64,000 nucleotides of DNA from Oceaniferula flava. Its GTDB lineage: Bacteria; Verrucomicrobiota; Verrucomicrobiia; Verrucomicrobiales; Akkermansiaceae. The position numbers and the translations under genes are program-made. The notes under the pieces are model-generated. The model was given only the letters and a program-made list of their open reading frames with translations. It ran no database searches and was not told the DNA's origin. The DNA lies in NCBI RefSeq assembly GCF_016811075.1, contig NZ_JAFBGL010000003.1, forward strand, positions 1 through 64,000. Direction: 5' to 3'. Below, in pieces: positions 1-64,000 of this stretch (positions are counted from its first letter, which is position 1; every line of letters starts with the position of its first letter).

Positions 1-25
1 CTGTGAGAGTAGGTCGTTGCCAGGT
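1..25 (+). rRNA. rrf: 5S ribosomal RNA, 3' end only
   Basis: The first 25 bases match the conserved 3' end of bacterial 5S rRNA (GAGAGTAGGTCGTTGCCAGG). The rest of the gene lies upstream of the window. A strong intrinsic terminator follows at once, which fits the end of an rRNA operon. Confidence 0.9.
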
Positions 26-30
26 CTATG

Positions 31-68
31 CCCGGTTCCATCTTCACCGATGGAACCGGGCTTTTTTT
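31..68 (+). terminator. rRNA operon intrinsic terminator
   Basis: A perfect 12-bp stem (31-42 with 49-60; arms CCCGGTTCCATC and GATGGAACCGGG) with a six-base loop is followed by a run of seven T. It sits directly after the 5S end. Confidence 0.93.
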
Positions 69-622
69 GTGCCATCGTTTAACGCTCTCGTTGGCCCAAC
101 CCCAACGCTCTAAGCCAACTCGAATGTTCTAACTAAACTCGAAAGCTTGTGCTCAGCTCAAGGCCCCACGAGCCGACAACAACCTTGGTCTGGTCCCATC
201 GCCCTGAATCAGATGGGCTGACATGCCATACAAACTGACATGGTATACAACGCATGCCGATCTGACACAGCCATGTGTTGGAATACACCATAACTTGGAA
301 GCTCGCGCTGAATTCGGCCACAAATGCGCGAGAGTTAGGATGAATTCAGTCACAAATGCTAACTGGAGAGTTGAACATAACCGGCCCCTTTGCCCGTTAA
401 TTGAATGTCAACCGAATCGATCAGCAGACCGGCGAGGCTTCTTGCTCACCGGGGCGCGGGATGATCGGACACTTACTGTAGGTGGTAATGAAATCTCGAT
501 GTTTTTATGGCTTCATGGAGAGATGAGATTGACTGCTTAGGTCAAAACGGGCAGCTTGAGAGCGTGCAGGCAATGCTGATTTGGTTGAGCTAAAATTGTG
601 CATACTGAATTGTAACTAAGCC
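69..622. other. Intergenic stretch without a supportable gene
   Basis: About 550 bases separate the rRNA terminator from ompH. The only structure I see is an imperfect direct repeat: two 18-base copies (310-327 and 342-359) that begin GAATTC and share CACAAATGC. A 105-codon open frame at 223-540 has no recognisable domain and atypical composition, so I do not call it. A promoter for ompH-rodA should lie near the right end, but I see no convincing -35/-10 pair. Confidence 0.6.
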
Positions 623-1216
623 ATGATGAGGGAACTAAGAATATGGGTCGTGTTCATGCTGGTGGGGATGTGTTCCACTGGTTGGGCATGGGCTGAAAAG
701 CCGAAGATGGCCACTGTGGATATGCAGAAGCTCTTTAAGGAGTATCATCGCACGGTGACGGCTCAAAAGCACTTCAATGCCGAGTATGCGAGCATCCAAA
801 AGGACTTGAACGAAAAGTCAGAGGCTGTGAATCGGAAGCGGGCGCAACTGCAGAAAATAGCCGAAGAAATCAAAGGGAACGATCTGAGTGATGAGCAGAA
901 GTTGCAACGCCGTTATGAAGGCCAGTTGGTTGCTCAAGAGATCAAGATTCTACAACGACGCTTGAGTGCCATGACTCAGGCCGAAAAAGGCAAGGTTGCT
1001 CGGAAAAAGGCGGCGAGTATGCAGGGCATCATGACTGACATCAAAGCCAAAGTGGTGGAGCTTTCTGATAAACTCGGATATGATTATGTCTTTGATCGTT
1101 CGGGTCTAAATACCAACCAGGTCTCGTTTTTTCTCTACTTGAAAGATGTTCCCGATGTCACTGCAAATGTGCTCAAAGAATTGAACAAATTCGCCCCTGG
1201 CGCGGATTCCGAATAA
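623..1216 (+). CDS. OmpH/Skp-family periplasmic chaperone
   Basis: This is a 197-residue protein with a signal peptide (hydrophobic residues 6-24, likely cut after WAWA). The mature part starts with the OmpH/Skp pattern KMATVDMQKLFKEYHRT. A long charged coiled-coil region (about 45-135) and a C-terminal segment with LGYDYVFDRSG follow, as usual for the family. Skp proteins hold unfolded outer-membrane proteins in the periplasm. The stop is six bases before the rodA start, so the two genes are probably co-transcribed. The family call is firm; the exact client role is inferred from the family. Confidence 0.9.
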   Translation: MMRELRIWVVFMLVGMCSTGWAWAEKPKMATVDMQKLFKEYHRTVTAQKHFNAEYASIQKDLNEKSEAVNRKRAQLQKIAEEIKGNDLSDEQKLQRRYEGQLVAQEIKILQRRLSAMTQAEKGKVARKKAASMQGIMTDIKAKVVELSDKLGYDYVFDRSGLNTNQVSFFLYLKDVPDVTANVLKELNKFAPGADSE

Positions 1217-1222
1217 AGCATC

Positions 1223-2404
1223 ATGACACCGCTTCTGCGTAAAATTCTGGGCATGAACTGGCTGCTGGTGCTGACCATGCTAGGACTGTGTATTTTTGGA
1301 GTTTACGCGATTGAGAGTGCCGCCCGCCATCTTCCTAATGGGGGGGGGTATTATGCTGAGCGACAGAAGATCTGGATCATTGGTGGCTGCGTTGTGTTTT
1401 TCATCACAGCCTTGGTGGATTACCGTTGGATTCGCTGGTTGGGTATCCCGATGTATCTCGTGGGCTTGGCCTTGATGATAGTGGCCATGCTCAAAGGGAG
1501 TGAGGTTCATCAGTTGACTTTTGGTGGGCTGTCGTTCCAACCCACCCAGCTGGGTATTGCAGGGGGAATCGTGCTCATGGGTTCGTTGCTGCAGGATCTG
1601 CCCCGACTGAATCCCTTTTTTAAACTGCCCTTTGTTAAAGTTGGGATCATCGCTATTTTGGCAGGAATTCCATTTTTGGTCGTTGTGAAAATGGGCGATA
1701 TGGGGTCCGCGCTGGTCTGGCTACCGGTGACCGCAGTCATCATGTTTGCTGCGGGAGTTCCCTACCGTTATCTGCTCACGATGGCGATCGTGGCATTGGG
1801 GTGTTTGGCATTGGCTTATTACATTGTGCTACCCAAGGAGTCGCCTCGGGGAGCAAGCCGGATTGAGCTTTATCTGGCAATGATGCATGACCGCGAAGTG
1901 GACATTAATGGTGATGCTTACGCCCCTTATTGGGTTTCCACCGCCATTGGTAAAGCAGGTTGGAAAGGCTTGGGCTGGAATGCCACCAGTGAACAGGGAT
2001 CTCTACACGATAAGAAATACATCCCGTGGAAAACGGCCCACAATGATTTCATTTTCGCTGTGATTGGCGAGGAGCAGGGCTTCCGAGGGAGCTTGTTGCT
2101 GCTGACCGGTTATGCGCTGCTCTTGATTCAGTGCCTATTCATTGCCTTTTACAGTCGAGACAGCTCCGGGCGGATCATTGCCGGGGCGGTTGTGGCCTTA
2201 TTGTTTGCACACATCTATGAAAACATCGGCATGTGCGTATTGATGACGCCGATTACCGGGATTCCTCTTCCACTGGTAAGTTATTCTGGAACCTTCGTTT
2301 TGATGTGTATGTTTCTGCTCGGCCTGGTGCAGAGCGTTTGGGTACACCGCAATGTGGAAACGATCACCGAAGAAGAGGACAAACCTGAGCGACGCTTCCT
2401 CTAA
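1223..2404 (+). CDS. rodA: RodA-like SEDS peptidoglycan polymerase
   Basis: This 393-residue polytopic membrane protein belongs to the FtsW/RodA/SpoVE (SEDS) family. These enzymes polymerise lipid II glycan strands together with a class B PBP. Family motifs are visible: KTAHNDFIFAVIGEEQGF near residue 270 and PITGIPLPLVSYSGTF near 345, with about ten hydrophobic segments. RodA is favoured over FtsW because no fts or mur genes are nearby and the C-terminal tail is short. The gene follows the OmpH-like gene by six bases. No PBP2 gene is visible downstream, so the partner must lie elsewhere. Confidence 0.88.
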   Translation: MTPLLRKILGMNWLLVLTMLGLCIFGVYAIESAARHLPNGGGYYAERQKIWIIGGCVVFFITALVDYRWIRWLGIPMYLVGLALMIVAMLKGSEVHQLTFGGLSFQPTQLGIAGGIVLMGSLLQDLPRLNPFFKLPFVKVGIIAILAGIPFLVVVKMGDMGSALVWLPVTAVIMFAAGVPYRYLLTMAIVALGCLALAYYIVLPKESPRGASRIELYLAMMHDREVDINGDAYAPYWVSTAIGKAGWKGLGWNATSEQGSLHDKKYIPWKTAHNDFIFAVIGEEQGFRGSLLLLTGYALLLIQCLFIAFYSRDSSGRIIAGAVVALLFAHIYENIGMCVLMTPITGIPLPLVSYSGTFVLMCMFLLGLVQSVWVHRNVETITEEEDKPERRFL

Positions 2405-2478
2405 AATCAGGGGAGCTTTGGTCTCACGCATGGTGGCTTGTGACGGCCTCGCTCGACGATTCGGAGTCTGGCCCAAGC

Positions 2479-2799
2479 TTATGGTCGCCGGTGAGTGTGC
2501 GAGGCATCATCTTCCCATGGGGTGTCGCGTGTTTCCGGGGACGAAGGATGGAGTACGTCGATTTGTGCCCCTTTGCTGCGGCTGAGCGACCGTCGCATGC
2601 GCCGATAGTCATCGTGCAACTGGCTGTTGACGTAATCAAAGGTGACTGCCAAGGCCATTAGGATGGGGGCACTTACCAGAAGGTGGAAGAGCGATGCCTC
2701 AAGCTCACCGCGGATGATGGATGAGATCCCTTGAAAAATTTCCCAACATGACGCGAGCACTGCTACGATGGTAGAGACGGTGAGAATGAATTGGCGCAT
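2479..2799 (-). CDS. Small two-helix membrane protein, unknown
   Basis: The 106-residue product starts at MRQFILTVSTIV. The frame stays open for another 26 codons upstream, but that part overlaps the fabH end and looks non-coding. Two hydrophobic segments (about 3-22 and 38-58) are followed by a basic, polar C-terminus with several Arg and Ser. It lies 50 bases downstream of fabH on the same strand and may be the last gene of the yceD-rpmF-plsX-fabH operon. I do not recognise a family. Confidence 0.6.
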   Translation of the reverse strand: MRQFILTVSTIVAVLASCWEIFQGISSIIRGELEASLFHLLVSAPILMALAVTFDYVNSQLHDDYRRMRRSLSRSKGAQIDVLHPSSPETRDTPWEDDASHTHRRP

Positions 2800-2849
2800 A
2801 GGTTGGAAACGGAGGAAGACGCTCGGATGAGCGAGCTTCCCGTGATGTT

Positions 2850-3851
2850 TTACCACTCGATGGCTGAAGCGGCCCAAGTGAGGCCGGCTCCGAAGGCCAC
2901 CATGATGATGTTGTCGCCGCGCTTGATTCTGCCTTCGCGGTTGGCTTCATCCAGAGCGATGGCGATCGCTGCCGCTGAGGTGTTGCCGTATTTGTGAAGG
3001 TTGACGAAAACTTTTTCATTGGGGACGTCGAGGCGTCCTGCAATGGCATCGATGATGCGCAAGTTCGCTTGATGGGGGACCACCAGTGAGATGTCTTCTG
3101 CAGACAGGCCCGCACGTTCGATGACCTTCTCCGACGCCTGGCGCATGGCGGTGACGGCGAGTTTGAAGACTTCACGGCCCTGCATGGAAAGTGTGGCCAG
3201 TTTGTCGTTGGCGTTGCTCATGCTGATGGGGCAGGCCGAGCCACCTCCCTTGATGTCGAGAATGGCGGTGTGACGTCCGTCGGTGCCTGTTTCCGAGGCA
3301 AGGATGCGGCCTTCACCTTCTTCCGACTTGCGCAAGACGGCCGCTCCGGCGCCATCGCCGAAGAGCACGCAGGTGTTGCGGTCCTCCCAGTTGACAAAGG
3401 CGGAGAGTTTCTCGGCACCGATGATCAGGGCATTTTTGTAAGCTCCGTCAGAAATCAGACGTTTGGCCAGCTTCATCGCGTAGAGGAAGCCGGAGCAAGC
3501 GGCGGAGATATCAAAGGCGACGGCGGAAAGGGCTCCAAGGTTCGCCTGAACGTAGCAGGCTGTCGATGGCGTCAAGGTGTCCGGCGTGATGGTTGCGACG
3601 ATGATCAGTTCGATGTCTTCGGCGGCCATGTTGGCCTGCTCCAGTGCCTTTCTGGCGGCATTGGTGGCCATGTGCGAAGTGAACTCATCGGCGGCGGCGA
3701 TGCGACGCTCTTTGATGCCGGTTCGGGAAACAATCCATTCATCGCTGGTATCGACAATTTGTTCGAGGTCCGCGTTGGTGAGGACTTTTTCCGGAACGTA
3801 GCTGCCGGTTCCGGCAATGGTGACAGGGATGACAGAAGTGGTTTCGTTCAT
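2850..3851 (-). CDS. fabH: 3-oxoacyl-ACP synthase III (KAS III)
   Basis: FabH condenses acetyl-CoA with malonyl-ACP to start fatty-acid synthesis in the cytosol. The 333-residue length is typical. The triad is visible: Cys119 in SAACSGFLYAM, His in PHQANLRIIDAI and Asn in YGNTSAAAIAIA. The N-terminal IAGTGSYVPEKVLTN and DEWIVSRTGIKERR are classic FabH sequences. It follows plsX and rpmF in the conserved yceD-rpmF-plsX-fabH order, with a 115-base gap to plsX that may hold an internal promoter. Confidence 0.97.
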   Translation of the reverse strand: MNETTSVIPVTIAGTGSYVPEKVLTNADLEQIVDTSDEWIVSRTGIKERRIAAADEFTSHMATNAARKALEQANMAAEDIELIIVATITPDTLTPSTACYVQANLGALSAVAFDISAACSGFLYAMKLAKRLISDGAYKNALIIGAEKLSAFVNWEDRNTCVLFGDGAGAAVLRKSEEGEGRILASETGTDGRHTAILDIKGGGSACPISMSNANDKLATLSMQGREVFKLAVTAMRQASEKVIERAGLSAEDISLVVPHQANLRIIDAIAGRLDVPNEKVFVNLHKYGNTSAAAIAIALDEANREGRIKRGDNIIMVAFGAGLTWAASAIEW

Positions 3852-3966
3852 TGAGAAAATTCAGACGTTAATTGACTGCGGGGCAAGGGTAATCGGCTTT
3901 TGGCAGATGAACAGCGAAAATAGAATACGCCTGTCTCAATTTCCGCTAAACCCTTGGTATTCAAGA

Positions 3967-5013
3967 TCAGGCATTGGCCGCTTCGTCTTCACTTGGACGA
4001 TGCATGGCGGCCAAGGTCTCCTCAATATGGGGATTCACCTTCAAGCTGACGGTCTCACGGGCGACCCGGATGGCGTTCTGGATCGCGAGGGCCGACGAGC
4101 TGCCGTGGCCGATGATGCAGACGCCGTTGACGCCGAGTAGGGGAGAGCCGCCGACGTATTCGTAGCTGCTTTTCTTTTTCACCGCCTTGAAGGCACCGCG
4201 GGCAATGGCAGCCCCCATGATGCGGAACGGGCTGCGTTTGAACTCGAGTTTGAGCCACTTGGACATGGCTTTGGCGGTGGCTTCACAGCTCTTGAGAATG
4301 ATGTTACCGGTAAATCCGTCACAGAGCACGACGTCGAGTTTGCTCTCGAACAGATCGTGGCCTTCGACATTGCCGACGAATTCAAAAGGTGCGCGGCCGG
4401 TGGACTGAAGGTGTTTCAGTAGAGCAAAAGTTTCCTTGGTAAACGTGGTTCCTTTTTCGTCCTCCTCGCCGTTGGACATCAGGCCGACTCGTGGGACGTC
4501 GACTCCGAGCACGTTCTTGGCGTAGACGGCGCCCATCACCGCGTAGGTAATGAGGTGTTGAGGTTTGGCCTCTGGGTTGGCTCCGGCATCGAGGATCTGG
4601 CAGATGCCGTGCTCGTTGGGAATGGCGGAAGCGATGCCAGCGCGATCGACACCTTTGAGGGTGCGCAGTTTGACCGTGGCGGCTGCGACGGCGGCTCCGG
4701 TGTTGCCGGCACTGACGACGGCATCGGCCTCGCCGGACTTGACCATATCGGTGGCGATGGAAATTGAGGACTTCTTCTTTCTCCGCAGCGTTTTGGCTCC
4801 GGACTCATCCATGCCCACCACTTCGGGGGCGTGGGTGATGACGGCTCTAGGGTCGGTCAGTTTGCACTCGGCCATTTCCTTTTCCAGAGCATGGGCGTCG
4901 CCCACGAGAAACAGCTTATCAATGTCAGCATAAAGTTTAAGCGCGTTGCGGGCGCCGAGGACGGTGACGTGCGGGGCGTTGTCGCCGCCCATGGCATCGA
5001 GTGCTATCTTCAT
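3967..5013 (-). CDS. plsX: Phosphate acyltransferase PlsX
   Basis: PlsX converts acyl-ACP to acyl-phosphate for the PlsY/PlsC route to phosphatidic acid. The start MKIALDAMGGDNAP is the family's usual N-terminus, so I start at 5013 and not at the in-frame ATG 15 codons upstream. Other conserved parts are VVSAGNTGAAVAAA, FVGNVEGHDL and VVLCDGFTGNIILK. At 348 residues it has normal length. It sits between rpmF and fabH in the standard operon. Confidence 0.96.
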   Translation of the reverse strand: MKIALDAMGGDNAPHVTVLGARNALKLYADIDKLFLVGDAHALEKEMAECKLTDPRAVITHAPEVVGMDESGAKTLRRKKKSSISIATDMVKSGEADAVVSAGNTGAAVAAATVKLRTLKGVDRAGIASAIPNEHGICQILDAGANPEAKPQHLITYAVMGAVYAKNVLGVDVPRVGLMSNGEEDEKGTTFTKETFALLKHLQSTGRAPFEFVGNVEGHDLFESKLDVVLCDGFTGNIILKSCEATAKAMSKWLKLEFKRSPFRIMGAAIARGAFKAVKKKSSYEYVGGSPLLGVNGVCIIGHGSSSALAIQNAIRVARETVSLKVNPHIEETLAAMHRPSEDEAANA

Positions 5014-5097
5014 AGAGAGGAGAAGGGTAGATATGAAACAAGCGGAATGCCTGGGCATTCCGCTTATGAAAAATTATGGATGGAAGCGGAGGGAGCC

Positions 5098-5280
5098 TTA
5101 GAGGGCGTCCACTTCAAGTACCTGGCGCTCACGGTAGGTGCCACAGTGAGGGCAAGCAATGTGAGAAGGAACGCGGCTTTCGCACTCCGGACAGGTTTTG
5201 AGCTTAGGTGCACGCCAACGGTTTGCGCCGCGACGCATTTTTTGCTTCATTTTGGATGTTCTACGCTTAGGAACGGCCAT
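5098..5280 (-). CDS. rpmF: Ribosomal protein bL32
   Basis: This 60-residue basic protein starts MAVPKRRTSKMKQKMRR, the hallmark of bL32. It keeps the four-cysteine zinc ribbon (CPEC near residue 35 and CPHC near 48), so it is the zinc-binding (C+) form. It lies between yceD and plsX, as in many bacteria. Confidence 0.97.
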   Translation of the reverse strand: MAVPKRRTSKMKQKMRRGANRWRAPKLKTCPECESRVPSHIACPHCGTYRERQVLEVDAL

Positions 5281-5337
5281 GGTATTGGTAGGTTAAGTGT
5301 TTAAGGTTGAGTTGATTAAATGGTCTTTATCGAGGTC

Positions 5338-5865
5338 TTAGCTGCTAGTGTCAGCGTCATCATCGAAGGCGTCAAGTGCGTCCCAAGGATTGGGTGCTTC
5401 ATCGCGGGGGGGCGTCTTTACCTCATCTTCGGTGGGTTTGTCCACTGCTAAATAGCGGGAATCTAAAATACATTCCTTCGGCTCGTCGCCTTCATCGCAG
5501 TGGGGGTAGTCTGGGTAGAGCACCACAATTTCCTCGCGGAGGTCATCGGCAAGGTCCACCTGGGAGGCGGTGATCTCGCTGGAGATGGCGCAGTCTTCGA
5601 TGGCAATCGTCTTCACATAACGGCTCAGGCAGCGCACGCAGCTGAACTCGATGGGTACGGAAATGCTCCCGCGGACCAGTAATTCCTGGTCAAAACGCTG
5701 CACATGCAAGTCGTAGAACAACGGATCAGTGGCGACGGGGGCCTCTTTGTTGCGCTTGTGGCTATGCGTCGGTTGCAGAGCGAAAATAGACGGGTCGAGC
5801 TCACCGGAGTAGACTTTGCCTTCTTCGGGGAGCGAGTTGAGGTCGATGTTGAGATGTTTTTTCAC
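5338..5865 (-). CDS. YceD/DUF177-family protein
   Basis: This 175-residue protein belongs to the YceD (DUF177) family, recognised by its place directly upstream of rpmF and by the central pattern VPIEFSCVRCLSRYVKTI. The CxxC pair is part of the conserved core. The C-terminus is acidic and rich in Asp, Pro and Glu. Family members are linked to 23S rRNA accumulation and ribosome assembly in bacteria and plastids; that role is taken from the family. It starts 30 bases after the selD stop, probably in the same transcript. Confidence 0.85.
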   Translation of the reverse strand: MKKHLNIDLNSLPEEGKVYSGELDPSIFALQPTHSHKRNKEAPVATDPLFYDLHVQRFDQELLVRGSISVPIEFSCVRCLSRYVKTIAIEDCAISSEITASQVDLADDLREEIVVLYPDYPHCDEGDEPKECILDSRYLAVDKPTEDEVKTPPRDEAPNPWDALDAFDDDADTSS

Positions 5866-5895
5866 AGGAAATTGGGAGGGCTGGCGTTGATCAGA

Positions 5896-6957
5896 TTAGG
5901 CACTGCTGCTGACGTAAATCGCTTGATCGCGCTGTTCGGTGGTCTTGCCGATGATCACTGCGCACGGAGCACCGGTTTCTTCAAGTGTTTCCATCACTGC
6001 ATCCAGATTTTCGTCTGGCACGCTGAGCAGTAGGCCACCCGAGGTTTGGGCGTCGGCAAAGATGAGCTTTTCGCGATCGCTCACGTGCTTGTCAAAGTGG
6101 GTGTGCGGTTCGCTATGGCTGAGGTTTTTCTTGCTGCCACCCGGCACGCAACCGGCGTCGATGAGATCTAGCACTTCCGTAGACATCAGTGGCAGGAGAT
6201 GGGCATCGATTTCTGCCGAGACCTGACTGCCGTGGCACAGTTCGATCAAATGACCGCCTAGGCCGAATCCGGTGACATCGGTGCAGCAGCGCACCAGGTC
6301 CCGCTCGGCCAAGGTGGCGCCGGGTTTGTTCAGGGTTGCCATCAGTTCGCTGGCTTTCAGTGCGAGAGCTTCGCTGCATTCGCCGCGCTTGATTCCGGTG
6401 GAGACGATGCCGCTGCCGAGTGGTTTGGTCAGCACGAGGGTTTCTCCGGGGCGGGCATTGGCGTTGGCCAGATGGCGCTCCGGGTGCACCAGGCCGGTGA
6501 CGGCGAGGCCGTAGATGGGCTCCGGATTTTTAATAGTATGCCCACCTAACAGGCTGCACTCCGCCTCCACGCACATCTCAGCACCCCCGCGGAAGATGTC
6601 TTGGATGGTCGCGTTATCAATGATGTCCGACGGCATACCGGCGATCGCCAACGCCGTGATGGGCCGTCCGCCCATGGCGTAGACGTCCGAGAGTGCATTT
6701 GCTGCGGCGATGCGACCATAGAGAATCGGGTCGTCAACAATTGGGGTGAAGAAATCGGTGGTCTGGACCAGTGCGAGCTCGTCGCTGATTTTAAACACAC
6801 CGGCATCGTCAGCGGTGGCGGAGCCAACGAGTAAGCGGTCGTCCTGAAATTGAGGCAGCCCATGCAAAACTTGCGTGAGTGACTCTGGGTCAAGCTTGGA
6901 AGCTCATCCGGCGCAGGATGCCAGTGAGGTAAGGCGTTTGATATCTTCGCGGGTCAT
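5896..6957 (-). CDS. selD: Selenide, water dikinase with in-frame UGA (selenocysteine)
   Basis: SelD makes selenophosphate from selenide and ATP for selenocysteine and selenouridine synthesis. Read through a UGA codon at 6904-6906, the 353-residue frame gives RLTSLASCAGUASKLDPE, with U at position 18. This is exactly where SelD enzymes carry their catalytic Cys or Sec, three residues before the conserved Lys. The rest matches SelD: DDAGVFKI, ALSDVYAMGGRP, LGGHTIKNPEP, CCTDVTGFGLGGHL and FADAQTSGGLLL. A naive gene finder would start downstream of the UGA, at a TTG at 6867, and lose the active site. The ATG at 6957 is my choice; another in-frame ATG at 7011 would add 18 residues. Its presence implies Sec machinery (SelA, SelB, tRNA-Sec) elsewhere in the genome. 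Confidence 0.92.
6865..6906 (-). promoter_or_regulatory. Candidate bacterial SECIS hairpin after the selD UGA
   Basis: Directly 3' of the UGA the mRNA can fold. A lower stem pairs CAAGCU (6893-6898) with AGUUUUG (6865-6871; one bulged U, one G-U pair). An upper stem pairs UGAC (6889-6892) with GUCA (6880-6883) around the loop CCAGA. Position and size fit a SelB-binding element, but the loop lacks the G usually found near its 5' side, so the fold is only a candidate. Confidence 0.4.
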
Positions 6958-7066
6958 AAGAATGGTGGCAGTGTCGTTTCTAAGAGGGGAGATGGCCAGA
7001 TCATATTGCATCGTTTTTTGCTTCTAGCCAGTGGGGTTTTTCTTCAAGCTTTGCGCATCTAACGAC

Positions 7067-7972
7067 ATGAGCTCTACCAGTCCCACCCAAGAAACGATTA
7101 TTTGCAAACCAACCAAGTGGTTTTTGTGGCGGGCACTCGCCATGCTGACGATGTTTAGCGTCTTCGCCTTCCTCTTTTTCCAAGACGGAATGTGGGGCTA
7201 CCGCAAAAAGAATCTGCACTTCTACGTCCATCAGGCGTTTATTCAAGCGGGGGTGGAATTCCAGAAGATGCAAAATGAGGCATCGGGCAGTAAGTTGCTC
7301 GAGACCGATTGGGAAAGCTTCGCCTCTCAGCAGACCGTCAACCTGCCTGATGATGCCGAGGCCATTTTGCCGAAAGACACCGAGCTGCCGATTGCTTGGC
7401 CCGAGATGTTGGTCGATGGGCATGCGGTGATGGCGGAAAAAGGTGGCCAGAATGGTGCCACTCAGCTGTGGGAGGACTACACGGCGTCGATGGAGCAGGT
7501 CGAAGGTAAAGCCTGGGACATCGATCCGGGTGAAAAGCCGATGAAGGCGGGTAAAATCCGCGAACAATTCATCGCCATGGGGGTGGCCTTGGCGCTGATT
7601 GCCGTCACCTTATTCTTCCTGATCCGGACCTTGGGGCGCAGCATTCGCGCGGATGGCACTAAGCTCTACACCCAGGACGGGCGGGAAATCCCCTACGCCG
7701 ATATGGTCAGGATTGATAAGCGCAAGTGGGACAGCAAGGGGCTGGCCTTGGTCTATTACACCGAGGACGGCGAGGAGAAAAAGGCCAAGATCGACGGCAT
7801 GGTTTACGGCCAGTTCAAGGAGGAAGACGGAGCCCCGGCGGAGCAATTGTTCTCGCGGATCATGGAAAACTTCAAGGGCGAGGTCATGGAATACGTCAGT
7901 GCCGATGAGCTGGATGACGATGACGATCAGGGGACTGAAGCAGAATCCCCTGCAGATAGCGCCAAAGCGTAG
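7067..7972 (+). CDS. Two-TM membrane protein, unknown
   Basis: The 301-residue product starts at MSSTSPTQ; 12 upstream in-frame codons look non-coding. One hydrophobic helix lies near residues 22-40 and a second near 176-196. About 135 residues between them probably face the periplasm, and a cytosolic tail of about 100 residues ends in an acidic run (DELDDDDDQ). The tail contains a small beta-rich part (TKLYTQDGREIPYADMV) that looks like a PH-like or YcxB-type strand pattern, but I cannot assign it. It lies upstream of acpP on the same strand. Confidence 0.7.
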   Translation: MSSTSPTQETIICKPTKWFLWRALAMLTMFSVFAFLFFQDGMWGYRKKNLHFYVHQAFIQAGVEFQKMQNEASGSKLLETDWESFASQQTVNLPDDAEAILPKDTELPIAWPEMLVDGHAVMAEKGGQNGATQLWEDYTASMEQVEGKAWDIDPGEKPMKAGKIREQFIAMGVALALIAVTLFFLIRTLGRSIRADGTKLYTQDGREIPYADMVRIDKRKWDSKGLALVYYTEDGEEKKAKIDGMVYGQFKEEDGAPAEQLFSRIMENFKGEVMEYVSADELDDDDDQGTEAESPADSAKA

Positions 7973-8072
7973 AAGAATATTCACTATTTCTGGGTTGCCA
8001 AGCCCAGCACGTGAGGGTAAATCACTTGCAAGTAACACCCGTTATTAATCAACCCAAACTATACCTATCAGT

Positions 8073-8312
8073 ATGTCTGACAACATCGAAGCCAAAGTAA
8101 AAGATATCATCGTCGAGCAACTCGGCGTCAGTGCCGATCAAGTGAAGCCCGAAGCCAAGTTCATTGAGGACCTCGGCGCAGACTCCCTCGACACCGTCGA
8201 GCTCGTCATGGCATTCGAAGAAGAGTTCGGAATCGAAGTTCCTGACGAAGACGCTGAGAAGCTTCAGAGCGTTGGTGACGTTGTCACTTACGTTGAAAAG
8301 GCCAATGCCTAA
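8073..8312 (+). CDS. acpP: Acyl carrier protein
   Basis: This 79-residue acidic protein carries the phosphopantetheine site at Ser38 in [12 protein letters not shown]. The N-terminus ([15 protein letters not shown]) and [17 protein letters not shown] are standard AcpP. It carries growing acyl chains for fatty-acid and lipid A synthesis. A strong terminator follows. It lies near accA, fabH and plsX although the strands differ. Confidence 0.98.
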
Positions 8313-8346
8313 CACATAGCAGGTAACTGTTTTAATTTTCAAAACA

Positions 8347-8376
8347 GGGCAGGCTCATTGTGAGTCTGCCCTTTTT
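8347..8376 (+). terminator. acpP intrinsic terminator
   Basis: An 11-bp stem (GGGCAGGCTCA with TGAGTCTGCCC, one G-U pair) and a TTG loop are followed by five T. It lies 35 bases after the acpP stop. Confidence 0.93.
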
Positions 8377-8386
8377 CTTGCAAGAC

Positions 8387-8409
8387 TCCCACGCTGGGCG
8401 AGCGTGGGA
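8387..8409. repeat. REP-like inverted repeat
   Basis: A perfect 9-bp inverted repeat (TCCCACGCT / AGCGTGGGA, five-base loop) is followed by ATGA. The GTGGGAATG ending resembles REP hairpins spread by RAYT transposases in several phyla. I see only one copy in this window. Confidence 0.5.
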
Positions 8410-8445
8410 ATGAAGAATTCGCCCACACCTAGCCTCATATCGCAG

Positions 8446-8973
8446 ATGGAACATTCACCAGACAGCATTCAATACGCCATGGAAACGGCCCGCCTCCTGC
8501 GCGAGCCAGACCGCAGGATTGATACCTTCGGGTCCACACGATTCAAATTCACCATGCTCAGCGAGCCGATGGATACGACTGGTCAGGTGCGTGTCCGCCG
8601 AGGGGAAATGGAAGCCCAGAAGCCGCAGATCATCCGCCCCCAGGACATGGGCGGGGTGGAGCTGGACGGTTTCAATGACAAGGCGGCAGAATATCTCGAT
8701 TTCCTCAAGGAGAAGAACCTCGAGCCCGTCTTCTTTCAGTATGGATTTATGTTCAAGCGTGGCAACGTCACCGAGGAATTGATTCACGATCGGATTGAGG
8801 CCGTGCGCGAACGGGTGCTGGAGGATGTGCGTATTTCCGGCGATCCCATGCTAGCCGTGATGGAAGGGGTCGATGATGCTTGGGAAATCGGGTTGCTAAA
8901 ATTTGCCATCGATATGATTAGCAAGTCGTCCGATATCAATACCTTTGATTTTAAACGAAAAGGTTTGCTTTAG
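8446..8973 (+). CDS. Conserved-looking protein of unknown function
   Basis: The 175-residue product starts at MEHSPDSIQYAMETARLL. The frame is also open 14 codons upstream, but those codons overlap the REP-like hairpin. It is soluble, mixed alpha/beta and charged, without signal peptide, membrane helix or cysteine cluster. Base composition and codon use match the core genes around it, so it is likely real. I do not recognise a family. Confidence 0.7.
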   Translation: MEHSPDSIQYAMETARLLREPDRRIDTFGSTRFKFTMLSEPMDTTGQVRVRRGEMEAQKPQIIRPQDMGGVELDGFNDKAAEYLDFLKEKNLEPVFFQYGFMFKRGNVTEELIHDRIEAVRERVLEDVRISGDPMLAVMEGVDDAWEIGLLKFAIDMISKSSDINTFDFKRKGLL

Positions 8974-9009
8974 AGTAGCGCCAGACCGAATTTTCATTAT
9001 CATCTGGGC

Positions 9010-9891
9010 ATGCGGATCATGTTACTCATCAAGGCGATTGCCGGACTCCTCGTGCTTGGCGCGATGGGCGGCACCGCTTATTTGATGAAGCAATACACTG
9101 GCACCGTGAAAGACCTGCCGGGCACCATGATGGAGCGTCAGCGCGAGATCGAACTGTCGCTGAAAAAGAAAGCCGAAGAAGGCGTCCGCTCCGATAACGA
9201 ACCGGGCGAAAAGGCCTTCCAGCGCGCGCGCGAGCTGCTGGCGATGGAATCGATGGCTGAAGCGGAAGAAAAGCTGAAGTACATCGTCAGTTTTTACCCC
9301 TCGGCCAAGTCGGCTACCGAGGCACGTCATATCCTCGGGGAGATCAATATGGATCGATTGTTAGACCCTGAGTGGAAGGAGGGCAAGCGGACCATTACCG
9401 TGCAGCGTGGCGATAGTTACTCGGCGATTATTCGCAAAAATAAAACCACGATGGATAGCATGACCCATCTCAGCAAGCTGCGCGATACGGATGCTCGAGG
9501 TTTGCGCCCCGGGCAGAAGTTATTGGTCATGCCGCTGGATTTGCGGATCAGCATTGATCTCCGACGCAAGAATCTGACGCTCTGGAAAGAGGGGGACTTT
9601 GTGAAGGAATATCCGCTGCTCAAGGTGGAATACGAGCACAAGGGGAAGGATAAACACCTTCAGGTCGGCAGCATTCGTGGCTGGTACAATGACGAATATG
9701 TGTCGGTGCATTCACCGCACTACCGCGCCGCCACCAAGACCATTATTCTCAGCGATAAATCACTCGCCATCCGCGCTTTACCCAGTGATCCTGAGCAGGA
9801 TCTGGGTCGTGGATTTTACCTTTCACCGGTCGATATGGAAGAGCTCCCGCTGGTTCTTCGTCCGGGCAACGATGTAGAAATCAAAAACTGA
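9010..9891 (+). CDS. LysM protein with degenerate L,D-transpeptidase-like domain
   Basis: The 293-residue protein has an N-terminal signal anchor (residues 5-24), a helical TPR-like region (about 65-112), a LysM domain (about 127-172, TVQRGDSYSAIIRKNK to LRPGQKLLVM) and a C-terminal part that looks like a YkuD L,D-transpeptidase (ISIDLRRKNLTLWKEGD). The YkuD catalytic SHGC region is replaced by GRGFYLSPVDMEELPLVL: the final helix is kept but the cysteine is gone. It therefore probably binds peptidoglycan without cross-linking it. It starts 36 bases after the previous gene and 23 bases before accA. Confidence 0.75.
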   Translation: MRIMLLIKAIAGLLVLGAMGGTAYLMKQYTGTVKDLPGTMMERQREIELSLKKKAEEGVRSDNEPGEKAFQRARELLAMESMAEAEEKLKYIVSFYPSAKSATEARHILGEINMDRLLDPEWKEGKRTITVQRGDSYSAIIRKNKTTMDSMTHLSKLRDTDARGLRPGQKLLVMPLDLRISIDLRRKNLTLWKEGDFVKEYPLLKVEYEHKGKDKHLQVGSIRGWYNDEYVSVHSPHYRAATKTIILSDKSLAIRALPSDPEQDLGRGFYLSPVDMEELPLVLRPGNDVEIKN

Positions 9892-9914
9892 ACACCTAAT
9901 CCGCATACTGAAAT

Positions 9915-10868
9915 ATGAAACCTCTCGATTTTGAAAAACCGATTGCCGAGCTCGAAACTGAACTCGAAAAACTCAAGAATAAGGCTCAAGGTCAGGATAT
10001 TGACATGTCCGATGAGATCACGGCCATGGAAGGAAAACTGACGGATACCAGAAATCGTATTTACGACAATCTCTCGCCATGGCAACGTGTGCAGATCGCT
10101 CGTCATACCAGCCGCCCGTTCATGCTCGATTACATTTCCCACGTGTTCGATGACTTCTGTGAGCTTCACGGAGATCGCCACATTGGAGATGATAATGCGA
10201 TGCCTGGTGGCTTCGCCACTCTCGGTGGTCAGCGGGTTGTGGTGATCGGTCACCAGAAAGGCCGCGATACCAAGGAGAACCTCAAGCGCAACTTCGGCAG
10301 CGCCCATCCGGAAGGTTACCGCAAGGCGCTTCGCTTGATGAAGTTGGCCGAGAAATTCCACCTGCCAGTAGTCGCCATGATCGATACTCCTGGTGCTTTC
10401 CCTGGCATCGGTGCCGAGGAGCGGAACATTGCGGAGGCAATTGGCTTCAACCTCAAGGAAATGATGACTCTCAAGACCCCTACCGTGGCCATCGTGCTGG
10501 GTGAGGGTGGCTCCGGCGGAGCTCTCGGAATCGGCGTCACCGATCGCGTGCTGATGATGGAAAATGCTTACTACTCGGTGATTAGCCCCGAAGGTTGTGC
10601 TGCGATTCTCTGGAAGCACCGCAAGCATGCTCCGGAAGCGGCCGAGGCGATGAAAATTGCCGCGCCCGACCTTGGTGCACTGAGTTTGATCGATGAGGTC
10701 ATCTTGGAGCCGAAAGGCGGAGCCCATCACGATCACGTGCAAGCAGCGGAAAACCTCCGCCACGCCGTGAACTCCCAAATCCACGCGCTACAGCAGCTGA
10801 GCATGGACGAACTTCTCGACCAGCGGTATGAAAAATTCCGCAAATACGGCGAGTGGCAAGGTGAGTAA
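9915..10868 (+). CDS. accA: Acetyl-CoA carboxylase carboxyltransferase subunit alpha
   Basis: AccA pairs with AccD to transfer the carboxyl group from biotin to acetyl-CoA, giving malonyl-CoA. The 317 residues match AccA throughout: LDFEKPIAELETELEKLK at the start, LHGDRHIGDD, PEGYRKALRLMKLAEKF, IDTPGAFPGIGAEERN and GEGGSGGALGIG. A strong terminator follows. No accD is adjacent. Confidence 0.97.
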   Translation: MKPLDFEKPIAELETELEKLKNKAQGQDIDMSDEITAMEGKLTDTRNRIYDNLSPWQRVQIARHTSRPFMLDYISHVFDDFCELHGDRHIGDDNAMPGGFATLGGQRVVVIGHQKGRDTKENLKRNFGSAHPEGYRKALRLMKLAEKFHLPVVAMIDTPGAFPGIGAEERNIAEAIGFNLKEMMTLKTPTVAIVLGEGGSGGALGIGVTDRVLMMENAYYSVISPEGCAAILWKHRKHAPEAAEAMKIAAPDLGALSLIDEVILEPKGGAHHDHVQAAENLRHAVNSQIHALQQLSMDELLDQRYEKFRKYGEWQGE

Positions 10869-10886
10869 ACCGTGGTTCGTTTCAAG

Positions 10887-10915
10887 GCGAAGGCTCAATG
10901 GCCTTCGCTTTTTTT
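10887..10915 (+). terminator. accA intrinsic terminator
   Basis: An 8-bp stem (GCGAAGGC / GCCTTCGC) with a six-base loop is followed by seven T, 18 bases after the accA stop. Confidence 0.92.
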
Positions 10916-11029
10916 ATGCCTTCGATACATAGTTGTTAGAAGGAGATGTTTCAGCCGATCACCGAGGAAGAGAACCTAAGCTGCTCGATTCGGTGGGGGC
11001 GCACGATGCCTATGTCTAAAGCTCTCGCT

Positions 11030-11632
11030 TCAGTGCCGCAGGCGGTGCCAGCTGGAGATGTCCGGGTGGATCAACATCTCTACCGATGCGTCGGTGAGCT
11101 GGAATTGCTCGATGAGGTGCTCTAACAAGATCAGCGATGCGGTGGCGTCGTAGAGGGCGTCGTGCCAGGTTTTGTCCGGGATGAGTGCGCTGACTTTGTC
11201 TGTCAGTTGGAAATGTTCGCAGAGCTCGCCCAGTGCGTGCGACGGTAGTTCCGGCCAAGCAGCGCGTGCGATCAGCAGGGTGTCGACCCACGGCCCAAAG
11301 CCGTGACCAGGGAAGGCTCGGAGGTAGCGTTTTTCCGTGCCGTGACCGTGGGCCACGACAATTCTGTCTCCCAGTGTGCCCTTGATCTGCGACCAGAGTA
11401 GCATCAATTTCGGCGCATCGGCCAGGTCATCGCTGGTGATGCCGTGCACTTTTTGTGCTGCCCAAGTGATTGAGCGGTCGGTGTGGATGAAGGAGGTGAA
11501 ATGATCCGCGTGTCCGGCGGTGGTGGACCAGGTGGCCATGCCAATTTGCACCGGCACATCAGTTTTCCCCCGCGCGGCTCCGGCCGATTCAAAATCGATG
11601 GCCGCGAAGGTGAGATCAGAGATGGTCATCAA
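11030..11632 (-). CDS. DnaQ-like (DEDDh) 3'-5' exonuclease
   Basis: This 200-residue protein has the RNase T/DNA polymerase III epsilon fold. ExoI is FAAIDFESAG (Asp13, Glu15) and ExoIII is HDALYDATAS with the His and Asp expected of DEDDh enzymes. At ExoII, where Asp is usual, the sequence reads VVAHGHGTEKRYL with Glu in the likely position. WAAQKVHGITSDDLADAP is also typical of the family. It may trim DNA or RNA ends, but no substrate can be named. It stands alone, 48 bases before the DAHP synthase gene on the same strand. Confidence 0.82.
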   Translation of the reverse strand: MMTISDLTFAAIDFESAGAARGKTDVPVQIGMATWSTTAGHADHFTSFIHTDRSITWAAQKVHGITSDDLADAPKLMLLWSQIKGTLGDRIVVAHGHGTEKRYLRAFPGHGFGPWVDTLLIARAAWPELPSHALGELCEHFQLTDKVSALIPDKTWHDALYDATASLILLEHLIEQFQLTDASVEMLIHPDISSWHRLRH

Positions 11633-11680
11633 GGCTAGCGGATATCGTGCGCTTGCAGAGAGCTTGAGCGTTTTTCGAGC

Positions 11681-12742
11681 TTAGCCTGCGACTCCGGCAG
11701 CTTTCAGCTGCTCGGCGGAGTTGCGCACTAAGATTTCGGTCGTTTCCCAGTCGATGCACTGATCGGTGATGGATTGGCCATAGGTGAGCTCTTCTATTGG
11801 GCGTGGGAATTTCTGGTTTCCAGCCACCAAGTTGCTTTCTAACATCGCGCCAATCACTTGCTGATTCCCGGCCGCGCGTTGACGCACGATCTCGCGGAAC
11901 ACCGCGGGCATTTTCTCCTGCTGCTTACCACAGTTCGCGTGTGAGGCATCGATCATCACCGATGGCTGCAGGCCGTGTTTTTCGAGCAGGGCGGTGGTTA
12001 CGGCGACGTCGTCGGCGCCGTAGTTCGGTCCGTTGTCGCCACCGCGTAAAATGATGTGGCAGTCCGGGTTTCCGGAGGTGGTTACAGCGGAGGCCACGCC
12101 TTGCTCGCTGACGCCGAGGAAGGTTTGCGGTTGGGTGGCCGCCTTGATGGCATTGACCGCCGCCACGAGATCGCCGGTGGTGGTGTTTTTGAAACCGAGC
12201 GGCATCGACAGTCCGGACGCCATCTGACGGTGGGTCTGGCTCTCGGTGGTGCGGGCGCCGATGGCGGACCAGCTGATCAGGTCGGCAATGTACTGCGGCG
12301 TGATCGGATCGAGAAGTTCGGTGGCGGTAGGCAGGCCGAGGTCAATCACCTCGCGCAGGAACAGGCGCGCTTGGCGCAGTCCTTCGGGGATGTTGTCGGA
12401 GCCATCGAGTTTGGGATCCATGATTAGACCCTTCCATCCGGTGGTGGTGCGCGGTTTTTCAAAGTAGACACGCATCACGATGTAGATCTGGTGCTTCACC
12501 TCCTCCGCAAGCTGGGCAAGTTTTTTGGCGTATTCGATACCGGCTTCGGTGTCGTGGATCGAGCATGGTCCGCAGATCAGCAGGAGGCGGTGGTCTTCAC
12601 CGTTGAGGATGTTGCGGATATGTTGTCGGGACTCCGCCATAAACTCCGCCTGCTTTCGCGAGCGCTCCACTTCGGAAAGCAGAAGGGCTGGAGCAGGCAG
12701 GGGGATGTTGCTGGAGATATGAAGGTCGGTGACTTGAGCCAT
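11681..12742 (-). CDS. DAHP synthase, class I (AroFGH type)
   Basis: The enzyme condenses phosphoenolpyruvate and erythrose 4-phosphate, the first step of the shikimate pathway. At 353 residues from MAQVTDLHISSNIPLP it has the length of E. coli AroF/G/H. The frame is open 42 codons further, but that part crosses the start of the divergent M42 gene. Conserved parts are LLLICGPCSIHDTEAG, MRVYFEKPRTTTGWKG, WSAIGARTTESQ and DASHANCGKQ. Which aromatic amino acid inhibits it cannot be read from the sequence. aroC lies 35 kb away. Confidence 0.95.
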   Translation of the reverse strand: MAQVTDLHISSNIPLPAPALLLSEVERSRKQAEFMAESRQHIRNILNGEDHRLLLICGPCSIHDTEAGIEYAKKLAQLAEEVKHQIYIVMRVYFEKPRTTTGWKGLIMDPKLDGSDNIPEGLRQARLFLREVIDLGLPTATELLDPITPQYIADLISWSAIGARTTESQTHRQMASGLSMPLGFKNTTTGDLVAAVNAIKAATQPQTFLGVSEQGVASAVTTSGNPDCHIILRGGDNGPNYGADDVAVTTALLEKHGLQPSVMIDASHANCGKQQEKMPAVFREIVRQRAAGNQQVIGAMLESNLVAGNQKFPRPIEELTYGQSITDQCIDWETTEILVRNSAEQLKAAGVAG

Positions 12743-12813
12743 GGTTTGAGAGTTATGAAGGATCCACGAACAATCAAGATTGAAGTGTGCCCGTTGCCTG
12801 TTAAATTCGCCAC

Positions 12814-13890
12814 ATGCGAGAAAGAGCGATTGGATTATTACGCGAGTTGACAGAGGCCCATGGAGCACCTGGATTTGAAGATGAAGTGAGAGCTATTTTT
12901 GCCGATGAAATGGCAGAGACGGGCGAGATCAGCACGGATGGGTTAGGTTCTGTCTTTTGCGAGCGTGGTGAAGGTCCGCGTGTAATGGTCGCTGGCCACA
13001 TGGATGAGATCGGATTCCGCGTGCAAAACATCACTCCGGAAGGTTTCATTCAGTTTGTCACCCTCGGCGGCTGGTGGCCACACACCTTGTTAGCTCAGCG
13101 GGTGGAAATTAGCACCCGCGATGGGCGTAAGATCCTTGGCGTGGTATCGTCCAAGCCCCCACATTTCCTCCCTGAATCAGAGCGGGGCAAGGTGCTGAGC
13201 ATCGAACAAATGTTCATCGATGTCGGCGCTCAGAGTGATTTCGATTTGGAAAAAAACTACGGTGTTCGCGTGGGCGATCCGGTGGTGCCTCTGACTCCGT
13301 TTTCAGTGATGCAAAACGAAGACCTTCTAATGGCCAAGGCCTTCGATAATCGGGTCGGCATGGCCTGCGCCATTCAGGCTTGCCAAGCTGTCGCAGCCAC
13401 GGGTCACCCCAATACCATGATTTCCACCGGCACGGTGCAGGAAGAGGTCGGCGTGCGCGGGGCCACCGTGGCGGCGAATTATGCCAAACCGGATGTCGTG
13501 ATCGTGCTCGAAGGACCTCCGGCGGATGATACTCCGGGTTTCAATCGTCATGCCTCCCAGGGGGCGATGGGAAAAGGTGTGCAAATCCGCATGCAAGACC
13601 CGTCCGCGATCATGAACCCGGCCTTGTCCGATCTTGCGGTGAAGGTGGCGGAGGAAGAGGGGATTCCCTATCAGGTGACCGTGCGCAGCAGCGGCGGCAC
13701 GGATGCGCGCGCATTCCAGCTCTCGGGCATCGGCGTTCCGGTGATCGTGCTCGGCGTTCCGGCCCGCTACATCCACTCGCATAACTCGATCATCGATGTG
13801 AACGATTACCTTGCCATGGTGAATCTGACGATGGCGATGGTGCAGCGCCTCGATCAGAAGCAGGTGGATGCCCTGACAACCTTTCTGTAG
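12814..13890 (+). CDS. M42-family metallo-aminopeptidase
   Basis: This 358-residue protein belongs to the M42 family (glutamyl or deblocking aminopeptidases, once called endoglucanase M). Metal and catalytic motifs are in place: VMVAGHMDEIGF, AKAFDNRVGM, GTVQEEVGVRG and IHSHNSIIDV near the C-terminus. These are cytosolic two-metal enzymes that usually form dodecamers. It is divergent from the DAHP synthase gene with 71 bases between the starts. Confidence 0.92.
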   Translation: MRERAIGLLRELTEAHGAPGFEDEVRAIFADEMAETGEISTDGLGSVFCERGEGPRVMVAGHMDEIGFRVQNITPEGFIQFVTLGGWWPHTLLAQRVEISTRDGRKILGVVSSKPPHFLPESERGKVLSIEQMFIDVGAQSDFDLEKNYGVRVGDPVVPLTPFSVMQNEDLLMAKAFDNRVGMACAIQACQAVAATGHPNTMISTGTVQEEVGVRGATVAANYAKPDVVIVLEGPPADDTPGFNRHASQGAMGKGVQIRMQDPSAIMNPALSDLAVKVAEEEGIPYQVTVRSSGGTDARAFQLSGIGVPVIVLGVPARYIHSHNSIIDVNDYLAMVNLTMAMVQRLDQKQVDALTTFL

Positions 13891-13953
13891 ACCCTGTTCA
13901 ATCGGATAAAGACAGCTCTTGCCAGCGGGTTTGAAATGGTGTGAGTTGGCGAC

Positions 13954-14943
13954 GTGTTCGCTACTTACATCCACAACATGGACCCGGTGCTCTTCGATGT
14001 CGCCGGGCCAGTGAAACTTCGCTGGTATGGGCTTGGCTACTTGCTGGGATTTGTCCTCGGTTATTACTTGCTGCGCTGGCAGGCACGAAAAAAGCTTTGG
14101 GTCCTTCCGGAGACCAAGGTGGCGGACTTCATTGCCTATGCCGCAGTGTTCGGTGTGTTTGTCGGTGGCCGACTTGGCTACATCCTCTTCTACCAGATTC
14201 CCAAGGAAAACGGTTGGGCTCAGTTAGTGGCGGACCCCTTCATGGTGTTCCGCGTTTGGGACGGGGGCATGGCAAGCCATGGCGGCATCTTGGGGCTCAC
14301 CATTTTCACCCTGATTTATGCCAGGATGCAAAAGGTCTCGTGGACTGGTGTCGGCGATGGTCTTTGCGTGGTGGCACCTTTGGGGATTGGTCTCGTGCGT
14401 GTGGCCAATTTCATCAATGGCGAGCTCTATGGCCGCGTTGCGCACGGCTTTAGCTGGGGCATCAAGTTCCCAGCCTCCCTGCATGAAGATTGGCAGGATA
14501 ACCCGGCGATGATTGATAAGGCCTACGATGCCTGCCGACAGGTGGACCCCAGCATCGATGGGCATTCCTACGAGTATCTGGTGGCGCAGTCGCGTGAGAA
14601 CCCGGAGCTGCTGCAGACGCTCGGAAGTTTTCTGAAAGCGCGCCACCCTTCCCAGCTGTATGAGGCGGCCTTGGAGGGCTTGGTGCTTTTCCTGATTCTG
14701 TTCATCACACGGATCAAATTCCCCAAGCTGCCTCACGGCGTGCTCACTGGGATGTTTTTCCTTTTCTACGCCATCTTCCGCATCATTGTGGAAAACTTCC
14801 GCCAGCCGGATGAGGGCCAGGCCTTGGTGATGGGGCTGACCAAGGGGCAGTTCTACTCGACATTTATGGTGGTTGCCGGATTGGCATTTATCATCACCGC
14901 ATTCCGCAAAAACAACGGCTCGGTGAGCTCGCTGCGTCCCTAG
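13954..14943 (+). CDS. lgt: Prolipoprotein diacylglyceryl transferase
   Basis: Lgt moves diacylglycerol from phosphatidylglycerol to the lipobox cysteine of prolipoproteins in the inner membrane. The 329-residue protein has the expected helices and signatures: LRWYGLGYLLGF, GGRLGYILFY, WDGGMASHGGILG and GLVRVANFINGELYGR. A GTG start at 13954 includes FATYIHNMDPVLF, which fits the family; ATG at 13978 would cut this off. A loop of about 60 residues (PASLHEDW to ARHPSQLYEA) is longer than in E. coli. The end overlaps hisJ by four bases, convergently. Confidence 0.95.
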   Translation: MFATYIHNMDPVLFDVAGPVKLRWYGLGYLLGFVLGYYLLRWQARKKLWVLPETKVADFIAYAAVFGVFVGGRLGYILFYQIPKENGWAQLVADPFMVFRVWDGGMASHGGILGLTIFTLIYARMQKVSWTGVGDGLCVVAPLGIGLVRVANFINGELYGRVAHGFSWGIKFPASLHEDWQDNPAMIDKAYDACRQVDPSIDGHSYEYLVAQSRENPELLQTLGSFLKARHPSQLYEAALEGLVLFLILFITRIKFPKLPHGVLTGMFFLFYAIFRIIVENFRQPDEGQALVMGLTKGQFYSTFMVVAGLAFIITAFRKNNGSVSSLRP

Positions 14944-15746
14944 GAAGCTTCGGGCAGCGGTTCGAAACTACGCTGTCTCTGGTCGAACAGCACTGTCTCG
15001 GTGTAGCCGGCCTCACGCGCCCAAGTGATGGCGCGATCGAAGTCTCTGGCCACTTCGCTGGGGTGGTGGGAGTCCGATGAAATGACCAATGGGATTCCGG
15101 CGGAAAATGCCAGGTCGAGAAAGTCGGGTTCCGGATAGGCTTCTGCACAGGGTTTGTGCCAGCCGGCTGTGTTCAGCTCGATGGCGCAGCCGCTGGAGGC
15201 GATGGCATCCACCGCGGGCTCATAATAGCGACGGAGGTCGCCGGTGGGTTTGTAACCAAACTTTTTGATCAGATCGGCGTGCCCCATGATGTCGAACATG
15301 CCGCTGTCTGCCATCTTGGCGTAGGTTTTCCAGTAGCGATCCCAGGCATCCTCGACGTCGGTCTTGGCCCACTTTTCCAGCCAGGCCGGGTTGTCGAAAT
15401 CCCAGTCGGAGAGGTAGTGCACGGAGCCGATCAGGTAGTCCCAGCTGGTGAATTCCGCCAGGGTGTCGATCCAGCTCTCGTGGCCGCTTATCCAGTCGCA
15501 TTCCAGTCCGATGCGAACTGGGATTTTTCCTTCTGCTGCCGACTTGGCGCGGTCGATCCACTGCATGTAGTCGTCGAGCTCGGCGAAGTCCATGCGCCAG
15601 TCGTCAAAGCCGTCGACATGAGCGGGCGCGTGATCCGAGATGCCGTATTCGCTCACTCCGGCGGCGATGGCGGCGGCGATGAATTCCTCCGGTTCGCCCT
15701 CGGCGTGTTTACAGAGAGGGGTGTGCGTGTGGTAATCGGCAGGCAT
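14940..15746 (-). CDS. hisJ: Histidinol-phosphatase, PHP type
   Basis: This 268-residue PHP-domain phosphatase matches HisJ/HisK, which hydrolyses histidinol phosphate late in histidine synthesis. Metal-binding motifs are DYHTHTPLCKHAEG, GISDHAPAH, GLECDWISGHE, SVHYL and ISSDSHHPSEV. hisG lies 350 bases upstream on the same strand, separated by a small gene and a terminator, which supports the histidine role. Confidence 0.9.
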   Translation of the reverse strand: MPADYHTHTPLCKHAEGEPEEFIAAAIAAGVSEYGISDHAPAHVDGFDDWRMDFAELDDYMQWIDRAKSAAEGKIPVRIGLECDWISGHESWIDTLAEFTSWDYLIGSVHYLSDWDFDNPAWLEKWAKTDVEDAWDRYWKTYAKMADSGMFDIMGHADLIKKFGYKPTGDLRRYYEPAVDAIASSGCAIELNTAGWHKPCAEAYPEPDFLDLAFSAGIPLVISSDSHHPSEVARDFDRAITWAREAGYTETVLFDQRQRSFEPLPEAS

Positions 15747-15833
15747 GCGGGGATTTAAGCTCTAAAATGGAAATGCAAAACTCTAAATTGTGGAAAAACG
15801 GAGGCTGAAATCGAGGTGCGTGCACGCAGAAAA

Positions 15834-15866
15834 AGGGACACAGCGCAAGGCCGTGTCCCTCTTTTT
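15834..15866. terminator. Terminator between the COX24-like gene and hisJ
   Basis: An 8-bp stem (AGGGACAC / GTGTCCCT) with an 11-base loop has T-runs on both sides, so it can work in either direction. On the minus strand it ends the transcript of the small gene at 15899-16003. Confidence 0.8.
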
Positions 15867-15898
15867 AAAGTGCGTTTCAACACTACAGATCCTAGAAA

Positions 15899-16003
15899 CT
15901 AGGACTTGTAACGAAGACGCTTCTTGTGGCGATTAGCCTTCATACGCTTTTTACGCTTATGTTTGCTAATTTTCGTCTTACGACGTTTTTTAAGACATCC
16001 CAT
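15899..16003 (-). CDS. Tiny basic AURKAIP1/COX24-type protein
   Basis: The 34-residue frame starts MGCLKKRRKTKISKHKRKKR and has about 18 Lys or Arg with no acidic residue. It looks like the bacterial AURKAIP1/COX24-domain proteins of about 30-40 residues, whose actinobacterial relative is a small-subunit ribosomal protein (bS22). It has its own terminator, and the codons (AAG, CGT, CGC) suit a ribosomal gene. The family match is from memory of the pattern; a ribosomal role is inferred. Confidence 0.75.
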   Translation of the reverse strand: MGCLKKRRKTKISKHKRKKRMKANRHKKRLRYKS

Positions 16004-16091
16004 GGTATTTAGTATTCTAGGTTGGGTTGATCAGCTTGTTACGGCTGGAGAGTAGGCAGGAAAGTGGTTGGTTCCGAGAGAGGGGGGGGAA

Positions 16092-16979
16092 TTAAAGGAC
16101 GATTTTTGAGAGTGGATACTCAATGATGCCTTCGGCTCCCAAGTTTCTGAGATCGGGGATGAGCTCTCGGGCTACATCGTCACGAATAATGGTTTCAATG
16201 GCCACCCAATTTTCTTCACCCTCAGTGACTGCGAGGTGAGAAACCGTTGGACGGCGGAGAGAAGGTAGTGTATCTAGGACGGCTTGCAAGGACTTTTCTG
16301 GCAAGTTCATCTTCAGGCCCACTTTACCGCGTGCTTCGAGGGCTGCTTTCAGCATCAGCACTATGCGATCCATCTTCTGGCGTTTCCAGTCGTCTTCATA
16401 CGCTTCCTTGGAGCCGTAGAAGTGCGGGAAGGAGGTCAGCAGGGTGTCGACGATGCGCAGGTTGTTGGCGCGGATCGAGTTACCGGTTTCGGTGACATCC
16501 ACGATGGCGTCGACCAGATCGGGCACTTTCACCTCGGTGGCACCCCATGAATATTCCACATCGGCGGTGACGCCGTGCTTTTTCAAGTAGTTCTCGGTGA
16601 TCTCCACCCCTTCGGTGGCGATGCGCTTGCCTTCCAGGTCCTTCACGCTCTGGATGGGGGAGTCCTCAGGGACAACCAGCACCCACTTGGTGGGGCGGAC
16701 GGTGGCGCGGGAATAGGGGAGTTCGGCCAGATCAACCAGAGCTTCGTCATGCGCGGTGGCCCAGTCGAGACCGGTGATGCCGCAGTCGATGAACCCTTGG
16801 GCGAGGTAGCGGCCGATTTCCTGAGCGCGAATCAGATAGATATCCAGATCCCCGTCATCCGAATCGGGGCGCAGGCCGCGGGAGGATAAATAGACATTGA
16901 ATCCCGCCTGCTCCAGCAGTTTGATCGTTGGATCTTGCAGGGAACCTTTGGGGAGTGCTATTTTTAGTTTCTGGGACAT
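16092..16979 (-). CDS. hisG: ATP phosphoribosyltransferase, long form
   Basis: HisG joins ATP and PRPP in the first step of histidine synthesis. At 295 residues it is the long form: a catalytic part ([49 protein letters not shown]) followed by the C-terminal regulatory domain ([41 protein letters not shown]). This form is usually feedback-inhibited by histidine and does not need HisZ. I start at MSQ; an ATG five codons upstream is also possible. It is divergent from tkt. Confidence 0.95.
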
Positions 16980-17146
16980 GGTCTGATGAGCCAAGGTCGG
17001 CGGGCGGCCTGTTTACCTTTAAAATCACAGGAATCAACGCGAAATTTTGTATTTATCGTCAAAATGACGTGAAAATCGCGTCAAGCCGTGAGTTGACAAG
17101 TTTCAGGCTTGCCGCCAGCGCCTCTGATGTGGATTCTGCGCGCGAC

Positions 17147-19129
17147 ATGAATCAGGAAATTCTCGCACAATCCGCCAACGAGGCCAGAGGTCTCGCCATC
17201 GACGCCGTTCACGCATGCTCATCCGGTCACCTTGGCCTGCCACTGGGCTGCGCAGAGATCGGTGCTGTTCTTTTTGGCAATAGCCTCAACTTCAACCCCG
17301 ACGCCCCCAAATGGCTCAACCGCGACCGTTTCATCCTCTCCGCAGGACACGGCTCCATGTTCCTCTACAGCTGGTTGCACCTTTCCGGTTATGATCTGCC
17401 ACTTGAAGAGCTGAAAAACTTCCGCCAACTCGGCAGCAGCACTCCCGGTCACCCGGAAAACTTCATGACTCCCGGCGTGGAAGCCACCACCGGCCCACTC
17501 GGCCAGGGGGTTGCCAATGCCGTTGGTTACGCACTCAGCGGAAAACACGCTGCGGCCAAGTTCAACACCGCCGAGCACACCATCTTCGACAACCACATTG
17601 TGGCTCTGTTGGGCGACGGCTGTCTGCAGGAGGGCGTTGCCAAGGAGGCCATCGCCTTCGCTGGGCACAACCACCTCGACAACCTCATCCTGATCTACGA
17701 CAGCAATGACGTCACCCTCGACGCCATGGCGGAAATCAGCCAGGGCGAAGATGCCGAGCAGTATTTCAAATCCCAGTGCTGGGATGTCGCTACCATCGAC
17801 GGCCACGATCTCACTGCGGTCGCTGAAGCGGTCGACCAAGCGAAGAAAAACGACAACGGTCGCCCCACAGTCATCATCGCCAAAACGGTCATCGCCAAGG
17901 GCATCCCTGAAGTTTCCGGCACCTCCGCCGGTCACGGTGAAGGTGGTGCCAACCACGCCGAGTCCGCCCGCAAGGGACTGGGTCTTCCCGAAGAAACCTT
18001 CTACATCTCCGATGCCACCAAATCCTTCTTCGCCGAGCGCAAGGAGCAACTCATCGCTGAGTTCAACGCGTGGAACGAAACTTACGAAGCCTGGAGCCAG
18101 GCTAACAGCGAGCTGGCCGAAGAGCTGTCTGCTAACATCGCCAACGCCGTGCCTAGCGACCTGCTAGACCAGATCCCTGAGTTCGATGCCGATTATAAAG
18201 GTGCTACCCGCGCCTCTGGTGGCGAAGTCATCCAGCACGTGGCCAAGGCCATGCCATCCCTGGTCACCGGTTCGGCCGACCTTTACGGATCGACCAAGAA
18301 CTACATCAAGGACGGTGGCGACTTCAACCAGAACAACTACGCCGGACGCAACATCTGGTATGGTATCCGCGAGCACGCCATGGGAGCGATTTCCAACGGC
18401 ATCGCCTACGACGGTCTGTTCCGCGCCAGCTGCGCCACCTTCGCGGTGTTCGCTGATTACCTGCGCCCATCGATCCGTATTGCGGCACTGTCTCACCTGC
18501 CTGTGACGTATATCCTGACTCACGACTCCGTGGGTGTGGGCGAAGATGGACCTACCCACCAGCCGGTGGAAACCGTCAGCGGCCTTCGCGTGATTGCTGG
18601 TCTCGATGTCTTCCGCCCTGCGGATGCCGAGGAAACGGTCGGCGCCTGGGCAGCTTCCATGCACCGCACTGACGGACCGTCCGCTCTCTTCCTGACACGT
18701 CAGAACGTGCCAAACTACAGCGAAACCCCAGTGACCGTTCGTCGCGAGGGTGCCTACTTCGGTGGTTATGTGCTGAAGAAGGAAAGCGGTGAGCTCACCA
18801 CCATTATCATGGCCACTGGCTCTGAGGTGGAACACGCCATGAATGCCGCCAAGGAACTTGGCGACGGCGTCCGCGTGGTCTCCATGCCCTGCCTTGAGCG
18901 CTTCGATCGTCAGAGCGACGAATACAAAGAAAGCGTGCTTCCTGCTTCCTGCAAGAAACGCGTCTCCATCGAAGCCGGTGTCACCGGTCTCTGGTGGAAA
19001 TACGTCGGCTGCGAGGGCAAGGCTCTCGGCATCGACCGCTTCGGCATCTCCGCTCCCGGCGGCACTGTGATGAAAGAGCTCGGCATGACCGCCGACCACG
19101 TCGTAGCCGCCGTCAAGGAACTCGGCTAA
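17147..19129 (+). CDS. tkt: Transketolase
   Basis: This thiamine-diphosphate enzyme moves two-carbon units between sugar phosphates. The start [19 protein letters not shown] gives 660 residues, the family length; the 73 upstream in-frame codons overlap hisG. Motifs include [28 protein letters not shown] for cofactor binding, [14 protein letters not shown] and [17 protein letters not shown]. It precedes the RpiB-GlyA gene by 45 bases, joining two pentose-phosphate functions in one likely transcript. Confidence 0.97.
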
Positions 19130-19138
19130 GCCGATTTT

Positions 19139-19168
19139 CTGAATACTGAATACTTCTAACTGAATACT
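19139..19168 (+). repeat. Three copies of CTGAATACT in the tkt-rpiB gap
   Basis: CTGAATACT occurs at 19139-19147, 19146-19154 and 19160-19168, filling most of the 45-base gap between tkt and the fusion gene. Related words (CATACTGAA) occur just before accA and ompH. I see no hairpin. Confidence 0.6.
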
Positions 19169-19174
19169 ACCAAG

Positions 19175-20833
19175 ATGAACATTGCCTTAGGAGCCGACCA
19201 CGGTGGCGTGGATCTCAAACACGCCATTGTCACTCACCTGCAGTCCGCTGGTCACAGCGTCAAGGACTTCGGCACGGACAAAGAGGAATCTGTCGATTAC
19301 GCCGACTATGCCAATGACGTCGCTCGCGGCGTGGCCTCCGGTCGTTTTGACCAGGGGATTCTGATTTGCAAATCTGGCATCGGCATGTGCCTGGCTGCGA
19401 ACCGCTTCAAGGGCGTTCGCGCTGCCAATGTGCGCACTGTCGAGGAAACTCAGACAACACGTGAGCATAACGATGCCAACGTGCTCTGCCTCGGTGCCGG
19501 GCATCTGGAAACGGATGTGGCCCTAGCCATGGTGGACGCGTTTATCGCGACTGAGTTTGCCGGTGGTCGTCACGAGCGCCGCCTGATTAAAGCCTCCGGC
19601 AGTCGCCTTGCGGTGACCGACCCGGAACTCTATGCCGCGATCGAGAAGGAGGAAAAACGTCAGAACCAGAACATCGAGCTGATTGCGTCTGAAAACTTCA
19701 CCAGCGAGTCCGTGATGGAAGCGCAGGGGAGTTTGCTGACCAACAAGTATGCTGAAGGTTACCCCGGCCGCCGCTGGTATGGTGGTTGTGAGTATGTCGA
19801 CGTGGCCGAGCAATTGGCCATCGATCGGGTGAAGGAAATCTTCGGTGCCGAACACGCCAACGTGCAGCCGCACTCCGGTTCCCAGGCGAACACCGCTGTT
19901 TACTTCTCCGTGCTCAAGCCTGGTGACAAGATCCTTACCATGGACCTTGCCCACGGCGGTCACCTGACCCACGGCCACAAGGCTAATTTCTCCGGCAAAT
20001 TCTACGAGGTCACCCACTACGGTGTCAGCGAGGAGGACGAGCGCATTGATTACGATGCTCTGGAAAAAGTCGCCGAAGAGGTCAAGCCGAAGCTGATCAC
20101 CACCGGTGCCAGCGCCTATCCTCGCGAGATTGATTTCAAGCGTATGGGCGAGATTGCCAAGAAGGTGGGAGCCTACCTGTTTGTCGATATGGCGCACATC
20201 GCCGGACTCGTCGCCGCCGGCGTGCACCCGAACCCCGTGCCTCACGCGGACTTTGTTACATCGACCACCCACAAGTCCCTGCGCGGACCACGTGGCGGAA
20301 TCATCCTGTGCAAAGAAGAGTATGCGAAAAAAATCGACGGCACCGTCTTCCCTGGCATTCAGGGTGGACCGCTGATGCATGTCATCGCTGCCAAGGCTGC
20401 CTGTTTCGGTGAGATCCTGAATACCAACTTCAAGGCCTACTCCGAGCAAGTGGTGAAAAATGCCCAGGCCATGGCCGCACGCCTGTCTGAGCACGGATAC
20501 CGCATCGTTTCCGGTGGCACTGATAACCACCTGATGCTGGTCGATCTCCGCCCGGCGGGACTCGATGGTTCCATGGCCCAGCACGCGCTGGACGAGAGCG
20601 GTATCACCGTGAACAAGAACTCCATCCCGTTCGATACCGCAGGCCCATTCAAGCCCAGCGGCATCCGCATCGGAACGCCTGCTGTCACCACCCGTGGCAT
20701 GAAGGAAGCCGATGTCGAGCAGGTGGCCGATTTCATCCACGAGGCGCTGCAGAACCACGATAACGACGAGAAACTGCACGAACTGCGCGAGAAGGTCTAC
20801 ACCTTCAACCGCGACTTCCCTCTGCCGAAGTAG
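19175..20833 (+). CDS. RpiB-GlyA fusion: ribose-5-phosphate isomerase B and serine hydroxymethyltransferase
   Basis: One 552-residue frame holds two complete enzymes. Residues 1-147 are RpiB: GADHGG (Asp8, His9), Cys65 in [15 protein letters not shown] and REHND (98-100). Residues about 148-552 are [52 protein letters not shown], the PLP Lys367 in [14 protein letters not shown] and [11 protein letters not shown]. The join carries no stop, no shift and almost no linker. RpiB interconverts ribose and ribulose 5-phosphate; SHMT makes glycine and methylene-tetrahydrofolate from serine. Both feed purine synthesis, which could explain the pairing. It follows tkt and ends at a strong terminator. Confidence 0.95.
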
Positions 20834-20855
20834 TCAGGAAATACCAATCATCCCA

Positions 20856-20890
20856 AAAGGCCGCATCCTAACAAGGTGCGGCCTTTTTTT
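20856..20890 (+). terminator. tkt/rpiB-glyA terminator
   Basis: A 10-bp stem (AAAGGCCGCA / TGCGGCCTTT) has an 11-base loop containing CTAACA and ends in T7. It shares its stem sequence with the minus-strand terminator at 21165-21195. Confidence 0.9.
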
Positions 20891-21164
20891 GCCCGGGTTT
20901 GAAATATTCCTCACCTCAAGGTCTCTGATGAGTTCGGACACCTTCTGAGTGCGGAGATTGCAAATCACCGGTTTTTCATATTCGGCTGATGCCATTTCAT
21001 CAAACAGGCGCGGCTATGATTGGCAAAGGGATCTATGATCGTGGTTTTACAATGCCCTCTGCGCCTAGAGCCGCCAGATATCAGGGATTCGAGATCAGGG
21101 GATGATGAATTGGACATCGGAGGCATGCTCCGGATACTCTGGCAACGCGGAAGTGGTTCACGCA

Positions 21165-21195
21165 AAAGGCCGCATCCGGTGAGGATGCGGCCTTT
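21165..21195 (-). terminator. Terminator of the [2Fe-2S] protein gene
   Basis: A perfect 13-bp stem (AAAGGCCGCATCC / GGATGCGGCCTTT) with a five-base loop ends in TTTT on the minus strand, 50 bases after the stop at 21247. On the plus strand it is followed by ATTTTG, so it may work both ways. The 270 bases between it and 20890 hold no gene I can support. Confidence 0.85.
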
Positions 21196-21246
21196 ATTTT
21201 GAATAGGCTGGAGTAGGCAGGTGTTGGGTATGCCGTAAGCTTGGGC

Positions 21247-21603
21247 TTACGCGCCTTTGATTTGAAACTCCTCCACCGGCTTGCCGCCGATGAGATGCTC
21301 GTCGATGATTCGCTCTAACACGTAAGGGGTGCAGGAGTGATACCAGACACCTTCCGGATAAACCACGGCGATCGGTCCCTGGGTGCAGACTCGCAGGCAG
21401 TTTGCCTTGCTGCGGAAGACCTTGCCGGCAGGTTGGATATCGAGCTCGTTGAGGCGCTTTTTCAGGTAGTTCCAAGCGACGATGCTGTCGCCTTTGTTAC
21501 AGCATTTGTCCTTGGTCTGATCGGCGCAGAGGAAGATGTGGCGTTCGATTTGGTCGGGAACCCCCAGGCTTTGGGCGGCTTTGGCAGTCGCAGGTAGCAT
21601 CAT
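21247..21603 (-). CDS. Thioredoxin-like [2Fe-2S] ferredoxin
   Basis: The 118-residue protein has the four-cysteine pattern of thioredoxin-fold [2Fe-2S] ferredoxins (NuoE C-terminal type): [17 protein letters not shown] near residues 22-38 and [18 protein letters not shown] near 69-86. [18 protein letters not shown] is also typical. It probably acts as a small electron carrier; no partner can be named. It lies 12 bases downstream of tdh on the same strand, so the two are probably co-transcribed. Confidence 0.9.
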
Positions 21604-21615
21604 AATGTATCGTGA

Positions 21616-22641
21616 TTAGTCCCAATCGAGCACAACTTTGCCCGACTGTCCGGAGAGCATGGTTTCGAAACCTTTGGCAAACTCGGTGTAGTGATACTTG
21701 TGAGTGATCACCGGGGAAATATCAAGTCCGGCGCGGATCATTGATGTCATCTTATACCAGGTCTCAAACATCTCACGGCCGTAGATTCCCTTGAGCACGA
21801 GACCTTTGAAAATGACCTTGTCCCAGTCGATGGCGACGTTCTCCGGGAAGATGCCCAAGAGGGAAACTTTTGCACCGTTCGAGGAGTGCGTTAGAATGTC
21901 GTTGAGCCCACTTGGGTGACCGGACATTTCCAGACAGACGTCGAAGCCCTCGTTCATGCCGAGCTCCTTTTTGACCTCATCGAGGGACTCCTTGGAAACG
22001 TCCACCACGCGGGTGGCACCGAGAGTTTTGGCCAAATCGAGGCGGTAGGGGTTCACATCGGTCACCACCACGTGACGGGCACCGGCGAACTTTGCCACGG
22101 CGGCGGCCATGCAGCCGATCGGGCCGGCACCGGTGATCAGCACGTCTTCGGCCACCATGTCCCAGGAGAGGGCGGTGTGCACGGCATTGCCGAGGGGATC
22201 GAAGGTGGAGATGATGTCTTCCGGGATGGAGGCATCCACCTTGTAGGCATTGCGTGCGGGGATGGAAAGGTATTCGGCAAAGGCGCCGGTGCGGTTGACT
22301 CCCACGCCCTGGGTGTTCGGGCACAGGTGGCGTCGACCTGCCAGGCAGTTCCGGCAGTGGCCGCAGACGATGTGGCCTTCACCGGAAACGCGCTCGCCGA
22401 CTTTGAAATCGGTCACCCCGGAGCCAACTGCGGCGATGGTGCCACTGTATTCATGGCCCACGGTCATGCCCACGGGGATGGTTTTTTGTGCCCACTTGTC
22501 CCATTTCCAAATGTGCACATCGGTGCCGCAGATGGAGGTTTTGTTGATTTTGATCAGAACGTCAGCCGGTCCCACTTCTGGTTCCGGAACGTCCTCCAGC
22601 CACAGGCCTTCTTCGGCCTTCGATTTGACAAGTGCTTTCAC
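21616..22641 (-). CDS. tdh: L-threonine 3-dehydrogenase
   Basis: This 341-residue zinc medium-chain dehydrogenase oxidises threonine to 2-amino-3-ketobutyrate with NAD. Cys38 in [21 protein letters not shown], the structural zinc cysteines ([16 protein letters not shown]) and the NAD motif [19 protein letters not shown] are visible. [14 protein letters not shown] and the length match E. coli Tdh closely. No kbl is next to it. A 14-bp palindrome lies 58 bases upstream of the start. Confidence 0.95.
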
Positions 22642-22698
22642 GCCGCCCTTTCAAGCGGCGAAAGCGCAAAATTGCACGCGATTTCTTTTGAGCAGAGG

Positions 22699-22712
22699 GA
22701 TCAAATTTGATC
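22699..22712. promoter_or_regulatory. Perfect 14-bp palindrome upstream of tdh
   Basis: GATCAAATTTGATC is a perfect palindrome between the divergently placed sequence upstream of tdh and the end of the hydrolase gene. Its place suggests an operator, but a 14-base palindrome can also occur by chance. Confidence 0.35.
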
Positions 22713-22752
22713 GCTTTTTCGGTCGGGGCCGCGAATTCGATCCCACATGCGA

Positions 22753-23730
22753 TTACTTTTTCTGCCAGAGGTCGCCCGGTTCCAGAAGCTTCTTTGGCTG
22801 TCTGCCGTTGAGCCATGCGCTGGCCTGGTGGTTCTGCTTGAGGGCACTGTCCCAGAAGGCGGTGCTGATGAGTTGGATGACGCGGTGGTGGTTGGGGTTT
22901 TTGTTCGCTGCTTTACCTGTTCGGTGATCGGAAAAGGCGGCGTGTTCGGCGTCCTTGAGCACCAGTTCGTAATGTTTGGTGGCGACCGATGGTTCGGACT
23001 TGGGCAAGGCCACAAAGACACCGCGACGCGACTCCGGGGGCTCGTTGTTCATCGGGTTTCCGTCTTTGGTGCCGGTCATCAGGAGCATGGGCACGGAGAC
23101 TTGGCCGTAGGCCCGGGCGGCATCCCCCTTACGCGGAACGCTGGGGCTCATGGCGAAGCCGGCATCGATTCTTTCGTCTCTGTAGCGTGGTCCCAAGCGG
23201 CCAAAGTGCTGACCCACCAGAGCCTGAGTGGTTACCGCGCCGTAGGAATGACCGGCGATACCAATGTGCTCCATGTCCATTCGCTTCTCTAACACATGAC
23301 CCTTTGATACATTCCATTTTTCCAGTTGATCAAGCGTGGCCGGCACGTCCTTCATGCGGTCAACAAAGGTGGAAAAGCTGGCGGCTTGCTTCAGAGCACG
23401 CTTGCGCTGCAGGGCGGGGGTGTCTTTCCAGATGCTTTCATCACTGCCGATGTGTTGCATGGCGACCACCACATAGCCGGCACTCGCCCAGCGAACACCC
23501 AGATAGGTGCCAATCTCACGCGAACCGCCAAGGCCGTGGCTGAGTAGGATCAGCGGGGCGGGCTGCTGGGTCGGGGGAAGGTAAATTTTCAGCGGCACCT
23601 CACGGCCGTTGTAGGAAAAGGAGGTCAGCCGAGTGACGATCTGGCTGTCTGCCGCAGTCGGCTGGTAAGGTTTTTCTTCCTTGGCGATGAGGCAGGTTGA
23701 GAGAGCGAGGAGGGCGAGCAGGGATTTCAT
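22753..23730 (-). CDS. Secreted alpha/beta hydrolase
   Basis: The 325-residue protein has a short signal peptide (MKSLLALLALSTCLIA) and an alpha/beta-hydrolase fold like platelet-activating-factor acetylhydrolase or dienelactone-hydrolase relatives. It has an oxyanion-side motif LILLSHGLGGSRE, nucleophile Ser in GIAGHSYGA, likely acid in LLMTGTKDGNP and His in LKDAEHAAFSD. The substrate is unknown; an ester is likely. It lies 110 bases upstream of tdh and may have its own promoter. Confidence 0.85.
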   Translation of the reverse strand: MKSLLALLALSTCLIAKEEKPYQPTAADSQIVTRLTSFSYNGREVPLKIYLPPTQQPAPLILLSHGLGGSREIGTYLGVRWASAGYVVVAMQHIGSDESIWKDTPALQRKRALKQAASFSTFVDRMKDVPATLDQLEKWNVSKGHVLEKRMDMEHIGIAGHSYGAVTTQALVGQHFGRLGPRYRDERIDAGFAMSPSVPRKGDAARAYGQVSVPMLLMTGTKDGNPMNNEPPESRRGVFVALPKSEPSVATKHYELVLKDAEHAAFSDHRTGKAANKNPNHHRVIQLISTAFWDSALKQNHQASAWLNGRQPKKLLEPGDLWQKK

Positions 23731-23786
23731 AGGAAATCAAACCACCGCCGGACGGAATAGTTTCGGTTCTCCACCCAGCAGCGGCC

Positions 23787-24329
23787 CTAAGGCGTCCGCA
23801 CCGGCTGGATGCGCCGATTGACAAAGCGGATGGCGAGGAAGCATTTCCCCTTGCTGATGCCGGGCCCCATGAGGATGGATTCTCCTGAGCCCTTGTGCCA
23901 GATGTGGGAAATGAGGATGTCGCTATTTTTAAAGTCTGACTGGCTCGGATAGCCTGCATTCTGAGCTGGCGCATTGTAGACGCGAGTGAACAGCGTGTCG
24001 GCCTCGGACCAGGCATTCTTGATGGAACTGCCATACTCGGACATCGGCACCTCCGCCGAGCGCAGGGTGACCTCGTTCAACCCTCCATTGTCGTCCCAGC
24101 CGAAGTAGAGGTGATAGCTTAGTCCGGCAAGCTGAGCCTTGCACTTGAACACGCCGTTTAATCCGGTCCTGCCAAAAAAGGTGCTGTCGAGCTTCTGCTC
24201 CACGAGTTCACTGGACTGGAGTTTTTTCGTCACCGTCTCCCGGCTGTCGCCAAACTCGAGGCTACCATACACTCCGGCCTGGAGGAATGGAATGAAACCG
24301 AGGAAGGTGATGATGAGGATTTTGAACAT
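23787..24329 (-). CDS. Secreted protein of unknown function
   Basis: The 180-residue product has a signal peptide (MFKILIITFLGFIPFLQAG). The start of the mature part, VYGSLEFGDSRETVTKKLQ, is typical of small exported domains with a 'G-x-S-x-x-x-V-x-x-K-L' motif. Two cysteines may form a disulfide. It precedes the hydrolase gene by 56 bases on the same strand. I do not recognise a family. Confidence 0.65.
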   Translation of the reverse strand: MFKILIITFLGFIPFLQAGVYGSLEFGDSRETVTKKLQSSELVEQKLDSTFFGRTGLNGVFKCKAQLAGLSYHLYFGWDDNGGLNEVTLRSAEVPMSEYGSSIKNAWSEADTLFTRVYNAPAQNAGYPSQSDFKNSDILISHIWHKGSGESILMGPGISKGKCFLAIRFVNRRIQPVRTP

Positions 24330-24584
24330 GGCGTGAGAAGCTGTTGGAGAGTGATGAGTGGGTATCGACAGTATCGTGAGTTAGGCCTCGCTCCGGGCCG
24401 CAGGGCGTTCAACTCGGTTGGACGCTAAAAGTTGCTATGGAAGTTCGGCTTTTACCAGTTTCTCGAATGGGAGCATCCTCGTTGGCCTCTCGCTGCTGTG
24501 ATGAAACTCGGCGCAGTCATCCTCGCTGAAGTTAGGATAGCGGGGAGGTTGGAAAGTGCGGTCCGGAAGACCCAGTGAGTTGTA
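24330..24584. other. Gap without a gene
   Basis: This stretch of 255 bases between gatB and the secreted protein gene has no supportable frame and no strong hairpin with a T-run. Confidence 0.5.
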
Positions 24585-26045
24585 TTAGAGGATTTTGGAT
24601 TTGATGGTATCGGTCACCATCTTGGGGTTGGCCTTGCCTTTGGAGGCTTTCATCACTTGTCCGGTTAGGAAATTGAGCAGCTTCTCGTTGCCCCCCTGAA
24701 TCTCGGCGACCTTGTCTGGGTTGGCGGCGATGACTTCATCGATGATCCCTTCGATGGCTCCGGTGTCAGCCGGTTCAAAGCCCATGGCCTTGGCGGTTTC
24801 AGCCGGTTTGGCATCAGGTTTTTCCCACAGGGCGGCGAACACTTCGCGGGCCTGGTTGTTGGAAATGGTGCCCGCTTCGACGAGCTGCACGAGTTCCAGA
24901 ATGTGGCCGGCGGGCAGGGGACAGTCGGTGATGCTGGAGTTGTCTTCGTTGAGCTTGGCGAGCACGCTGTTGGTGATCCAGTTGGCGACTTTCTTGCCGA
25001 GTTTCGGGTCGCTGGCGGCTTCTTCAAAGTAGTTCGCCAAGTTCTGGTCGCTGGTGAGCACTCCGGCGTCGTAGGCATTGATGCCGTATTCGCTTTCAAA
25101 ACGATCGCGCTTTTCATGTGGCAGCTCGGGCACCAGCGGGCGCATCTTGGCGACGAGGTCGGCGGTGCGGATCGGGAGCAGGTCGGGCTCAGGGAAGTAG
25201 CGGTAGTCGTGGGCGTCTTCCTTGGTGCGCATCATCTGGGTTTCGCCCAGATCGGCGTCCCAGCGGCGGGTCGATTGGATTTGGGCGATGCCGGCATCGA
25301 GTTCCTCCGCCTGGCGGACGATTTCGTGATGCAGCGAGGCGCGAACGGCGGAGATCGAGTTGAGGTTTTTCAACTCAACCTTTTCGCCGAGCTCTTCCTG
25401 ACCGTGTGGTCGCAGCGAGACGTTGACGTCGCAGCGCATCTGGCCTTTTTCCATGTCGGCATCGGAAATGCCGCCGTAGATGAGGATTTGCTGAAGCGAC
25501 TTGAGATAGGCGTAGGCCTCCTCGGGGGTGTCGATGTCAGGGTCGGAGACGATCTCCATCAGTGGGGTGCCGGCGCGGTTGAAATCGATGGTCGAATTCT
25601 TGGCGTGGTGGGTAGATTTGGCGACATCCTCCTCGAGGTGAATGCGGGTCAATTTCACCGTTTTTCCAGGGTTGGGGATGTTTTTCTGCACCTCCTTGGG
25701 GTAGGCGAGATCGTAGAGCGGCACGCCTCCGCCGATACAGAGGGGGAGATCGAACTGGGTCAGCTGGAAATTTTTCGGCATGTCCGGGTAGAAGTAATTC
25801 TTCCGGTCCCACTTGGAAATCTCCGGGGTGGTGCAGTTGATCATCATGCCGGCGAGGATGGTTTGCTCAATGGCATGTTTGTTGAGAACGGGCAGGGCAC
25901 CGGGCAGGCCGAGGCAGACCGGGCAGACATTGCTGTTTGGTTCCTCGCCAAAGCTGGTCGCGCAGGAACAGAACATTTTACTGTTCGATTTGATTTGGCA
26001 GTGAACTTCGAGGCCGATGGTGACGATGTAATCTGAGACAGGCAT
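24585..26045 (-). CDS. gatB: Asp-tRNA(Asn)/Glu-tRNA(Gln) amidotransferase subunit B
   Basis: GatB binds the mischarged tRNA and activates its carboxylate for amidation with ammonia from GatA. The 486-residue protein shows IGLEVHCQIKSNSKMFCSC, NVCPVCLGLPGALPVLN, YFYPDMPKNFQLTQFD, HLEEDVAKS, FNRAGTPLMEIVSDPD and the C-terminal GatB/Yqey helical domain (FLTGQVMKASKGKANP). gatA and gatC are not in the window. Its presence implies that Gln or Asn tRNA is charged indirectly. Confidence 0.97.
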   Translation of the reverse strand: MPVSDYIVTIGLEVHCQIKSNSKMFCSCATSFGEEPNSNVCPVCLGLPGALPVLNKHAIEQTILAGMMINCTTPEISKWDRKNYFYPDMPKNFQLTQFDLPLCIGGGVPLYDLAYPKEVQKNIPNPGKTVKLTRIHLEEDVAKSTHHAKNSTIDFNRAGTPLMEIVSDPDIDTPEEAYAYLKSLQQILIYGGISDADMEKGQMRCDVNVSLRPHGQEELGEKVELKNLNSISAVRASLHHEIVRQAEELDAGIAQIQSTRRWDADLGETQMMRTKEDAHDYRYFPEPDLLPIRTADLVAKMRPLVPELPHEKRDRFESEYGINAYDAGVLTSDQNLANYFEEAASDPKLGKKVANWITNSVLAKLNEDNSSITDCPLPAGHILELVQLVEAGTISNNQAREVFAALWEKPDAKPAETAKAMGFEPADTGAIEGIIDEVIAANPDKVAEIQGGNEKLLNFLTGQVMKASKGKANPKMVTDTIKSKIL

Positions 26046-26238
26046 GTGATCTGGCAGGAACTAAGCGGAAATTACACCGATCATCAACGCTGGATTTACT
26101 CTGGCGAGAGCAATATGACAGAATCTCAGGAAATTGGCTAAATCCACTGGCATTTTAGTCGGAATATGACATGTTTTGTGAAGTTAGATTTCGGCCATGT
26201 GGTTGAGATCGACGACTCACCAGAACACATTCATCACT

Positions 26239-26685
26239 ATGAAAAATCTTATTATCACATCACTGATCGCCGGTTTGGGGATCGCGTCTGCCACCGCTGA
26301 GGAAAATGCCGACGGCAAAGCTGCTTACATGACATGCTCCGCCTGCCACAGCGCAGACGGTAAAGGTCTTCCTATCGGCGACAAAAAAATGGCCCCTTCA
26401 CTGGCCGGTTCGAAAATCGTCACCGGTGACCCAGCCGTGCTCGCCCTGGTGGTGCTGAAAGGCATCAAGAAAGAAGGAACTGATTACATCGGCGCCATGG
26501 CTCCTCTCGAGGGTGTGTATGCCGACGACAAAAAGCTGGCCGACGTGCTGACTTACGTGCGTCAATCATTCGGCAACAGTGCCGAAGCCGTCACTCCTGA
26601 AGATGCCGCAAAATTCCGCGCTCAGTGGAAGGACGAAAAAGAGCCAGTGACCCGCGCCAAGCTCGGCGAACTCGAGAAGAAGTAA
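26239..26685 (+). CDS. Small secreted c-type cytochrome
   Basis: The 148-residue product starts MKNLIITSLIAGLGIASATA, a signal peptide; 14 upstream in-frame codons look non-coding. One haem-c site is present, CSACH at residues 33-37, and a likely axial Met lies in YIGAMAPLEG. The class I cytochrome c fold ends in a conserved helix (KKLADVLTYVRQSFGN). It is probably a periplasmic electron carrier, and the nearby ccoI and cbb3 genes make the oxidase a plausible acceptor (inferred). Confidence 0.92.
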   Translation: MKNLIITSLIAGLGIASATAEENADGKAAYMTCSACHSADGKGLPIGDKKMAPSLAGSKIVTGDPAVLALVVLKGIKKEGTDYIGAMAPLEGVYADDKKLADVLTYVRQSFGNSAEAVTPEDAAKFRAQWKDEKEPVTRAKLGELEKK

Positions 26686-26713
26686 TTCGCTACTTTTTTC
26701 CGAATTGAATTTC

Positions 26714-26759
26714 AAAGCTTTCCGAGTGCTTTTACCAGCGCTCGTGAAAGCTTTTTTTT
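26714..26759 (+). terminator. Cytochrome c gene terminator
   Basis: A long stem (AAAGCTTTCCGAG with CTCGTGAAAGCTTT, one bulged base) is followed by T8. Confidence 0.88.
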
Positions 26760-26838
26760 GTGGCTACTGCTGGCGAAATCAGGAGACGCCCGTTTAGTCG
26801 ATCTGGCGAAGCTGTGGACGCACGCCTTGGCTTACCAT

Positions 26839-26871
26839 CCAGTTAGCTCATCCAAGTTAGCTGGCTTTTTT
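26839..26871 (+). terminator. Second plus-strand terminator overlapping the AraC gene end
   Basis: A 10-bp stem (CCAGTTAGCT with AGTTAGCTGG, two G-U pairs, six-base loop) is followed by CTTTTTT. It points along the plus strand, although the nearest plus-strand gene already has a terminator 80 bases earlier, and it overlaps the stop of the minus-strand regulator. Confidence 0.5.
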
Positions 26872-27780
26872 ATTCAGATCCTGAACTTCCTCACGATAAT
26901 GGCTGGGAGAGCCACCGTGGAATTTGGCGAAACTGCGATTGAACTGCGACAGGGATTGGAAACCGACCATGAAAGCGATCTCCGAGATGCGGGCATCCGG
27001 TTTGTTCAGTTCGCGCTTGGCCCAGAGAACACGTGCGTAGTTGACGTATTCGGTGAGGGTCATGGCTGTGGACAATTTGAATTGTCGGCAAAAATGGGAT
27101 TCACTCATGCCCGCCGCGCTAGCTGCTTGGGCCAGCGTGATCGTTTCGTTCAATTGCCGGTGAATGAACTCCTTGGCCTTGCGAATACCTTCCGGTTCTT
27201 GATCGGCCGATGCGATGACCAGTTTTTCCGATTTCTCCGATAGCTGTCGGCCGAAGTGTTCTAACAAAGTAACCATGCTTTGGTAGCGTTCGGGGGACAC
27301 GGTTTGGGTGGCAAAGTAGGTGTCACGAAGTTGCTGCAGCTGCTTTTCTGTGAAGTGCGAGAGGCTAAGTGAGTCCAAGGTCTTTTGGAAGTCTTCCTCG
27401 GTGGGTGTTTTCTCGAAAACTTGGCCTGTTTTCAAATATCCCACCACCAGCGTGCCTGCGTAGATCGGCACGGCGGTGGCGCTCATGCCCGAGAAACAAT
27501 GACAGGAAAGGGGGCCTTCCACGGCGGCACGGATCATCAAGTCTCGGTTGACCTTAAGGCAGGCCTGGCAGGCCGTCTCACAGGTATTCAGCAGCTCACA
27601 GAAGGAACTGCGGTTTGCTGCTTCGTCGGTAATGCACCAGCTGTTAGGGTCGGCGGAGACGATTCTCAGTGGTAGACCGGTGGCTGAGGTGAAGGCCCGC
27701 TGATACTCGTTGTAGGCAGGGCTTTCCAACAGTCGCCGATAGATGACATCTGATAAGTGATGGGCACGGTCGTTCGTCAT
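26857..27780 (-). CDS. PocR-domain AraC-family regulator
   Basis: The 307-residue protein has an N-terminal PocR ligand-binding domain (about 10-170) with its cysteine-rich signature (FCELLNTCETACQACLK, then LSCHCFSG) and VPIYAGTLVVGYLKTGQVF. A C-terminal AraC/XylS DNA-binding domain follows (about 205-300; LAQAASAAGMSESHFCRQFK, ISEIAFMVGFQSLSQFNRSF). PocR domains sense small molecules such as diols or hydrocarbon derivatives; some may use the cysteines for redox or metal sensing. It precedes no obvious catabolic operon. Its neighbour upstream is ccoI, 20 bases away on the same strand. Confidence 0.9.
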   Translation of the reverse strand: MTNDRAHHLSDVIYRRLLESPAYNEYQRAFTSATGLPLRIVSADPNSWCITDEAANRSSFCELLNTCETACQACLKVNRDLMIRAAVEGPLSCHCFSGMSATAVPIYAGTLVVGYLKTGQVFEKTPTEEDFQKTLDSLSLSHFTEKQLQQLRDTYFATQTVSPERYQSMVTLLEHFGRQLSEKSEKLVIASADQEPEGIRKAKEFIHRQLNETITLAQAASAAGMSESHFCRQFKLSTAMTLTEYVNYARVLWAKRELNKPDARISEIAFMVGFQSLSQFNRSFAKFHGGSPSHYREEVQDLNKKAS

Positions 27781-27800
27781 TGCAGCGCAGCCTATGTCAG

Positions 27801-30206
27801 CTAGGAAACGATTGCAACATTAGTCGGGTCGAGATTTGCGAAACGCTTGTTTTTGGCAAGAAAGCCCGCGACGAGTGTGAGCGAGACAATGGAGCTCAGC
27901 GGCATGAGGATCGCCGCTAAGAGTGGATTCATATGCCCGGCCAGGCAGAGTGCCACGGCGCAAAGGTTATAGATCAGGCTGAACGTGAAGACCGCACGGA
28001 CCGCCAAGGCATGGCGGTCGGCCAGCTGGAACATGTTGGGAAGGAATTTCAAGCCTGAGGAGAGGAAGTAAAAATCAGATTTAGCCTCTAACAAACCTCT
28101 TCCGGCTACGGCACCCGACATGGCGGCCGCATCGAAGGCCAGCGAGTCGTTGGCGCCGTCACCCAAGAATAACGAGTGATCTGGATCGGTCTCGCGAACC
28201 ACGCGGGCTTTATCGTCAGGGCTCAGGCCTGCGTGGACATGTGGCTCAGGCACGCCCAGAACCTTCGAGATTGTTTGGACACGCTGGTTTTGATCCCCGC
28301 TGAGAATGTAAATCTGCTTGGTGCCGAGTGCTGCCAATGTTTCCGCGGTTTCGGGGCGCAGACTTTCTTCGAAGGTGAAGGTGGCTATTGGTGAGCCATT
28401 GCAACGCAGTTCACTGCCGGCGTGGGGGGCGGAGACTTGGCTTTCGTCCATCCCGCTCCATGAGCATTTGCCAAGCGACCAGCGATTACCATCTGGCCCG
28501 ATGAGCCAGGTTCCCAGTCCGGGGACTTCGTGGGTTTCCAGCTTGGGATCGATCAGTTTCTGCCCACGCAGTCCGAGGCTTCGCAGCAACGAACGCGAGA
28601 GCGGGTGGCGGGATTTGGCACAGAGGGAGGCGAGCATCCCGGATGAAGTTTCATTCAGCTCTTTCAAATCCGAGACATTGGAGAGCGCAGGGAGATCCTG
28701 TGTTAGGGTGCCGGTTTTATCGAAAAAGATCGATCGGATACGGCGGATCCGACTCCAAAAGGCTGGCTTGCGAATGAACACACCGAGCGTGCGCATCGCG
28801 GAGGATGCCATGTCATCAGCCAAAGGAAGTGCCACACCCAGCGCGCAGGGGCAGGAGATCACAAACACGGAAATCGTCACCTGCAAGGCGGTCGGAAGAT
28901 CCGCACCTGTGAGGAGCCACGCCAGACCTCCGCCGAAGCCTAACACCAAGACCACCGAGAGGTAGACTTTGAGGATTTTTGCCAACACTGGCGACTGCGC
29001 CGAGCTGTCGCCCTCGCGCAGGAGTTGTGCCAGCAGGGAGTCGGTCCAGTTTTCCTCCGCCCTGAGAACGATGCTCGCCTGACTCAACTTGATCGCCCCC
29101 GCAGGCACGTGGGTTCCGGTCTGGTGGTGGCATGGTTCCGGCTCTCCATTGATCCATTCCAGGCTGAAGTCGGCTTCACCCTCGGCGAGGATGGAGGCCA
29201 CAGGGGTCGTTTGCCCAGCTGGAAGCGCGTAGCGGTCGGCCGACTGCAGATCGGCGAGGTCGATCGCGTCGCCCTCGGGCACACGGGTCAGTGAGCGGGG
29301 CACGGGTGTCTGCTCGAGCAGTCGATTCCGGTTGCGCTCCACTGCAGCAGTTTGCAACCAGCGCCCGCCTAACATTAAGAAGATAAAGATTGCGACAAAG
29401 TCGAAATACAAGAGCCCCTCATGTTTCCACAGCCAGCCTGCCAGCGACCCGAGAAAGGCCAAACTGACACCCAGCGCGATGGGGGTGTCCATGTGCAGCA
29501 CTCCGGCTCGGAGGCTCTGCACAGCACGTTGAATGAACCATGATCCACCGACTAACATCGCCAAGGTCGCCGAGAGCATGGCGATGAGTTCAAAAATACC
29601 GGCAAACATGAAGTCCGCGGGCATCCCCAGATAGCGCGGTAATGAAAATCCCATGGCATTGAGAGCAAAGGCGCCGCAGATGCCGAGCTTGTTGCCCAGC
29701 TTTCTGAGTTCGTCATGCTGGCGTTTGCCATCGCGTGGACGTCCTATGATGTAGCCAAACTTTTGGAGCTCGTGGGCGAAGGAGAGCATATCGAACTCGG
29801 CCGCTTTCCACGCCACATGCATGGCACCGGTGGCAGGTGAAATATCGCAGCTCAGGCTGCCTGCTTGGCGCAAGAAAAGCTTTTCGACCAACCACACACA
29901 GCCGACACAGGAGATCCCTTGCAATGAAAGCTCGATCTCGCACCGATCGCCGGCAGAAACGTCCTGCTCCCGCTGCTCGATCTCATCGCCTAGCCAGGAA
30001 AAATCATATTCCTGAAACGGTTGATCGTTCAGAGGAGAGAGTCGTTCTTCCTGCTTCAGGTCATAAAAGCTCTCCAATCCTTCCTCGTGAATCAGGCCGT
30101 AAACAAATTCACAGCCGGTGCAACAGAACCCAGACTCCTCCTGGCTTTTTTCCAAGGGAGTGTTGCAGTGAATGCATTCCTTCACGGTTGAATGAGTGGT
30201 TGTCAT
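27801..30206 (-). CDS. ccoI: Cu+-exporting P-type ATPase for cbb3 assembly (CcoI/FixI)
   Basis: The 801-residue copper ATPase starts with a cysteine-rich metal-binding region (CIHCNTPL, CCTGCEFVYGLI) like that of FixI/CcoI. A heavy-metal-associated domain (LSLQGISCVGCVWLVEKLF), about eight helices, the CPC motif in VISCPCALGVALP, the phosphorylation site FFDKTGTLTQD and the hinge GDGANDSLAF follow. CcoI supplies copper to the CcoN active site during cbb3 biogenesis. The cbb3 structural genes lie 13 kb away, beyond the accessory block. A three-cysteine Rrf2 regulator follows upstream. Confidence 0.93.
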   Translation of the reverse strand: MTTTHSTVKECIHCNTPLEKSQEESGFCCTGCEFVYGLIHEEGLESFYDLKQEERLSPLNDQPFQEYDFSWLGDEIEQREQDVSAGDRCEIELSLQGISCVGCVWLVEKLFLRQAGSLSCDISPATGAMHVAWKAAEFDMLSFAHELQKFGYIIGRPRDGKRQHDELRKLGNKLGICGAFALNAMGFSLPRYLGMPADFMFAGIFELIAMLSATLAMLVGGSWFIQRAVQSLRAGVLHMDTPIALGVSLAFLGSLAGWLWKHEGLLYFDFVAIFIFLMLGGRWLQTAAVERNRNRLLEQTPVPRSLTRVPEGDAIDLADLQSADRYALPAGQTTPVASILAEGEADFSLEWINGEPEPCHHQTGTHVPAGAIKLSQASIVLRAEENWTDSLLAQLLREGDSSAQSPVLAKILKVYLSVVLVLGFGGGLAWLLTGADLPTALQVTISVFVISCPCALGVALPLADDMASSAMRTLGVFIRKPAFWSRIRRIRSIFFDKTGTLTQDLPALSNVSDLKELNETSSGMLASLCAKSRHPLSRSLLRSLGLRGQKLIDPKLETHEVPGLGTWLIGPDGNRWSLGKCSWSGMDESQVSAPHAGSELRCNGSPIATFTFEESLRPETAETLAALGTKQIYILSGDQNQRVQTISKVLGVPEPHVHAGLSPDDKARVVRETDPDHSLFLGDGANDSLAFDAAAMSGAVAGRGLLEAKSDFYFLSSGLKFLPNMFQLADRHALAVRAVFTFSLIYNLCAVALCLAGHMNPLLAAILMPLSSIVSLTLVAGFLAKNKRFANLDPTNVAIVS

Positions 30207-30228
30207 GAGGATGGCGCGACCAACCCTG

Positions 30229-30666
30229 TTATTGTGTCAGCAGAGTGCGCATGGCATCTGATTTCTTGTCGATTAAATTGCCCACTCGATACTTGTTGAG
30301 AGACTGATAGAAAGTTGCCTGCACCTCGGCTAACAGGCCTCTTAAATGACAGGCGGGGCTGATGACGCAGGGCGCTTCTTGGGATCTACCACAGCAATTG
30401 GCCAGTTCCGTGACCGACTCCAGTTCTTTGACGAGATCACCCAGCCTCCATTCCAAGGCAGACTTGGTAATTTTGATGCCTCCGCCACGGCCGCGCTTGG
30501 CCTCCAGCATATTCAGCTGCACTAATTTTTGGCTGACCTTATTGAGATGATTGGGAGAAATACGATAGGCTTCGGCGATTTTGCGGGTGCTCACCGTTTC
30601 GCCAGGATGTAAGAGCATGTAGATTAGGATCCTGAATGCGTAATCTGTGTAGTAGGTCAGCTTCAT
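30229..30666 (-). CDS. Rrf2-family regulator, NsrR-like
   Basis: The 145-residue protein from MKLTYYTDYAFRILIYMLLH has the Rrf2 winged helix (VSTRKIAEAYRISPNHLNKV; LNMLEAKRGRGGGIKI). Its Fe-S cysteine cluster (CCGRSQEAPCVISPACHL) spaces three Cys like the nitric-oxide sensor NsrR. A nearby NnrS gene on the other strand supports an NO-responsive role. Thirteen in-frame codons upstream are unlikely to be translated. It is placed just upstream of ccoI with 22 bases between, so it may be co-transcribed with ccoI and the AraC regulator. Confidence 0.85.
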   Translation of the reverse strand: MKLTYYTDYAFRILIYMLLHPGETVSTRKIAEAYRISPNHLNKVSQKLVQLNMLEAKRGRGGGIKITKSALEWRLGDLVKELESVTELANCCGRSQEAPCVISPACHLRGLLAEVQATFYQSLNKYRVGNLIDKKSDAMRTLLTQ

Positions 30667-30752
30667 CGTTATCCAAGATAATGAAGGAAACTCAGGTATT
30701 TGCAAATGTTGATCTGCTGCAAGCCGTCGTCACTGTCATTGCATCTTGGGCG

Positions 30753-30782
30753 AAAACTGGAGGCTCCGGTTAGAGCCTCCAG
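30753..30782 (-). terminator. Terminator of the outer-membrane protein gene
   Basis: A perfect 10-bp stem (CTGGAGGCTC / GAGCCTCCAG) with a six-base loop is followed by TTTT on the minus strand, 35 bases past the stop at 30817. Confidence 0.85.
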
Positions 30783-30816
30783 CCACTATGAGTTCGAGAA
30801 CGATGAATGAATCGTT

Positions 30817-31761
30817 TTAGAAGGTGACGACCAGGTCCACCGTGATGCGGTCTTCCATCAGGCCGTCTTCTTCGTCAGTAAGTGGGATTTCGTAAGCGAT
30901 CCCCAAGTCGGCGTTATCGGCAAGTTTGTAGCGCAGGCCGATGGCGGCGGTGACGATGTTGCTTTCAGGGTTGCTGGCACCGAAGTTGACCAGATCTCCT
31001 CCTTCGAAACCAACGACAGAAGGAACTGCTCCGCCGACGTGATCGGTGAATTGATTTTCACCATTGCCATCGGAAATGACGTGATACCAGTTCATTTCAG
31101 CAAGTGCGTAGAGTCGATCGGTGACGTTGTAACCCACGTGGGCAGATGCAAATCCGGTGGTGGACTCGGCATCGGTATCGAAGGGAAGATGCACCCCTAC
31201 GGCACCGGCAAACTGCCAGCTGCCACTGAGTTTCACTGCCGCCACATTCAGGCCTACGGCTCCATCGCCATTGCCTTGCCAGACATCATCATCGCCAGTT
31301 GGAAACTCGACGGTGAGCGATCCGGAAACTGCGAGTTGCTTCACGGGATCCAGAATGAAAGCGTATTTCACTCCAGCTGCAATGTCAGCAAATCCGGAAG
31401 CATTGCTCAGAGTGTTGTCCGGATTAAAATCGATGTAGCCATCCTTCATCGCCACGATGGAAAAGCGCTCGTTCAACGCGTATTCAAACTGTAGAGCGTA
31501 GACACTGAAGTCACCACCAAGTGCTAGCTTGCCCAGTGAGCTGTTAATGCTGTTAGGCATGCTTTGATGGATGTAAATCGGTCTCACCTGTGTGCGGGGG
31601 ATCGCCAGGTCAAAGAGGGTAGGGTTGGTGATCGGGCGACGGACCTGATCAAAGCCACTCTCTGTGGCTGGTGGGGTGAGTGTGACGGCGTCTGGTCCAG
31701 CCAGAACTCCTGATGTCAATGCGGCAGCGCCAAGGGCTGTGGTGAGTATATTCTTATACAT
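30817..31761 (-). CDS. Outer-membrane beta-barrel-like protein
   Basis: The 314-residue protein has a signal peptide (MYKNILTTALGAAALTSGVLAG), many alternating-hydrophobicity strands and a C-terminal strand ending in Phe (DRITVDLVVTF), as in outer-membrane barrels. Segments such as GVKYAFILDPVKQLAVSGSL and LAEMNWYHVISD resemble the 'transporter/MetA-pathway of phenol degradation-like' barrels common in environmental genomes. No substrate can be named. It is divergent from nnrS with 170 bases between. Confidence 0.7.
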   Translation of the reverse strand: MYKNILTTALGAAALTSGVLAGPDAVTLTPPATESGFDQVRRPITNPTLFDLAIPRTQVRPIYIHQSMPNSINSSLGKLALGGDFSVYALQFEYALNERFSIVAMKDGYIDFNPDNTLSNASGFADIAAGVKYAFILDPVKQLAVSGSLTVEFPTGDDDVWQGNGDGAVGLNVAAVKLSGSWQFAGAVGVHLPFDTDAESTTGFASAHVGYNVTDRLYALAEMNWYHVISDGNGENQFTDHVGGAVPSVVGFEGGDLVNFGASNPESNIVTAAIGLRYKLADNADLGIAYEIPLTDEEDGLMEDRITVDLVVTF

Positions 31762-31876
31762 AATAAAGTGCTTGGTTGAAGCGTGTGCACTCTATGGTTT
31801 GAGGCTGAAAACAGCTACCCATCACAGCCCATTCGCCTTGCAGATTTTGCTCCCATCAATAGGGCGGAAAATCTCT

Positions 31877-31900
31877 AATAAATACTTTTTATTCTTTATT
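31877..31900. promoter_or_regulatory. Candidate operator/promoter element upstream of nnrS
   Basis: AATAAA (31877-31882) and TTTATT (31895-31900) form a small inverted repeat in an unusually AT-rich patch, 35 bases before the nnrS start. An NsrR-type regulator lies nearby, so this is a possible NO-responsive site. The evidence is only position and symmetry. Confidence 0.3.
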
Positions 31901-31934
31901 TGGTGGATGGGTGTTTTACGGTGCTTTTATCGAG

Positions 31935-33182
31935 ATGGAAAAGAAAGAAGTCTACCGCTGGTTGGCATCGGAGCCGTATCGCGTCTTTTTCCCCAGTGCG
32001 CTTTTGGCTGGGATAATTGGAGTGGCATTGTGGCCGATGTTTTATAGCGGGCATCTGAGTTTTTATCCGTCCTTTGCTCATGCCCGACTGATGATCGAGG
32101 GATTTGTCGGTGGTTTTGCGGTCGGGTTTCTAGGCACGGCATTGCCGAAAATGCTGTCCACTTCGCCGCTGAAAAGTTGGCAGGTTCTGGTGATGTTCGC
32201 GCTGCATCTAGCCTACTGCACCGCGCATTTGTTAGGGGAAATCAGATTGGGCGACGCGTTGTTCACCGCAATGATGTTCTGCCTCGTGCTGTGTATGGCG
32301 ATCCGTGTTGGCCACCGCAAGAAGCTGCCTCCTCCGGGTGTCATTCTGGCTGCGATGGGGCTGCTCAGTGGCATGTTTGGTTCGCTCTGGGGCGCGTTGT
32401 TCACCTTTGATGGCAGCATCTTTGTCACCGCCTTTGCTTATCGCTTACTGTATCAGGCATTCATTCTCCTGCCGCTGTTAGGGGTGGGCACGTTTATCTT
32501 CCCAATGATTCTAGGCACGCCGAACAAGAGCGCCATGCTCACTGGAAAAGATTGGCGAAACAAAGCCTTGGAGGCAGCTCTCATCGGGGCGCTGATCATC
32601 GCCAGCTGTTGGATCGAGATTAAAGGCCAGCAGCAAGCCATGGCCTGGGTGCGCTTTGCTTTGGCTTCAGTGTGGCTGGTGAAAGAGTGTGATGTTCTGA
32701 AAATCACATCCGGCAAGGGTGTCATGAGCCATTCTCTACGTGCGGGAATCGGCTGCTTGCTGCTGGCATTGGTCGCCGTGGCGGTGGTGCAGCAGCAGAA
32801 AATTGCGCTCGATCACATCCTCTACGTCGGCGGCTTCGGCTTGATCACCATGATCGTTGCCACCCGCGTGATCTTCGGCCACAGCGGCCAGGGGCATCAG
32901 TTTAACCGCTGGAACAAGGCCTTGGTCATCTGCGTCGGCCTTCTCCTGCTAGGCATGGCCACCCGTGTCTCGGCCGATTTCCTACCACGCGTAAGAAACT
33001 CCCACCACGTTTACGCCGCCATCTGCTGGGTAGCCGTCAGCATCATCTGGGGCATCGCCATTTTGCCTTCGGTGCGGAGACGACCCACCTCTGGCCCGAG
33101 TAAACCTTCCCCTAACAGACTTTCCAAGCTGCCGAAGCTCACCACTGATTACACTGATTTTAAACTGACGAAGAAGCCTTGA
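31935..33182 (+). CDS. nnrS: NnrS-family membrane protein (nitric-oxide stress)
   Basis: This 415-residue protein, taken from MEKKEVYRWLASEPYRVFF, has about twelve hydrophobic helices. NnrS signatures include the N-terminal EPYRVFFPSALLAGIIGVALWP, HARLMIEGFVGGFAVGFLGTALPK and VATRVIFGHSGQGH. NnrS is a haem- and copper-containing inner-membrane protein that protects metabolism against NO and dinitrosyl-iron damage in other bacteria. The last 15 residues (TTDYTDF) are encoded by an intergenic-type repeat, so the original C-terminus was probably shorter. Confidence 0.88.
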   Translation: MEKKEVYRWLASEPYRVFFPSALLAGIIGVALWPMFYSGHLSFYPSFAHARLMIEGFVGGFAVGFLGTALPKMLSTSPLKSWQVLVMFALHLAYCTAHLLGEIRLGDALFTAMMFCLVLCMAIRVGHRKKLPPPGVILAAMGLLSGMFGSLWGALFTFDGSIFVTAFAYRLLYQAFILLPLLGVGTFIFPMILGTPNKSAMLTGKDWRNKALEAALIGALIIASCWIEIKGQQQAMAWVRFALASVWLVKECDVLKITSGKGVMSHSLRAGIGCLLLALVAVAVVQQQKIALDHILYVGGFGLITMIVATRVIFGHSGQGHQFNRWNKALVICVGLLLLGMATRVSADFLPRVRNSHHVYAAICWVAVSIIWGIAILPSVRRRPTSGPSKPSPNRLSKLPKLTTDYTDFKLTKKP

Positions 33183-33276
33183 AGCAAGGGCTCTGTATTG
33201 AACCGCGAAGGATCGCCAATAAACGCAAACATCAACCCATTCGCGTCAATTCGCGTTCATTCGCGGTTAAAAAAAA
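33141..33276. repeat. TTDYTD / ATTCGCG intergenic-type repeats
   Basis: ACCACTGATTACACTGATTT (33141-33160) lies inside the 3' end of nnrS. Next comes AACCGCGAA (33201-33209), which is inverted at 33260-33268 (TTCGCGGTT). The right part is three near-identical ten-base units containing ATTCGCG (33238-33268), followed by A7. Such phrases recur between genes in Verrucomicrobia and Planctomycetes. A weaker relative lies near 63530-63565. Confidence 0.6.
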
Positions 33277-33282
33277 CAAGTC

Positions 33283-33798
33283 TCAAACCGCCTGAATCGT
33301 CACCTCTTTCTGCGCCGCTGCTTCAATAAATTCAGGGTCCTTATTCAGTTCCTCGTGCATGGCACAGGCGATGTTCATGCCGTATCCCATAGCTCGCAGC
33401 ATCACACGCCGGTCACCCTCTGAAAGTTCTCCGTCCTTTGGTGTAAATCCGAAAACAAAGTAGTAAGGCACCCGACCCGCCTGTGCCAGAGCCGTTCCCA
33501 GATTCCGGAAAACAGGAATTTTGTTCGGTTCATTCTTCAGAACCTTGCCGGAGTCTTTGCCGGCATTTTCATCATCAATCACCGAGATCACCGTGTATTG
33601 ATCCGAGTGCCGAAGCAGACCATCAGTGATCTTGCCACCGTCCTCACCCAAATGCCCCTCACAATAAACAATCGCCCGTCGAGCCGGGCGCGGTTCAGGA
33701 ACAGCCACCTGCTCCTCAGTGAGAGTGATGGCCTTGGAAACAGGCATCTTGTTAAAAAAGATGGAGTTAGGATCGGGTTGACGTTGTTTAGGGTGCAT
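33283..33798 (-). CDS. Stand-alone N-terminal domain of a DUF1611-type protein
   Basis: The 171-residue product from MHPKQRQPDPNSIFF contains RRAIVYCEGHLGEDGGKITD, TVISVIDDENAGKDSGKVL and YGMNIACAMHEELNKDPEF. This is the Rossmann-like N-terminal domain of DUF1611 proteins, which are normally about 340 residues and continue with a P-loop domain. Here the frame stops right after the first domain, at the edge of the repeat block. It may be a truncated gene or a domain with its own role. I did not see the missing half nearby. Confidence 0.65.
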   Translation of the reverse strand: MHPKQRQPDPNSIFFNKMPVSKAITLTEEQVAVPEPRPARRAIVYCEGHLGEDGGKITDGLLRHSDQYTVISVIDDENAGKDSGKVLKNEPNKIPVFRNLGTALAQAGRVPYYFVFGFTPKDGELSEGDRRVMLRAMGYGMNIACAMHEELNKDPEFIEAAAQKEVTIQAV

Positions 33799-33998
33799 GG
33801 GAACAAATGGTTGAAGTTCAGCAGAGCCGAGAGTGACACCCAGCCAGAAGTAGCTGAAAATCAACGCGAAAACGAATCAAGTGAACCAATAAGAGCCTCC
33901 TGTAACACGGATTTTCGAAAGGGATAGGATTATCTTTGTTGTTTGCGGGGGCTAGGCATTCACGATCCCTTTTAAAGGAATAGATGCTGCATTTCTAT

Positions 33999-34034
33999 GC
34001 CCGTCCCCTTTAATCTGCCCGTCCCCTTTAATCT
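33999..34034. repeat. Tandem 18-bp repeat, two copies
   Basis: GCCCGTCCCCTTTAATCT occurs twice without a gap, 17 bases downstream of the large minus-strand gene's stop. The surrounding 33865-34050 has no gene. The phrase is typical of dispersed repeats linked to small transposases in related genomes (from memory). Confidence 0.65.
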
Positions 34035-34050
34035 GCTTTGTGGGGGTGGC

Positions 34051-37000
34051 TTATCTCTCGAAATCGGATAGATGCTTACCCGCGCTCTGCAAGCCCTCTT
34101 CGCACATGCGGTCGATTAACGTCAATGCCCGCTTTCTTAGGGGCTGGGTTTCAAGTTGAGAGTAGGCGCGAAAGGCGAGCTTTCCGACGGTTGTTTCGTC
34201 TGCTGCCATCGACGTTCTGATGTCCTTTGCTTTGTCGGCACATTTTGTGACGAAGGTATCGCAAACATCCAGAATCGTTTCGGGCACACGCTGCCGTGTG
34301 TCGTTAAGCGCGTGCAACAGATAGGTTGGTATTTCAGCGAAGGCTTTGCTTTCTAAAAAGGAGTCAATGAGAGCCTCATAGTCCCCGAGTGGAAGGTCTG
34401 GCTGTTTCCATAAATGCCTAAAGCAGTCAGCTGCGGCACGCCGAACGTCGGAGTCATCATCGTTAAAGAAGCGGATCAGCGCGGCTTCGCACCAGGGTTG
34501 ACAATCTGCGTGATTGAGATTTTGGCTAGCCACCTCAGTAGCCCCGAGTCGGCACGCGGAGTCGCCCGACATGGCCGTCTCCGAAAGGTCATTGAGTTCT
34601 GGGTGGTGGAGACGCGACAAGCAGGCTAGCCGGCCACCGGCTTGAAGAACTTCCTTTATTTCGGAAAGAAGCATCCGGTCAATAATCGAGCGGAAATCCT
34701 CGATATGATTTTGCAAGCCGCGAGCAAGAAAGTCCTCGACATAGAGAGTGTCCAGAAGTTTATCGTCGGACTCCAGAAGATCTTTGAAATGAGTAATTGC
34801 CCACGGCTCATCGTGAACTGCGGCAGCCGCAAGTGTTGAAATCATACAGGCTCGGACAGATAAGCTTGTGTCAAGCAAGCAGGACTCGATAGTTGTTTGG
34901 AAAATATTCAAATAGGCTTCATCGGAAAAAATAAGATCTCGAATGGCACCTACTGCATGACCTCGGACTGTATTGATGCCGTGTGTGACGGGATCATGAT
35001 CATAGTTAGTATCCGCCTCGGAATGGGGATATTCCGTCGTCATTCGCTGAATAAAATGAATTGTATCGTCAGGAAGTGCCATATCTTCGATAGACGCGAG
35101 GAGATCCAGCGCAGCCATTAGGCACGCGGGTTCATCCAAACCGAAAACACACCGGGCTACTTGGATCTTCAGCTCTGAGTCTGCATCTGCACCTTTGAGT
35201 CCGTAAAGCGCATTCATGAAGTAACTTGGGTTGGTTCCCGTTGGAAGTTGGAGAATCAACATAGCAAATCGTATGGGCTCCTTCTTGATGAATTTTTTGA
35301 GCATTCCTGCGAGTTCAGAAGCTCCGCCTCTTTCTGGATTCTTATCGCTGTAGTGCCAGCGGTCCGACTCATGTTTTGCAATGGCCTGTAACCATTGTTC
35401 ATCCGTCATATGCTCCGCAGCTTCCGCAGGGATTGGTGATTTAACGCTATAGGCGCGAACCTCGCTAGGAGTGCTCGAAATAACACCGAACTTTCGTTGC
35501 CATTCGGCCAAGCGCCTCTTTGTGCTATTTTGACACCTATTTGAATCTAGTGCGGATGCCAATGAGTAGGCAGAGTAACCTCGACGTCGAAACCCTTCCT
35601 TCGATCGTTCAAAGGCGGTATTGTAATCAATTATGATCTCTTCAAGGCGGCGGAAACTTGGATCCGAGCAGTGTGGTGAACACTTTTTGATTAGGTTTAT
35701 TGTGGACCAAAATGGGCTTCCATGCACGCCACAATAGATACGTTCTGGTTCATCCACGAGGAGTGTAATTGCTAGATCGGAATATATTGTCGGTGCTGCG
35801 GTATATGCGCTTAGGAGCAGTTGATTCCCAATACAGAGCTGGCTTCCACTCAACAGGTCGATAAATGGTTGTAGCTCTTCTGGGTGACTGTTACCGAGAG
35901 ATTCGATGGCGATTTCGCAGCCTCTTGGGAACGCCTCGGTCATCCCGATATGACCTCCAGTAAATCGCAATGGCCAGACTGCGTTTGAGCGGAAACTTCG
36001 AGTATCATCCTCATTTACGAACGCTTCTGCTGCGTTGAGCATGGCTGGGAGCACCTGTTCCAAAAATCCTTTGGGATTCCCTCTGGCACTTTGCAAGATA
36101 TAGTCGACTCCAAATTGATCATCTAAGTTAGGTCTCTTTCCTTCGCTTTGGGAGGCTTGCGCTAGTGCAACTTTTCTATTCAACCAATGTGCAGCAACCT
36201 CTGCGCACCACATTGGCTGCTTTTCCGCAAGTCCATGAAGGAGGCTCCAAAAGGTGCTATTTACTGCGATGGGCTCTCGCGCATCGTCAAGCGTTCCATC
36301 GTCGAGTAGGCGCAGAAAAAGTTCAAAAAATAGGCGGCTTTCTCCAAGATCCGCCCATTGCATGATGAAGCGGAGTCGATTATCCCAATCTTCGCCCCTT
36401 CCAACAAAAGGTTCGAGTAACTCAGCTACACGGTCGCTATGAAATCTCATCTGACCTCTCATGTACCACGCCATGCTGTTCTCCAAGGATTCGTCACCAG
36501 AATGGAGCCAACGTTCGATATGCCCGCCCTCGTCAGCTAATCCGAACAATGAACTTGAACCGAAAAAGGCATCCCAGGCGCGTGAAGCCGTCTTGTTCTC
36601 GCTGCGGTCAGTGAGGAGGAATCCAAACACTCCCCTTAAAAAGGTTAGCCATCTCGGGCGCTGTTTAGGTCGTTGAGTGCTCTCACGGCGGTAGGCTAAC
36701 TCTGTTTCCAACAGCGGCATAAGTAGATTTAACTCCTCACAGTGAGGGTCGGTAAATGCCGCTACTAGTTCGAGCACGAGCAGCTTTAAATGTGGCCGGA
36801 TTTTCTGGCTCTCCAGAGCTCGCTGAACATTGCGCAAATACCGAGGAAAGTCATCCTCGCGGAGATACACGAGTAACTGACGCAGTTGAGCTCGGCGAAA
36901 TAACTCTTGGTCGTCTGCTTCGAGGAATTTTACAAACTCTGTTGAAGAAAGAGCAGCTTGGCGGGCGAAACAATAGTCAAAAAAACTTTCATGCCCGAAT

Positions 37001-38628
37001 CCATATCTTTGTCCGTCGAAGGTCAGGACTCCTTCAGAAACCATCGCTGCCAGTAATGCAGGAGGGTAATCGTCCATTCGTGATTTAGGGGCGGATAGCT
37101 CCTGTCGCTCGCTCATTTCGTTGGTGAGTTTCGATAGGGTCTGCGTCCACTGCTCAGCATTTTCTGGACAGCGACGAGAGACTTCACGGCGCTTGTAATC
37201 CCAATATGTATCCAGTAGCTCTTTCTGCGTAACAAAGGCTGCTTGATGATCGTTTGCCAGACCTGAATCTACGAACAATGCAAGATTCTGTGGCAGGTGA
37301 AGTAGCTCTAGCTGTTTTGCGGAAAGTCGGCTCGGATCCCCACCTTCTTTAATTACAATACTTTTGACCTCCTCCTCTGAAAAGGGACCGATGCTGACAG
37401 GTCTTTCATTGATCGGTAGCAAGCGGAGTATTCGGCTATCATTCTGAAAATCGAATTCCCGACAGGCAGTGACGAAGTGAATTTGCCGAGTTCCGCGAAG
37501 GCCCCGGATTTCGTCAGCTAAAGCAGCGACTACTTCAAAAAAATCGGGATTCCTTCCAGAGGTCGAACTGACAAAATCAAGCTGATCGATAACAAGAACG
37601 ACTGCGTGATCTGGGTGACATTGCGAGAGGACAACTGCTGGAGACTCTGGTAGACCAAGCTCCTTGCCAAGAGATTCGGTCGAGGCCACGGGTTCGACCC
37701 TATCCAAGCGAAAGGCGAGCACCGGAACACCTTTGGCTGCCAAACCGTTAACTACCTGAAGTAAACCTGCGCTTTTTCCACCTCCCGCTGGACTGGTAAT
37801 TAGAGTGTCGGTCGAGTGTTCGCTATCGCATATCTTCTGCACGATGTCGGAGCAGATTTGGCGGGGAATACTCTCTCTACGAATGAGCTTTGACTTTTGC
37901 CCTGCGACATAAGTTTCTGTGATACCTTGGACAAAATCCATGAGCTCGGCGCTCACTTGCAAAGAACGAGGTTTGATTCCGTGTGGAGACTCAAGATGTT
38001 GTATAATATCTTGAGCTGTTAGTTTTTTGTGGATGCTCTTCGTGTAGAGATTACTCAATACTGAAAGCACGCTCTGCGGCGCCCCAGTGAACGATGCGTT
38101 GAATACAGGAAGCAGTAGCGCCTCAATCGTTGACTCACGTCCCCCCTCGACCCTGACTTTGCGCAAGAATTCAAAGCAGCGCTCAGCTTCGGCGTAGCCG
38201 AGATGTTTGTGGAGTTCATTAAAATGCTTTTTCCAGTTTTTGGCTGCGAGAAACTTATTTTCAAACTCTAACCAGTCTATTGCCGCACGTGCGTTTTCAG
38301 TGAGGCCTCTGAGTTCTGGGGCGTCGCTAATCGAAACAAAAACGCAAGACTCGCCAGCATCGATTCGTTGTTTGAAGAAGCTAATGATTCCTTCCTTATG
38401 GAGTAGTTGGATTGACCACGTTTTTTGGCCAAGTATCTGTCGCTTGGCTTGCCAGTGTTCATGAACTTCAGCTTTTTCCAAATAGAACTCTGCGCCATCG
38501 GTTCCAGGTTCTTCAATACGGATGGCATCGGCTTGTCCTCCAATCACGGAAGCCATTCCGACAACGCCCCAAAGCGTCTCGTGGTTGTTGCCTGCTTTGT
38601 CCGCAGGGCCGCCAGGTAATGTACTCAT
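34051..38628 (-). CDS. Giant STAND NTPase with nuclease-like N-terminus, candidate antiphage defence protein
   Basis: The 1525-residue protein starts MSTLPGGPADKAGNNHETLW. Residues about 14-210 look like a Cap4/DUF4297-type PD-(D/E)xK nuclease: IRIEEPGTDGAEFYLE then HEHWQAKRQ, with Asp44, Glu47 and Gln60-x-Lys62 as a likely metal site. Residues about 255-480 form a STAND-type NTPase: Walker A SPAGGGKS (279-286), Walker B VVLVIDQLD (Asp348, Asp351) and FVTACREFDF. YGFGHESFFDYCFARQAAL near 570 is the end-of-NTPase winged-helix motif seen in STAND proteins. The remaining 900 residues are helical with HEAT-like repeats (SDVRRAAADCFRHLW; SLSVRACMISTL). This plan, nuclease effector, STAND switch, long sensor, is that of Avs antiphage proteins. 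The gene stands alone, is more AT-rich than its neighbours and is flanked by repeats and gene fragments. The domain plan is well supported; the defence role is inferred. Confidence 0.8.
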   Translation of the reverse strand: MSTLPGGPADKAGNNHETLWGVVGMASVIGGQADAIRIEEPGTDGAEFYLEKAEVHEHWQAKRQILGQKTWSIQLLHKEGIISFFKQRIDAGESCVFVSISDAPELRGLTENARAAIDWLEFENKFLAAKNWKKHFNELHKHLGYAEAERCFEFLRKVRVEGGRESTIEALLLPVFNASFTGAPQSVLSVLSNLYTKSIHKKLTAQDIIQHLESPHGIKPRSLQVSAELMDFVQGITETYVAGQKSKLIRRESIPRQICSDIVQKICDSEHSTDTLITSPAGGGKSAGLLQVVNGLAAKGVPVLAFRLDRVEPVASTESLGKELGLPESPAVVLSQCHPDHAVVLVIDQLDFVSSTSGRNPDFFEVVAALADEIRGLRGTRQIHFVTACREFDFQNDSRILRLLPINERPVSIGPFSEEEVKSIVIKEGGDPSRLSAKQLELLHLPQNLALFVDSGLANDHQAAFVTQKELLDTYWDYKRREVSRRCPENAEQWTQTLSKLTNEMSERQELSAPKSRMDDYPPALLAAMVSEGVLTFDGQRYGFGHESFFDYCFARQAALSSTEFVKFLEADDQELFRRAQLRQLLVYLREDDFPRYLRNVQRALESQKIRPHLKLLVLELVAAFTDPHCEELNLLMPLLETELAYRRESTQRPKQRPRWLTFLRGVFGFLLTDRSENKTASRAWDAFFGSSSLFGLADEGGHIERWLHSGDESLENSMAWYMRGQMRFHSDRVAELLEPFVGRGEDWDNRLRFIMQWADLGESRLFFELFLRLLDDGTLDDAREPIAVNSTFWSLLHGLAEKQPMWCAEVAAHWLNRKVALAQASQSEGKRPNLDDQFGVDYILQSARGNPKGFLEQVLPAMLNAAEAFVNEDDTRSFRSNAVWPLRFTGGHIGMTEAFPRGCEIAIESLGNSHPEELQPFIDLLSGSQLCIGNQLLLSAYTAAPTIYSDLAITLLVDEPERIYCGVHGSPFWSTINLIKKCSPHCSDPSFRRLEEIIIDYNTAFERSKEGFRRRGYSAYSLASALDSNRCQNSTKRRLAEWQRKFGVISSTPSEVRAYSVKSPIPAEAAEHMTDEQWLQAIAKHESDRWHYSDKNPERGGASELAGMLKKFIKKEPIRFAMLILQLPTGTNPSYFMNALYGLKGADADSELKIQVARCVFGLDEPACLMAALDLLASIEDMALPDDTIHFIQRMTTEYPHSEADTNYDHDPVTHGINTVRGHAVGAIRDLIFSDEAYLNIFQTTIESCLLDTSLSVRACMISTLAAAAVHDEPWAITHFKDLLESDDKLLDTLYVEDFLARGLQNHIEDFRSIIDRMLLSEIKEVLQAGGRLACLSRLHHPELNDLSETAMSGDSACRLGATEVASQNLNHADCQPWCEAALIRFFNDDDSDVRRAAADCFRHLWKQPDLPLGDYEALIDSFLESKAFAEIPTYLLHALNDTRQRVPETILDVCDTFVTKCADKAKDIRTSMAADETTVGKLAFRAYSQLETQPLRKRALTLIDRMCEEGLQSAGKHLSDFER

Positions 38629-39071
38629 TTTATGATGATTATGCGTAGGCTTTGGAAACTCTGCTTTGAGCAACAGAACTCTGAAAAATCTGTATACTGG
38701 GGCTGTAGAATTTCCGGTCTTGAGAGACCAGATCCGGCTGGAGGAATAGCGGAAAACAGTTTAGATGTGGTGTGGAGGTTTTGGTTGTCGAATCTTTGGT
38801 CAATCCACATATCATCGCTCAAATGAGCGCCGATGAATAAGCGATAACCGGATTCCAAGGTGCTCAAGGCGGTCACATAAATAACAAGAAATTGATCAAG
38901 AAACAAGAGTAAGGGGATTATTGTAATAAGGGGTCTTCTACATCCAAAAGCGTTGCCCTGTGGAATGATACAATATGGTGTTTTTTTGTGAAACAATGGT
39001 TGTTGCAAGCACCATCAGCGTCACTAATGGTGAGAGGTTTGGCCCTTAGTTATTCAGAAACAGCTAGTTGT

Positions 39072-39093
39072 GATAGTATCATATAATACTATC
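39072..39093. promoter_or_regulatory. 22-base inverted repeat, possible operator
   Basis: GATAGTAT and ATACTATC flank CATATA. The AT-rich perfect 8-bp arms look like a regulator site, about 445 bases upstream of the STAND gene start. There is no T-run, so it is not a terminator. Confidence 0.35.
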
Positions 39094-39156
39094 GCTGGAT
39101 GACGTAACCTTTTTCAATTACGCCAAAGATGCTTAGCGACGAGAGTGTTTAAATGC

Positions 39157-39239
39157 CCGTAGCGAAGTTTTTGCAGACTTCGACGGTTCACGCTTCGGTG
39201 GGCCTTGCACGCACGAAGGATGCAAATCCTTCGCTACGG
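39157..39239. repeat. 83-base inverted-repeat element (CCGTAGCGAAG ends)
   Basis: CCGTAGCGAAG (39157-39167) is repeated inverted as CTTCGCTACGG (39229-39239), with GAAGGATGCAAATCCTTC forming an inner hairpin near the right arm. It resembles dispersed REP- or MITE-like intergenic elements and lies beside the SCO1 fragment. I see one copy in the window. Confidence 0.6.
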
Positions 39240-39264
39240 AAGCTTCGCTTGGTAGGGAGGGGCG

Positions 39265-39399
39265 TTAGCGAGTTGCTTTCGTGATGGCTTCTACGCTGTC
39301 AGCCGCGTCAGCACCTAGTCCTTCCTGGCGGTAGATGATTTCGCCGTTGGGGTTGAGGATGGTGATGACGTTGGAGTGGGCGAAGTCTTTGGCGATGAT
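39265..39399 (-). pseudogene. SCO1/SenC C-terminal fragment
   Basis: The minus-strand frame ending at 39265 reads IAKDFAHSNVITILNPNGE followed by IIYRQEGLGADAADSVEAIT. This is the C-terminal end of SCO1/SenC copper chaperones, including the copper-binding His. Upstream of 39399 the frame no longer resembles SCO and the CxxxC part is absent, so only about 45 residues remain. SCO proteins help assemble haem-copper oxidases, and the cbb3 cluster starts 0.6 kb away, so this is probably what is left of a real local gene cut by rearrangement. Confidence 0.7.
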
Positions 39400-39422
39400 T
39401 GAACGAGGGAGGGGATTCGCGC

Positions 39423-39471
39423 TTTACTCTGTGCCCTTATAACTAGGAGAGTGACCTGATTACAGAGTAAA
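39423..39471. promoter_or_regulatory. 10-bp inverted repeat upstream of the Rrf2 gene
   Basis: TTTACTCTGT (39423-39432) and ACAGAGTAAA (39462-39471) are perfect inverted copies 29 bases apart, 85 bases before the Rrf2 start. They could be paired operator half-sites for autoregulation, or the footprint of an insertion. Confidence 0.35.
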
Positions 39472-39555
39472 ACATGTTTTATTCTTTAATTGCTGTGAAG
39501 GGAGGTTTGACGGACACTTCGCCCGCCTTGATAGACAGGTAAAAGGTGTCAGATC

Positions 39556-40005
39556 ATGATCCAGATAGGAAAAACCGCGCAGAATGCGATCTCCGTGATG
39601 AGCTACCTCACGGAGTGTCAGCGTGATGAACTGGGGCCGGTGAATTCGCAGCAAGCGGCTGATGCGCGCGGGATTTCGAAGGCACTGGCGGCTAAAATTC
39701 TCACCACGCTTTCCCAGGCCGGGTATATCAAAGGGTCGACTGGTCCGGGGGGAGGATATGTTTTGGCCCAAGAGCCATCGTCGATTTCCTTAGCGAACGT
39801 GGTGATGTGCTTTGAGGTGCAGAATAAGGAAATGATGTGTCCGTTTGGCGAAGGCTGGTGTGGCACGTATAAAAAATGCCCGCTGCACGATGAAATTTTC
39901 CGCCTCAAAGACGAGGTGCAGGAATTTCTCAATGAAAACGATTTTGGAGGTTTCTCCGAACCGGGCGTGACCTCAAAACGGACCGAAGAGAATCGGTTAA
40001 AATAA
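39556..40005 (+). CDS. Rrf2-family regulator with cysteine cluster
   Basis: The 149-residue protein MIQIGKTAQNAISVMSYL has the Rrf2 winged helix (SQQAADARGISKALAAKIL; AGYIKGSTGPGGGYVLA). A cluster-binding segment MMCPFGEGWCGTYKKCPLHDEI, with three Cys, fits Fe-S sensing. It differs from the NsrR-like protein at 30229. It is convergent with the cbb3 operon end, which ends 12 bases away, and may sense iron-sulfur status, NO or redox state for the oxidase genes (inferred). Confidence 0.87.
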   Translation: MIQIGKTAQNAISVMSYLTECQRDELGPVNSQQAADARGISKALAAKILTTLSQAGYIKGSTGPGGGYVLAQEPSSISLANVVMCFEVQNKEMMCPFGEGWCGTYKKCPLHDEIFRLKDEVQEFLNENDFGGFSEPGVTSKRTEENRLK

Positions 40006-40016
40006 GCCGACGACGA

Positions 40017-40766
40017 TCAGTGGCAGCAGCTGGGGAGCTCGGCTTTCGCGGGCTCTGGAGCAGCTTCAGTGCTGGGTTGTTCCGTGGGCGCGGCGGTGGC
40101 GCTGGGGATCAGAGGGATGGTATCGTGCAGTCGCCAAGCCATCATCAAGGCGGCGGCGAGGGCCAAGCCTTTGCGACAGCGGGCCATCCAACGGGTGCCG
40201 AGTTTCATTTGCAACTTATGAAAACCTAACTGAGTGGCCCAGAGTAAGGGCACGGTTCCCAATCCAAAGGCGAGGGCAAACTCGGCGCCTTTGATCGCCG
40301 AGCCGGTGGCAAAGCAGGCGGCAAAAAACAGGTAGAGTGGGGTGCAGGGAAGCAGGGGCGTGGCGAGGCCCATCACCAGTGAGCCGCGTGTGGCGGATAT
40401 ACGCATCGCCTTGAACCGTAGCCGCGCAGTGAAACGATTGAAAAAGGCGGGGCGGGGGATTTTTTTCTCCAAGCCAAACGCAATGGCCACGAAGACCAGC
40501 ACCATGAACCAGGGCAGCACCACGGCCGGGGAGTTGAAAAATCCAATCAACACCTGGTCGCCCACGGCACCAAAGATGGCTCCCAGCGACGAGTAAGAAA
40601 CCAGCCGGCCGCCGTGGTAAGCGATGGCTGATTGCATGCGACTGTTTTCATCTTTTTTCAGCGCAGTCAGCGAGCAGGCAATCGGGCCGCACATGCCGGC
40701 GCAGTGAATGCTGGTGATCAAGCCGGCGACAAAAGCCACCGCGGGTGTGTTGATATTCTCGATCAT
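40017..40766 (-). CDS. SafE/TauE-like membrane protein of the cbb3 cluster
   Basis: The 249-residue protein belongs to the DsbD-like 'sulfite exporter TauE/SafE' group often found with ccoG and ccoS. About six helices are present, with cysteine motifs SIHCAGMCGPIACSL near the N-terminus and TPLLPCTPLYLF in the middle; the C-terminus ends in CCH, a possible copper site. In cbb3 operons such proteins are thought to help copper or haem delivery (inferred). Its start overlaps the preceding gene by four bases. Confidence 0.82.
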   Translation of the reverse strand: MIENINTPAVAFVAGLITSIHCAGMCGPIACSLTALKKDENSRMQSAIAYHGGRLVSYSSLGAIFGAVGDQVLIGFFNSPAVVLPWFMVLVFVAIAFGLEKKIPRPAFFNRFTARLRFKAMRISATRGSLVMGLATPLLPCTPLYLFFAACFATGSAIKGAEFALAFGLGTVPLLWATQLGFHKLQMKLGTRWMARCRKGLALAAALMMAWRLHDTIPLIPSATAAPTEQPSTEAAPEPAKAELPSCCH

Positions 40767-40966
40767 GGCTTGGGCTGGGGATCGGTGTTGTTTGGCTGGG
40801 CGGCAGCAGCTTCCTTTTGCTTGCGGATGTGCAGTTCGGCTTCCTCCGGAGTCATCCGTTCACCTTGTCGGTTTCCGAGAATAATGAAGGTGGTCCAGAC
40901 GGCGATGATGACGATGTAGAGGAAAACAAGAATCAGCCACGGGCGTTTTTTAGGGAGTTGAATCAT
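40763..40966 (-). CDS. Small single-helix protein in the cbb3 operon
   Basis: The 67-residue product has one hydrophobic helix (about 10-30, WLILVFLYIVIIAVWTTFI) followed by a charged tail rich in Glu, Lys, Ala and Pro. It overlaps ccoG and the SafE-like gene by four bases on each side, which argues for tight coupling and a real gene. The place resembles that of FixH/CcoH, but it is far shorter and I cannot assign it. Confidence 0.75.
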   Translation of the reverse strand: MIQLPKKRPWLILVFLYIVIIAVWTTFIILGNRQGERMTPEEAELHIRKQKEAAAAQPNNTDPQPKP

Positions 40967-42384
40967 GGCGATGCAGGTTGGTTCAGAGAGCTTTTGTAGA
41001 GCGTGGCATTGGGGCCTTGGAAACTTTCTTTGAGCTCAATGGTGGACTGATCGTTTTCTGATTTCACTTCGATGATGAAGTCGAACGGGCCATCGTAATC
41101 TTGCGCGGGGGCGAGCACGACCAGGTTGTATGTTTTTTCCTCGAGCGGCTCTAACACGATGTGTTCGGTGGTGCCGCTGGTTTCCACCCACTCAGGGGCT
41201 TCGAGCAGCTTGATCGAAAATTCCGCATCCACGGAGCGTTTGTTGAACAAGTGGATCTGATAGATATTGCGAACTCCGGTGGCATCTTTCTGAAATGGCA
41301 CACCGCGCATCTTGTTGACCTGAGCGTTGAAGGGGCGGGCTTTCTGATAGACGGTCACCGCAAAGGCGCTGGCTCCCACCATCATCAGGGCGCAGTAGGC
41401 AAAGATGCGTGGGCGGAGGATGCGGCGCGGTTTTTGTTTCAGACCGTTATCCGAATCGTAGCGAATCAGCCCGGCTTTGCGATCGAGCTTGGTCATGATG
41501 TCATTGCAGGCGTCAATGCATGCGGCACAGCCGATGCATTCCATCTGCAGCCCTTCGCGGATGTCGATGCCGGTGGGGCAGACGTTGACGCAGCGTCGGC
41601 AGTCGATGCAATCGCCCGCATTGGGGTCACTGGCTTTACCGCGAGGTTCGCCGCGGATTTCATCGTAGCCGATGATCATGGTGTTGTCGTCCGAGAGGGC
41701 CGACTGGATCCGTCCGTAGGGGCAGACCACGATGCAGAACTGTTCGCGGAACCAGGCGAAGCAGAAGTAGAGCACGAAGGTGAGGAAGACGACCACGCCA
41801 AAGGAAAGTGCGTGCTCGCTGGGGCCGCTCTGGATGTTCTGATATAATCCGGGGAGCGAGACGAAGTAGGAAATAAAGATGTGCGCGATCAGTGTGGCGC
41901 AAAGCAAGAACAGGGAGTGCTTGACGATGCGTTTCAGGATTTTGCTAGCACTAAGTGGTGCGGCCTGAAGACGTTTTCGAGCGGGCGCGTCGCCATCGAT
42001 CAGGCGCTCGATACGCCGAAACACATGATCGAGGAAGACGGTGTAGGGGCAGGTCCAGCCACACCAGATACGCCCTAACAAAGATGTGATAAAAAACAGC
42101 GTGAAGCCCAAGCCGGAGATCAGGAAGAAGAGCACCCAGAGATCCTGCACCCCGATGGTGATACCGATCAGGTGGAAACGGCGGTTTGCTGTATCGAGAA
42201 AAACTGCCGGATTTCCTCCGATCTTGATCCACGGCAGCGCCGCGTAAATCAAGATCAGCAGGGCGCCGGTGACTCGGCGCCAGAAGGTGTATTTACCACT
42301 AACATCGGCAGGATGCAGGGTGTAGTGCGACCCGTCACGGTTGATGCTGGTGACGGAGTCGAGGTTAGGCTGTTTTTTGCTCAC
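40963..42384 (-). CDS. ccoG: Cytochrome c oxidase accessory protein CcoG
   Basis: CcoG (RdxA/FixG) is a membrane ferredoxin that reduces Cu(II) for cbb3 assembly. The 473-residue protein has five to six helices (LLGRIWCGWTCPYTVFLDH), two 4Fe-4S motifs (CIDCRRCVNVCPTGID and CIGCAACIDACNDIM) and a C-terminal Ig-like FixG domain (VRNIYQIHLFNKRSVDAEF). It follows ccoP by 36 bases. Confidence 0.96.
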   Translation of the reverse strand: MSKKQPNLDSVTSINRDGSHYTLHPADVSGKYTFWRRVTGALLILIYAALPWIKIGGNPAVFLDTANRRFHLIGITIGVQDLWVLFFLISGLGFTLFFITSLLGRIWCGWTCPYTVFLDHVFRRIERLIDGDAPARKRLQAAPLSASKILKRIVKHSLFLLCATLIAHIFISYFVSLPGLYQNIQSGPSEHALSFGVVVFLTFVLYFCFAWFREQFCIVVCPYGRIQSALSDDNTMIIGYDEIRGEPRGKASDPNAGDCIDCRRCVNVCPTGIDIREGLQMECIGCAACIDACNDIMTKLDRKAGLIRYDSDNGLKQKPRRILRPRIFAYCALMMVGASAFAVTVYQKARPFNAQVNKMRGVPFQKDATGVRNIYQIHLFNKRSVDAEFSIKLLEAPEWVETSGTTEHIVLEPLEEKTYNLVVLAPAQDYDGPFDFIIEVKSENDQSTIELKESFQGPNATLYKSSLNQPASP

Positions 42385-42420
42385 TATGGTGTGCTACCAC
42401 TGAGGGGTAGCTCTCGGTTA

Positions 42421-43002
42421 TTATTTTTCGATGTGGGGGTTTTGACTGATGAGATAGGCGGTGACTTTGGCGCATTTTTCCGGGCCGAGGGCATCTTTCC
42501 AAGGTGTCATTTTCTGACCATTGTAGCCTTGGGAATCGGCCGGTGTGCCATCGAGAACGATGTTCAGGATATCCATGGGCTGACTACCGTGGGCCCATTC
42601 AGCATCGACCAATGAACGTCCGATGCCGCCTTCCAAGGTGGCGCCGTGGCAGGCGATGCAGAACTGCTTGTAAACGTCCTCACCCTCTTTGGTGATGCTG
42701 TCTTCCTGGCTCCAGGTGAGCAGCACGGAGTCGTCGAGCTTGTCCATCATCGCTTCCAGTTCTTTCTTCTTGGCTGTTTCGATCACAGTCATGCGGGCAT
42801 TGATGCTCTCGACTTCGGTCGGCAACAGATCGGTGCTGTAGTAGATGAACCAGTAGCCGATGTAGAAAACAATGGCGCCATAGAAGCTGAACAACCACCA
42901 GTTAGGGAGTTTTTGGTCAAACTCCTGGATGCCATCGAACTCGTGTTCACGGAGGACGATTTCGTTTTTGCCAAGTTTTTTGGGTAGTTTTTCAGTGCTC
43001 AT
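42421..43002 (-). CDS. ccoP: cbb3 oxidase subunit III, mono-haem CcoP
   Basis: The 193-residue protein begins with the CcoP/FixP N-terminal part (EFDGIQEFDQKLPNWWLF and one transmembrane helix FYGAIVFYIGYWFIYY). It has one haem-c domain (QFCIACHGATLEGG; KMTPWKDALGPEK). Standard CcoP is about 300 residues with two haems; this one has a single CxxCH. The second haem domain is not present downstream. It overlaps ccoQ by eleven bases. Confidence 0.93.
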   Translation of the reverse strand: MSTEKLPKKLGKNEIVLREHEFDGIQEFDQKLPNWWLFSFYGAIVFYIGYWFIYYSTDLLPTEVESINARMTVIETAKKKELEAMMDKLDDSVLLTWSQEDSITKEGEDVYKQFCIACHGATLEGGIGRSLVDAEWAHGSQPMDILNIVLDGTPADSQGYNGQKMTPWKDALGPEKCAKVTAYLISQNPHIEK

Positions 43003-43174
43003 TGTTTGCTTGGTTAGAGGTCTCTTCGAGTGGCAGGGCTGAGAGGTAGGAGGATTCTTCCTTATTCATTCTCCACGCCCGGACCATGATGCCTCCGAAA
43101 ATGGAAGCGGTGAGGACGAAGGAGGCAATGGGTGCCCAACCTTCCCAGGTGTCTACGATGATGGTCTTAAACAT
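42992..43174 (-). CDS. ccoQ: CcoQ-like small membrane subunit
   Basis: The 60-residue protein has one helix (WAPIASFVLTASIFGGIMV) and a polar tail with RAWRMNKEE. Its place between ccoNO and ccoP, length and topology fit CcoQ, which stabilises the cbb3 complex. Sequence similarity to CcoQ is too short to be decisive. Confidence 0.82.
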   Translation of the reverse strand: MFKTIIVDTWEGWAPIASFVLTASIFGGIMVRAWRMNKEESSYLSALPLEETSNQANNEH

Positions 43175-43194
43175 GATGGTCGATGGGGTGGTGG

Positions 43195-45756
43195 TTATTC
43201 AGCGTTGGCGCTGTGATGCTTGTGGTCGGGGTTAGCCAGTTTTGGTCTGTCTTCGTTCTCCTCGACGACATCGTAGGCACCGAGTTTCTGAAGGTAGGCG
43301 ATCATGGCGATGATTTCCCGTTCGGAAAGGCGGCGAGCCACCTCGTCACCAATGGCGTTGAGGGCCTCTTGGTCGTTAGCTTTTCCTTCTTCCTCGAGCT
43401 TTGCCAGTTCGCTGGTGATGTATTCTTCGAGGTCGGCGGGGTATTGCAGCTCATCGCTGAGCTTGCCGTCTTTGAAGACGAGGCCGCGTGCGATCTTCAA
43501 AGCTTGCACGATGGCTTTGTCTCGGATGGTGTGCTGATCCATGGGCTCAAATGGGACACCGAGCTGACGTTGCACGGCGATCTTTTTGGGCAGCGCAGCG
43601 ATGTCGGTCTTCTTGTCCATCATGAAGTGGTAGGACGGCATGACCGAGCCGGTGGAGGTGGAGCGTGGGTCGACCAAGTGATCGTAGTGCCACTTGTCGG
43701 GGCGCAGGCCTTGCTCTCTGGCAAGATCCGGGCCGGTGCGCTTGGACCCCCACTGGTGCGGGTAGTTGTAGATGGACTCGCCGAGGCGTGAGTAGTCGCC
43801 ATAGCGCATGATGTCACCTTCCAGCATCCGAATCATCTGTGAGTGGCAGGTGTTGCAGCCTTCTGCCACGTAGATGTCGCGGCCGGCGAGTTCCAGTGGA
43901 GTGTAGAGCTGCTGGATCCGCTCATCGACATACTTGCCTTTCTGGGCGACGACGGTGGGGATGATCTGGATCGCTCCACCGATACCGGCGGCACCGATCA
44001 CCAGCAGGGTGAAGGGGACCCAGTTCTTTTCCAGGCGTTCGTAGAAATCAGCCCACTTTGGCGTGTGCTTGTGGAACAGCCATGCGGCTTGGGCACTGAG
44101 GCCGATGACCACAATCAAAGCTCCCACGTCCATGCCCTTCGGCAGGAAGATCCACAGGATGATGAACATGATGGCGAGCACGACATAGATGACAGGATCG
44201 GCAAAGAGGACTTTCTTCCAGTCTTTTGCATTGTCGGCAGACGGGTCGTTGAGCTTGGCCACTTCCACGGTTTCGGTCACAGCTTTACCCATGCGAATGG
44301 TCATGAAAATGTTGATGGCACACATGAGGAAGCCGATCAGATAAAGGGTGCCGCCGAGGGAGCGGAACAGCATGAGTGGCTTGATGGCCTGGAGGGTTTC
44401 CAGGAACTCAGGGTGCTTGAGCTGGGTGCCGGCTTCGTTGGTGGCGCTGAGCATGAGGCCCTGCATGATGCCGGATGCCCACATGGAGGCGACGTAGAGG
44501 AGGATGCCGATGAGGCCGATCCAGAAGTGCATGTTCGCCCAAGATTCACGCCAGAGCACGCTTTCGCCATTGGCGCCCTTGTTGTTTTTCCATAGGCGAG
44601 GAGCCATCCAGTAGAACATGGCGGCGGCCATGAAGCCGTTCCAGCCTAGGGTGCCGGAGTGAACGTGGCCGATGGTCCAATCGGTGTAGTGGGAAAGCTG
44701 GTTCACGCTTCTGATAGAGAGCAGAGGTCCTTCAAAGGTGGACATGCCGTAAAAGGTGAGGCCGGCGACGAAGAACTTGATAATGGGGTCGGTGCGGAGG
44801 CGAACCCAGGCACCACGGAGAGTGAGTAGACCGTTGATCATACCACCCCAGGATGGAGCCCAGAGCATGAGTGAGAAGAGCATGCCGAGCATCTGCAGCC
44901 ATGATGGCAGCGAGGTGTTCAGCAGGTGGTGAGGACCGGCCCAGATGTAGATGAAGACCAGGCCCCAGAAGTGAATGATGGAAAGTCGGTAGGAGTAAAC
45001 CGGACGATTTGCCGCCTTCGGCAGGTAGTAATACATGATCCCCAGAATGGGCGTCGTGAGGAAGAAGGCGACGGCATTGTGGCCATACCACCACTGCACT
45101 AGAGCATCCTGAACCCCGGCAAAAATCGGGTAGGAGTGAGTCAGGCTGGTGGGGATGGAAAGGTGGTTGACGATGTAGAGCATCGCCACGGTGATGATGG
45201 TGGCGATGTAGAACCAGATCGCGACGTAGAGGCTGGGTTCATTCCGCTTGGAAAGGGTCCAGAAGAAGTTGATGGCGAAGATCACCCAGATGACGGCCAC
45301 TGCGATGTTGATGGGCCAGATCAGTTCGGCGTATTCTTTGGCTCTGGAAAAGCCAGCCGGCAGGGTGATGGCGGCGGCGACGATAATCGCTTGCCAGCCC
45401 CAGAAGTGGATGCTGGAGAGTTTGTCCGAGGCCAGTCGGCATTTACACAGCCGCTGGGTGGAATGGTAAATCCCGGCGAACATCATATTGCCCACAAAGG
45501 CAAAGATTACCGCGTTGGTATGCAGCGGGCGAAGTCGGCCAAAGGTGAGGAAATCAACCCCTTCCGTCTGGAACGCACCAAAGGTGATTACTTCCAGAAA
45601 GTGGCCGTTCATTTTCCAGAAGTTCAGCTGGAAGGCGCAGAGCAGGCCCACGCCCATGCCAACGAGGGCAAAGACAATGGAGGCGATCATAAAACGGCGC
45701 ACCGTTTTATCGTCATAGGTCACTTGAATCGTGGCGGCGGAGGCAGGTTGGTTCAT
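43195..45756 (-). CDS. ccoNO: cbb3 oxidase fused subunits I and II (CcoN-CcoO)
   Basis: The 853-residue frame joins two subunits. Residues 1 to about 500 are CcoN, the haem-copper active-site subunit (RLRPLHTNAVIFAFVGNMM; QWWYGHNAVAFFLTTPILG; WAGPHHLLNTSLPSWLQ; IGHVHSGTLGWNGF). Two or three extra helices (500-600) connect to CcoO, with haem-c site CNTCH at about 633-637 and the CcoO end ALNAIGDEVARRL. Fused CcoNO occurs in several Bacteroidetes and Verrucomicrobia. The oxidase reduces oxygen with high affinity and pumps protons. Confidence 0.96.
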   Translation of the reverse strand: MNQPASAATIQVTYDDKTVRRFMIASIVFALVGMGVGLLCAFQLNFWKMNGHFLEVITFGAFQTEGVDFLTFGRLRPLHTNAVIFAFVGNMMFAGIYHSTQRLCKCRLASDKLSSIHFWGWQAIIVAAAITLPAGFSRAKEYAELIWPINIAVAVIWVIFAINFFWTLSKRNEPSLYVAIWFYIATIITVAMLYIVNHLSIPTSLTHSYPIFAGVQDALVQWWYGHNAVAFFLTTPILGIMYYYLPKAANRPVYSYRLSIIHFWGLVFIYIWAGPHHLLNTSLPSWLQMLGMLFSLMLWAPSWGGMINGLLTLRGAWVRLRTDPIIKFFVAGLTFYGMSTFEGPLLSIRSVNQLSHYTDWTIGHVHSGTLGWNGFMAAAMFYWMAPRLWKNNKGANGESVLWRESWANMHFWIGLIGILLYVASMWASGIMQGLMLSATNEAGTQLKHPEFLETLQAIKPLMLFRSLGGTLYLIGFLMCAINIFMTIRMGKAVTETVEVAKLNDPSADNAKDWKKVLFADPVIYVVLAIMFIILWIFLPKGMDVGALIVVIGLSAQAAWLFHKHTPKWADFYERLEKNWVPFTLLVIGAAGIGGAIQIIPTVVAQKGKYVDERIQQLYTPLELAGRDIYVAEGCNTCHSQMIRMLEGDIMRYGDYSRLGESIYNYPHQWGSKRTGPDLAREQGLRPDKWHYDHLVDPRSTSTGSVMPSYHFMMDKKTDIAALPKKIAVQRQLGVPFEPMDQHTIRDKAIVQALKIARGLVFKDGKLSDELQYPADLEEYITSELAKLEEEGKANDQEALNAIGDEVARRLSEREIIAMIAYLQKLGAYDVVEENEDRPKLANPDHKHHSANAE

Positions 45757-45923
45757 GGTTTTTCCGTTGTGTTGGGTAAGACTGGCTGGGCGTCATCCAA
45801 TGGCATCAGGGAGTCCTGCTCGATCCCACGGGTACGTGGTTTTCTCAGCTCTGCGACACAGCAGACGATAAAGATCGCAGCGAGGCAGACACTGATGAGG
45901 ATGGTGAGCGCAAGGACGTTCAT
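45753..45923 (-). CDS. ccoS: cbb3 oxidase assembly protein CcoS
   Basis: The 56-residue frame reads MNVLALTILISVCLAAIFI, then VCCVAELRKPRTRGIE, with one helix and the short tail of CcoS/FixS. Its TGA overlaps the ccoNO start by three of four bases (ATGA), so the two are translationally coupled. CcoS is needed for haem and copper insertion into CcoN. It is the first gene of the cbb3 operon here. Confidence 0.85.
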   Translation of the reverse strand: MNVLALTILISVCLAAIFIVCCVAELRKPRTRGIEQDSLMPLDDAQPVLPNTTEKP

Positions 45924-46011
45924 TGGGGACGAGTCTCGTTGAAGAGAGACGGCCGCATTCTAGCAAATTTTGGCGAGGATGCGCGGCGTATTCTGCACAA
46001 GGCTGTGCAGA

Positions 46012-46836
46012 TTATGGCAAGAGCTCTTGAAGCCCCAGATGGTCAAGCATCTGAAGCTTTGTGGCGAAGCTTGAGTGGGTCAGTGCCGTGATGACCGCGA
46101 CATCGTGGTAGAGCTCGCGCGGTCGGCCTGATTGGCTATGTGTTGCAACGTCCTGATCGTAGGCGGCAGCGATGAAAATGGGGTCATTCAGTAGCTCGTT
46201 GAGCTCCCGGTCGAGGAGCATTTTCTGCCGGATCTGGGGGTGGTGATACATGATCAGCAGCTTGCACAGCGCGATGCGGTCCGGGTGATCAAAGGGGTCG
46301 GTCGTTCGTTGCCACTGGCCGACGCTGCTAGAGTCCAGGCTGTGTTTCGCCTGCATGAGCAAGGGTTCTGTGACGGATTCCGCATCGCTTCCGTGATTGG
46401 CCAATACCAGGTGTCTGGTGTGCCTGATTTCCGCCAAGCTACCGGCATAACGCACACCGGTGAAGGCCGCCCAGAGAACGATCAGCCCGGCGCAAAGGCT
46501 CATTAGGGCGGCGGGGAGACCGAAGCCGAAACGCTCTCCGGTTTTGGAGCGATCGAAGGGATCGACGAGAAATTTCAGCAGAAAGCGGCAAATGAAAAAC
46601 ACCACCAGGCCGGTGATGACGGCGATGATTTTGGGGAGCCACGGGCCGGGGTTGGAGATCCACGGCCCGGTGAGTTCGCTGGCATGTTCGTGGCCCCAGA
46701 GTGCGGTGTAACCGCCGATAGCCAGGCAGATGAGGGCCAGAACGGTGCGAATCAGCCCCTTGAGGAAGCCAATGACAAAAAACGCAACGATGATGACCCC
46801 GATGATACCAGTGGCGCCGAGATCTGGGATGTTCAT
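46012..46836 (-). CDS. CvpA-like membrane protein
   Basis: The 274-residue protein has four hydrophobic helices in its first 135 residues (IIGVIIVAFFVIGFLKGLIR is the typical CvpA start), followed by a soluble domain of about 140 residues rich in His, Asp and Leu with LLIMYHHPQIRQKML. CvpA proteins are linked to colicin V production, biofilm and envelope stress. The soluble C-terminal part is not typical of short CvpA. It lies 15 bases downstream of aroC. Confidence 0.8.
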   Translation of the reverse strand: MNIPDLGATGIIGVIIVAFFVIGFLKGLIRTVLALICLAIGGYTALWGHEHASELTGPWISNPGPWLPKIIAVITGLVVFFICRFLLKFLVDPFDRSKTGERFGFGLPAALMSLCAGLIVLWAAFTGVRYAGSLAEIRHTRHLVLANHGSDAESVTEPLLMQAKHSLDSSSVGQWQRTTDPFDHPDRIALCKLLIMYHHPQIRQKMLLDRELNELLNDPIFIAAAYDQDVATHSQSGRPRELYHDVAVITALTHSSFATKLQMLDHLGLQELLP

Positions 46837-46851
46837 CGCGAGTCGTTGAGT

Positions 46852-47949
46852 CTAACTAGCCTGCGAGCTGCCGCATTGTGCCGCGTGCAGCAGGGCGTGA
46901 TCGCAGAGGGTGAGGGCGGTCATGGCCTCGACGATGGGCACCGCGCGTGGCAGCACGCAGGGATCGTGCCGACCACGACCCTTGAGTTCCGTGTCCTCCT
47001 TCTGCGAGCTGACCGTTTGTTGCTCGGTCATGATCGTGGCGGTGGGTTTGAAGGCCACCTTGAATGAGATGTTTTCGCCGTTGGAAATGCCACCCTGCAC
47101 GCCGCCGGAGCGGTTGCTGGTGGTGCGCACAGTGTCGCCGTCCATGTAGAAAGGATCGTTGTGTTCCGCGCCGGTGAGCTGGGTGCCGCCGAAGCCGGAG
47201 CCAATTTCGAAGCCCTTGGTCGCTGGTAGGCTCATCATCGCTTGGGCGAGGGTGGCTTCCAATTTTCCGAACACAGGGTTGCCCAGACCGGCCGGTGCGT
47301 TGCGCACGATGCATTCCACCACGCCGCCTACGGAATTGCCTTCCGAGCGCATCATTTTGATCAGATCGGTCATTGGGCCCACGGCTTCAGGGTCGCCAGT
47401 GCGGACGATGTTGGATTCGATCATTGCGGAGGTGACCGTTTGACCGTCGACTTGAGCTTCGATGTCTTTCACCGATTGCACCCAAGAGAGAATTTCAATG
47501 CCGGGGTAGAGCTGGGCGAGCACCTTTTTGGCCACCACCGCAGCAGCGACCCGACCGATGGTTTCCCGTGCCGATGCCCGACCGCCACCGTGCCAAGCGC
47601 GGGTGCCGTATTTGGCATCGTAGGTGTAATCGGCGTGTGACGGGCGGTATTTGTCCTTCATCTCGTTATACGATGACGGACGCTGATCCTTGTTGCGCAC
47701 GAGGATGGCGATGGGAGTTCCGAGCGTTTTGCCCTCAAACACACCGGAGAGAATCTCGCAGCTGTCGCTTTCCTTGCGTGGAGTGACAATCTCACTTTGC
47801 CCCGGCCGGCGGCGATCGAGATCGATTTGGATTTCTTCTTCCGAGAGGGGGATCTGTGGCGGGCAGCCATCGATGACGACACCAACACCTCCACCGTGGG
47901 ACTCACCCCATGTGGAAATACGAAATATTTGACCGAAGCTATTGGACAT
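46852..47949 (-). CDS. aroC: Chorismate synthase
   Basis: AroC makes chorismate from 5-enolpyruvylshikimate 3-phosphate using reduced FMN. The 365-residue protein from [19 protein letters not shown] shows the signatures [45 protein letters not shown] and [14 protein letters not shown] start at 47949; 13 upstream codons overlap the divergent frame. Confidence 0.96.
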
Positions 47950-48071
47950 ATCTGGGCAGGAACTTGGCAGATCACGAAAATCTTTCAATGCGAGATTGCG
48001 TCGGAGTGGCTGAAATTGTGTCGCCGCGCTTCAGGTATCATATTTCCAACGTTTTTCCTCTGGCGAGGTCT

Positions 48072-49892
48072 ATGGATCTGATGAATAGTTCCGCCATGAT
48101 TCGCCGAGTATCTCGCAGCTCCACTGTCGCTCTCCTTGCCTCTCTCAGTCTGAGTTTCACACCGTATTTGTGTGCTGAAGAAGTGGAGGTGACACCGGGA
48201 AAAGAGCAGCCGGCGGAGGTGGAGAAGGCTCCATTCAAGATCGAGATGGTGATCGCTCCCCGGGTCAGCAAGATGCCGGAACCCAAGCTGCTCCCCGGGA
48301 GTGTGGGGATTCAGATGGATGTTTCATCGCCTTCGGAGGCGGCCAGGGCGCATGTTAAGCAGGGATTTGCACTGGTGCACGCGCAATGGGACTTCGAGGC
48401 CTACCGCCACTTCGCCGCTGCGATCAAGGCTGATAAGGACTGCCTGTTAGCCTACTGCGGAGTGACTCTCGCTCTGGCTCGCCCATATAACGAAGATGTC
48501 GATTACCGCCGAGCTGCGGTGGATCGGATGCTGGATCTCATGGAGTCCGATGTCGCGGCGATGAAAAAAGGACACCCGGAGAGATTTCCTAAAATTGAAA
48601 AGCAATTCTGCGCCGCCACCGCCACGATGGTATCGGATAGCCCCGTGGATGCTGGTGCCATGTTCATGGCTCTGGGGGAGAAGTTTCCCAACCTGCTGCA
48701 GGCTCGCTTGCTCGGCGTCTTTCTCACCCGTGGTAGCTACGATGTTAGCGGCAGTGCCTCGCCTGCGCAGCTGCGGGCGATTGAGCAGACAAGAACTTTG
48801 CTGAAGGAGAACCCTGAAAATCCTCTCGTGCTCAGCTTCTGGCTGTCTCTCTGTGCCGAGGCTCCCACCACTGCGGTGAATTTGAAGCAGGACTTACTGC
48901 CGGAAGCTCGCCGATTGGTGACCAAGTCTGCCGAGGTGCCGTCCTGGTGGCACACTCTGGGTCATCTGGAATGGCGGGCGGGCAATTACTTGCTCGCTGA
49001 GCGCGCCTTCACCAAGGCAGCAGACCTCTATGCCGCCTGGATGAGCGATCACCAAGTGTCGCTTCACGACTGCCCGGGCTTCATCAAAGCCAGATGCTAC
49101 CTCGCCAACACCCACTACCAGCGCGGTAACTTCACCGGTGCGATGAAGGTGGCCAAGGAACTGCGGGCGATCACTCCGGATATCTCGCGTCCGCAGTCGC
49201 AGGGGAATCATATCTTGCTATGGCGAGCATACAGCTTGCCAGCCCGACTCTATATCGCCCACGGTGCCGATGGCGATATGAACCGTGCTTTGAAGGACCT
49301 ACCATCTGCTGAGATGCTGAAACCTTTTGCGTCCCATCCGAATTATCCGTCACTGGTGGGCACCTATATCAATGCCCTGCGAGTTTATCTCGGATGTCGT
49401 AAGGCGATCGATGATAAGGCGCTTACTGCTGCCAAATCACTGCACCAGCGGACATTCAGAAATCACATTGTGAACCTGGTCAAGGTCTTCGAAGGGGCGA
49501 AACGGAGTAGTGATGCCTCGCACTACTTTCATGCCGGTCGCTGCCTGGCGATCTATGATAAAGAGCTCGCCGGCTTGATTCGGATGAACGATCTCGTAGC
49601 CACCCGAGTAGCTGCCGCTGGATCGTTTTACTCCGCGAGGGACCTGCAGTATGTGCCCACCCTGATGCTTCCCCCCATGGTGCTGACACCGATGGAAAAC
49701 CGCCTGGGTGAATACTACCTGCACATGGGTAAAAATACAGAAGCCTACGAAGCGTTCACCTCCGGCCATTTACATTACCCTAACAATATGGGGTCGCTGC
49801 TAGGGATGAAACGCAGTCTCGAGTTGCTCGGCAAAAAAGAAGATGCCGCAATGATTCAACGACACATCGATTTGGTAAAACCAAAAGCGTAA
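48072..49892 (+). CDS. Secreted TPR-repeat protein
   Basis: The 606-residue product starts near MDLMNSSAMIRR, with a signal peptide of about 40 residues ending near SFTPYLCAE. An acidic linker and helical TPR-like units follow: AHVKQGFALVHAQWDFEAYR, HFAAAIKADKDCLLAYCGV, HLEWRAGNYLLAERAFTKAA and ENRLGEYYLHMGKNTEAYE. These domains often bind proteins in envelope complexes. Close relatives appear in Verrucomicrobia and Planctomycetes as far as I recall. The function is unknown. Confidence 0.78.
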   Translation: MDLMNSSAMIRRVSRSSTVALLASLSLSFTPYLCAEEVEVTPGKEQPAEVEKAPFKIEMVIAPRVSKMPEPKLLPGSVGIQMDVSSPSEAARAHVKQGFALVHAQWDFEAYRHFAAAIKADKDCLLAYCGVTLALARPYNEDVDYRRAAVDRMLDLMESDVAAMKKGHPERFPKIEKQFCAATATMVSDSPVDAGAMFMALGEKFPNLLQARLLGVFLTRGSYDVSGSASPAQLRAIEQTRTLLKENPENPLVLSFWLSLCAEAPTTAVNLKQDLLPEARRLVTKSAEVPSWWHTLGHLEWRAGNYLLAERAFTKAADLYAAWMSDHQVSLHDCPGFIKARCYLANTHYQRGNFTGAMKVAKELRAITPDISRPQSQGNHILLWRAYSLPARLYIAHGADGDMNRALKDLPSAEMLKPFASHPNYPSLVGTYINALRVYLGCRKAIDDKALTAAKSLHQRTFRNHIVNLVKVFEGAKRSSDASHYFHAGRCLAIYDKELAGLIRMNDLVATRVAAAGSFYSARDLQYVPTLMLPPMVLTPMENRLGEYYLHMGKNTEAYEAFTSGHLHYPNNMGSLLGMKRSLELLGKKEDAAMIQRHIDLVKPKA

Positions 49893-49901
49893 GGCGTCAG
49901 C

Positions 49902-51164
49902 CTAGTCGATGGCGTCCAGCTGATCGCGCGAGATGCCACGGAGTTCGAGTGCCCGGATAATGGTCGATTCGATCAGGTTGTTCGGGCAAGATGCGCCCGC
50001 AGTGACTCCGATGATGGCTGGTTTGTCCTGCAGCATCACACCTGTGTATTCGCTTTCGATCTCTTGCTTGTGCTCCAGATCGTAGTGCATGATCCGCTCT
50101 AACGATTCCATGCACTTGGCATTGCGAATGAAGAAGGTGGGCAGGTTTTCCTGACCGATTTCTGCCAGGTGGGTGGTGTTGGAGCTGTTGTAACCTCCAA
50201 CGACGAGCAGAATGTCCATCGGCTTTTTATCCGAAGTATCGAGCATGTTGAAGAGCGCTCCCTGACGTTCTTGGGTGGCGCCGCAAATGGTATCGAAGAC
50301 GTGGTAGTTGGCATCGTCGCCGTCGCGATCGACCACGGCTTTGCGAATGCGGTTTTGCAAATCTTCGGTTTCGCTCTGGAGCATGGTGGTCTGATTGGCC
50401 ACACCAACGCGCTGCAGGTGCTTTTCCGGATCGAATCCTTCGGAGCAATCGTTGCGGAAGCGGGTCATTAGCTCTTCGGAGCTGACCTTGCCTCGGATGT
50501 AGTCGCAGACCATTTCGCAATCGCTAGTGGTCAGGATCACGATGTAGTGACCATTTTTCTGCGTCCCTAGGGCACGTGATGCCGTGGCCCGTGTTTCTTC
50601 GTGATCAGCCTTGCCGTGAATGATGGAGGTCACGTCGTTTTTCGCGTAATCGCGCACACGGCGCCAGACTTTCATGACATCCCCGCAGGTGGTATCGATG
50701 ACGTGGCAGCCGATCTCGGCCAGTTTGTCCATGAAGCTGGTGGGCGCGCCAAAGGCGGGAACAATCACCACGTCCTCGTCGTTCAGGTCATCATATTCCT
50801 TGCCCATGTCGCGCCAGGGGAGGGAAACGATGCCCATTTCGCGCAGCTGCGCATTGACCTCAGGGTTGTGAATGATCTCTCCGATCAGGAAAATGCGCTG
50901 TTCCTCGAAGACCTTGCGGGTGGCGTAGGCGAGATCGATCGCGCGCTCGACCCCGTAGCAAAAACCAAATTTCTGAGCCAGCCGGATAGTGGTGTTGCCA
51001 ATGGTGAGCTCGCCGCCGTGACTGCGGAGTTTTTCCACGATCGACGACCGGTAATGTTGCTCCACCTCGGATTGCACCAGTGCCATGACATCCGGGCGCC
51101 GGACGTTGACACGTTTACGTTTTTTCGCTGCAGGCTTGGCTGGTTGAGGTGAGGAATCGCTCAT
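49902..51164 (-). CDS. ispH: 4-hydroxy-3-methylbut-2-enyl diphosphate reductase, long form
   Basis: IspH makes IPP and DMAPP at the end of the MEP pathway with a 4Fe-4S cluster. Three cluster cysteines are visible: KFGFCYGVERAI, VIDTTCGDVMKVW and VFDTICGATQERQ; IIHGKADHEETRATAS and the SCPNNLIEST end also match. At 420 residues it is the long plant/cyanobacterial type, with a basic N-terminal extension of about 60 residues and an insert near MVCDYIRGKVSSEELMTRF. The start at 51164 follows MSDSSPQPAKPAAKKRKR. Confidence 0.95.
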   Translation of the reverse strand: MSDSSPQPAKPAAKKRKRVNVRRPDVMALVQSEVEQHYRSSIVEKLRSHGGELTIGNTTIRLAQKFGFCYGVERAIDLAYATRKVFEEQRIFLIGEIIHNPEVNAQLREMGIVSLPWRDMGKEYDDLNDEDVVIVPAFGAPTSFMDKLAEIGCHVIDTTCGDVMKVWRRVRDYAKNDVTSIIHGKADHEETRATASRALGTQKNGHYIVILTTSDCEMVCDYIRGKVSSEELMTRFRNDCSEGFDPEKHLQRVGVANQTTMLQSETEDLQNRIRKAVVDRDGDDANYHVFDTICGATQERQGALFNMLDTSDKKPMDILLVVGGYNSSNTTHLAEIGQENLPTFFIRNAKCMESLERIMHYDLEHKQEIESEYTGVMLQDKPAIIGVTAGASCPNNLIESTIIRALELRGISRDQLDAID

Positions 51165-51244
51165 GATTTGGGAAAGTTTCTCGCTCCGAGTCCGACTCGT
51201 TGCGTCTGCCCCAACTAAGTCCAAAAATCGACTGAAAGCACGCG

Positions 51245-51946
51245 CTAATTTTTCAGAGCAGACTCATTGCTCCGTTTGAATGGCAGGGAGAGCAGATAAA
51301 ACAAAATACCCGCGACTACGATCAGGCAGATCACATACCATGGCCAGGCTCCCATCACGTCGAGGAGGCTCGCCTGCTCCGGCTTATGCATTAAGAAACC
51401 AAAATTGGTGTCCAGGAGAGCATTGATGGCGAAAGCAAAGGCTGCATAGACCAGCACCCCGAGGAATACCCGGCGCACGGCTCCTTCGCGCGGTCTCCAG
51501 CCCAAGCCCAAGGGCAAAAGTAGTGCTGTGATCACAATGACGCCGTGCATCAAGAAGAAGGTGATGAAAATGGGACTGGGGAAATCGTGTCCCAGGTTGG
51601 GGGTTAGTAGCCCCTGCAAGGTGCCGGCGAGGCCCCAGAAATAAGCCAGCTCACAGAGTAAAGGTTTTCGTGTGGTGAGGGCAAAGCCGCAGATGATGGC
51701 GGCGACGTCACAGAGGTGAAAAGGCAGGTGTGAATCCAGTTGGTAGCTATCATCGACTGCGGCCAGCGCCGCTTGACTCATGGGATAGGACGCAAAACAA
51801 AGAAAGGCGAGCAGCGCAAGCACCGCATGAGTGCGGGAGGCATGCGGCTCCTTGCGACAACGGCGAATCAGCAGATAGGCGATCACGAATAACAGCGCCA
51901 ACACTCCAAGATGGGAAAAGCCGAAGAGTTGAAACGCGAGAAGCAT
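51245..51946 (-). CDS. YwaF/TIGR02206-type membrane protein
   Basis: The 233-residue protein has about seven hydrophobic segments and HLPFHLCDVAAIICGFAL, FWGLAGTLQGLLTPNLG and FFLMHGVIVITALLL. These are the conserved histidine-containing parts of the YwaF (TIGR02206) family, whose function is not established. It lies 80 bases upstream of ispH on the same strand. Confidence 0.82.
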   Translation of the reverse strand: MLLAFQLFGFSHLGVLALLFVIAYLLIRRCRKEPHASRTHAVLALLAFLCFASYPMSQAALAAVDDSYQLDSHLPFHLCDVAAIICGFALTTRKPLLCELAYFWGLAGTLQGLLTPNLGHDFPSPIFITFFLMHGVIVITALLLPLGLGWRPREGAVRRVFLGVLVYAAFAFAINALLDTNFGFLMHKPEQASLLDVMGAWPWYVICLIVVAGILFYLLSLPFKRSNESALKN

Positions 51947-52028
51947 GCCGGATTTTTAGGCAAATTCCAGTGAGTAGCAAACTGAAAACTTGAATCCTGC
52001 TAGGTCGTCCCCATGATGCTTGCAGCCC

Positions 52029-55000
52029 ATGTCTGCCATGATCCAAAGCACCATGATCCGCGCCTCCGCAGGTAGCGGCAAAACCTGGCAATTAGCCAAT
52101 CGCTACCTCAGCCTGATGGTGCTCGGTGCCGCACCGGAAAAAATCATCGCCCTGACGTTCACGCGCAAAGCTGCCGGCGAGTTCACCAGCAGGATTATGA
52201 CCCGGCTGGCCGATGGCGCGGCGGATGATGAGGCCGCTGCCAAACTCTCCGCAGAGCTCACCGAGGTGATTGTGGGGACCGATTCCATACCGCCGCTGGT
52301 GACGGCCAAGAGCGATGGTAGCCCGGTGGTGCTGCCGACCATGGACGCGGGGTATTTTCAAAAGAAATTGGAACAGCTGGTGGCCGCTCTGGATCGGCTC
52401 GCCCTCTCCACCTTGGACAGTTATTTTGTCAGGATCGTGCGGAACTTTGCCCTCGAACTCGGCCTGAGTGGTTTTGATTTGATGGACGACTCCGCCATCG
52501 CCGCCGAGCGTATGGCGGTGATGACCCAGATCTTTTCCAATCGGCTCACCTCCGAGAAGTCGCGCGAAGCCTTTCTTCAATCGTTCAAGCAAGCCACCTG
52601 GGGCGAGGAGGAGAACCGTCTGGCCCAGACCCTCGAAGACTTTGTTCAAAACCATCAAAACCGCTGGCTCAGTGCCCCCGAGGCGGAAAAGTGGGGCGGT
52701 GAGTCTCTGCTCTGGCGATCAGACCAAGGCGGCTGCCCTTTTGGCGATGGTAAACTGGCAGAGCTTTCGCAGTTGTTGCGAGCTTCCTTGGGGCCGCCTG
52801 TTAGCCCGCATGTGACCTACATGAAAGGCTGGCACGTGGTGTGTGATCTTCTCGAGCAGCATGTGCCGGGGGCTGCCATCAAAATGAATGCCCAGCTGAA
52901 GCGTGCCTTGCCGCGGTGGCAGGAATTTGCGCAAGGAGGACTCATCGATAATGCCAAATATGAAATCACTCCGGAGCAGGGGGCTCTGATGTCGGCTCTG
53001 CTGGGGGTGTTTATCAAAGGAGAAATCGAAATCCGGATGAAGCGCACCCAGGGGCTTCACGCGGTGATCTCAGCCTACGAGGACAGCTACCACCAGCATG
53101 TGCGCAGTAGGGGCCGACTTTGTTTTTCCGATCTCACCATGCTCTTGGCCGGCGAAGGAGCGATGGAGATTTGGGAACCCGACGCCCGCGAGCTGATTGA
53201 TTACCGACTCGATGCCCGCTACGATCACTGGTTGTTAGATGAATTTCAGGACACCAGCCAGCCGCAGTGGAAAGCGGTCGGAACTCTCGTGGATGAGGTG
53301 CTGCAAGACCCGGAAGGGGAGCGCTCCGTGTTTGTGGTCGGGGATAGTAAGCAAAGCATCTACGGCTGGCGTGGTGGGGAACCTCGTCTATTCGACGACC
53401 TTCAGGAACACTACGGTCAGGCCCTGGCCGAGTGGAACATGGATCGATCCTACCGCTCGTCCCAGCACGTGCTCGACCTCGTCAATTGCGTCTGCGATCT
53501 GAGCGACCCCAAGTGGCGTGAGATTTTCCCAGCCAAGTCGGTCGACCGCTGGAGCTTTCATTCCCACATGCCGTCTGGCGAGAAAGCCGGGCACAGTCTG
53601 GTGCTGGAAACCACCGCCGACCCCAGTGCGGATAGTGCGGAAAAACAACAGGCACGATACGCGCTGGTGAAGGAGCTGTTAGTAAAAACCCAACCGCTGA
53701 AAAACCATCTGACTTGCGCGGTGCTGGTGAGTAAAAATGCACAGGCAGCTGGACTGGTGGAATACCTGCGCTCCGAACTGCCCGAGATGCCCGTGGCGCC
53801 CGAGACCGAGACGCTGGTCAGCGACGGTCCGGAGGGAGCTGTGATCTTGGACCTCTTCCGTTGGCTGAGAAATCCCTCCGATGACTTTGCTCGGCATCAC
53901 CTCAGCTACACTCCGCTCGCGCAGGTGGTGCAGACCATGACGGGGCATGAGAAAGCGAGCGCTCAATGGTCGTGGCTGACCGCTGAGATCGCACGCAAAG
54001 GTCTGGCGCCGCTGGTGCAGGATTTAGTGCACGGCTTGCGCGAGCAGGTGGAAGTTTCAGACTATGGCGAGAGTCGACTTGAAGAGATCCTCACTGCTGC
54101 CTGGGACTTCAGTGCCAGAGGTGGAAGTCTGGACGACTGGATAAGTTTGTTAGAATCTCGCAAGGTCAAGGAAAACACCCGCGACGGAATGATCCAGATC
54201 ATGACCGTGCATAAATCCAAGGGGCTCGGGTTTGATATGGTCATCCTTCCAGAACTGGGTGGCCAAGACTTTGCTGCAACCAGTCGCTTGGAGATGTTAG
54301 AACGCAAGGGTGAGCTGGGGAAAACCGAGTTCATCATCCGCAAGCCGGCGAAAGAATTCTGTGAAGCAGACCGAGCATTGAGCGAAATGCTCAACGATTG
54401 GGAAGCAGATCAATGTTATGAGCGGTTTTGTAACCTCTACGTTGCCATCACCCGTGCCAAGCACGCCACCTATTGCATCCTCGATCCGGTGAAAGACAGC
54501 TGGACTCCGGGGCGGAAATATGACGACTGGATTCGCGAAGCCACTGCTCGAGCAGGCGATGGCGAAATTGAAATTGCCGGCCAAATTTACCCACTACTTT
54601 TCGCCTCCGGTGATTGGTTGGATATTTCTGGCGATGGCGAAGCGGACAGCGAACAAGAACCGGCACCTATCGTTCTTCAGCCCGCGCAAGCACGCATGGG
54701 CCGGAAGATTGCCAGCGGGGCGAAGGCTGCCAAAATTGGTTCGTTGTTAGAGTCGGGCAAAGGCCTCGCGTTCGGGAACAGAGTGCACGCCTTGTTTGAA
54801 AAAATCACCTGGCTCGACGAACTGCCCGATTTTGATGATCAACCGTCGTCGCAAGCGGTGAAAGCCTGTCTTGAATCTGCGGGAATCAGCGAGTTCTTTC
54901 GGCGCCCGTCCGGCGAGTTTCAGCTGCTTAGGGAGCAACCGATCGAGACCCAGCACGAGGGCCAGTGGGTCAGCGGTATCATCGACCGCGCGGTGATTCA

Positions 55001-55199
55001 TTTTGAAAACGGCCAAGTGACTGAGGTCAGCATCATCGATTTCAAAACCGACCTCAAAGATGCTGCCGAGCTGCGAGACGCCTACTCCCAGCAACTGGCG
55101 ATCTACCGCCAAGCCATGGCCGGCATTTTTCAGATTTCAGAAGATCAAATCACCTGCCACCTGCTCTCGACTTCTCTCAAGCAGATGGTGGAGGTATAG
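52029..55199 (+). CDS. AddA/RecB-like helicase-nuclease
   Basis: The 1056-residue protein is a UvrD/Rep-superfamily (SF1A) helicase with a C-terminal RecB-type nuclease. Motif I is IRASAGSGKTWQLANRYL, Ia IIALTFTRKAAGEF, II DHWLLDEFQDTSQPQWKAV, III VFVVGDSKQSIYGWRGGEP, IV DRSYRSSQ, V MTVHKSKGLGFDMVILPEL and VI LYVAITRAKHATY. Near the end comes GIIDRAVIHFENG, then VSIIDFKTDLKD and YSQQLAIYRQAM. Such enzymes process double-strand breaks for recombination. No addB/rexB gene is next to it. I start at the ATG for MSAMIQS; a TTG three codons upstream is also possible. Confidence 0.92.
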   Translation: MSAMIQSTMIRASAGSGKTWQLANRYLSLMVLGAAPEKIIALTFTRKAAGEFTSRIMTRLADGAADDEAAAKLSAELTEVIVGTDSIPPLVTAKSDGSPVVLPTMDAGYFQKKLEQLVAALDRLALSTLDSYFVRIVRNFALELGLSGFDLMDDSAIAAERMAVMTQIFSNRLTSEKSREAFLQSFKQATWGEEENRLAQTLEDFVQNHQNRWLSAPEAEKWGGESLLWRSDQGGCPFGDGKLAELSQLLRASLGPPVSPHVTYMKGWHVVCDLLEQHVPGAAIKMNAQLKRALPRWQEFAQGGLIDNAKYEITPEQGALMSALLGVFIKGEIEIRMKRTQGLHAVISAYEDSYHQHVRSRGRLCFSDLTMLLAGEGAMEIWEPDARELIDYRLDARYDHWLLDEFQDTSQPQWKAVGTLVDEVLQDPEGERSVFVVGDSKQSIYGWRGGEPRLFDDLQEHYGQALAEWNMDRSYRSSQHVLDLVNCVCDLSDPKWREIFPAKSVDRWSFHSHMPSGEKAGHSLVLETTADPSADSAEKQQARYALVKELLVKTQPLKNHLTCAVLVSKNAQAAGLVEYLRSELPEMPVAPETETLVSDGPEGAVILDLFRWLRNPSDDFARHHLSYTPLAQVVQTMTGHEKASAQWSWLTAEIARKGLAPLVQDLVHGLREQVEVSDYGESRLEEILTAAWDFSARGGSLDDWISLLESRKVKENTRDGMIQIMTVHKSKGLGFDMVILPELGGQDFAATSRLEMLERKGELGKTEFIIRKPAKEFCEADRALSEMLNDWEADQCYERFCNLYVAITRAKHATYCILDPVKDSWTPGRKYDDWIREATARAGDGEIEIAGQIYPLLFASGDWLDISGDGEADSEQEPAPIVLQPAQARMGRKIASGAKAAKIGSLLESGKGLAFGNRVHALFEKITWLDELPDFDDQPSSQAVKACLESAGISEFFRRPSGEFQLLREQPIETQHEGQWVSGIIDRAVIHFENGQVTEVSIIDFKTDLKDAAELRDAYSQQLAIYRQAMAGIFQISEDQITCHLLSTSLKQMVEV

Positions 55200-55209
55200 G
55201 GGGGCTTTG

Positions 55210-56676
55210 TTAACCCCGAGAAAGGGCTGGAATACCGCGCTTCAACAGCTCGGCATCGATCGCATCCGAGATGCGGGCATCCAGGTAAATCGTCTTCGGT
55301 TGGCCATCTGCGAACTCGATGGTGTGGAGCCTGTCGCTACCTGGAGTTTCGAAAGCCTTGATCAGCGATGGGATGTCGGCGATTTCCTGACCGTTGATTT
55401 TGGCGATGATAAAGTTGCGTAGGCTCTCGTAACCGGTGGTGGCCGGCGTGGGGATGGTGGCACTGAGGAAGACCAATTTGTTGCGACCTTTTTCATAATC
55501 CTCAGGGCTCGCCATGGCGTCTAACAAGTTGAGCGGAGCTGTGCTCTGCCAGTCTTTGCCGAAGGCGCTGAGGTAGCTCACGGAGAGTTCTTGGAAAATG
55601 AAGCCACCCTTTACCAGGTAGTTCGGCGATTGGTCCAACGTGTGGCTGGGAATCAAATTTTTACCGGGACGACTGAGCACCGCGGTGAATTCCTTCTTCT
55701 CACCCTCGCGTAGCACGGTGACTTTGACGGAGTCGCCCACCTTGTGCTGTCCGCGGATCAGATGGCTCCAGAAAAGTCGGCCGTAGTTATCGTCGTCATA
55801 ATATCCGCGACGTCCGATGGTTTTTCCGCCGATGGATAACAGCACGTCACCCTTGAGGATGCCGGCCTGATCCGCTGCGCTGCCTTTGCGAACGCGGGTG
55901 ACGTAGAGTCCGCCGACGTCTTCAGGCAGTTTCAACCAAAGGCGGAAACTGGGGTCCACTGTGCTGTTGATGCCGATACCGAGTGATGGGAATCCGAGGT
56001 ATTCACCATCGGCCGCATCCGCGATGAAGGCGGCGATGATCTCCGGAGCGATGATATCAATGATCTGGTCTTTGGAATCGTAGCTGGAGAGCAGTCCTAA
56101 CAGTTTTCCATCCTTCACCGCTGGCAGGCTGAAGCTGCTCGAGGCACTTTGCATCGAAGCTTTCGCCTCGTAAGTGAGGAAGTAGTGACCACGGACGAAG
56201 CTGGAAACGATGTCGACACTCTGCACCGTCGCCTGGGTGATCAGTGGCATGCCGTTGTCTTCCAGCTGCCAGATGTCTACCTTGTCGCCAATGTGAGTGG
56301 CTTCGCCCAGAGCGATGGGGGAGAGGTCTTTGAAAAAACCTTCGGTGTCACCGTTGTCAGGTGCTAACAGGGCGAGGTTGGATTCATAATCGATGGCCAC
56401 CACCTTGGCTGGCAAGGTGCGGGTGCTGTCGGCATTTTCCAGTTCGATGTAGGTGCTGTTGGCTGCCATTTCAGCGGTGGTCAGCACTTGCTTGCCTTGC
56501 AGCAGCACGCCGAGCGCGCCACGGCTGCTGGGTGCGGATTTGTCCCACGGCTGCGAGGCGCTCCACGTTTGCAGGGTGGAATTCACCCGCACGAGGGAGT
56601 TTTTGACGTCCGCCGCAGCGTGCGCCAGACAGAGCATGGCGGCTGAGGTCAGTGAGAGGAGAGAGAAAAATTTCAT
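55210..56676 (-). CDS. HtrA-like pseudoprotease with PDZ domain
   Basis: The 488-residue secreted protein (signal peptide MKFFSLLSLTSAAMLCLAHA) has the HtrA plan: a trypsin-like part (about 25-230), then a PDZ part (LYVTRVRKGSAADQAGILKG; DVLLSIGGKTIGRR). The triad is lost: the His site reads QVLTTAEMAANST instead of TNAHVV, and the Ser site reads QSASSSFSLPAVKDGKLLG instead of GNSGGP. Asp remains in DYESNLALL. It sits 27 bases downstream of an HtrA-like gene with an intact triad on the same strand, so the two may act as an active/inactive pair in the periplasm (inferred). Confidence 0.88.
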   Translation of the reverse strand: MKFFSLLSLTSAAMLCLAHAAADVKNSLVRVNSTLQTWSASQPWDKSAPSSRGALGVLLQGKQVLTTAEMAANSTYIELENADSTRTLPAKVVAIDYESNLALLAPDNGDTEGFFKDLSPIALGEATHIGDKVDIWQLEDNGMPLITQATVQSVDIVSSFVRGHYFLTYEAKASMQSASSSFSLPAVKDGKLLGLLSSYDSKDQIIDIIAPEIIAAFIADAADGEYLGFPSLGIGINSTVDPSFRLWLKLPEDVGGLYVTRVRKGSAADQAGILKGDVLLSIGGKTIGRRGYYDDDNYGRLFWSHLIRGQHKVGDSVKVTVLREGEKKEFTAVLSRPGKNLIPSHTLDQSPNYLVKGGFIFQELSVSYLSAFGKDWQSTAPLNLLDAMASPEDYEKGRNKLVFLSATIPTPATTGYESLRNFIIAKINGQEIADIPSLIKAFETPGSDRLHTIEFADGQPKTIYLDARISDAIDAELLKRGIPALSRG

Positions 56677-56703
56677 GATAAGTTAGAGTGAGAATGTGCA
56701 GGG

Positions 56704-58218
56704 TTATTCTTCGAGACGGTAAGCTTGGCTGATGCCGTAGTTGCGCATCGTGCGCTCGCTGGCCTCCTTGGCCTTGTTCCCCGGAACGATGATCGGCCGC
56801 TCGACGCCTTCGCATTTGATTACGAAGAATTCGGGCGTGGTGGTCGGATGCAGCAGTTGGTGTGCTTGTTCCAGGCTGGTGACCTTTTCACCATTGATCG
56901 ACTCGATCGCGCGACCGGCGTGGTTGGAAACATGGGTCGTGACCGGATCGCTGAGCATGCGCGTGAGGATGACGATGTCCTTGCGTTCTTTGAAGATTTC
57001 TTCATCGATGTAGTGCGCAAAGAGACGGCGGACGCGGGTGTTCTTGAAGTTGTGTGCGGCGTAGAGGTTCCGATCGAGCGGCTGGAAGACCATGCCGGCG
57101 AAGGTGGTGAAGCGCGGGTTGACGCCGTATTGCACCGCATACATGCGCGCTGGTGGGAAGGGCTTCAGGGTGGCCACCTTTTCCATCGTTTCGCCATTGC
57201 GGATGATTTGCAGCTTGATTTGGTCGCCGGCAAATTTGCGCTCCACGATTTCGTTCAGGTTCACTTTTTCGCCATCGATCAGGATATTACCTGCCGCATC
57301 CACGGCATTGCCATTGATGGCGGTGAGGATGTCGTTGTCTTCTAACACACCATCGCAGGGGCCGTCCGGAGTGACCGCCGCGACCAGCACGCCTGGTGAG
57401 TTCGGGCCGAGACCGAATTTTTTCCGCATCGCCGGATTGAACAGGGCGAACTCGGAGATGCCGAGGTCCACGTAGTGATCGTATTGCCCGTCTTTGATGT
57501 CGGTGAGAAAACGTTTCACCACCGGTGTGGGAATCATGTAGCCAGTGTTATCGGCCGAGCGCAAACCTTGGAATGCGACGCCAACGACACGACCGTTCTG
57601 CAGAACCGGGCCACCGGAGTTACCCGGGTTGATGGCAGCGTCAATTTGAACAATGAGGTGCTGGTCCGAGCGGGTGTGACTGTAGGAGCTGAAGTCGATG
57701 CGGGAAACCACACCGCGGGTGACCGAAATGCGGTTGCCGCCCACCGGGTAGCCGATCACTCGCACCTGGCTTTCCAGCTTTGGCACCAGACCAATTTCCA
57801 AGAACTCCATGCCCTTGAATGGGGTGAAGTCTTCGACCTCTAACAATGCCAGGTCACAATCGTGAGCGATGTGGACGATGCGTGCCGGGTGCTTCTGGGG
57901 TGACCCGTGCACGGTGATGAGCAGGCGGCGGGCATTGGAGACCACGTGGGCGTTGGTAAGGAATTTGTTAGGACCGATCAAGAAGCCGGTGCCGATGCCA
58001 CCACTGAAATTCCCCGCTTTCCACGGTTCGCGGTAGTTCGGCACCTGGGTGGCAGCTTCGATGCGGACGATGGAGCTATAGATGCCGTTCACCGGAGGAG
58101 CGACCTTGTCTGGCAGCGGGGCCAGTGGCGCGAGGGGGTGGCTTTGCTGTGCCGATGCGGTGCCAAAACTGAACGCCGAGGCGATGGCCAGTCCGATGGC
58201 AAGTGACTTGTTTCTCAT
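56704..58218 (-). CDS. HtrA/Deg-type periplasmic serine protease
   Basis: The 504-residue protein has a signal peptide (MRNKSLAIGLAIASAFSFGTASA). The trypsin-like triad is intact: His in KFLTNAHVVSNARR, Asp in HIAHDCDLALLEVED and Ser in AAINPGNSGGPVLQNG. PDZ-like parts follow (GVLVAAVTPDGPCDGVL, DNDILTAINGNAVD, and a second one near the end: GRAIESINGEKVTSLEQAH). Its architecture resembles Deg proteases of plants and bacteria, with a longer C-terminal region than DegP. It precedes the pseudoprotease gene by 27 bases. Confidence 0.93.
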   Translation of the reverse strand: MRNKSLAIGLAIASAFSFGTASAQQSHPLAPLAPLPDKVAPPVNGIYSSIVRIEAATQVPNYREPWKAGNFSGGIGTGFLIGPNKFLTNAHVVSNARRLLITVHGSPQKHPARIVHIAHDCDLALLEVEDFTPFKGMEFLEIGLVPKLESQVRVIGYPVGGNRISVTRGVVSRIDFSSYSHTRSDQHLIVQIDAAINPGNSGGPVLQNGRVVGVAFQGLRSADNTGYMIPTPVVKRFLTDIKDGQYDHYVDLGISEFALFNPAMRKKFGLGPNSPGVLVAAVTPDGPCDGVLEDNDILTAINGNAVDAAGNILIDGEKVNLNEIVERKFAGDQIKLQIIRNGETMEKVATLKPFPPARMYAVQYGVNPRFTTFAGMVFQPLDRNLYAAHNFKNTRVRRLFAHYIDEEIFKERKDIVILTRMLSDPVTTHVSNHAGRAIESINGEKVTSLEQAHQLLHPTTTPEFFVIKCEGVERPIIVPGNKAKEASERTMRNYGISQAYRLEE

Positions 58219-58351
58219 GACTGGAAACTAAGGCGAAATCGCCGTATGAAAAGCGGTAAAACAAGGAGGCGGGAGAAAATTATCGTCGCTGGGGCGATCG
58301 ATCTTGCAACTATGGAGTGGCCATTTGAAATCGCTCTCGTTAGGCTGGGTT

Positions 58352-59422
58352 ATGTCCTCAAGCTTGCCGGATGCCGCGCCGATCCCAGACCAACCACCAT
58401 TGCATCTCAAAGGTGGCTATTTGTGTATCGCTTCCCCTGTGGAGCTGAGAGAAGCGTGTTTTGCTGTGCCGGCGGTGCGGTCGTTGCGTCATTTCAGACC
58501 GCAGTCCACCATGGCTGTGCTTTGCCCGGAATCGCAGGCGCCGCTGTGGCAATCGATGGAGGAGTTAGACCGGGTGATCATCTACCCGGATAAAAGTTCA
58601 GCGCGTCAGATTGCCAAACTACTGCAGGCACAGGACTTGGAGTTTGAGTCGTCGATCAGCTGGGAGGCCAACGAGGCTGCCAAGGCATTCCAGCGGGTAT
58701 CCATTTTACAACGACTCGGCTATCCGGCGAAAGGCTTGGAAAAAACGCTGACCGATCCGGTGTCGGTGGTGGTGGAGCCGGGGCCGATCGAACACCGGGT
58801 GCGTCACTACCTGCTACTGGTGGAAGAGCTGGGCGGGAATCCCTTTGTGAAAGCGACGTTCCAGACACCCGAGCTACCCGCTGCACCGAAGAAGTCGAAA
58901 ATTGCGCTCGCGCCGGCGTCCGATTTTGGAGCCAGTCATCAATGGCCGGTCGAGCGCTTCAAGGAGCTGGTCGAGAGCTTCGAGGCTGAGCACGGGAAGG
59001 ATGGCATCGAGTGGTTGATCCTCGGTTCAAGCCAGTCGGGCGATATCGGAACCACGGAAAGCGATCTCGCAACGCTGCTCGACGGTCGGGCCAAAAATCA
59101 TGCGGCTGAGTGGGGTATGGAAGAAAACCTCACGGCATTGGCGAGCTGCACGGCGCTACTCAGCAGCGATAACAGTCTGGCACACTTGGCCGCGCATCTC
59201 GGCTTGCCGGCGGTGGTGGTCTTTGGTCCAAACGAACCCAGCTGGAAGCGCCCACTGGGAAAACAGAGCCAAGCGCTACGTGAGCATGTGGCTTGTAGTC
59301 CTTGTTTTCTACCTAAGTGTCCTCTCGACATGCGCTGCCAAGATGCGGTGAGCGTGGAAATGGTGAGCGAGGCCCTGCTCGACGCCATGAATGATCGAGC
59401 CGGTGAGTCACAGACCAACTAA
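58352..59422 (+). CDS. Glycosyltransferase family 9 protein (heptosyltransferase-like)
   Basis: The 356-residue protein from MSSSLPDAAPIPDQPPLH has the GT9 two-domain fold: an N-terminal CIASPVELREACFAVPAVRS and a C-terminal nucleotide-sugar part KIALAPASDFGASHQWP, LTALASCTALLSSDNSLAHL, then GLPAVVVFGPNEPSWKRPLG. GT9 enzymes add heptose or similar sugars to the LPS core. A cysteine-rich end (ACSPCFLPKCPLDMRCQ) is typical. No LPS cluster is nearby. Confidence 0.88.
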   Translation: MSSSLPDAAPIPDQPPLHLKGGYLCIASPVELREACFAVPAVRSLRHFRPQSTMAVLCPESQAPLWQSMEELDRVIIYPDKSSARQIAKLLQAQDLEFESSISWEANEAAKAFQRVSILQRLGYPAKGLEKTLTDPVSVVVEPGPIEHRVRHYLLLVEELGGNPFVKATFQTPELPAAPKKSKIALAPASDFGASHQWPVERFKELVESFEAEHGKDGIEWLILGSSQSGDIGTTESDLATLLDGRAKNHAAEWGMEENLTALASCTALLSSDNSLAHLAAHLGLPAVVVFGPNEPSWKRPLGKQSQALREHVACSPCFLPKCPLDMRCQDAVSVEMVSEALLDAMNDRAGESQTN

Positions 59423-59476
59423 ATCAGCCCCCACGTGTTGCAGGGGAGATTGCTTAGCGAGCCTTTTTGGGCGATC

Positions 59477-61060
59477 CTACTCTTCGAGCTGGATTCTGGG
59501 GAAGACAGGCTTGGGTTTGGCCACTTCCTGGCCGATGTCCAAGATGCCCCATTTCAAATCCTCAAGCGAAAGCTCAGCGAGGTGATCGGCCTTGAGCTGG
59601 GTTTGAATCCGCTCACAGGCGTTGGGAATGATGGGTTTCAGCAGCACACTGGCCAGCGCGACGGCTTCAACCATGTGGGCGAGCACAGCATTGAGCTCAT
59701 CGACTTTGGACTCGTCCTTGGCAATTTCCCATGGTTTGTGTTGCTCGGCAAAGACATTGGTTCCGGTGATGAACTCCACCACGGCTTCAAGCGCGTAGGA
59801 GATCTCGTATTGATCCATGTGTTTGCGGTATTTTTCCAATACCACGTCGAGCGATGCGCGCAGCTTGGCGCAGGAGTCGTCGTCAAACTCGGAGGCCACG
59901 GTGACTCCGCCGCTGTAGCGCTTGGTCATGTTGAGCGCTCGGTTGCAGAGGTTGCCGAGGTTGTTGGCGAGCTCGGTGTTGAAGAGCATTACCAGGCGCT
60001 CGATGTCGTAGTCGGAATCGCGGCCGGTGTGGATATCGCGCACCAGATAGTAGCGCACGGCATCTTGACCGAAGGTTTCGACCAGAGCCACGGGGTCGAC
60101 CACGTTGCCGAGCGACTTGGACATTTTCTCCGAGCCTTCAGCACCGTCGTCGGCCTTCTTCTTAATGTTCCACCATCCGTGAACTAACAGGGAGGGGATT
60201 TGCTCGTCGGTAAATCCGATGGCGTGCAGCATGCAGGTCCAGTAAATCGAGTGGGACGGCACGAGGATGTCCTTGCCGATGATGTGGAGCTGTGCGGGCC
60301 AAAGCTTGTCGAAGTCCGGAAGATCAGAGCCTTCCGGCTTGTTGTATCCTGCGAAGGAGATGTAGTTGATCAGGGCGTCGAACCAAACGAAGGTGACAAA
60401 ATCGGTGTCGAATGGCAGCTCAATGCCCCAGCGGAGGCGCTCCTTGGGGCGGGAGATGCAGAGATCGGTTCCCTCGGTGCGTTCGATGGCGTTGAGCACA
60501 TCGGCCTTGCGGAATTGGGGGATGACAAAGTCCTCGTGGGTTTCCACGAACTGACGCAGCCAAGCCACCTGGTCGCTGAGTTTGAAGTAGTAGTTTTCCT
60601 CGTCGCGCTCTTCCACCTGTCCCCACTCTTCGCCAAACTCGCCGTTTTCGTCGCGTTCTTTGTCGGTGAGGAATTGCTCTTGGCGGATCGAGTAGAAGCC
60701 GGTGTAGCGCTTCTTGTAAATCAGCCCTTCGTCAGACAGACGCTGCAGGATGCCTTGCACACATTCCTTGTGCAGGGGATTGGTGGTTTCTGCCCAGCCG
60801 TCGTATTGCAGCCCGAGTTTGTCCCAGGCATGGGTGAAGCCCTTGGTCACTCGCTTGACGTAAGTGGCGGGGTTGACGCCATCTTTTTCAGCGGTCTGCT
60901 GAACTTTCTGGCCGTGCTGATCGACTCCGGTCAGGTAGTAGACGTCGTCGCCACGGAGGCGACGGTAGCGGGCGATGACATCGGCGAGAACTTTTTCGTA
61001 AGCGTGGCCGATGTGCGGTGCGCCATTGGTGTAATCAATCGCGGTGGTGAGATAAAACAT
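59477..61060 (-). CDS. metG: Methionyl-tRNA synthetase
   Basis: MetRS charges tRNA-Met. The 527-residue protein carries TNGAPHIGHAYEKVLADV (HIGH), the KMSKSLGNVVDPVAL motif and the anticodon-binding C-terminal domain (LGNLCNRALNMTKRYSGG). It lacks the extra Trbp111-like C-terminal domain found in longer forms. The connective peptide (EEWGQVEERDEENYYFKL) has no four-cysteine knuckle, so it is a zinc-free type. Confidence 0.96.
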   Translation of the reverse strand: MFYLTTAIDYTNGAPHIGHAYEKVLADVIARYRRLRGDDVYYLTGVDQHGQKVQQTAEKDGVNPATYVKRVTKGFTHAWDKLGLQYDGWAETTNPLHKECVQGILQRLSDEGLIYKKRYTGFYSIRQEQFLTDKERDENGEFGEEWGQVEERDEENYYFKLSDQVAWLRQFVETHEDFVIPQFRKADVLNAIERTEGTDLCISRPKERLRWGIELPFDTDFVTFVWFDALINYISFAGYNKPEGSDLPDFDKLWPAQLHIIGKDILVPSHSIYWTCMLHAIGFTDEQIPSLLVHGWWNIKKKADDGAEGSEKMSKSLGNVVDPVALVETFGQDAVRYYLVRDIHTGRDSDYDIERLVMLFNTELANNLGNLCNRALNMTKRYSGGVTVASEFDDDSCAKLRASLDVVLEKYRKHMDQYEISYALEAVVEFITGTNVFAEQHKPWEIAKDESKVDELNAVLAHMVEAVALASVLLKPIIPNACERIQTQLKADHLAELSLEDLKWGILDIGQEVAKPKPVFPRIQLEE

Positions 61061-61137
61061 AGCAGTAGCGTGATCAGTGGGAGGTGATCAGTAAGAGTTC
61101 AAACGGGCAGGCCTTGCCGCCGCGGGGAGGGGGCTGG

Positions 61138-62859
61138 TTAGACAGCGGGTGCCTTGACCTCGGCTTTCTGATACTGGTGGTTGATCCAGTTCAGGAAGGT
61201 GCGGATCATCAGGTCCATTTCTGCACCTTGCACGGCATTGTCCACGCGCAGTTTGTTTTCCTCGGTGTCTTCAAGTTCACGTTTTTCGACGAGGAAGAAG
61301 AGCGAGCGGTCGGCTTCGTTGATGACTTCGGAAACCTCGCCGGGGTTGAGGCCGGCGGCGATGCCGTGAAGCTGCTGAGCGCTGGGCTCGTCTTGCGGCG
61401 GAGTGCTGCTGGCGAACGGGCCAACCTGCACAGGTGTCAGGCCTTTTTCACGCACAGCGGTGTCGAAGTCCTTGCCGGCCTTCATCAGCTCGAGCACTGC
61501 ACTGCGGGCTTCTTCGGCGGCGAGTTTCACCTTCTCAGTGGCATTCTCTCCGATGAGTTGTGCACGAGCTTTGGCGCGGGCCGCATCGTAGTCGAGCAGT
61601 TCAGGTTCGACGACTTCCTCGAGCACAAACACAACCCAGCCGTGCTCACCAACGGGGAGGGGCGCGGAGACGTTGTTGTAGGCGTTGTCGGATTTCTTCA
61701 TTTTGAAGATGTCCTCGGAAAGTGGGCGGTTCTGATTGCTGGAGCCACGGAGGGTCAGGCCTTGCAGCTCAGCGGGGAGCTTGGCACGGGTGAAGAGCTC
61801 GCTCTCGGTGACTTGGTGGTCGTGTTTTTCAACGATGGCTTTGAAATCGAGCGGGAGCTTTTCGTTTTCGCTCTCGATGATGCTGTCGTAAAGTTCCTGA
61901 ATCTGGCGTGTCAGGGCCTTGGCGGCGGTGGCACGAAGTTCACGTTTCTGAGTTTCCTCAGCGGCTTTGGCCTGTGCTTTGGCCTTGGCTTCCTCTTCAT
62001 TCTTCGGCTCGGCCTCTGCTTTGTCGTCCTCCGTGGCGGCTTCATCAGCGTCTTCCGGGAGGGTCAGGAGGAGGTAGGAAATGCGGCGTTGCTCATCGGT
62101 CTTGTAAGCATCTTGGTGGGCTTCCCAGTAGGCTTTGACTTCCTCTTCGCTGGGGTTTTCTCTTTCCACGAAATCATCGCGCTGGAAGGTGACTTTGGCC
62201 AAGGTGACCGTCTGCATCTGGGCTTCGAGCATGTCTTGCGTGGCGCTGCGTGATGGAGCGAGTCCGCCACCGACGATGTTAACCAGCTTGTTCAGGCAGA
62301 GGTTTTCACGGACGAGGTCGCGCAGGTGACGCTCGGTCATGCCCATCCGGCCGAGGCGTTTCTCGGCGAAGAGGGTGTAGGCAGCCTCGCTGTATTTGCC
62401 ACCGCTGGAGAAGGTGGGGAGAGATTTGATGGCTTCGGTCACCTCGTCCTCGCTGGCGTAGAGGCCCATCTCGGTGATGGCGCGCTTGAGAATGATGCGG
62501 TTGGCAACAAAGCGGTTGAGCTCCACTGCGGTCAAGTTGTTGCGCATCATGGTGAAGTAGTTGTAGCCGAAACGACCAAGCTGCAGCGCCTGCTGCATCT
62601 GCTGAGCGTCAGGGGCCATGAGGAAGTTGATGTAGTTGTGCAAACCGGCCTCGGAACAAAGCTGAAGTGTCTGCTCGCCCATGCGGCTGTAGGACTGCTG
62701 GTCGATCGATTGACCGTGAACTTCCAGCACGGTGGGACCGCTGCCTCCACTGACGCCGGATCCGGTGCCGATGTCGTTCATGGTGAATAGGAAGCCTGCG
62801 CCAAGCAGGACGAAAACGACGACCATCAGGCCGGTGTATTTGCGCATGTTTTCAATCAT
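61138..62859 (-). CDS. SurA/PpiD-like periplasmic chaperone
   Basis: The 573-residue protein has one N-terminal membrane anchor (MIENMRKYTGLMVVVFVLLG) and a SurA_N-type region (VLEVHGQSIDQQSYSRMGE; LNRFVANRIILKRAITEMGL). A highly charged Ala/Glu/Lys coiled segment (about 275-310) and a C-terminal helical part (ALGL-type AGLNPGEVSEVINEADR) follow. The parvulin-like core is hard to see, so PPIase activity is uncertain. PpiD helps newly exported proteins fold at the inner membrane. It is 78 bases upstream of metG on the same strand. Confidence 0.8.
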   Translation of the reverse strand: MIENMRKYTGLMVVVFVLLGAGFLFTMNDIGTGSGVSGGSGPTVLEVHGQSIDQQSYSRMGEQTLQLCSEAGLHNYINFLMAPDAQQMQQALQLGRFGYNYFTMMRNNLTAVELNRFVANRIILKRAITEMGLYASEDEVTEAIKSLPTFSSGGKYSEAAYTLFAEKRLGRMGMTERHLRDLVRENLCLNKLVNIVGGGLAPSRSATQDMLEAQMQTVTLAKVTFQRDDFVERENPSEEEVKAYWEAHQDAYKTDEQRRISYLLLTLPEDADEAATEDDKAEAEPKNEEEAKAKAQAKAAEETQKRELRATAAKALTRQIQELYDSIIESENEKLPLDFKAIVEKHDHQVTESELFTRAKLPAELQGLTLRGSSNQNRPLSEDIFKMKKSDNAYNNVSAPLPVGEHGWVVFVLEEVVEPELLDYDAARAKARAQLIGENATEKVKLAAEEARSAVLELMKAGKDFDTAVREKGLTPVQVGPFASSTPPQDEPSAQQLHGIAAGLNPGEVSEVINEADRSLFFLVEKRELEDTEENKLRVDNAVQGAEMDLMIRTFLNWINHQYQKAEVKAPAV

Positions 62860-63016
62860 TGCAGAAAAGGATGTATTTACTGGGTGTCCGGACTGCCGGA
62901 CAGGCGCGGGAACTTAGGGGCAGAACAGGGGTGTAGCAATACTAAACAGCAGCAAAGCCGCTGAAATCCTGCCATTTACGGCGTCGGCGCGGAAACTTGG
63001 TGCCGGCAGCTAAAAA

Positions 63017-63054
63017 ATAGGCCCCGAGGGTGACAGGATTCCCTCGGAGCCTAT
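63017..63054 (-). terminator. Strong minus-strand terminator without an assigned gene
   Basis: A 14-bp stem (ATAGGC and CCGAGGG with CCCTCGG and GCCTAT, one mismatch) with a ten-base loop is followed by TTTTTT on the minus strand. No coding gene ends nearby on that strand. Confidence 0.75.
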
Positions 63055-63308
63055 GGAGAACCATCGAGTCGCCAGAGCATGAAATCCGGCCTTTCTCGAG
63101 GGGGTTTCTCGTGCAGCGGCTATGAACCCGCCGCACATGAACTATGAAAATGCATGTGAATACCTCCGAGCGACAGAATACCGCCTTAGCCCAAGAGAGA
63201 ACTCACGCTTTCTATGACTGCATTCGAATGAGAACGTTCAAATTTGAGAGGAAAAAAGATCATTTTTCAGTATCGACTCTCGGGGGGGGGATTTTGGGGC
63301 AGCAAAGA

Positions 63309-63335
63309 GCCGCAGGAGTTGGAGGCTCCTGCGGC
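63309..63335. terminator. Perfect 10-bp hairpin
   Basis: GCCGCAGGAG / CTCCTGCGGC with a seven-base loop is followed by TCTTTG on the minus strand. It is a weak terminator or a REP-like element. Confidence 0.5.
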
Positions 63336-63746
63336 TTGAATGATTCAACTTTCCGTATTTGGGGTGGTGACACTGACATATCACGGCCGGAGAGCTGACA
63401 ACTGCTGTTGGTTCACCCGAAAGCGCCACACAACTGGCGTCTTTCATTAAGATAGACATCCAAGGTTTCCTTATGTTCAAAATTAGGGGCTTTTTTTCTC
63501 AATAAAGTGCGAAGGCCTTGTGGTAGAAGCGTTGGGAGCCGCGAAATACGCTGATTACGCGAAAGTTGACAGATCCTGTGAAGCATAGCTGGTCCCTCTT
63601 GTTGTCAGGCATTGAGAGCTACCCTTGGATAGTTATCTCGAGTAAAATCAGTTGGATTCGTCTGATTCGCGGTGAAAGCGAGAAAATTAGAGTCATTTGC
63701 AGGGAAACTCTTGCTTCGAACCGTCTCCTTCGCTTGAGTCCCTGCG

Positions 63747-64000
63747 ATGAAAATTCTTGTTGTAGGCAAAGGAGGACGTGAACACGCCCTGATCACCGCA
63801 TTGGTAGAATCTCCGACTGAGACGGAGCTCTATTGTTTCCCCGGCAGCGATGCCATTGAGCCACTGGCAAAAAGTGTCAAGGTGGACGGTCTGCACGAGC
63901 TGATCCGCTGGATGAGTGAGAATCAGATCGATCTCTGCATCGCTGGTGAGGAAAGTTATCTGGTCAAGGATGAGGGCCTGGCGAACCTTTGTGAGGAGGC
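63747..64000 (+). CDS. purD: Phosphoribosylamine-glycine ligase, N-terminal part (cut by window end)
   Basis: The frame MKILVVGKGGREHALITAL is the PurD N-terminus (GxGGREHAL binds the nucleotide substrate), followed by LYCFPGSDAIEPLA and IDLCIAGEESYLVKDEG. PurD adds glycine to phosphoribosylamine in purine synthesis. Only about 84 codons lie in the window; the gene continues to the right. Confidence 0.92.
   Translation, partial: MKILVVGKGGREHALITALVESPTETELYCFPGSDAIEPLAKSVKVDGLHELIRWMSENQIDLCIAGEESYLVKDEGLANLCEE

Follow-up and report, generated by a model that had tools for sequence, protein, structure and literature searches.

A protease gene and its triad-less neighbour in Verrucomicrobiota: a putative two-gene counterpart of plant Deg7

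Two adjacent genes of the Deg2/Deg9 type

HtrA proteases are generally presented as forming homo-oligomers. What role could then be played by an HtrA gene that has lost its catalytic residues and lies directly downstream of an intact one? This question is raised by the window, i.e. the whole stretch of 64,000 nucleotides analyzed from Oceaniferula flava (GCF_016811075.1, contig NZ_JAFBGL010000003.1), which carries two tandem HtrA genes on its minus strand, 27 nt apart, just as the original prediction had placed them. The upstream gene, hereafter A (56704..58218, minus strand), encodes a 504-aa Deg2/Deg9-type HtrA serine protease with an intact triad, recognized from its ORF, its Pfam domains and its triad residues. 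The downstream gene, hereafter B (55210..56676, minus strand), encodes a 488-aa pseudoprotease without triad, recognized from its ORF, its Pfam domains, the residues at the catalytic sites and a predicted model. The spacer between the stop of A and the start of B (56677..56703, minus strand) was delimited from the ORFs and the DNA. The pair is flanked by genes encoding a UvrD-type helicase (52020-55199, plus strand) and a glycosyltransferase of family 9 (58304-59422, plus strand). Since both flanking genes are on the opposite strand, A and B are predicted from the gene layout to form a two-gene unit. The window also encodes, some 3 kb farther upstream, a SurA_N/rotamase protein that is PpiD/SurA-like (61138-62859, minus strand).

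The two proteins have the same domain order: a signal peptide (read by eye), a trypsin-like domain and two PDZ domains. In A, these are Trypsin_2 (aa 76-214), PDZ_2 (272-345) and PDZ_3 (363-499); in B, a degenerate Trypsin_2 (56-173), PDZ_2 (232-331) and PDZ_3 (342-480). According to Pfam, Trypsin_2 reaches 95.3 bits in A and 20.1 bits in B, i.e. below the cut-off of 27.6 bits, and both PDZ_2 and PDZ_3 (PF17815) are above the cut-off in the two proteins. The Sec-like signal peptides suggest that A and B are exported.

All three motifs of the triad were read in A, as predicted: TNAHVV (H91, codon 57946..57948, counted from the start at 58218), HDCDLALL (D122, codon 57853..57855) and GNSGGP (S201, codon 57616..57618), the three codons being read in the DNA of the minus strand. 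With a trypsin-like domain, His, Asp and Ser residues, a GNSGG motif and C-terminal PDZ domains, A is probably an active Deg/HtrA-type peptidase, its proteolytic activity being deduced from these motifs. In B, the counterpart of H91 is E69 (TTAEMA) and the Ser site reads SASSSFSLPA. The TTAEMA and SSSFSL motifs were therefore correctly pointed out from the start; the loss of the Asp, replaced by Asn (N100, in DYESNLALL), had been overlooked. The description of the Ser site has to be nuanced: the GNSGG motif is gone, but the B of the window retains a Ser (S180) aligned to the Ser column. The His-Asp-Ser triad is thus absent from B (E69, N100 and no GNSGG).

Both proteins belong to the kind of Deg proteases known in plants as clade II (Deg2/Deg9): they have a protease-PDZ-PDZ organization including PDZ_3 and are similar to clade II members over their full length. 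A profile built from 37 A proteins matches plant Deg2 (4fln) at an E value of 4.4e-111, and the B profile matches plant Deg9 (5il9) over its full length at 3.2e-68. The predicted model of B (pLDDT 90, pTM 0.85) matches the fold of Deg9 (5il9; E value 1.1e-40, TM 0.83/0.87) and also that of Deg2 (4fln); the predicted model of A has a pLDDT of 84. The predicted fold of B is Deg9-like, which, together with the PDZ_2 and PDZ_3 found by Pfam, agrees with the claim that B keeps both the fold and the PDZ part.

Conservation of the pair and of the catalytic loss

If B were a decaying pseudogene local to one genome, as its lost triad could suggest, the pair should not recur in relatives. A search with B (E value of at most 0.001) gave a match in 37 of 39 genomes (that of O. 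flava and 38 relatives); the two relatives without match have a completeness of 87% (G002) and 69% (G016). From the 36 matching relatives, 37 stretches were taken, which provided with the window 37 A and 35 B ORFs, and A is upstream of B on the same strand in all 34 stretches holding both genes (window included). At the level of the class, the B profile (E value of at most 1e-10) matches 125 of 236 genomes, at least twice in 113 of them and once in the other 12. The remaining 111 have no match at this threshold, so that the pair is not found throughout the class. Forty of the 113 multi-match genomes were newly read, in addition to those of the order read before, and a triad-bearing A adjoins a triad-less B in every one of the 40. 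The 12 single-match genomes correspond to seven active proteases, four stray PDZ matches (L244-L247) and one B (G249), which runs off the end of its locus and for which no A was found. The seven proteases are solo Deg9-like enzymes, each from a different genome of the class (L237-L243), without any B. A without B was found in G007, G014 and G376, with a contig end in each case. In the phylum, PDZ_3 was detected in 74 of 194 genomes versus none of 14 control genomes, and complete A-B pairs were found in 11 loci outside the class, a twelfth being cut by a contig end. Among the best 80 of 390 loci, the closest relatives belong, according to named contigs, to Akkermansiaceae/Verrucomicrobiales.

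All fetched loci together provided 122 distinct linked pairs with A upstream on the same strand, A and B being assigned by the higher-scoring of two HMMs with a floor of 150 bits in the pair count (and in the lipobox scan below). The gap between the two genes has a median of 2 nt, does not exceed 100 nt in 120 of the 122 pairs and ranges from -547 to 274 nt, the large negative values arising from longest-ORF start calls. The count also gave 36 loci with B without A, six of which are not orphans: three are pairs missed by the gap rule (L213, L216 and L322) and three are cut at their end (L082, L233 and L325); the counts of 122 and 36 are kept here as produced. An A-B fusion in this family was considered for the long B ORFs of L213, L216 and L322 and rejected: they start within A in another frame and were read as ORFs with over-extended starts.

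In the linked pairs, the His, Asp and Ser of the triad are present in all 120 readable A proteins, the other two being incomplete and unreadable. The B proteins of the same 122 pairs have various residues at the His site (Glu in 66, Asp in 23, Ala in 15, Gln in 11 and others in seven, one of these being His) and at the Ser site (Asn in 37, Ser in 35, Gly in 13, plus others), and none of them has a G[DNSE]SGG motif. The replacement of Asp by Asn is the most constant change in the B family (117 of 122, the other sites being Gly in three, Glu in one and Asp in one). Taking all 158 distinct B proteins, 157 of them readable, Asp was retained in three (L320, L322 and L190) and His in one (L323). The case named beforehand as contradicting the prediction, a second gene whose triad is intact in relatives, was not observed: not one of the 157 readable proteins has both His and Asp.

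Other positions are retained in B. Of 60 positions conserved in at least 97% of A proteins, P65 and W66 are kept in 157 of 157 B proteins and G276, D296 and G375 in 158 of 158. The positions around the active site of A are nearly lost in B (N89 in 0%, H91 in 1%, D122 in 2%, G199 in 4% and G203 in 1%), and the Ser column is still Ser in 40% of them. The Pro-Trp motif shared by A and B is also found in plant Deg9; by analogy with HtrA structures, this segment might be near a trimer interface. Furthermore, the dN/dS ratio of B is low, like that of A: 0.027-0.109 in ten comparisons for B and 0.020-0.092 in nine for A (Nei-Gojobori), these comparisons being non-independent since they were made among ten related genomes, with one saturated A value, matching a dS of 2.2 in B. 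Linked-pair conservation (122 distinct pairs), long open B frames and low dN/dS lead us to reject the local pseudogene, which we regard as extremely improbable. The maintenance of the pairing across several classes suggests instead that B is functional rather than decayed.

In addition, lipobox-like N-termini were found in 46 of 158 B proteins versus four of 164 A proteins (a set that includes the solo proteases); as the scan used a loose regular expression over related sequences, some of these matches are doubtful. Neither the B of the window nor most other B proteins are among them. The contrast between the two sets suggests that B may be lipid-anchored in some lineages and A soluble.

Unlinked genes and the origin of B

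Does B depend on the proximity of A? In 30 of the 80 named loci (the best 80 of 390), B has no adjoining A. Where the genes are unlinked (L134, L144, L147, L149, L150 and 25 further named loci), dapB is present in 26 of the 30 loci versus none of the 122 linked-pair loci, and it is the upstream gene in the five loci inspected gene by gene. The 30 unlinked B proteins form one side of a branch with a support of 95 (FastTree, 76 B proteins), so that a single unlinking event is probable and these cases should be counted as one observation rather than fifteen. Sixteen of the 30 genomes were searched for A, which is encoded elsewhere, at more than 740 bits, in 15 of them. In this clade, both genes have therefore been kept though they are no longer neighbors. 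In the remaining genome, G281, with a size of 2.0 Mb and no stated completeness, B is present and A was not found by the search.

These loci are relevant to the possibility that B acts alone, as an HtrA reduced to its chaperone function, i.e. a periplasmic holdase or a peptide-binding chaperone expressed with A and unbound to it. The retention of the fold and of both PDZ domains would suit such a chaperone, as would its separation from A in 30 loci, with dapB in 26 of those, and the presence of B in G281. However, B is nearly always accompanied by A in the genomes examined: apart from G281, the cases of B without A that were met are unlinked pairs or contig ends (with 16 of the 30 unlinked-B genomes searched for A), and we consider this explanation fairly unlikely. 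B is a conserved pseudoprotease whose association with A in the same genomes extends to a clade in which the two genes are unlinked, which fits the role of a partner.

Concerning the origin of B, a careful tree of 42 proteins groups B proteins in one clade (100/99) and A proteins in another (90/93), as did a first quick tree (99 for B and 92 for A; support of 8 for the solo set). The best tree groups A with the solo active Deg9-like proteases, with weak support (70/68), and a clade joining A and B to the exclusion of the solo set is not rejected (p-AU 0.226). The pairwise path lengths of A and B are correlated (r 0.90), those of B being about 1.5 times longer; this correlation is also expected from a shared species history. 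The simplest reading of these trees would be that catalysis was lost once, anciently, and that both genes were then inherited vertically together.

Possible role of B and comparison with known systems

The reading that we prefer, and that we hold to be slightly more probable than its contrary, is that B serves A as a dedicated pseudoprotease subunit, the two genes being a counterpart of plant Deg7. A, an exported protease of the Deg2/Deg9 type, would be the catalytic subunit and B the non-catalytic subunit of one envelope HtrA machine. B would derive from a protease copy of this kind in which catalysis was lost anciently, and its retention would be due to structural features, namely the Pro-Trp segment at the N-terminus, the barrel core and the two PDZ domains. 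B would assemble with A, either in mixed trimers or as a B trimer stacked on A trimers, and would organize the oligomer, its PDZ domains being positioned to capture substrates or to act in gating. In lineages with a lipoprotein-like B, it might also tether the complex to a membrane. The original prediction had proposed hetero-oligomers or a substrate-recognition partner, and we infer the same from these genes; the complex itself, its stoichiometry, the effect of B on A, the tethering and the substrates are proposed here from sequences.

Three arguments favor a hetero-oligomer: (i) B retains the structural and PDZ parts without catalysis, (ii) the two genes are found in the same genomes, either as neighbors or, in one clade, apart, and (iii) the single chain of plant Deg7 is arranged in this order and reportedly trimerizes through its degenerate domain. 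However, co-occurrence and mirrored trees (r 0.90) may also result from shared ancestry or from a shared pathway without contact. Furthermore, the faster evolution of B (about 1.5 times that of A) and G281, which has B and no A found, count against a subunit. Moreover, no match was found in 111 of the 236 genomes of the class, and in seven an active relative occurs without B, so that a partner is not needed for such proteases to work; the solo enzymes could reveal how the protease behaves in this situation. B might also be an inhibitor or a decoy that titrates the substrates of A or poisons its oligomers, A being held low until stress. The likeness of A and B in architecture and in PDZ types and their encoding by one gene pair are compatible with this, and a dead subunit can presumably be dominant-negative in an oligomer; we nevertheless consider an inhibitory role quite improbable.

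Known systems indicate that the pairing of an active and a dead HtrA module is of a known type, of which A-B is a variant. According to the passages of two papers that deal with it, plant Deg7 (clade III) consists of an active protease-PDZ-PDZ part followed by a degenerate protease-PDZ-PDZ part in one polypeptide, and they report second-hand that it homotrimerizes via the degenerate protease domain (PMC3473262, PMC4754418). The domains read in the window proteins are in the same order, active then degenerate, with two PDZ domains each. However, Deg7 is one chain whereas A and B are separate ORFs with a stop codon and a 27-nt spacer, and the modules of A and B are Deg2/Deg9-like with PDZ_3. The task that Deg7 performs as a single chain would here be shared by two genes. 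The likeness to Deg2 and Deg9 themselves (4fln, 5il9) lies in the full-length profile match of A and B and in the Pro-Trp motif shared with Deg9; the difference is that Deg2 and Deg9 keep the triad that B has lost. In its part on the Arabidopsis family, one paper counts all Deg proteins except Deg6 and Deg16 as triad-bearing (PMC3473262), and the portions of the plant Deg literature consulted name no dead partner gene for Deg2 or Deg9. Deg5 and Deg8, two paralogous plant Deg proteins, form a 1:1 hetero-oligomer and are, according to a review section, the only Deg proteases so far known as hetero-oligomers (PMC4877387). They resemble A-B as a paralogous Deg pair; unlike A-B, both keep the triad (as stated in the family overview of PMC3473262), and Deg5 has no PDZ.

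In magnetotactic bacteria, MamE/MamO and MamE1/MamE2 associate an HtrA-type protease and a degenerate paralogue in one gene set, these pairs having arisen independently inside magnetosome gene islands; proteolysis by MamE requires MamO and not the triad of MamO (PMC4794232). Since its authors credit this effect to the TauE domain of MamO, not to the dead protease domain (PMC4794232), the analogy with B is limited; moreover, this C-terminal transporter domain is absent from B, in which Pfam finds only PDZ families and Trypsin_2. The protease domain of MamO has a di-histidine metal site (PMC4794232), which offers a precedent for B having been repurposed to bind a metal or another non-protease ligand. 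Acidic ligands would be possible in B, in which E78 and D96 are invariant. However, the protease domain of 35 B proteins has no invariant or nearly invariant His or Cys, the sole nearly invariant His (H451) being in PDZ_3. Judged by conservation alone, B differs from MamO in having no di-histidine site; a MamO-like metal repurposing is thus unsupported and appears very improbable. We found no description of the A-B pair in the parts of the open-licence PMC literature that were searched.

In the genome of O. flava, 14 Trypsin_2 matches were found, some ORFs holding two, and three other places (C7, C3 at 181-184 kb and C10) carry a gene with GDSGGP or GNSGGP followed by a triad-less gene. Two of these tandem pairs belong to a second family (2377-4715 of locus L040 on C7 and 3039-5197 of L041 on C3). 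On C8, an active and a triad-less half are found in one 545-aa protein (328-1962 of L042, minus strand). With the triad-less protein of C7 as query, a match was found in 26 of 30 genomes (O. flava included), and an upstream gene with GDSGGP is followed by a downstream gene without it in 24 of 30 loci (L283-L312, O. flava included, some genomes being present twice). Furthermore, one 757-aa protein of G018 (1288-3558 of L300, minus strand) matches both active and triad-less members. In L042 and L300, a single protein thus seems to combine an active HtrA half with a triad-less one. In the triad-less proteins of this second family, the PDZ appears to be inserted into the protease domain, ahead of the last segment of that domain, and the family seems to be a separate instance of active/dead pairing. 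The locus on C10 (2310-5144 of L039) has another organization: it encodes a 683-aa HtrA with four PDZ stretches and, 30 nt downstream, a 251-aa trypsin-like protein that lacks both the triad and a PDZ. This smaller protein was rejected as a broadly conserved partner, being found in three of 30 genomes (O. flava included).

It is possible, and we propose it tentatively, that many Verrucomicrobiota have a two-subunit HtrA or "split Deg7", in which the B clade would provide a Deg9-type protease with a platform for assembly, an adaptor for substrates and, in some cases, a lipid anchor, and would predate the split of several classes. The same logic would apply to the second HtrA subfamily, including its natural active-dead fusions, so that active/dead pairing might be a general rule of envelope design in this phylum. 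If true, the pair would provide a tractable bacterial system for studying the roles of degenerate protease domains in assembly, gating, adaptor function or anchoring. For annotators, it means that triad-less HtrA genes of this phylum are to be treated as real parts. Moreover, 23 genomes belong to one genus of the family of O. flava, probably Akkermansia; hence, a gut commensal may use the A-B system.
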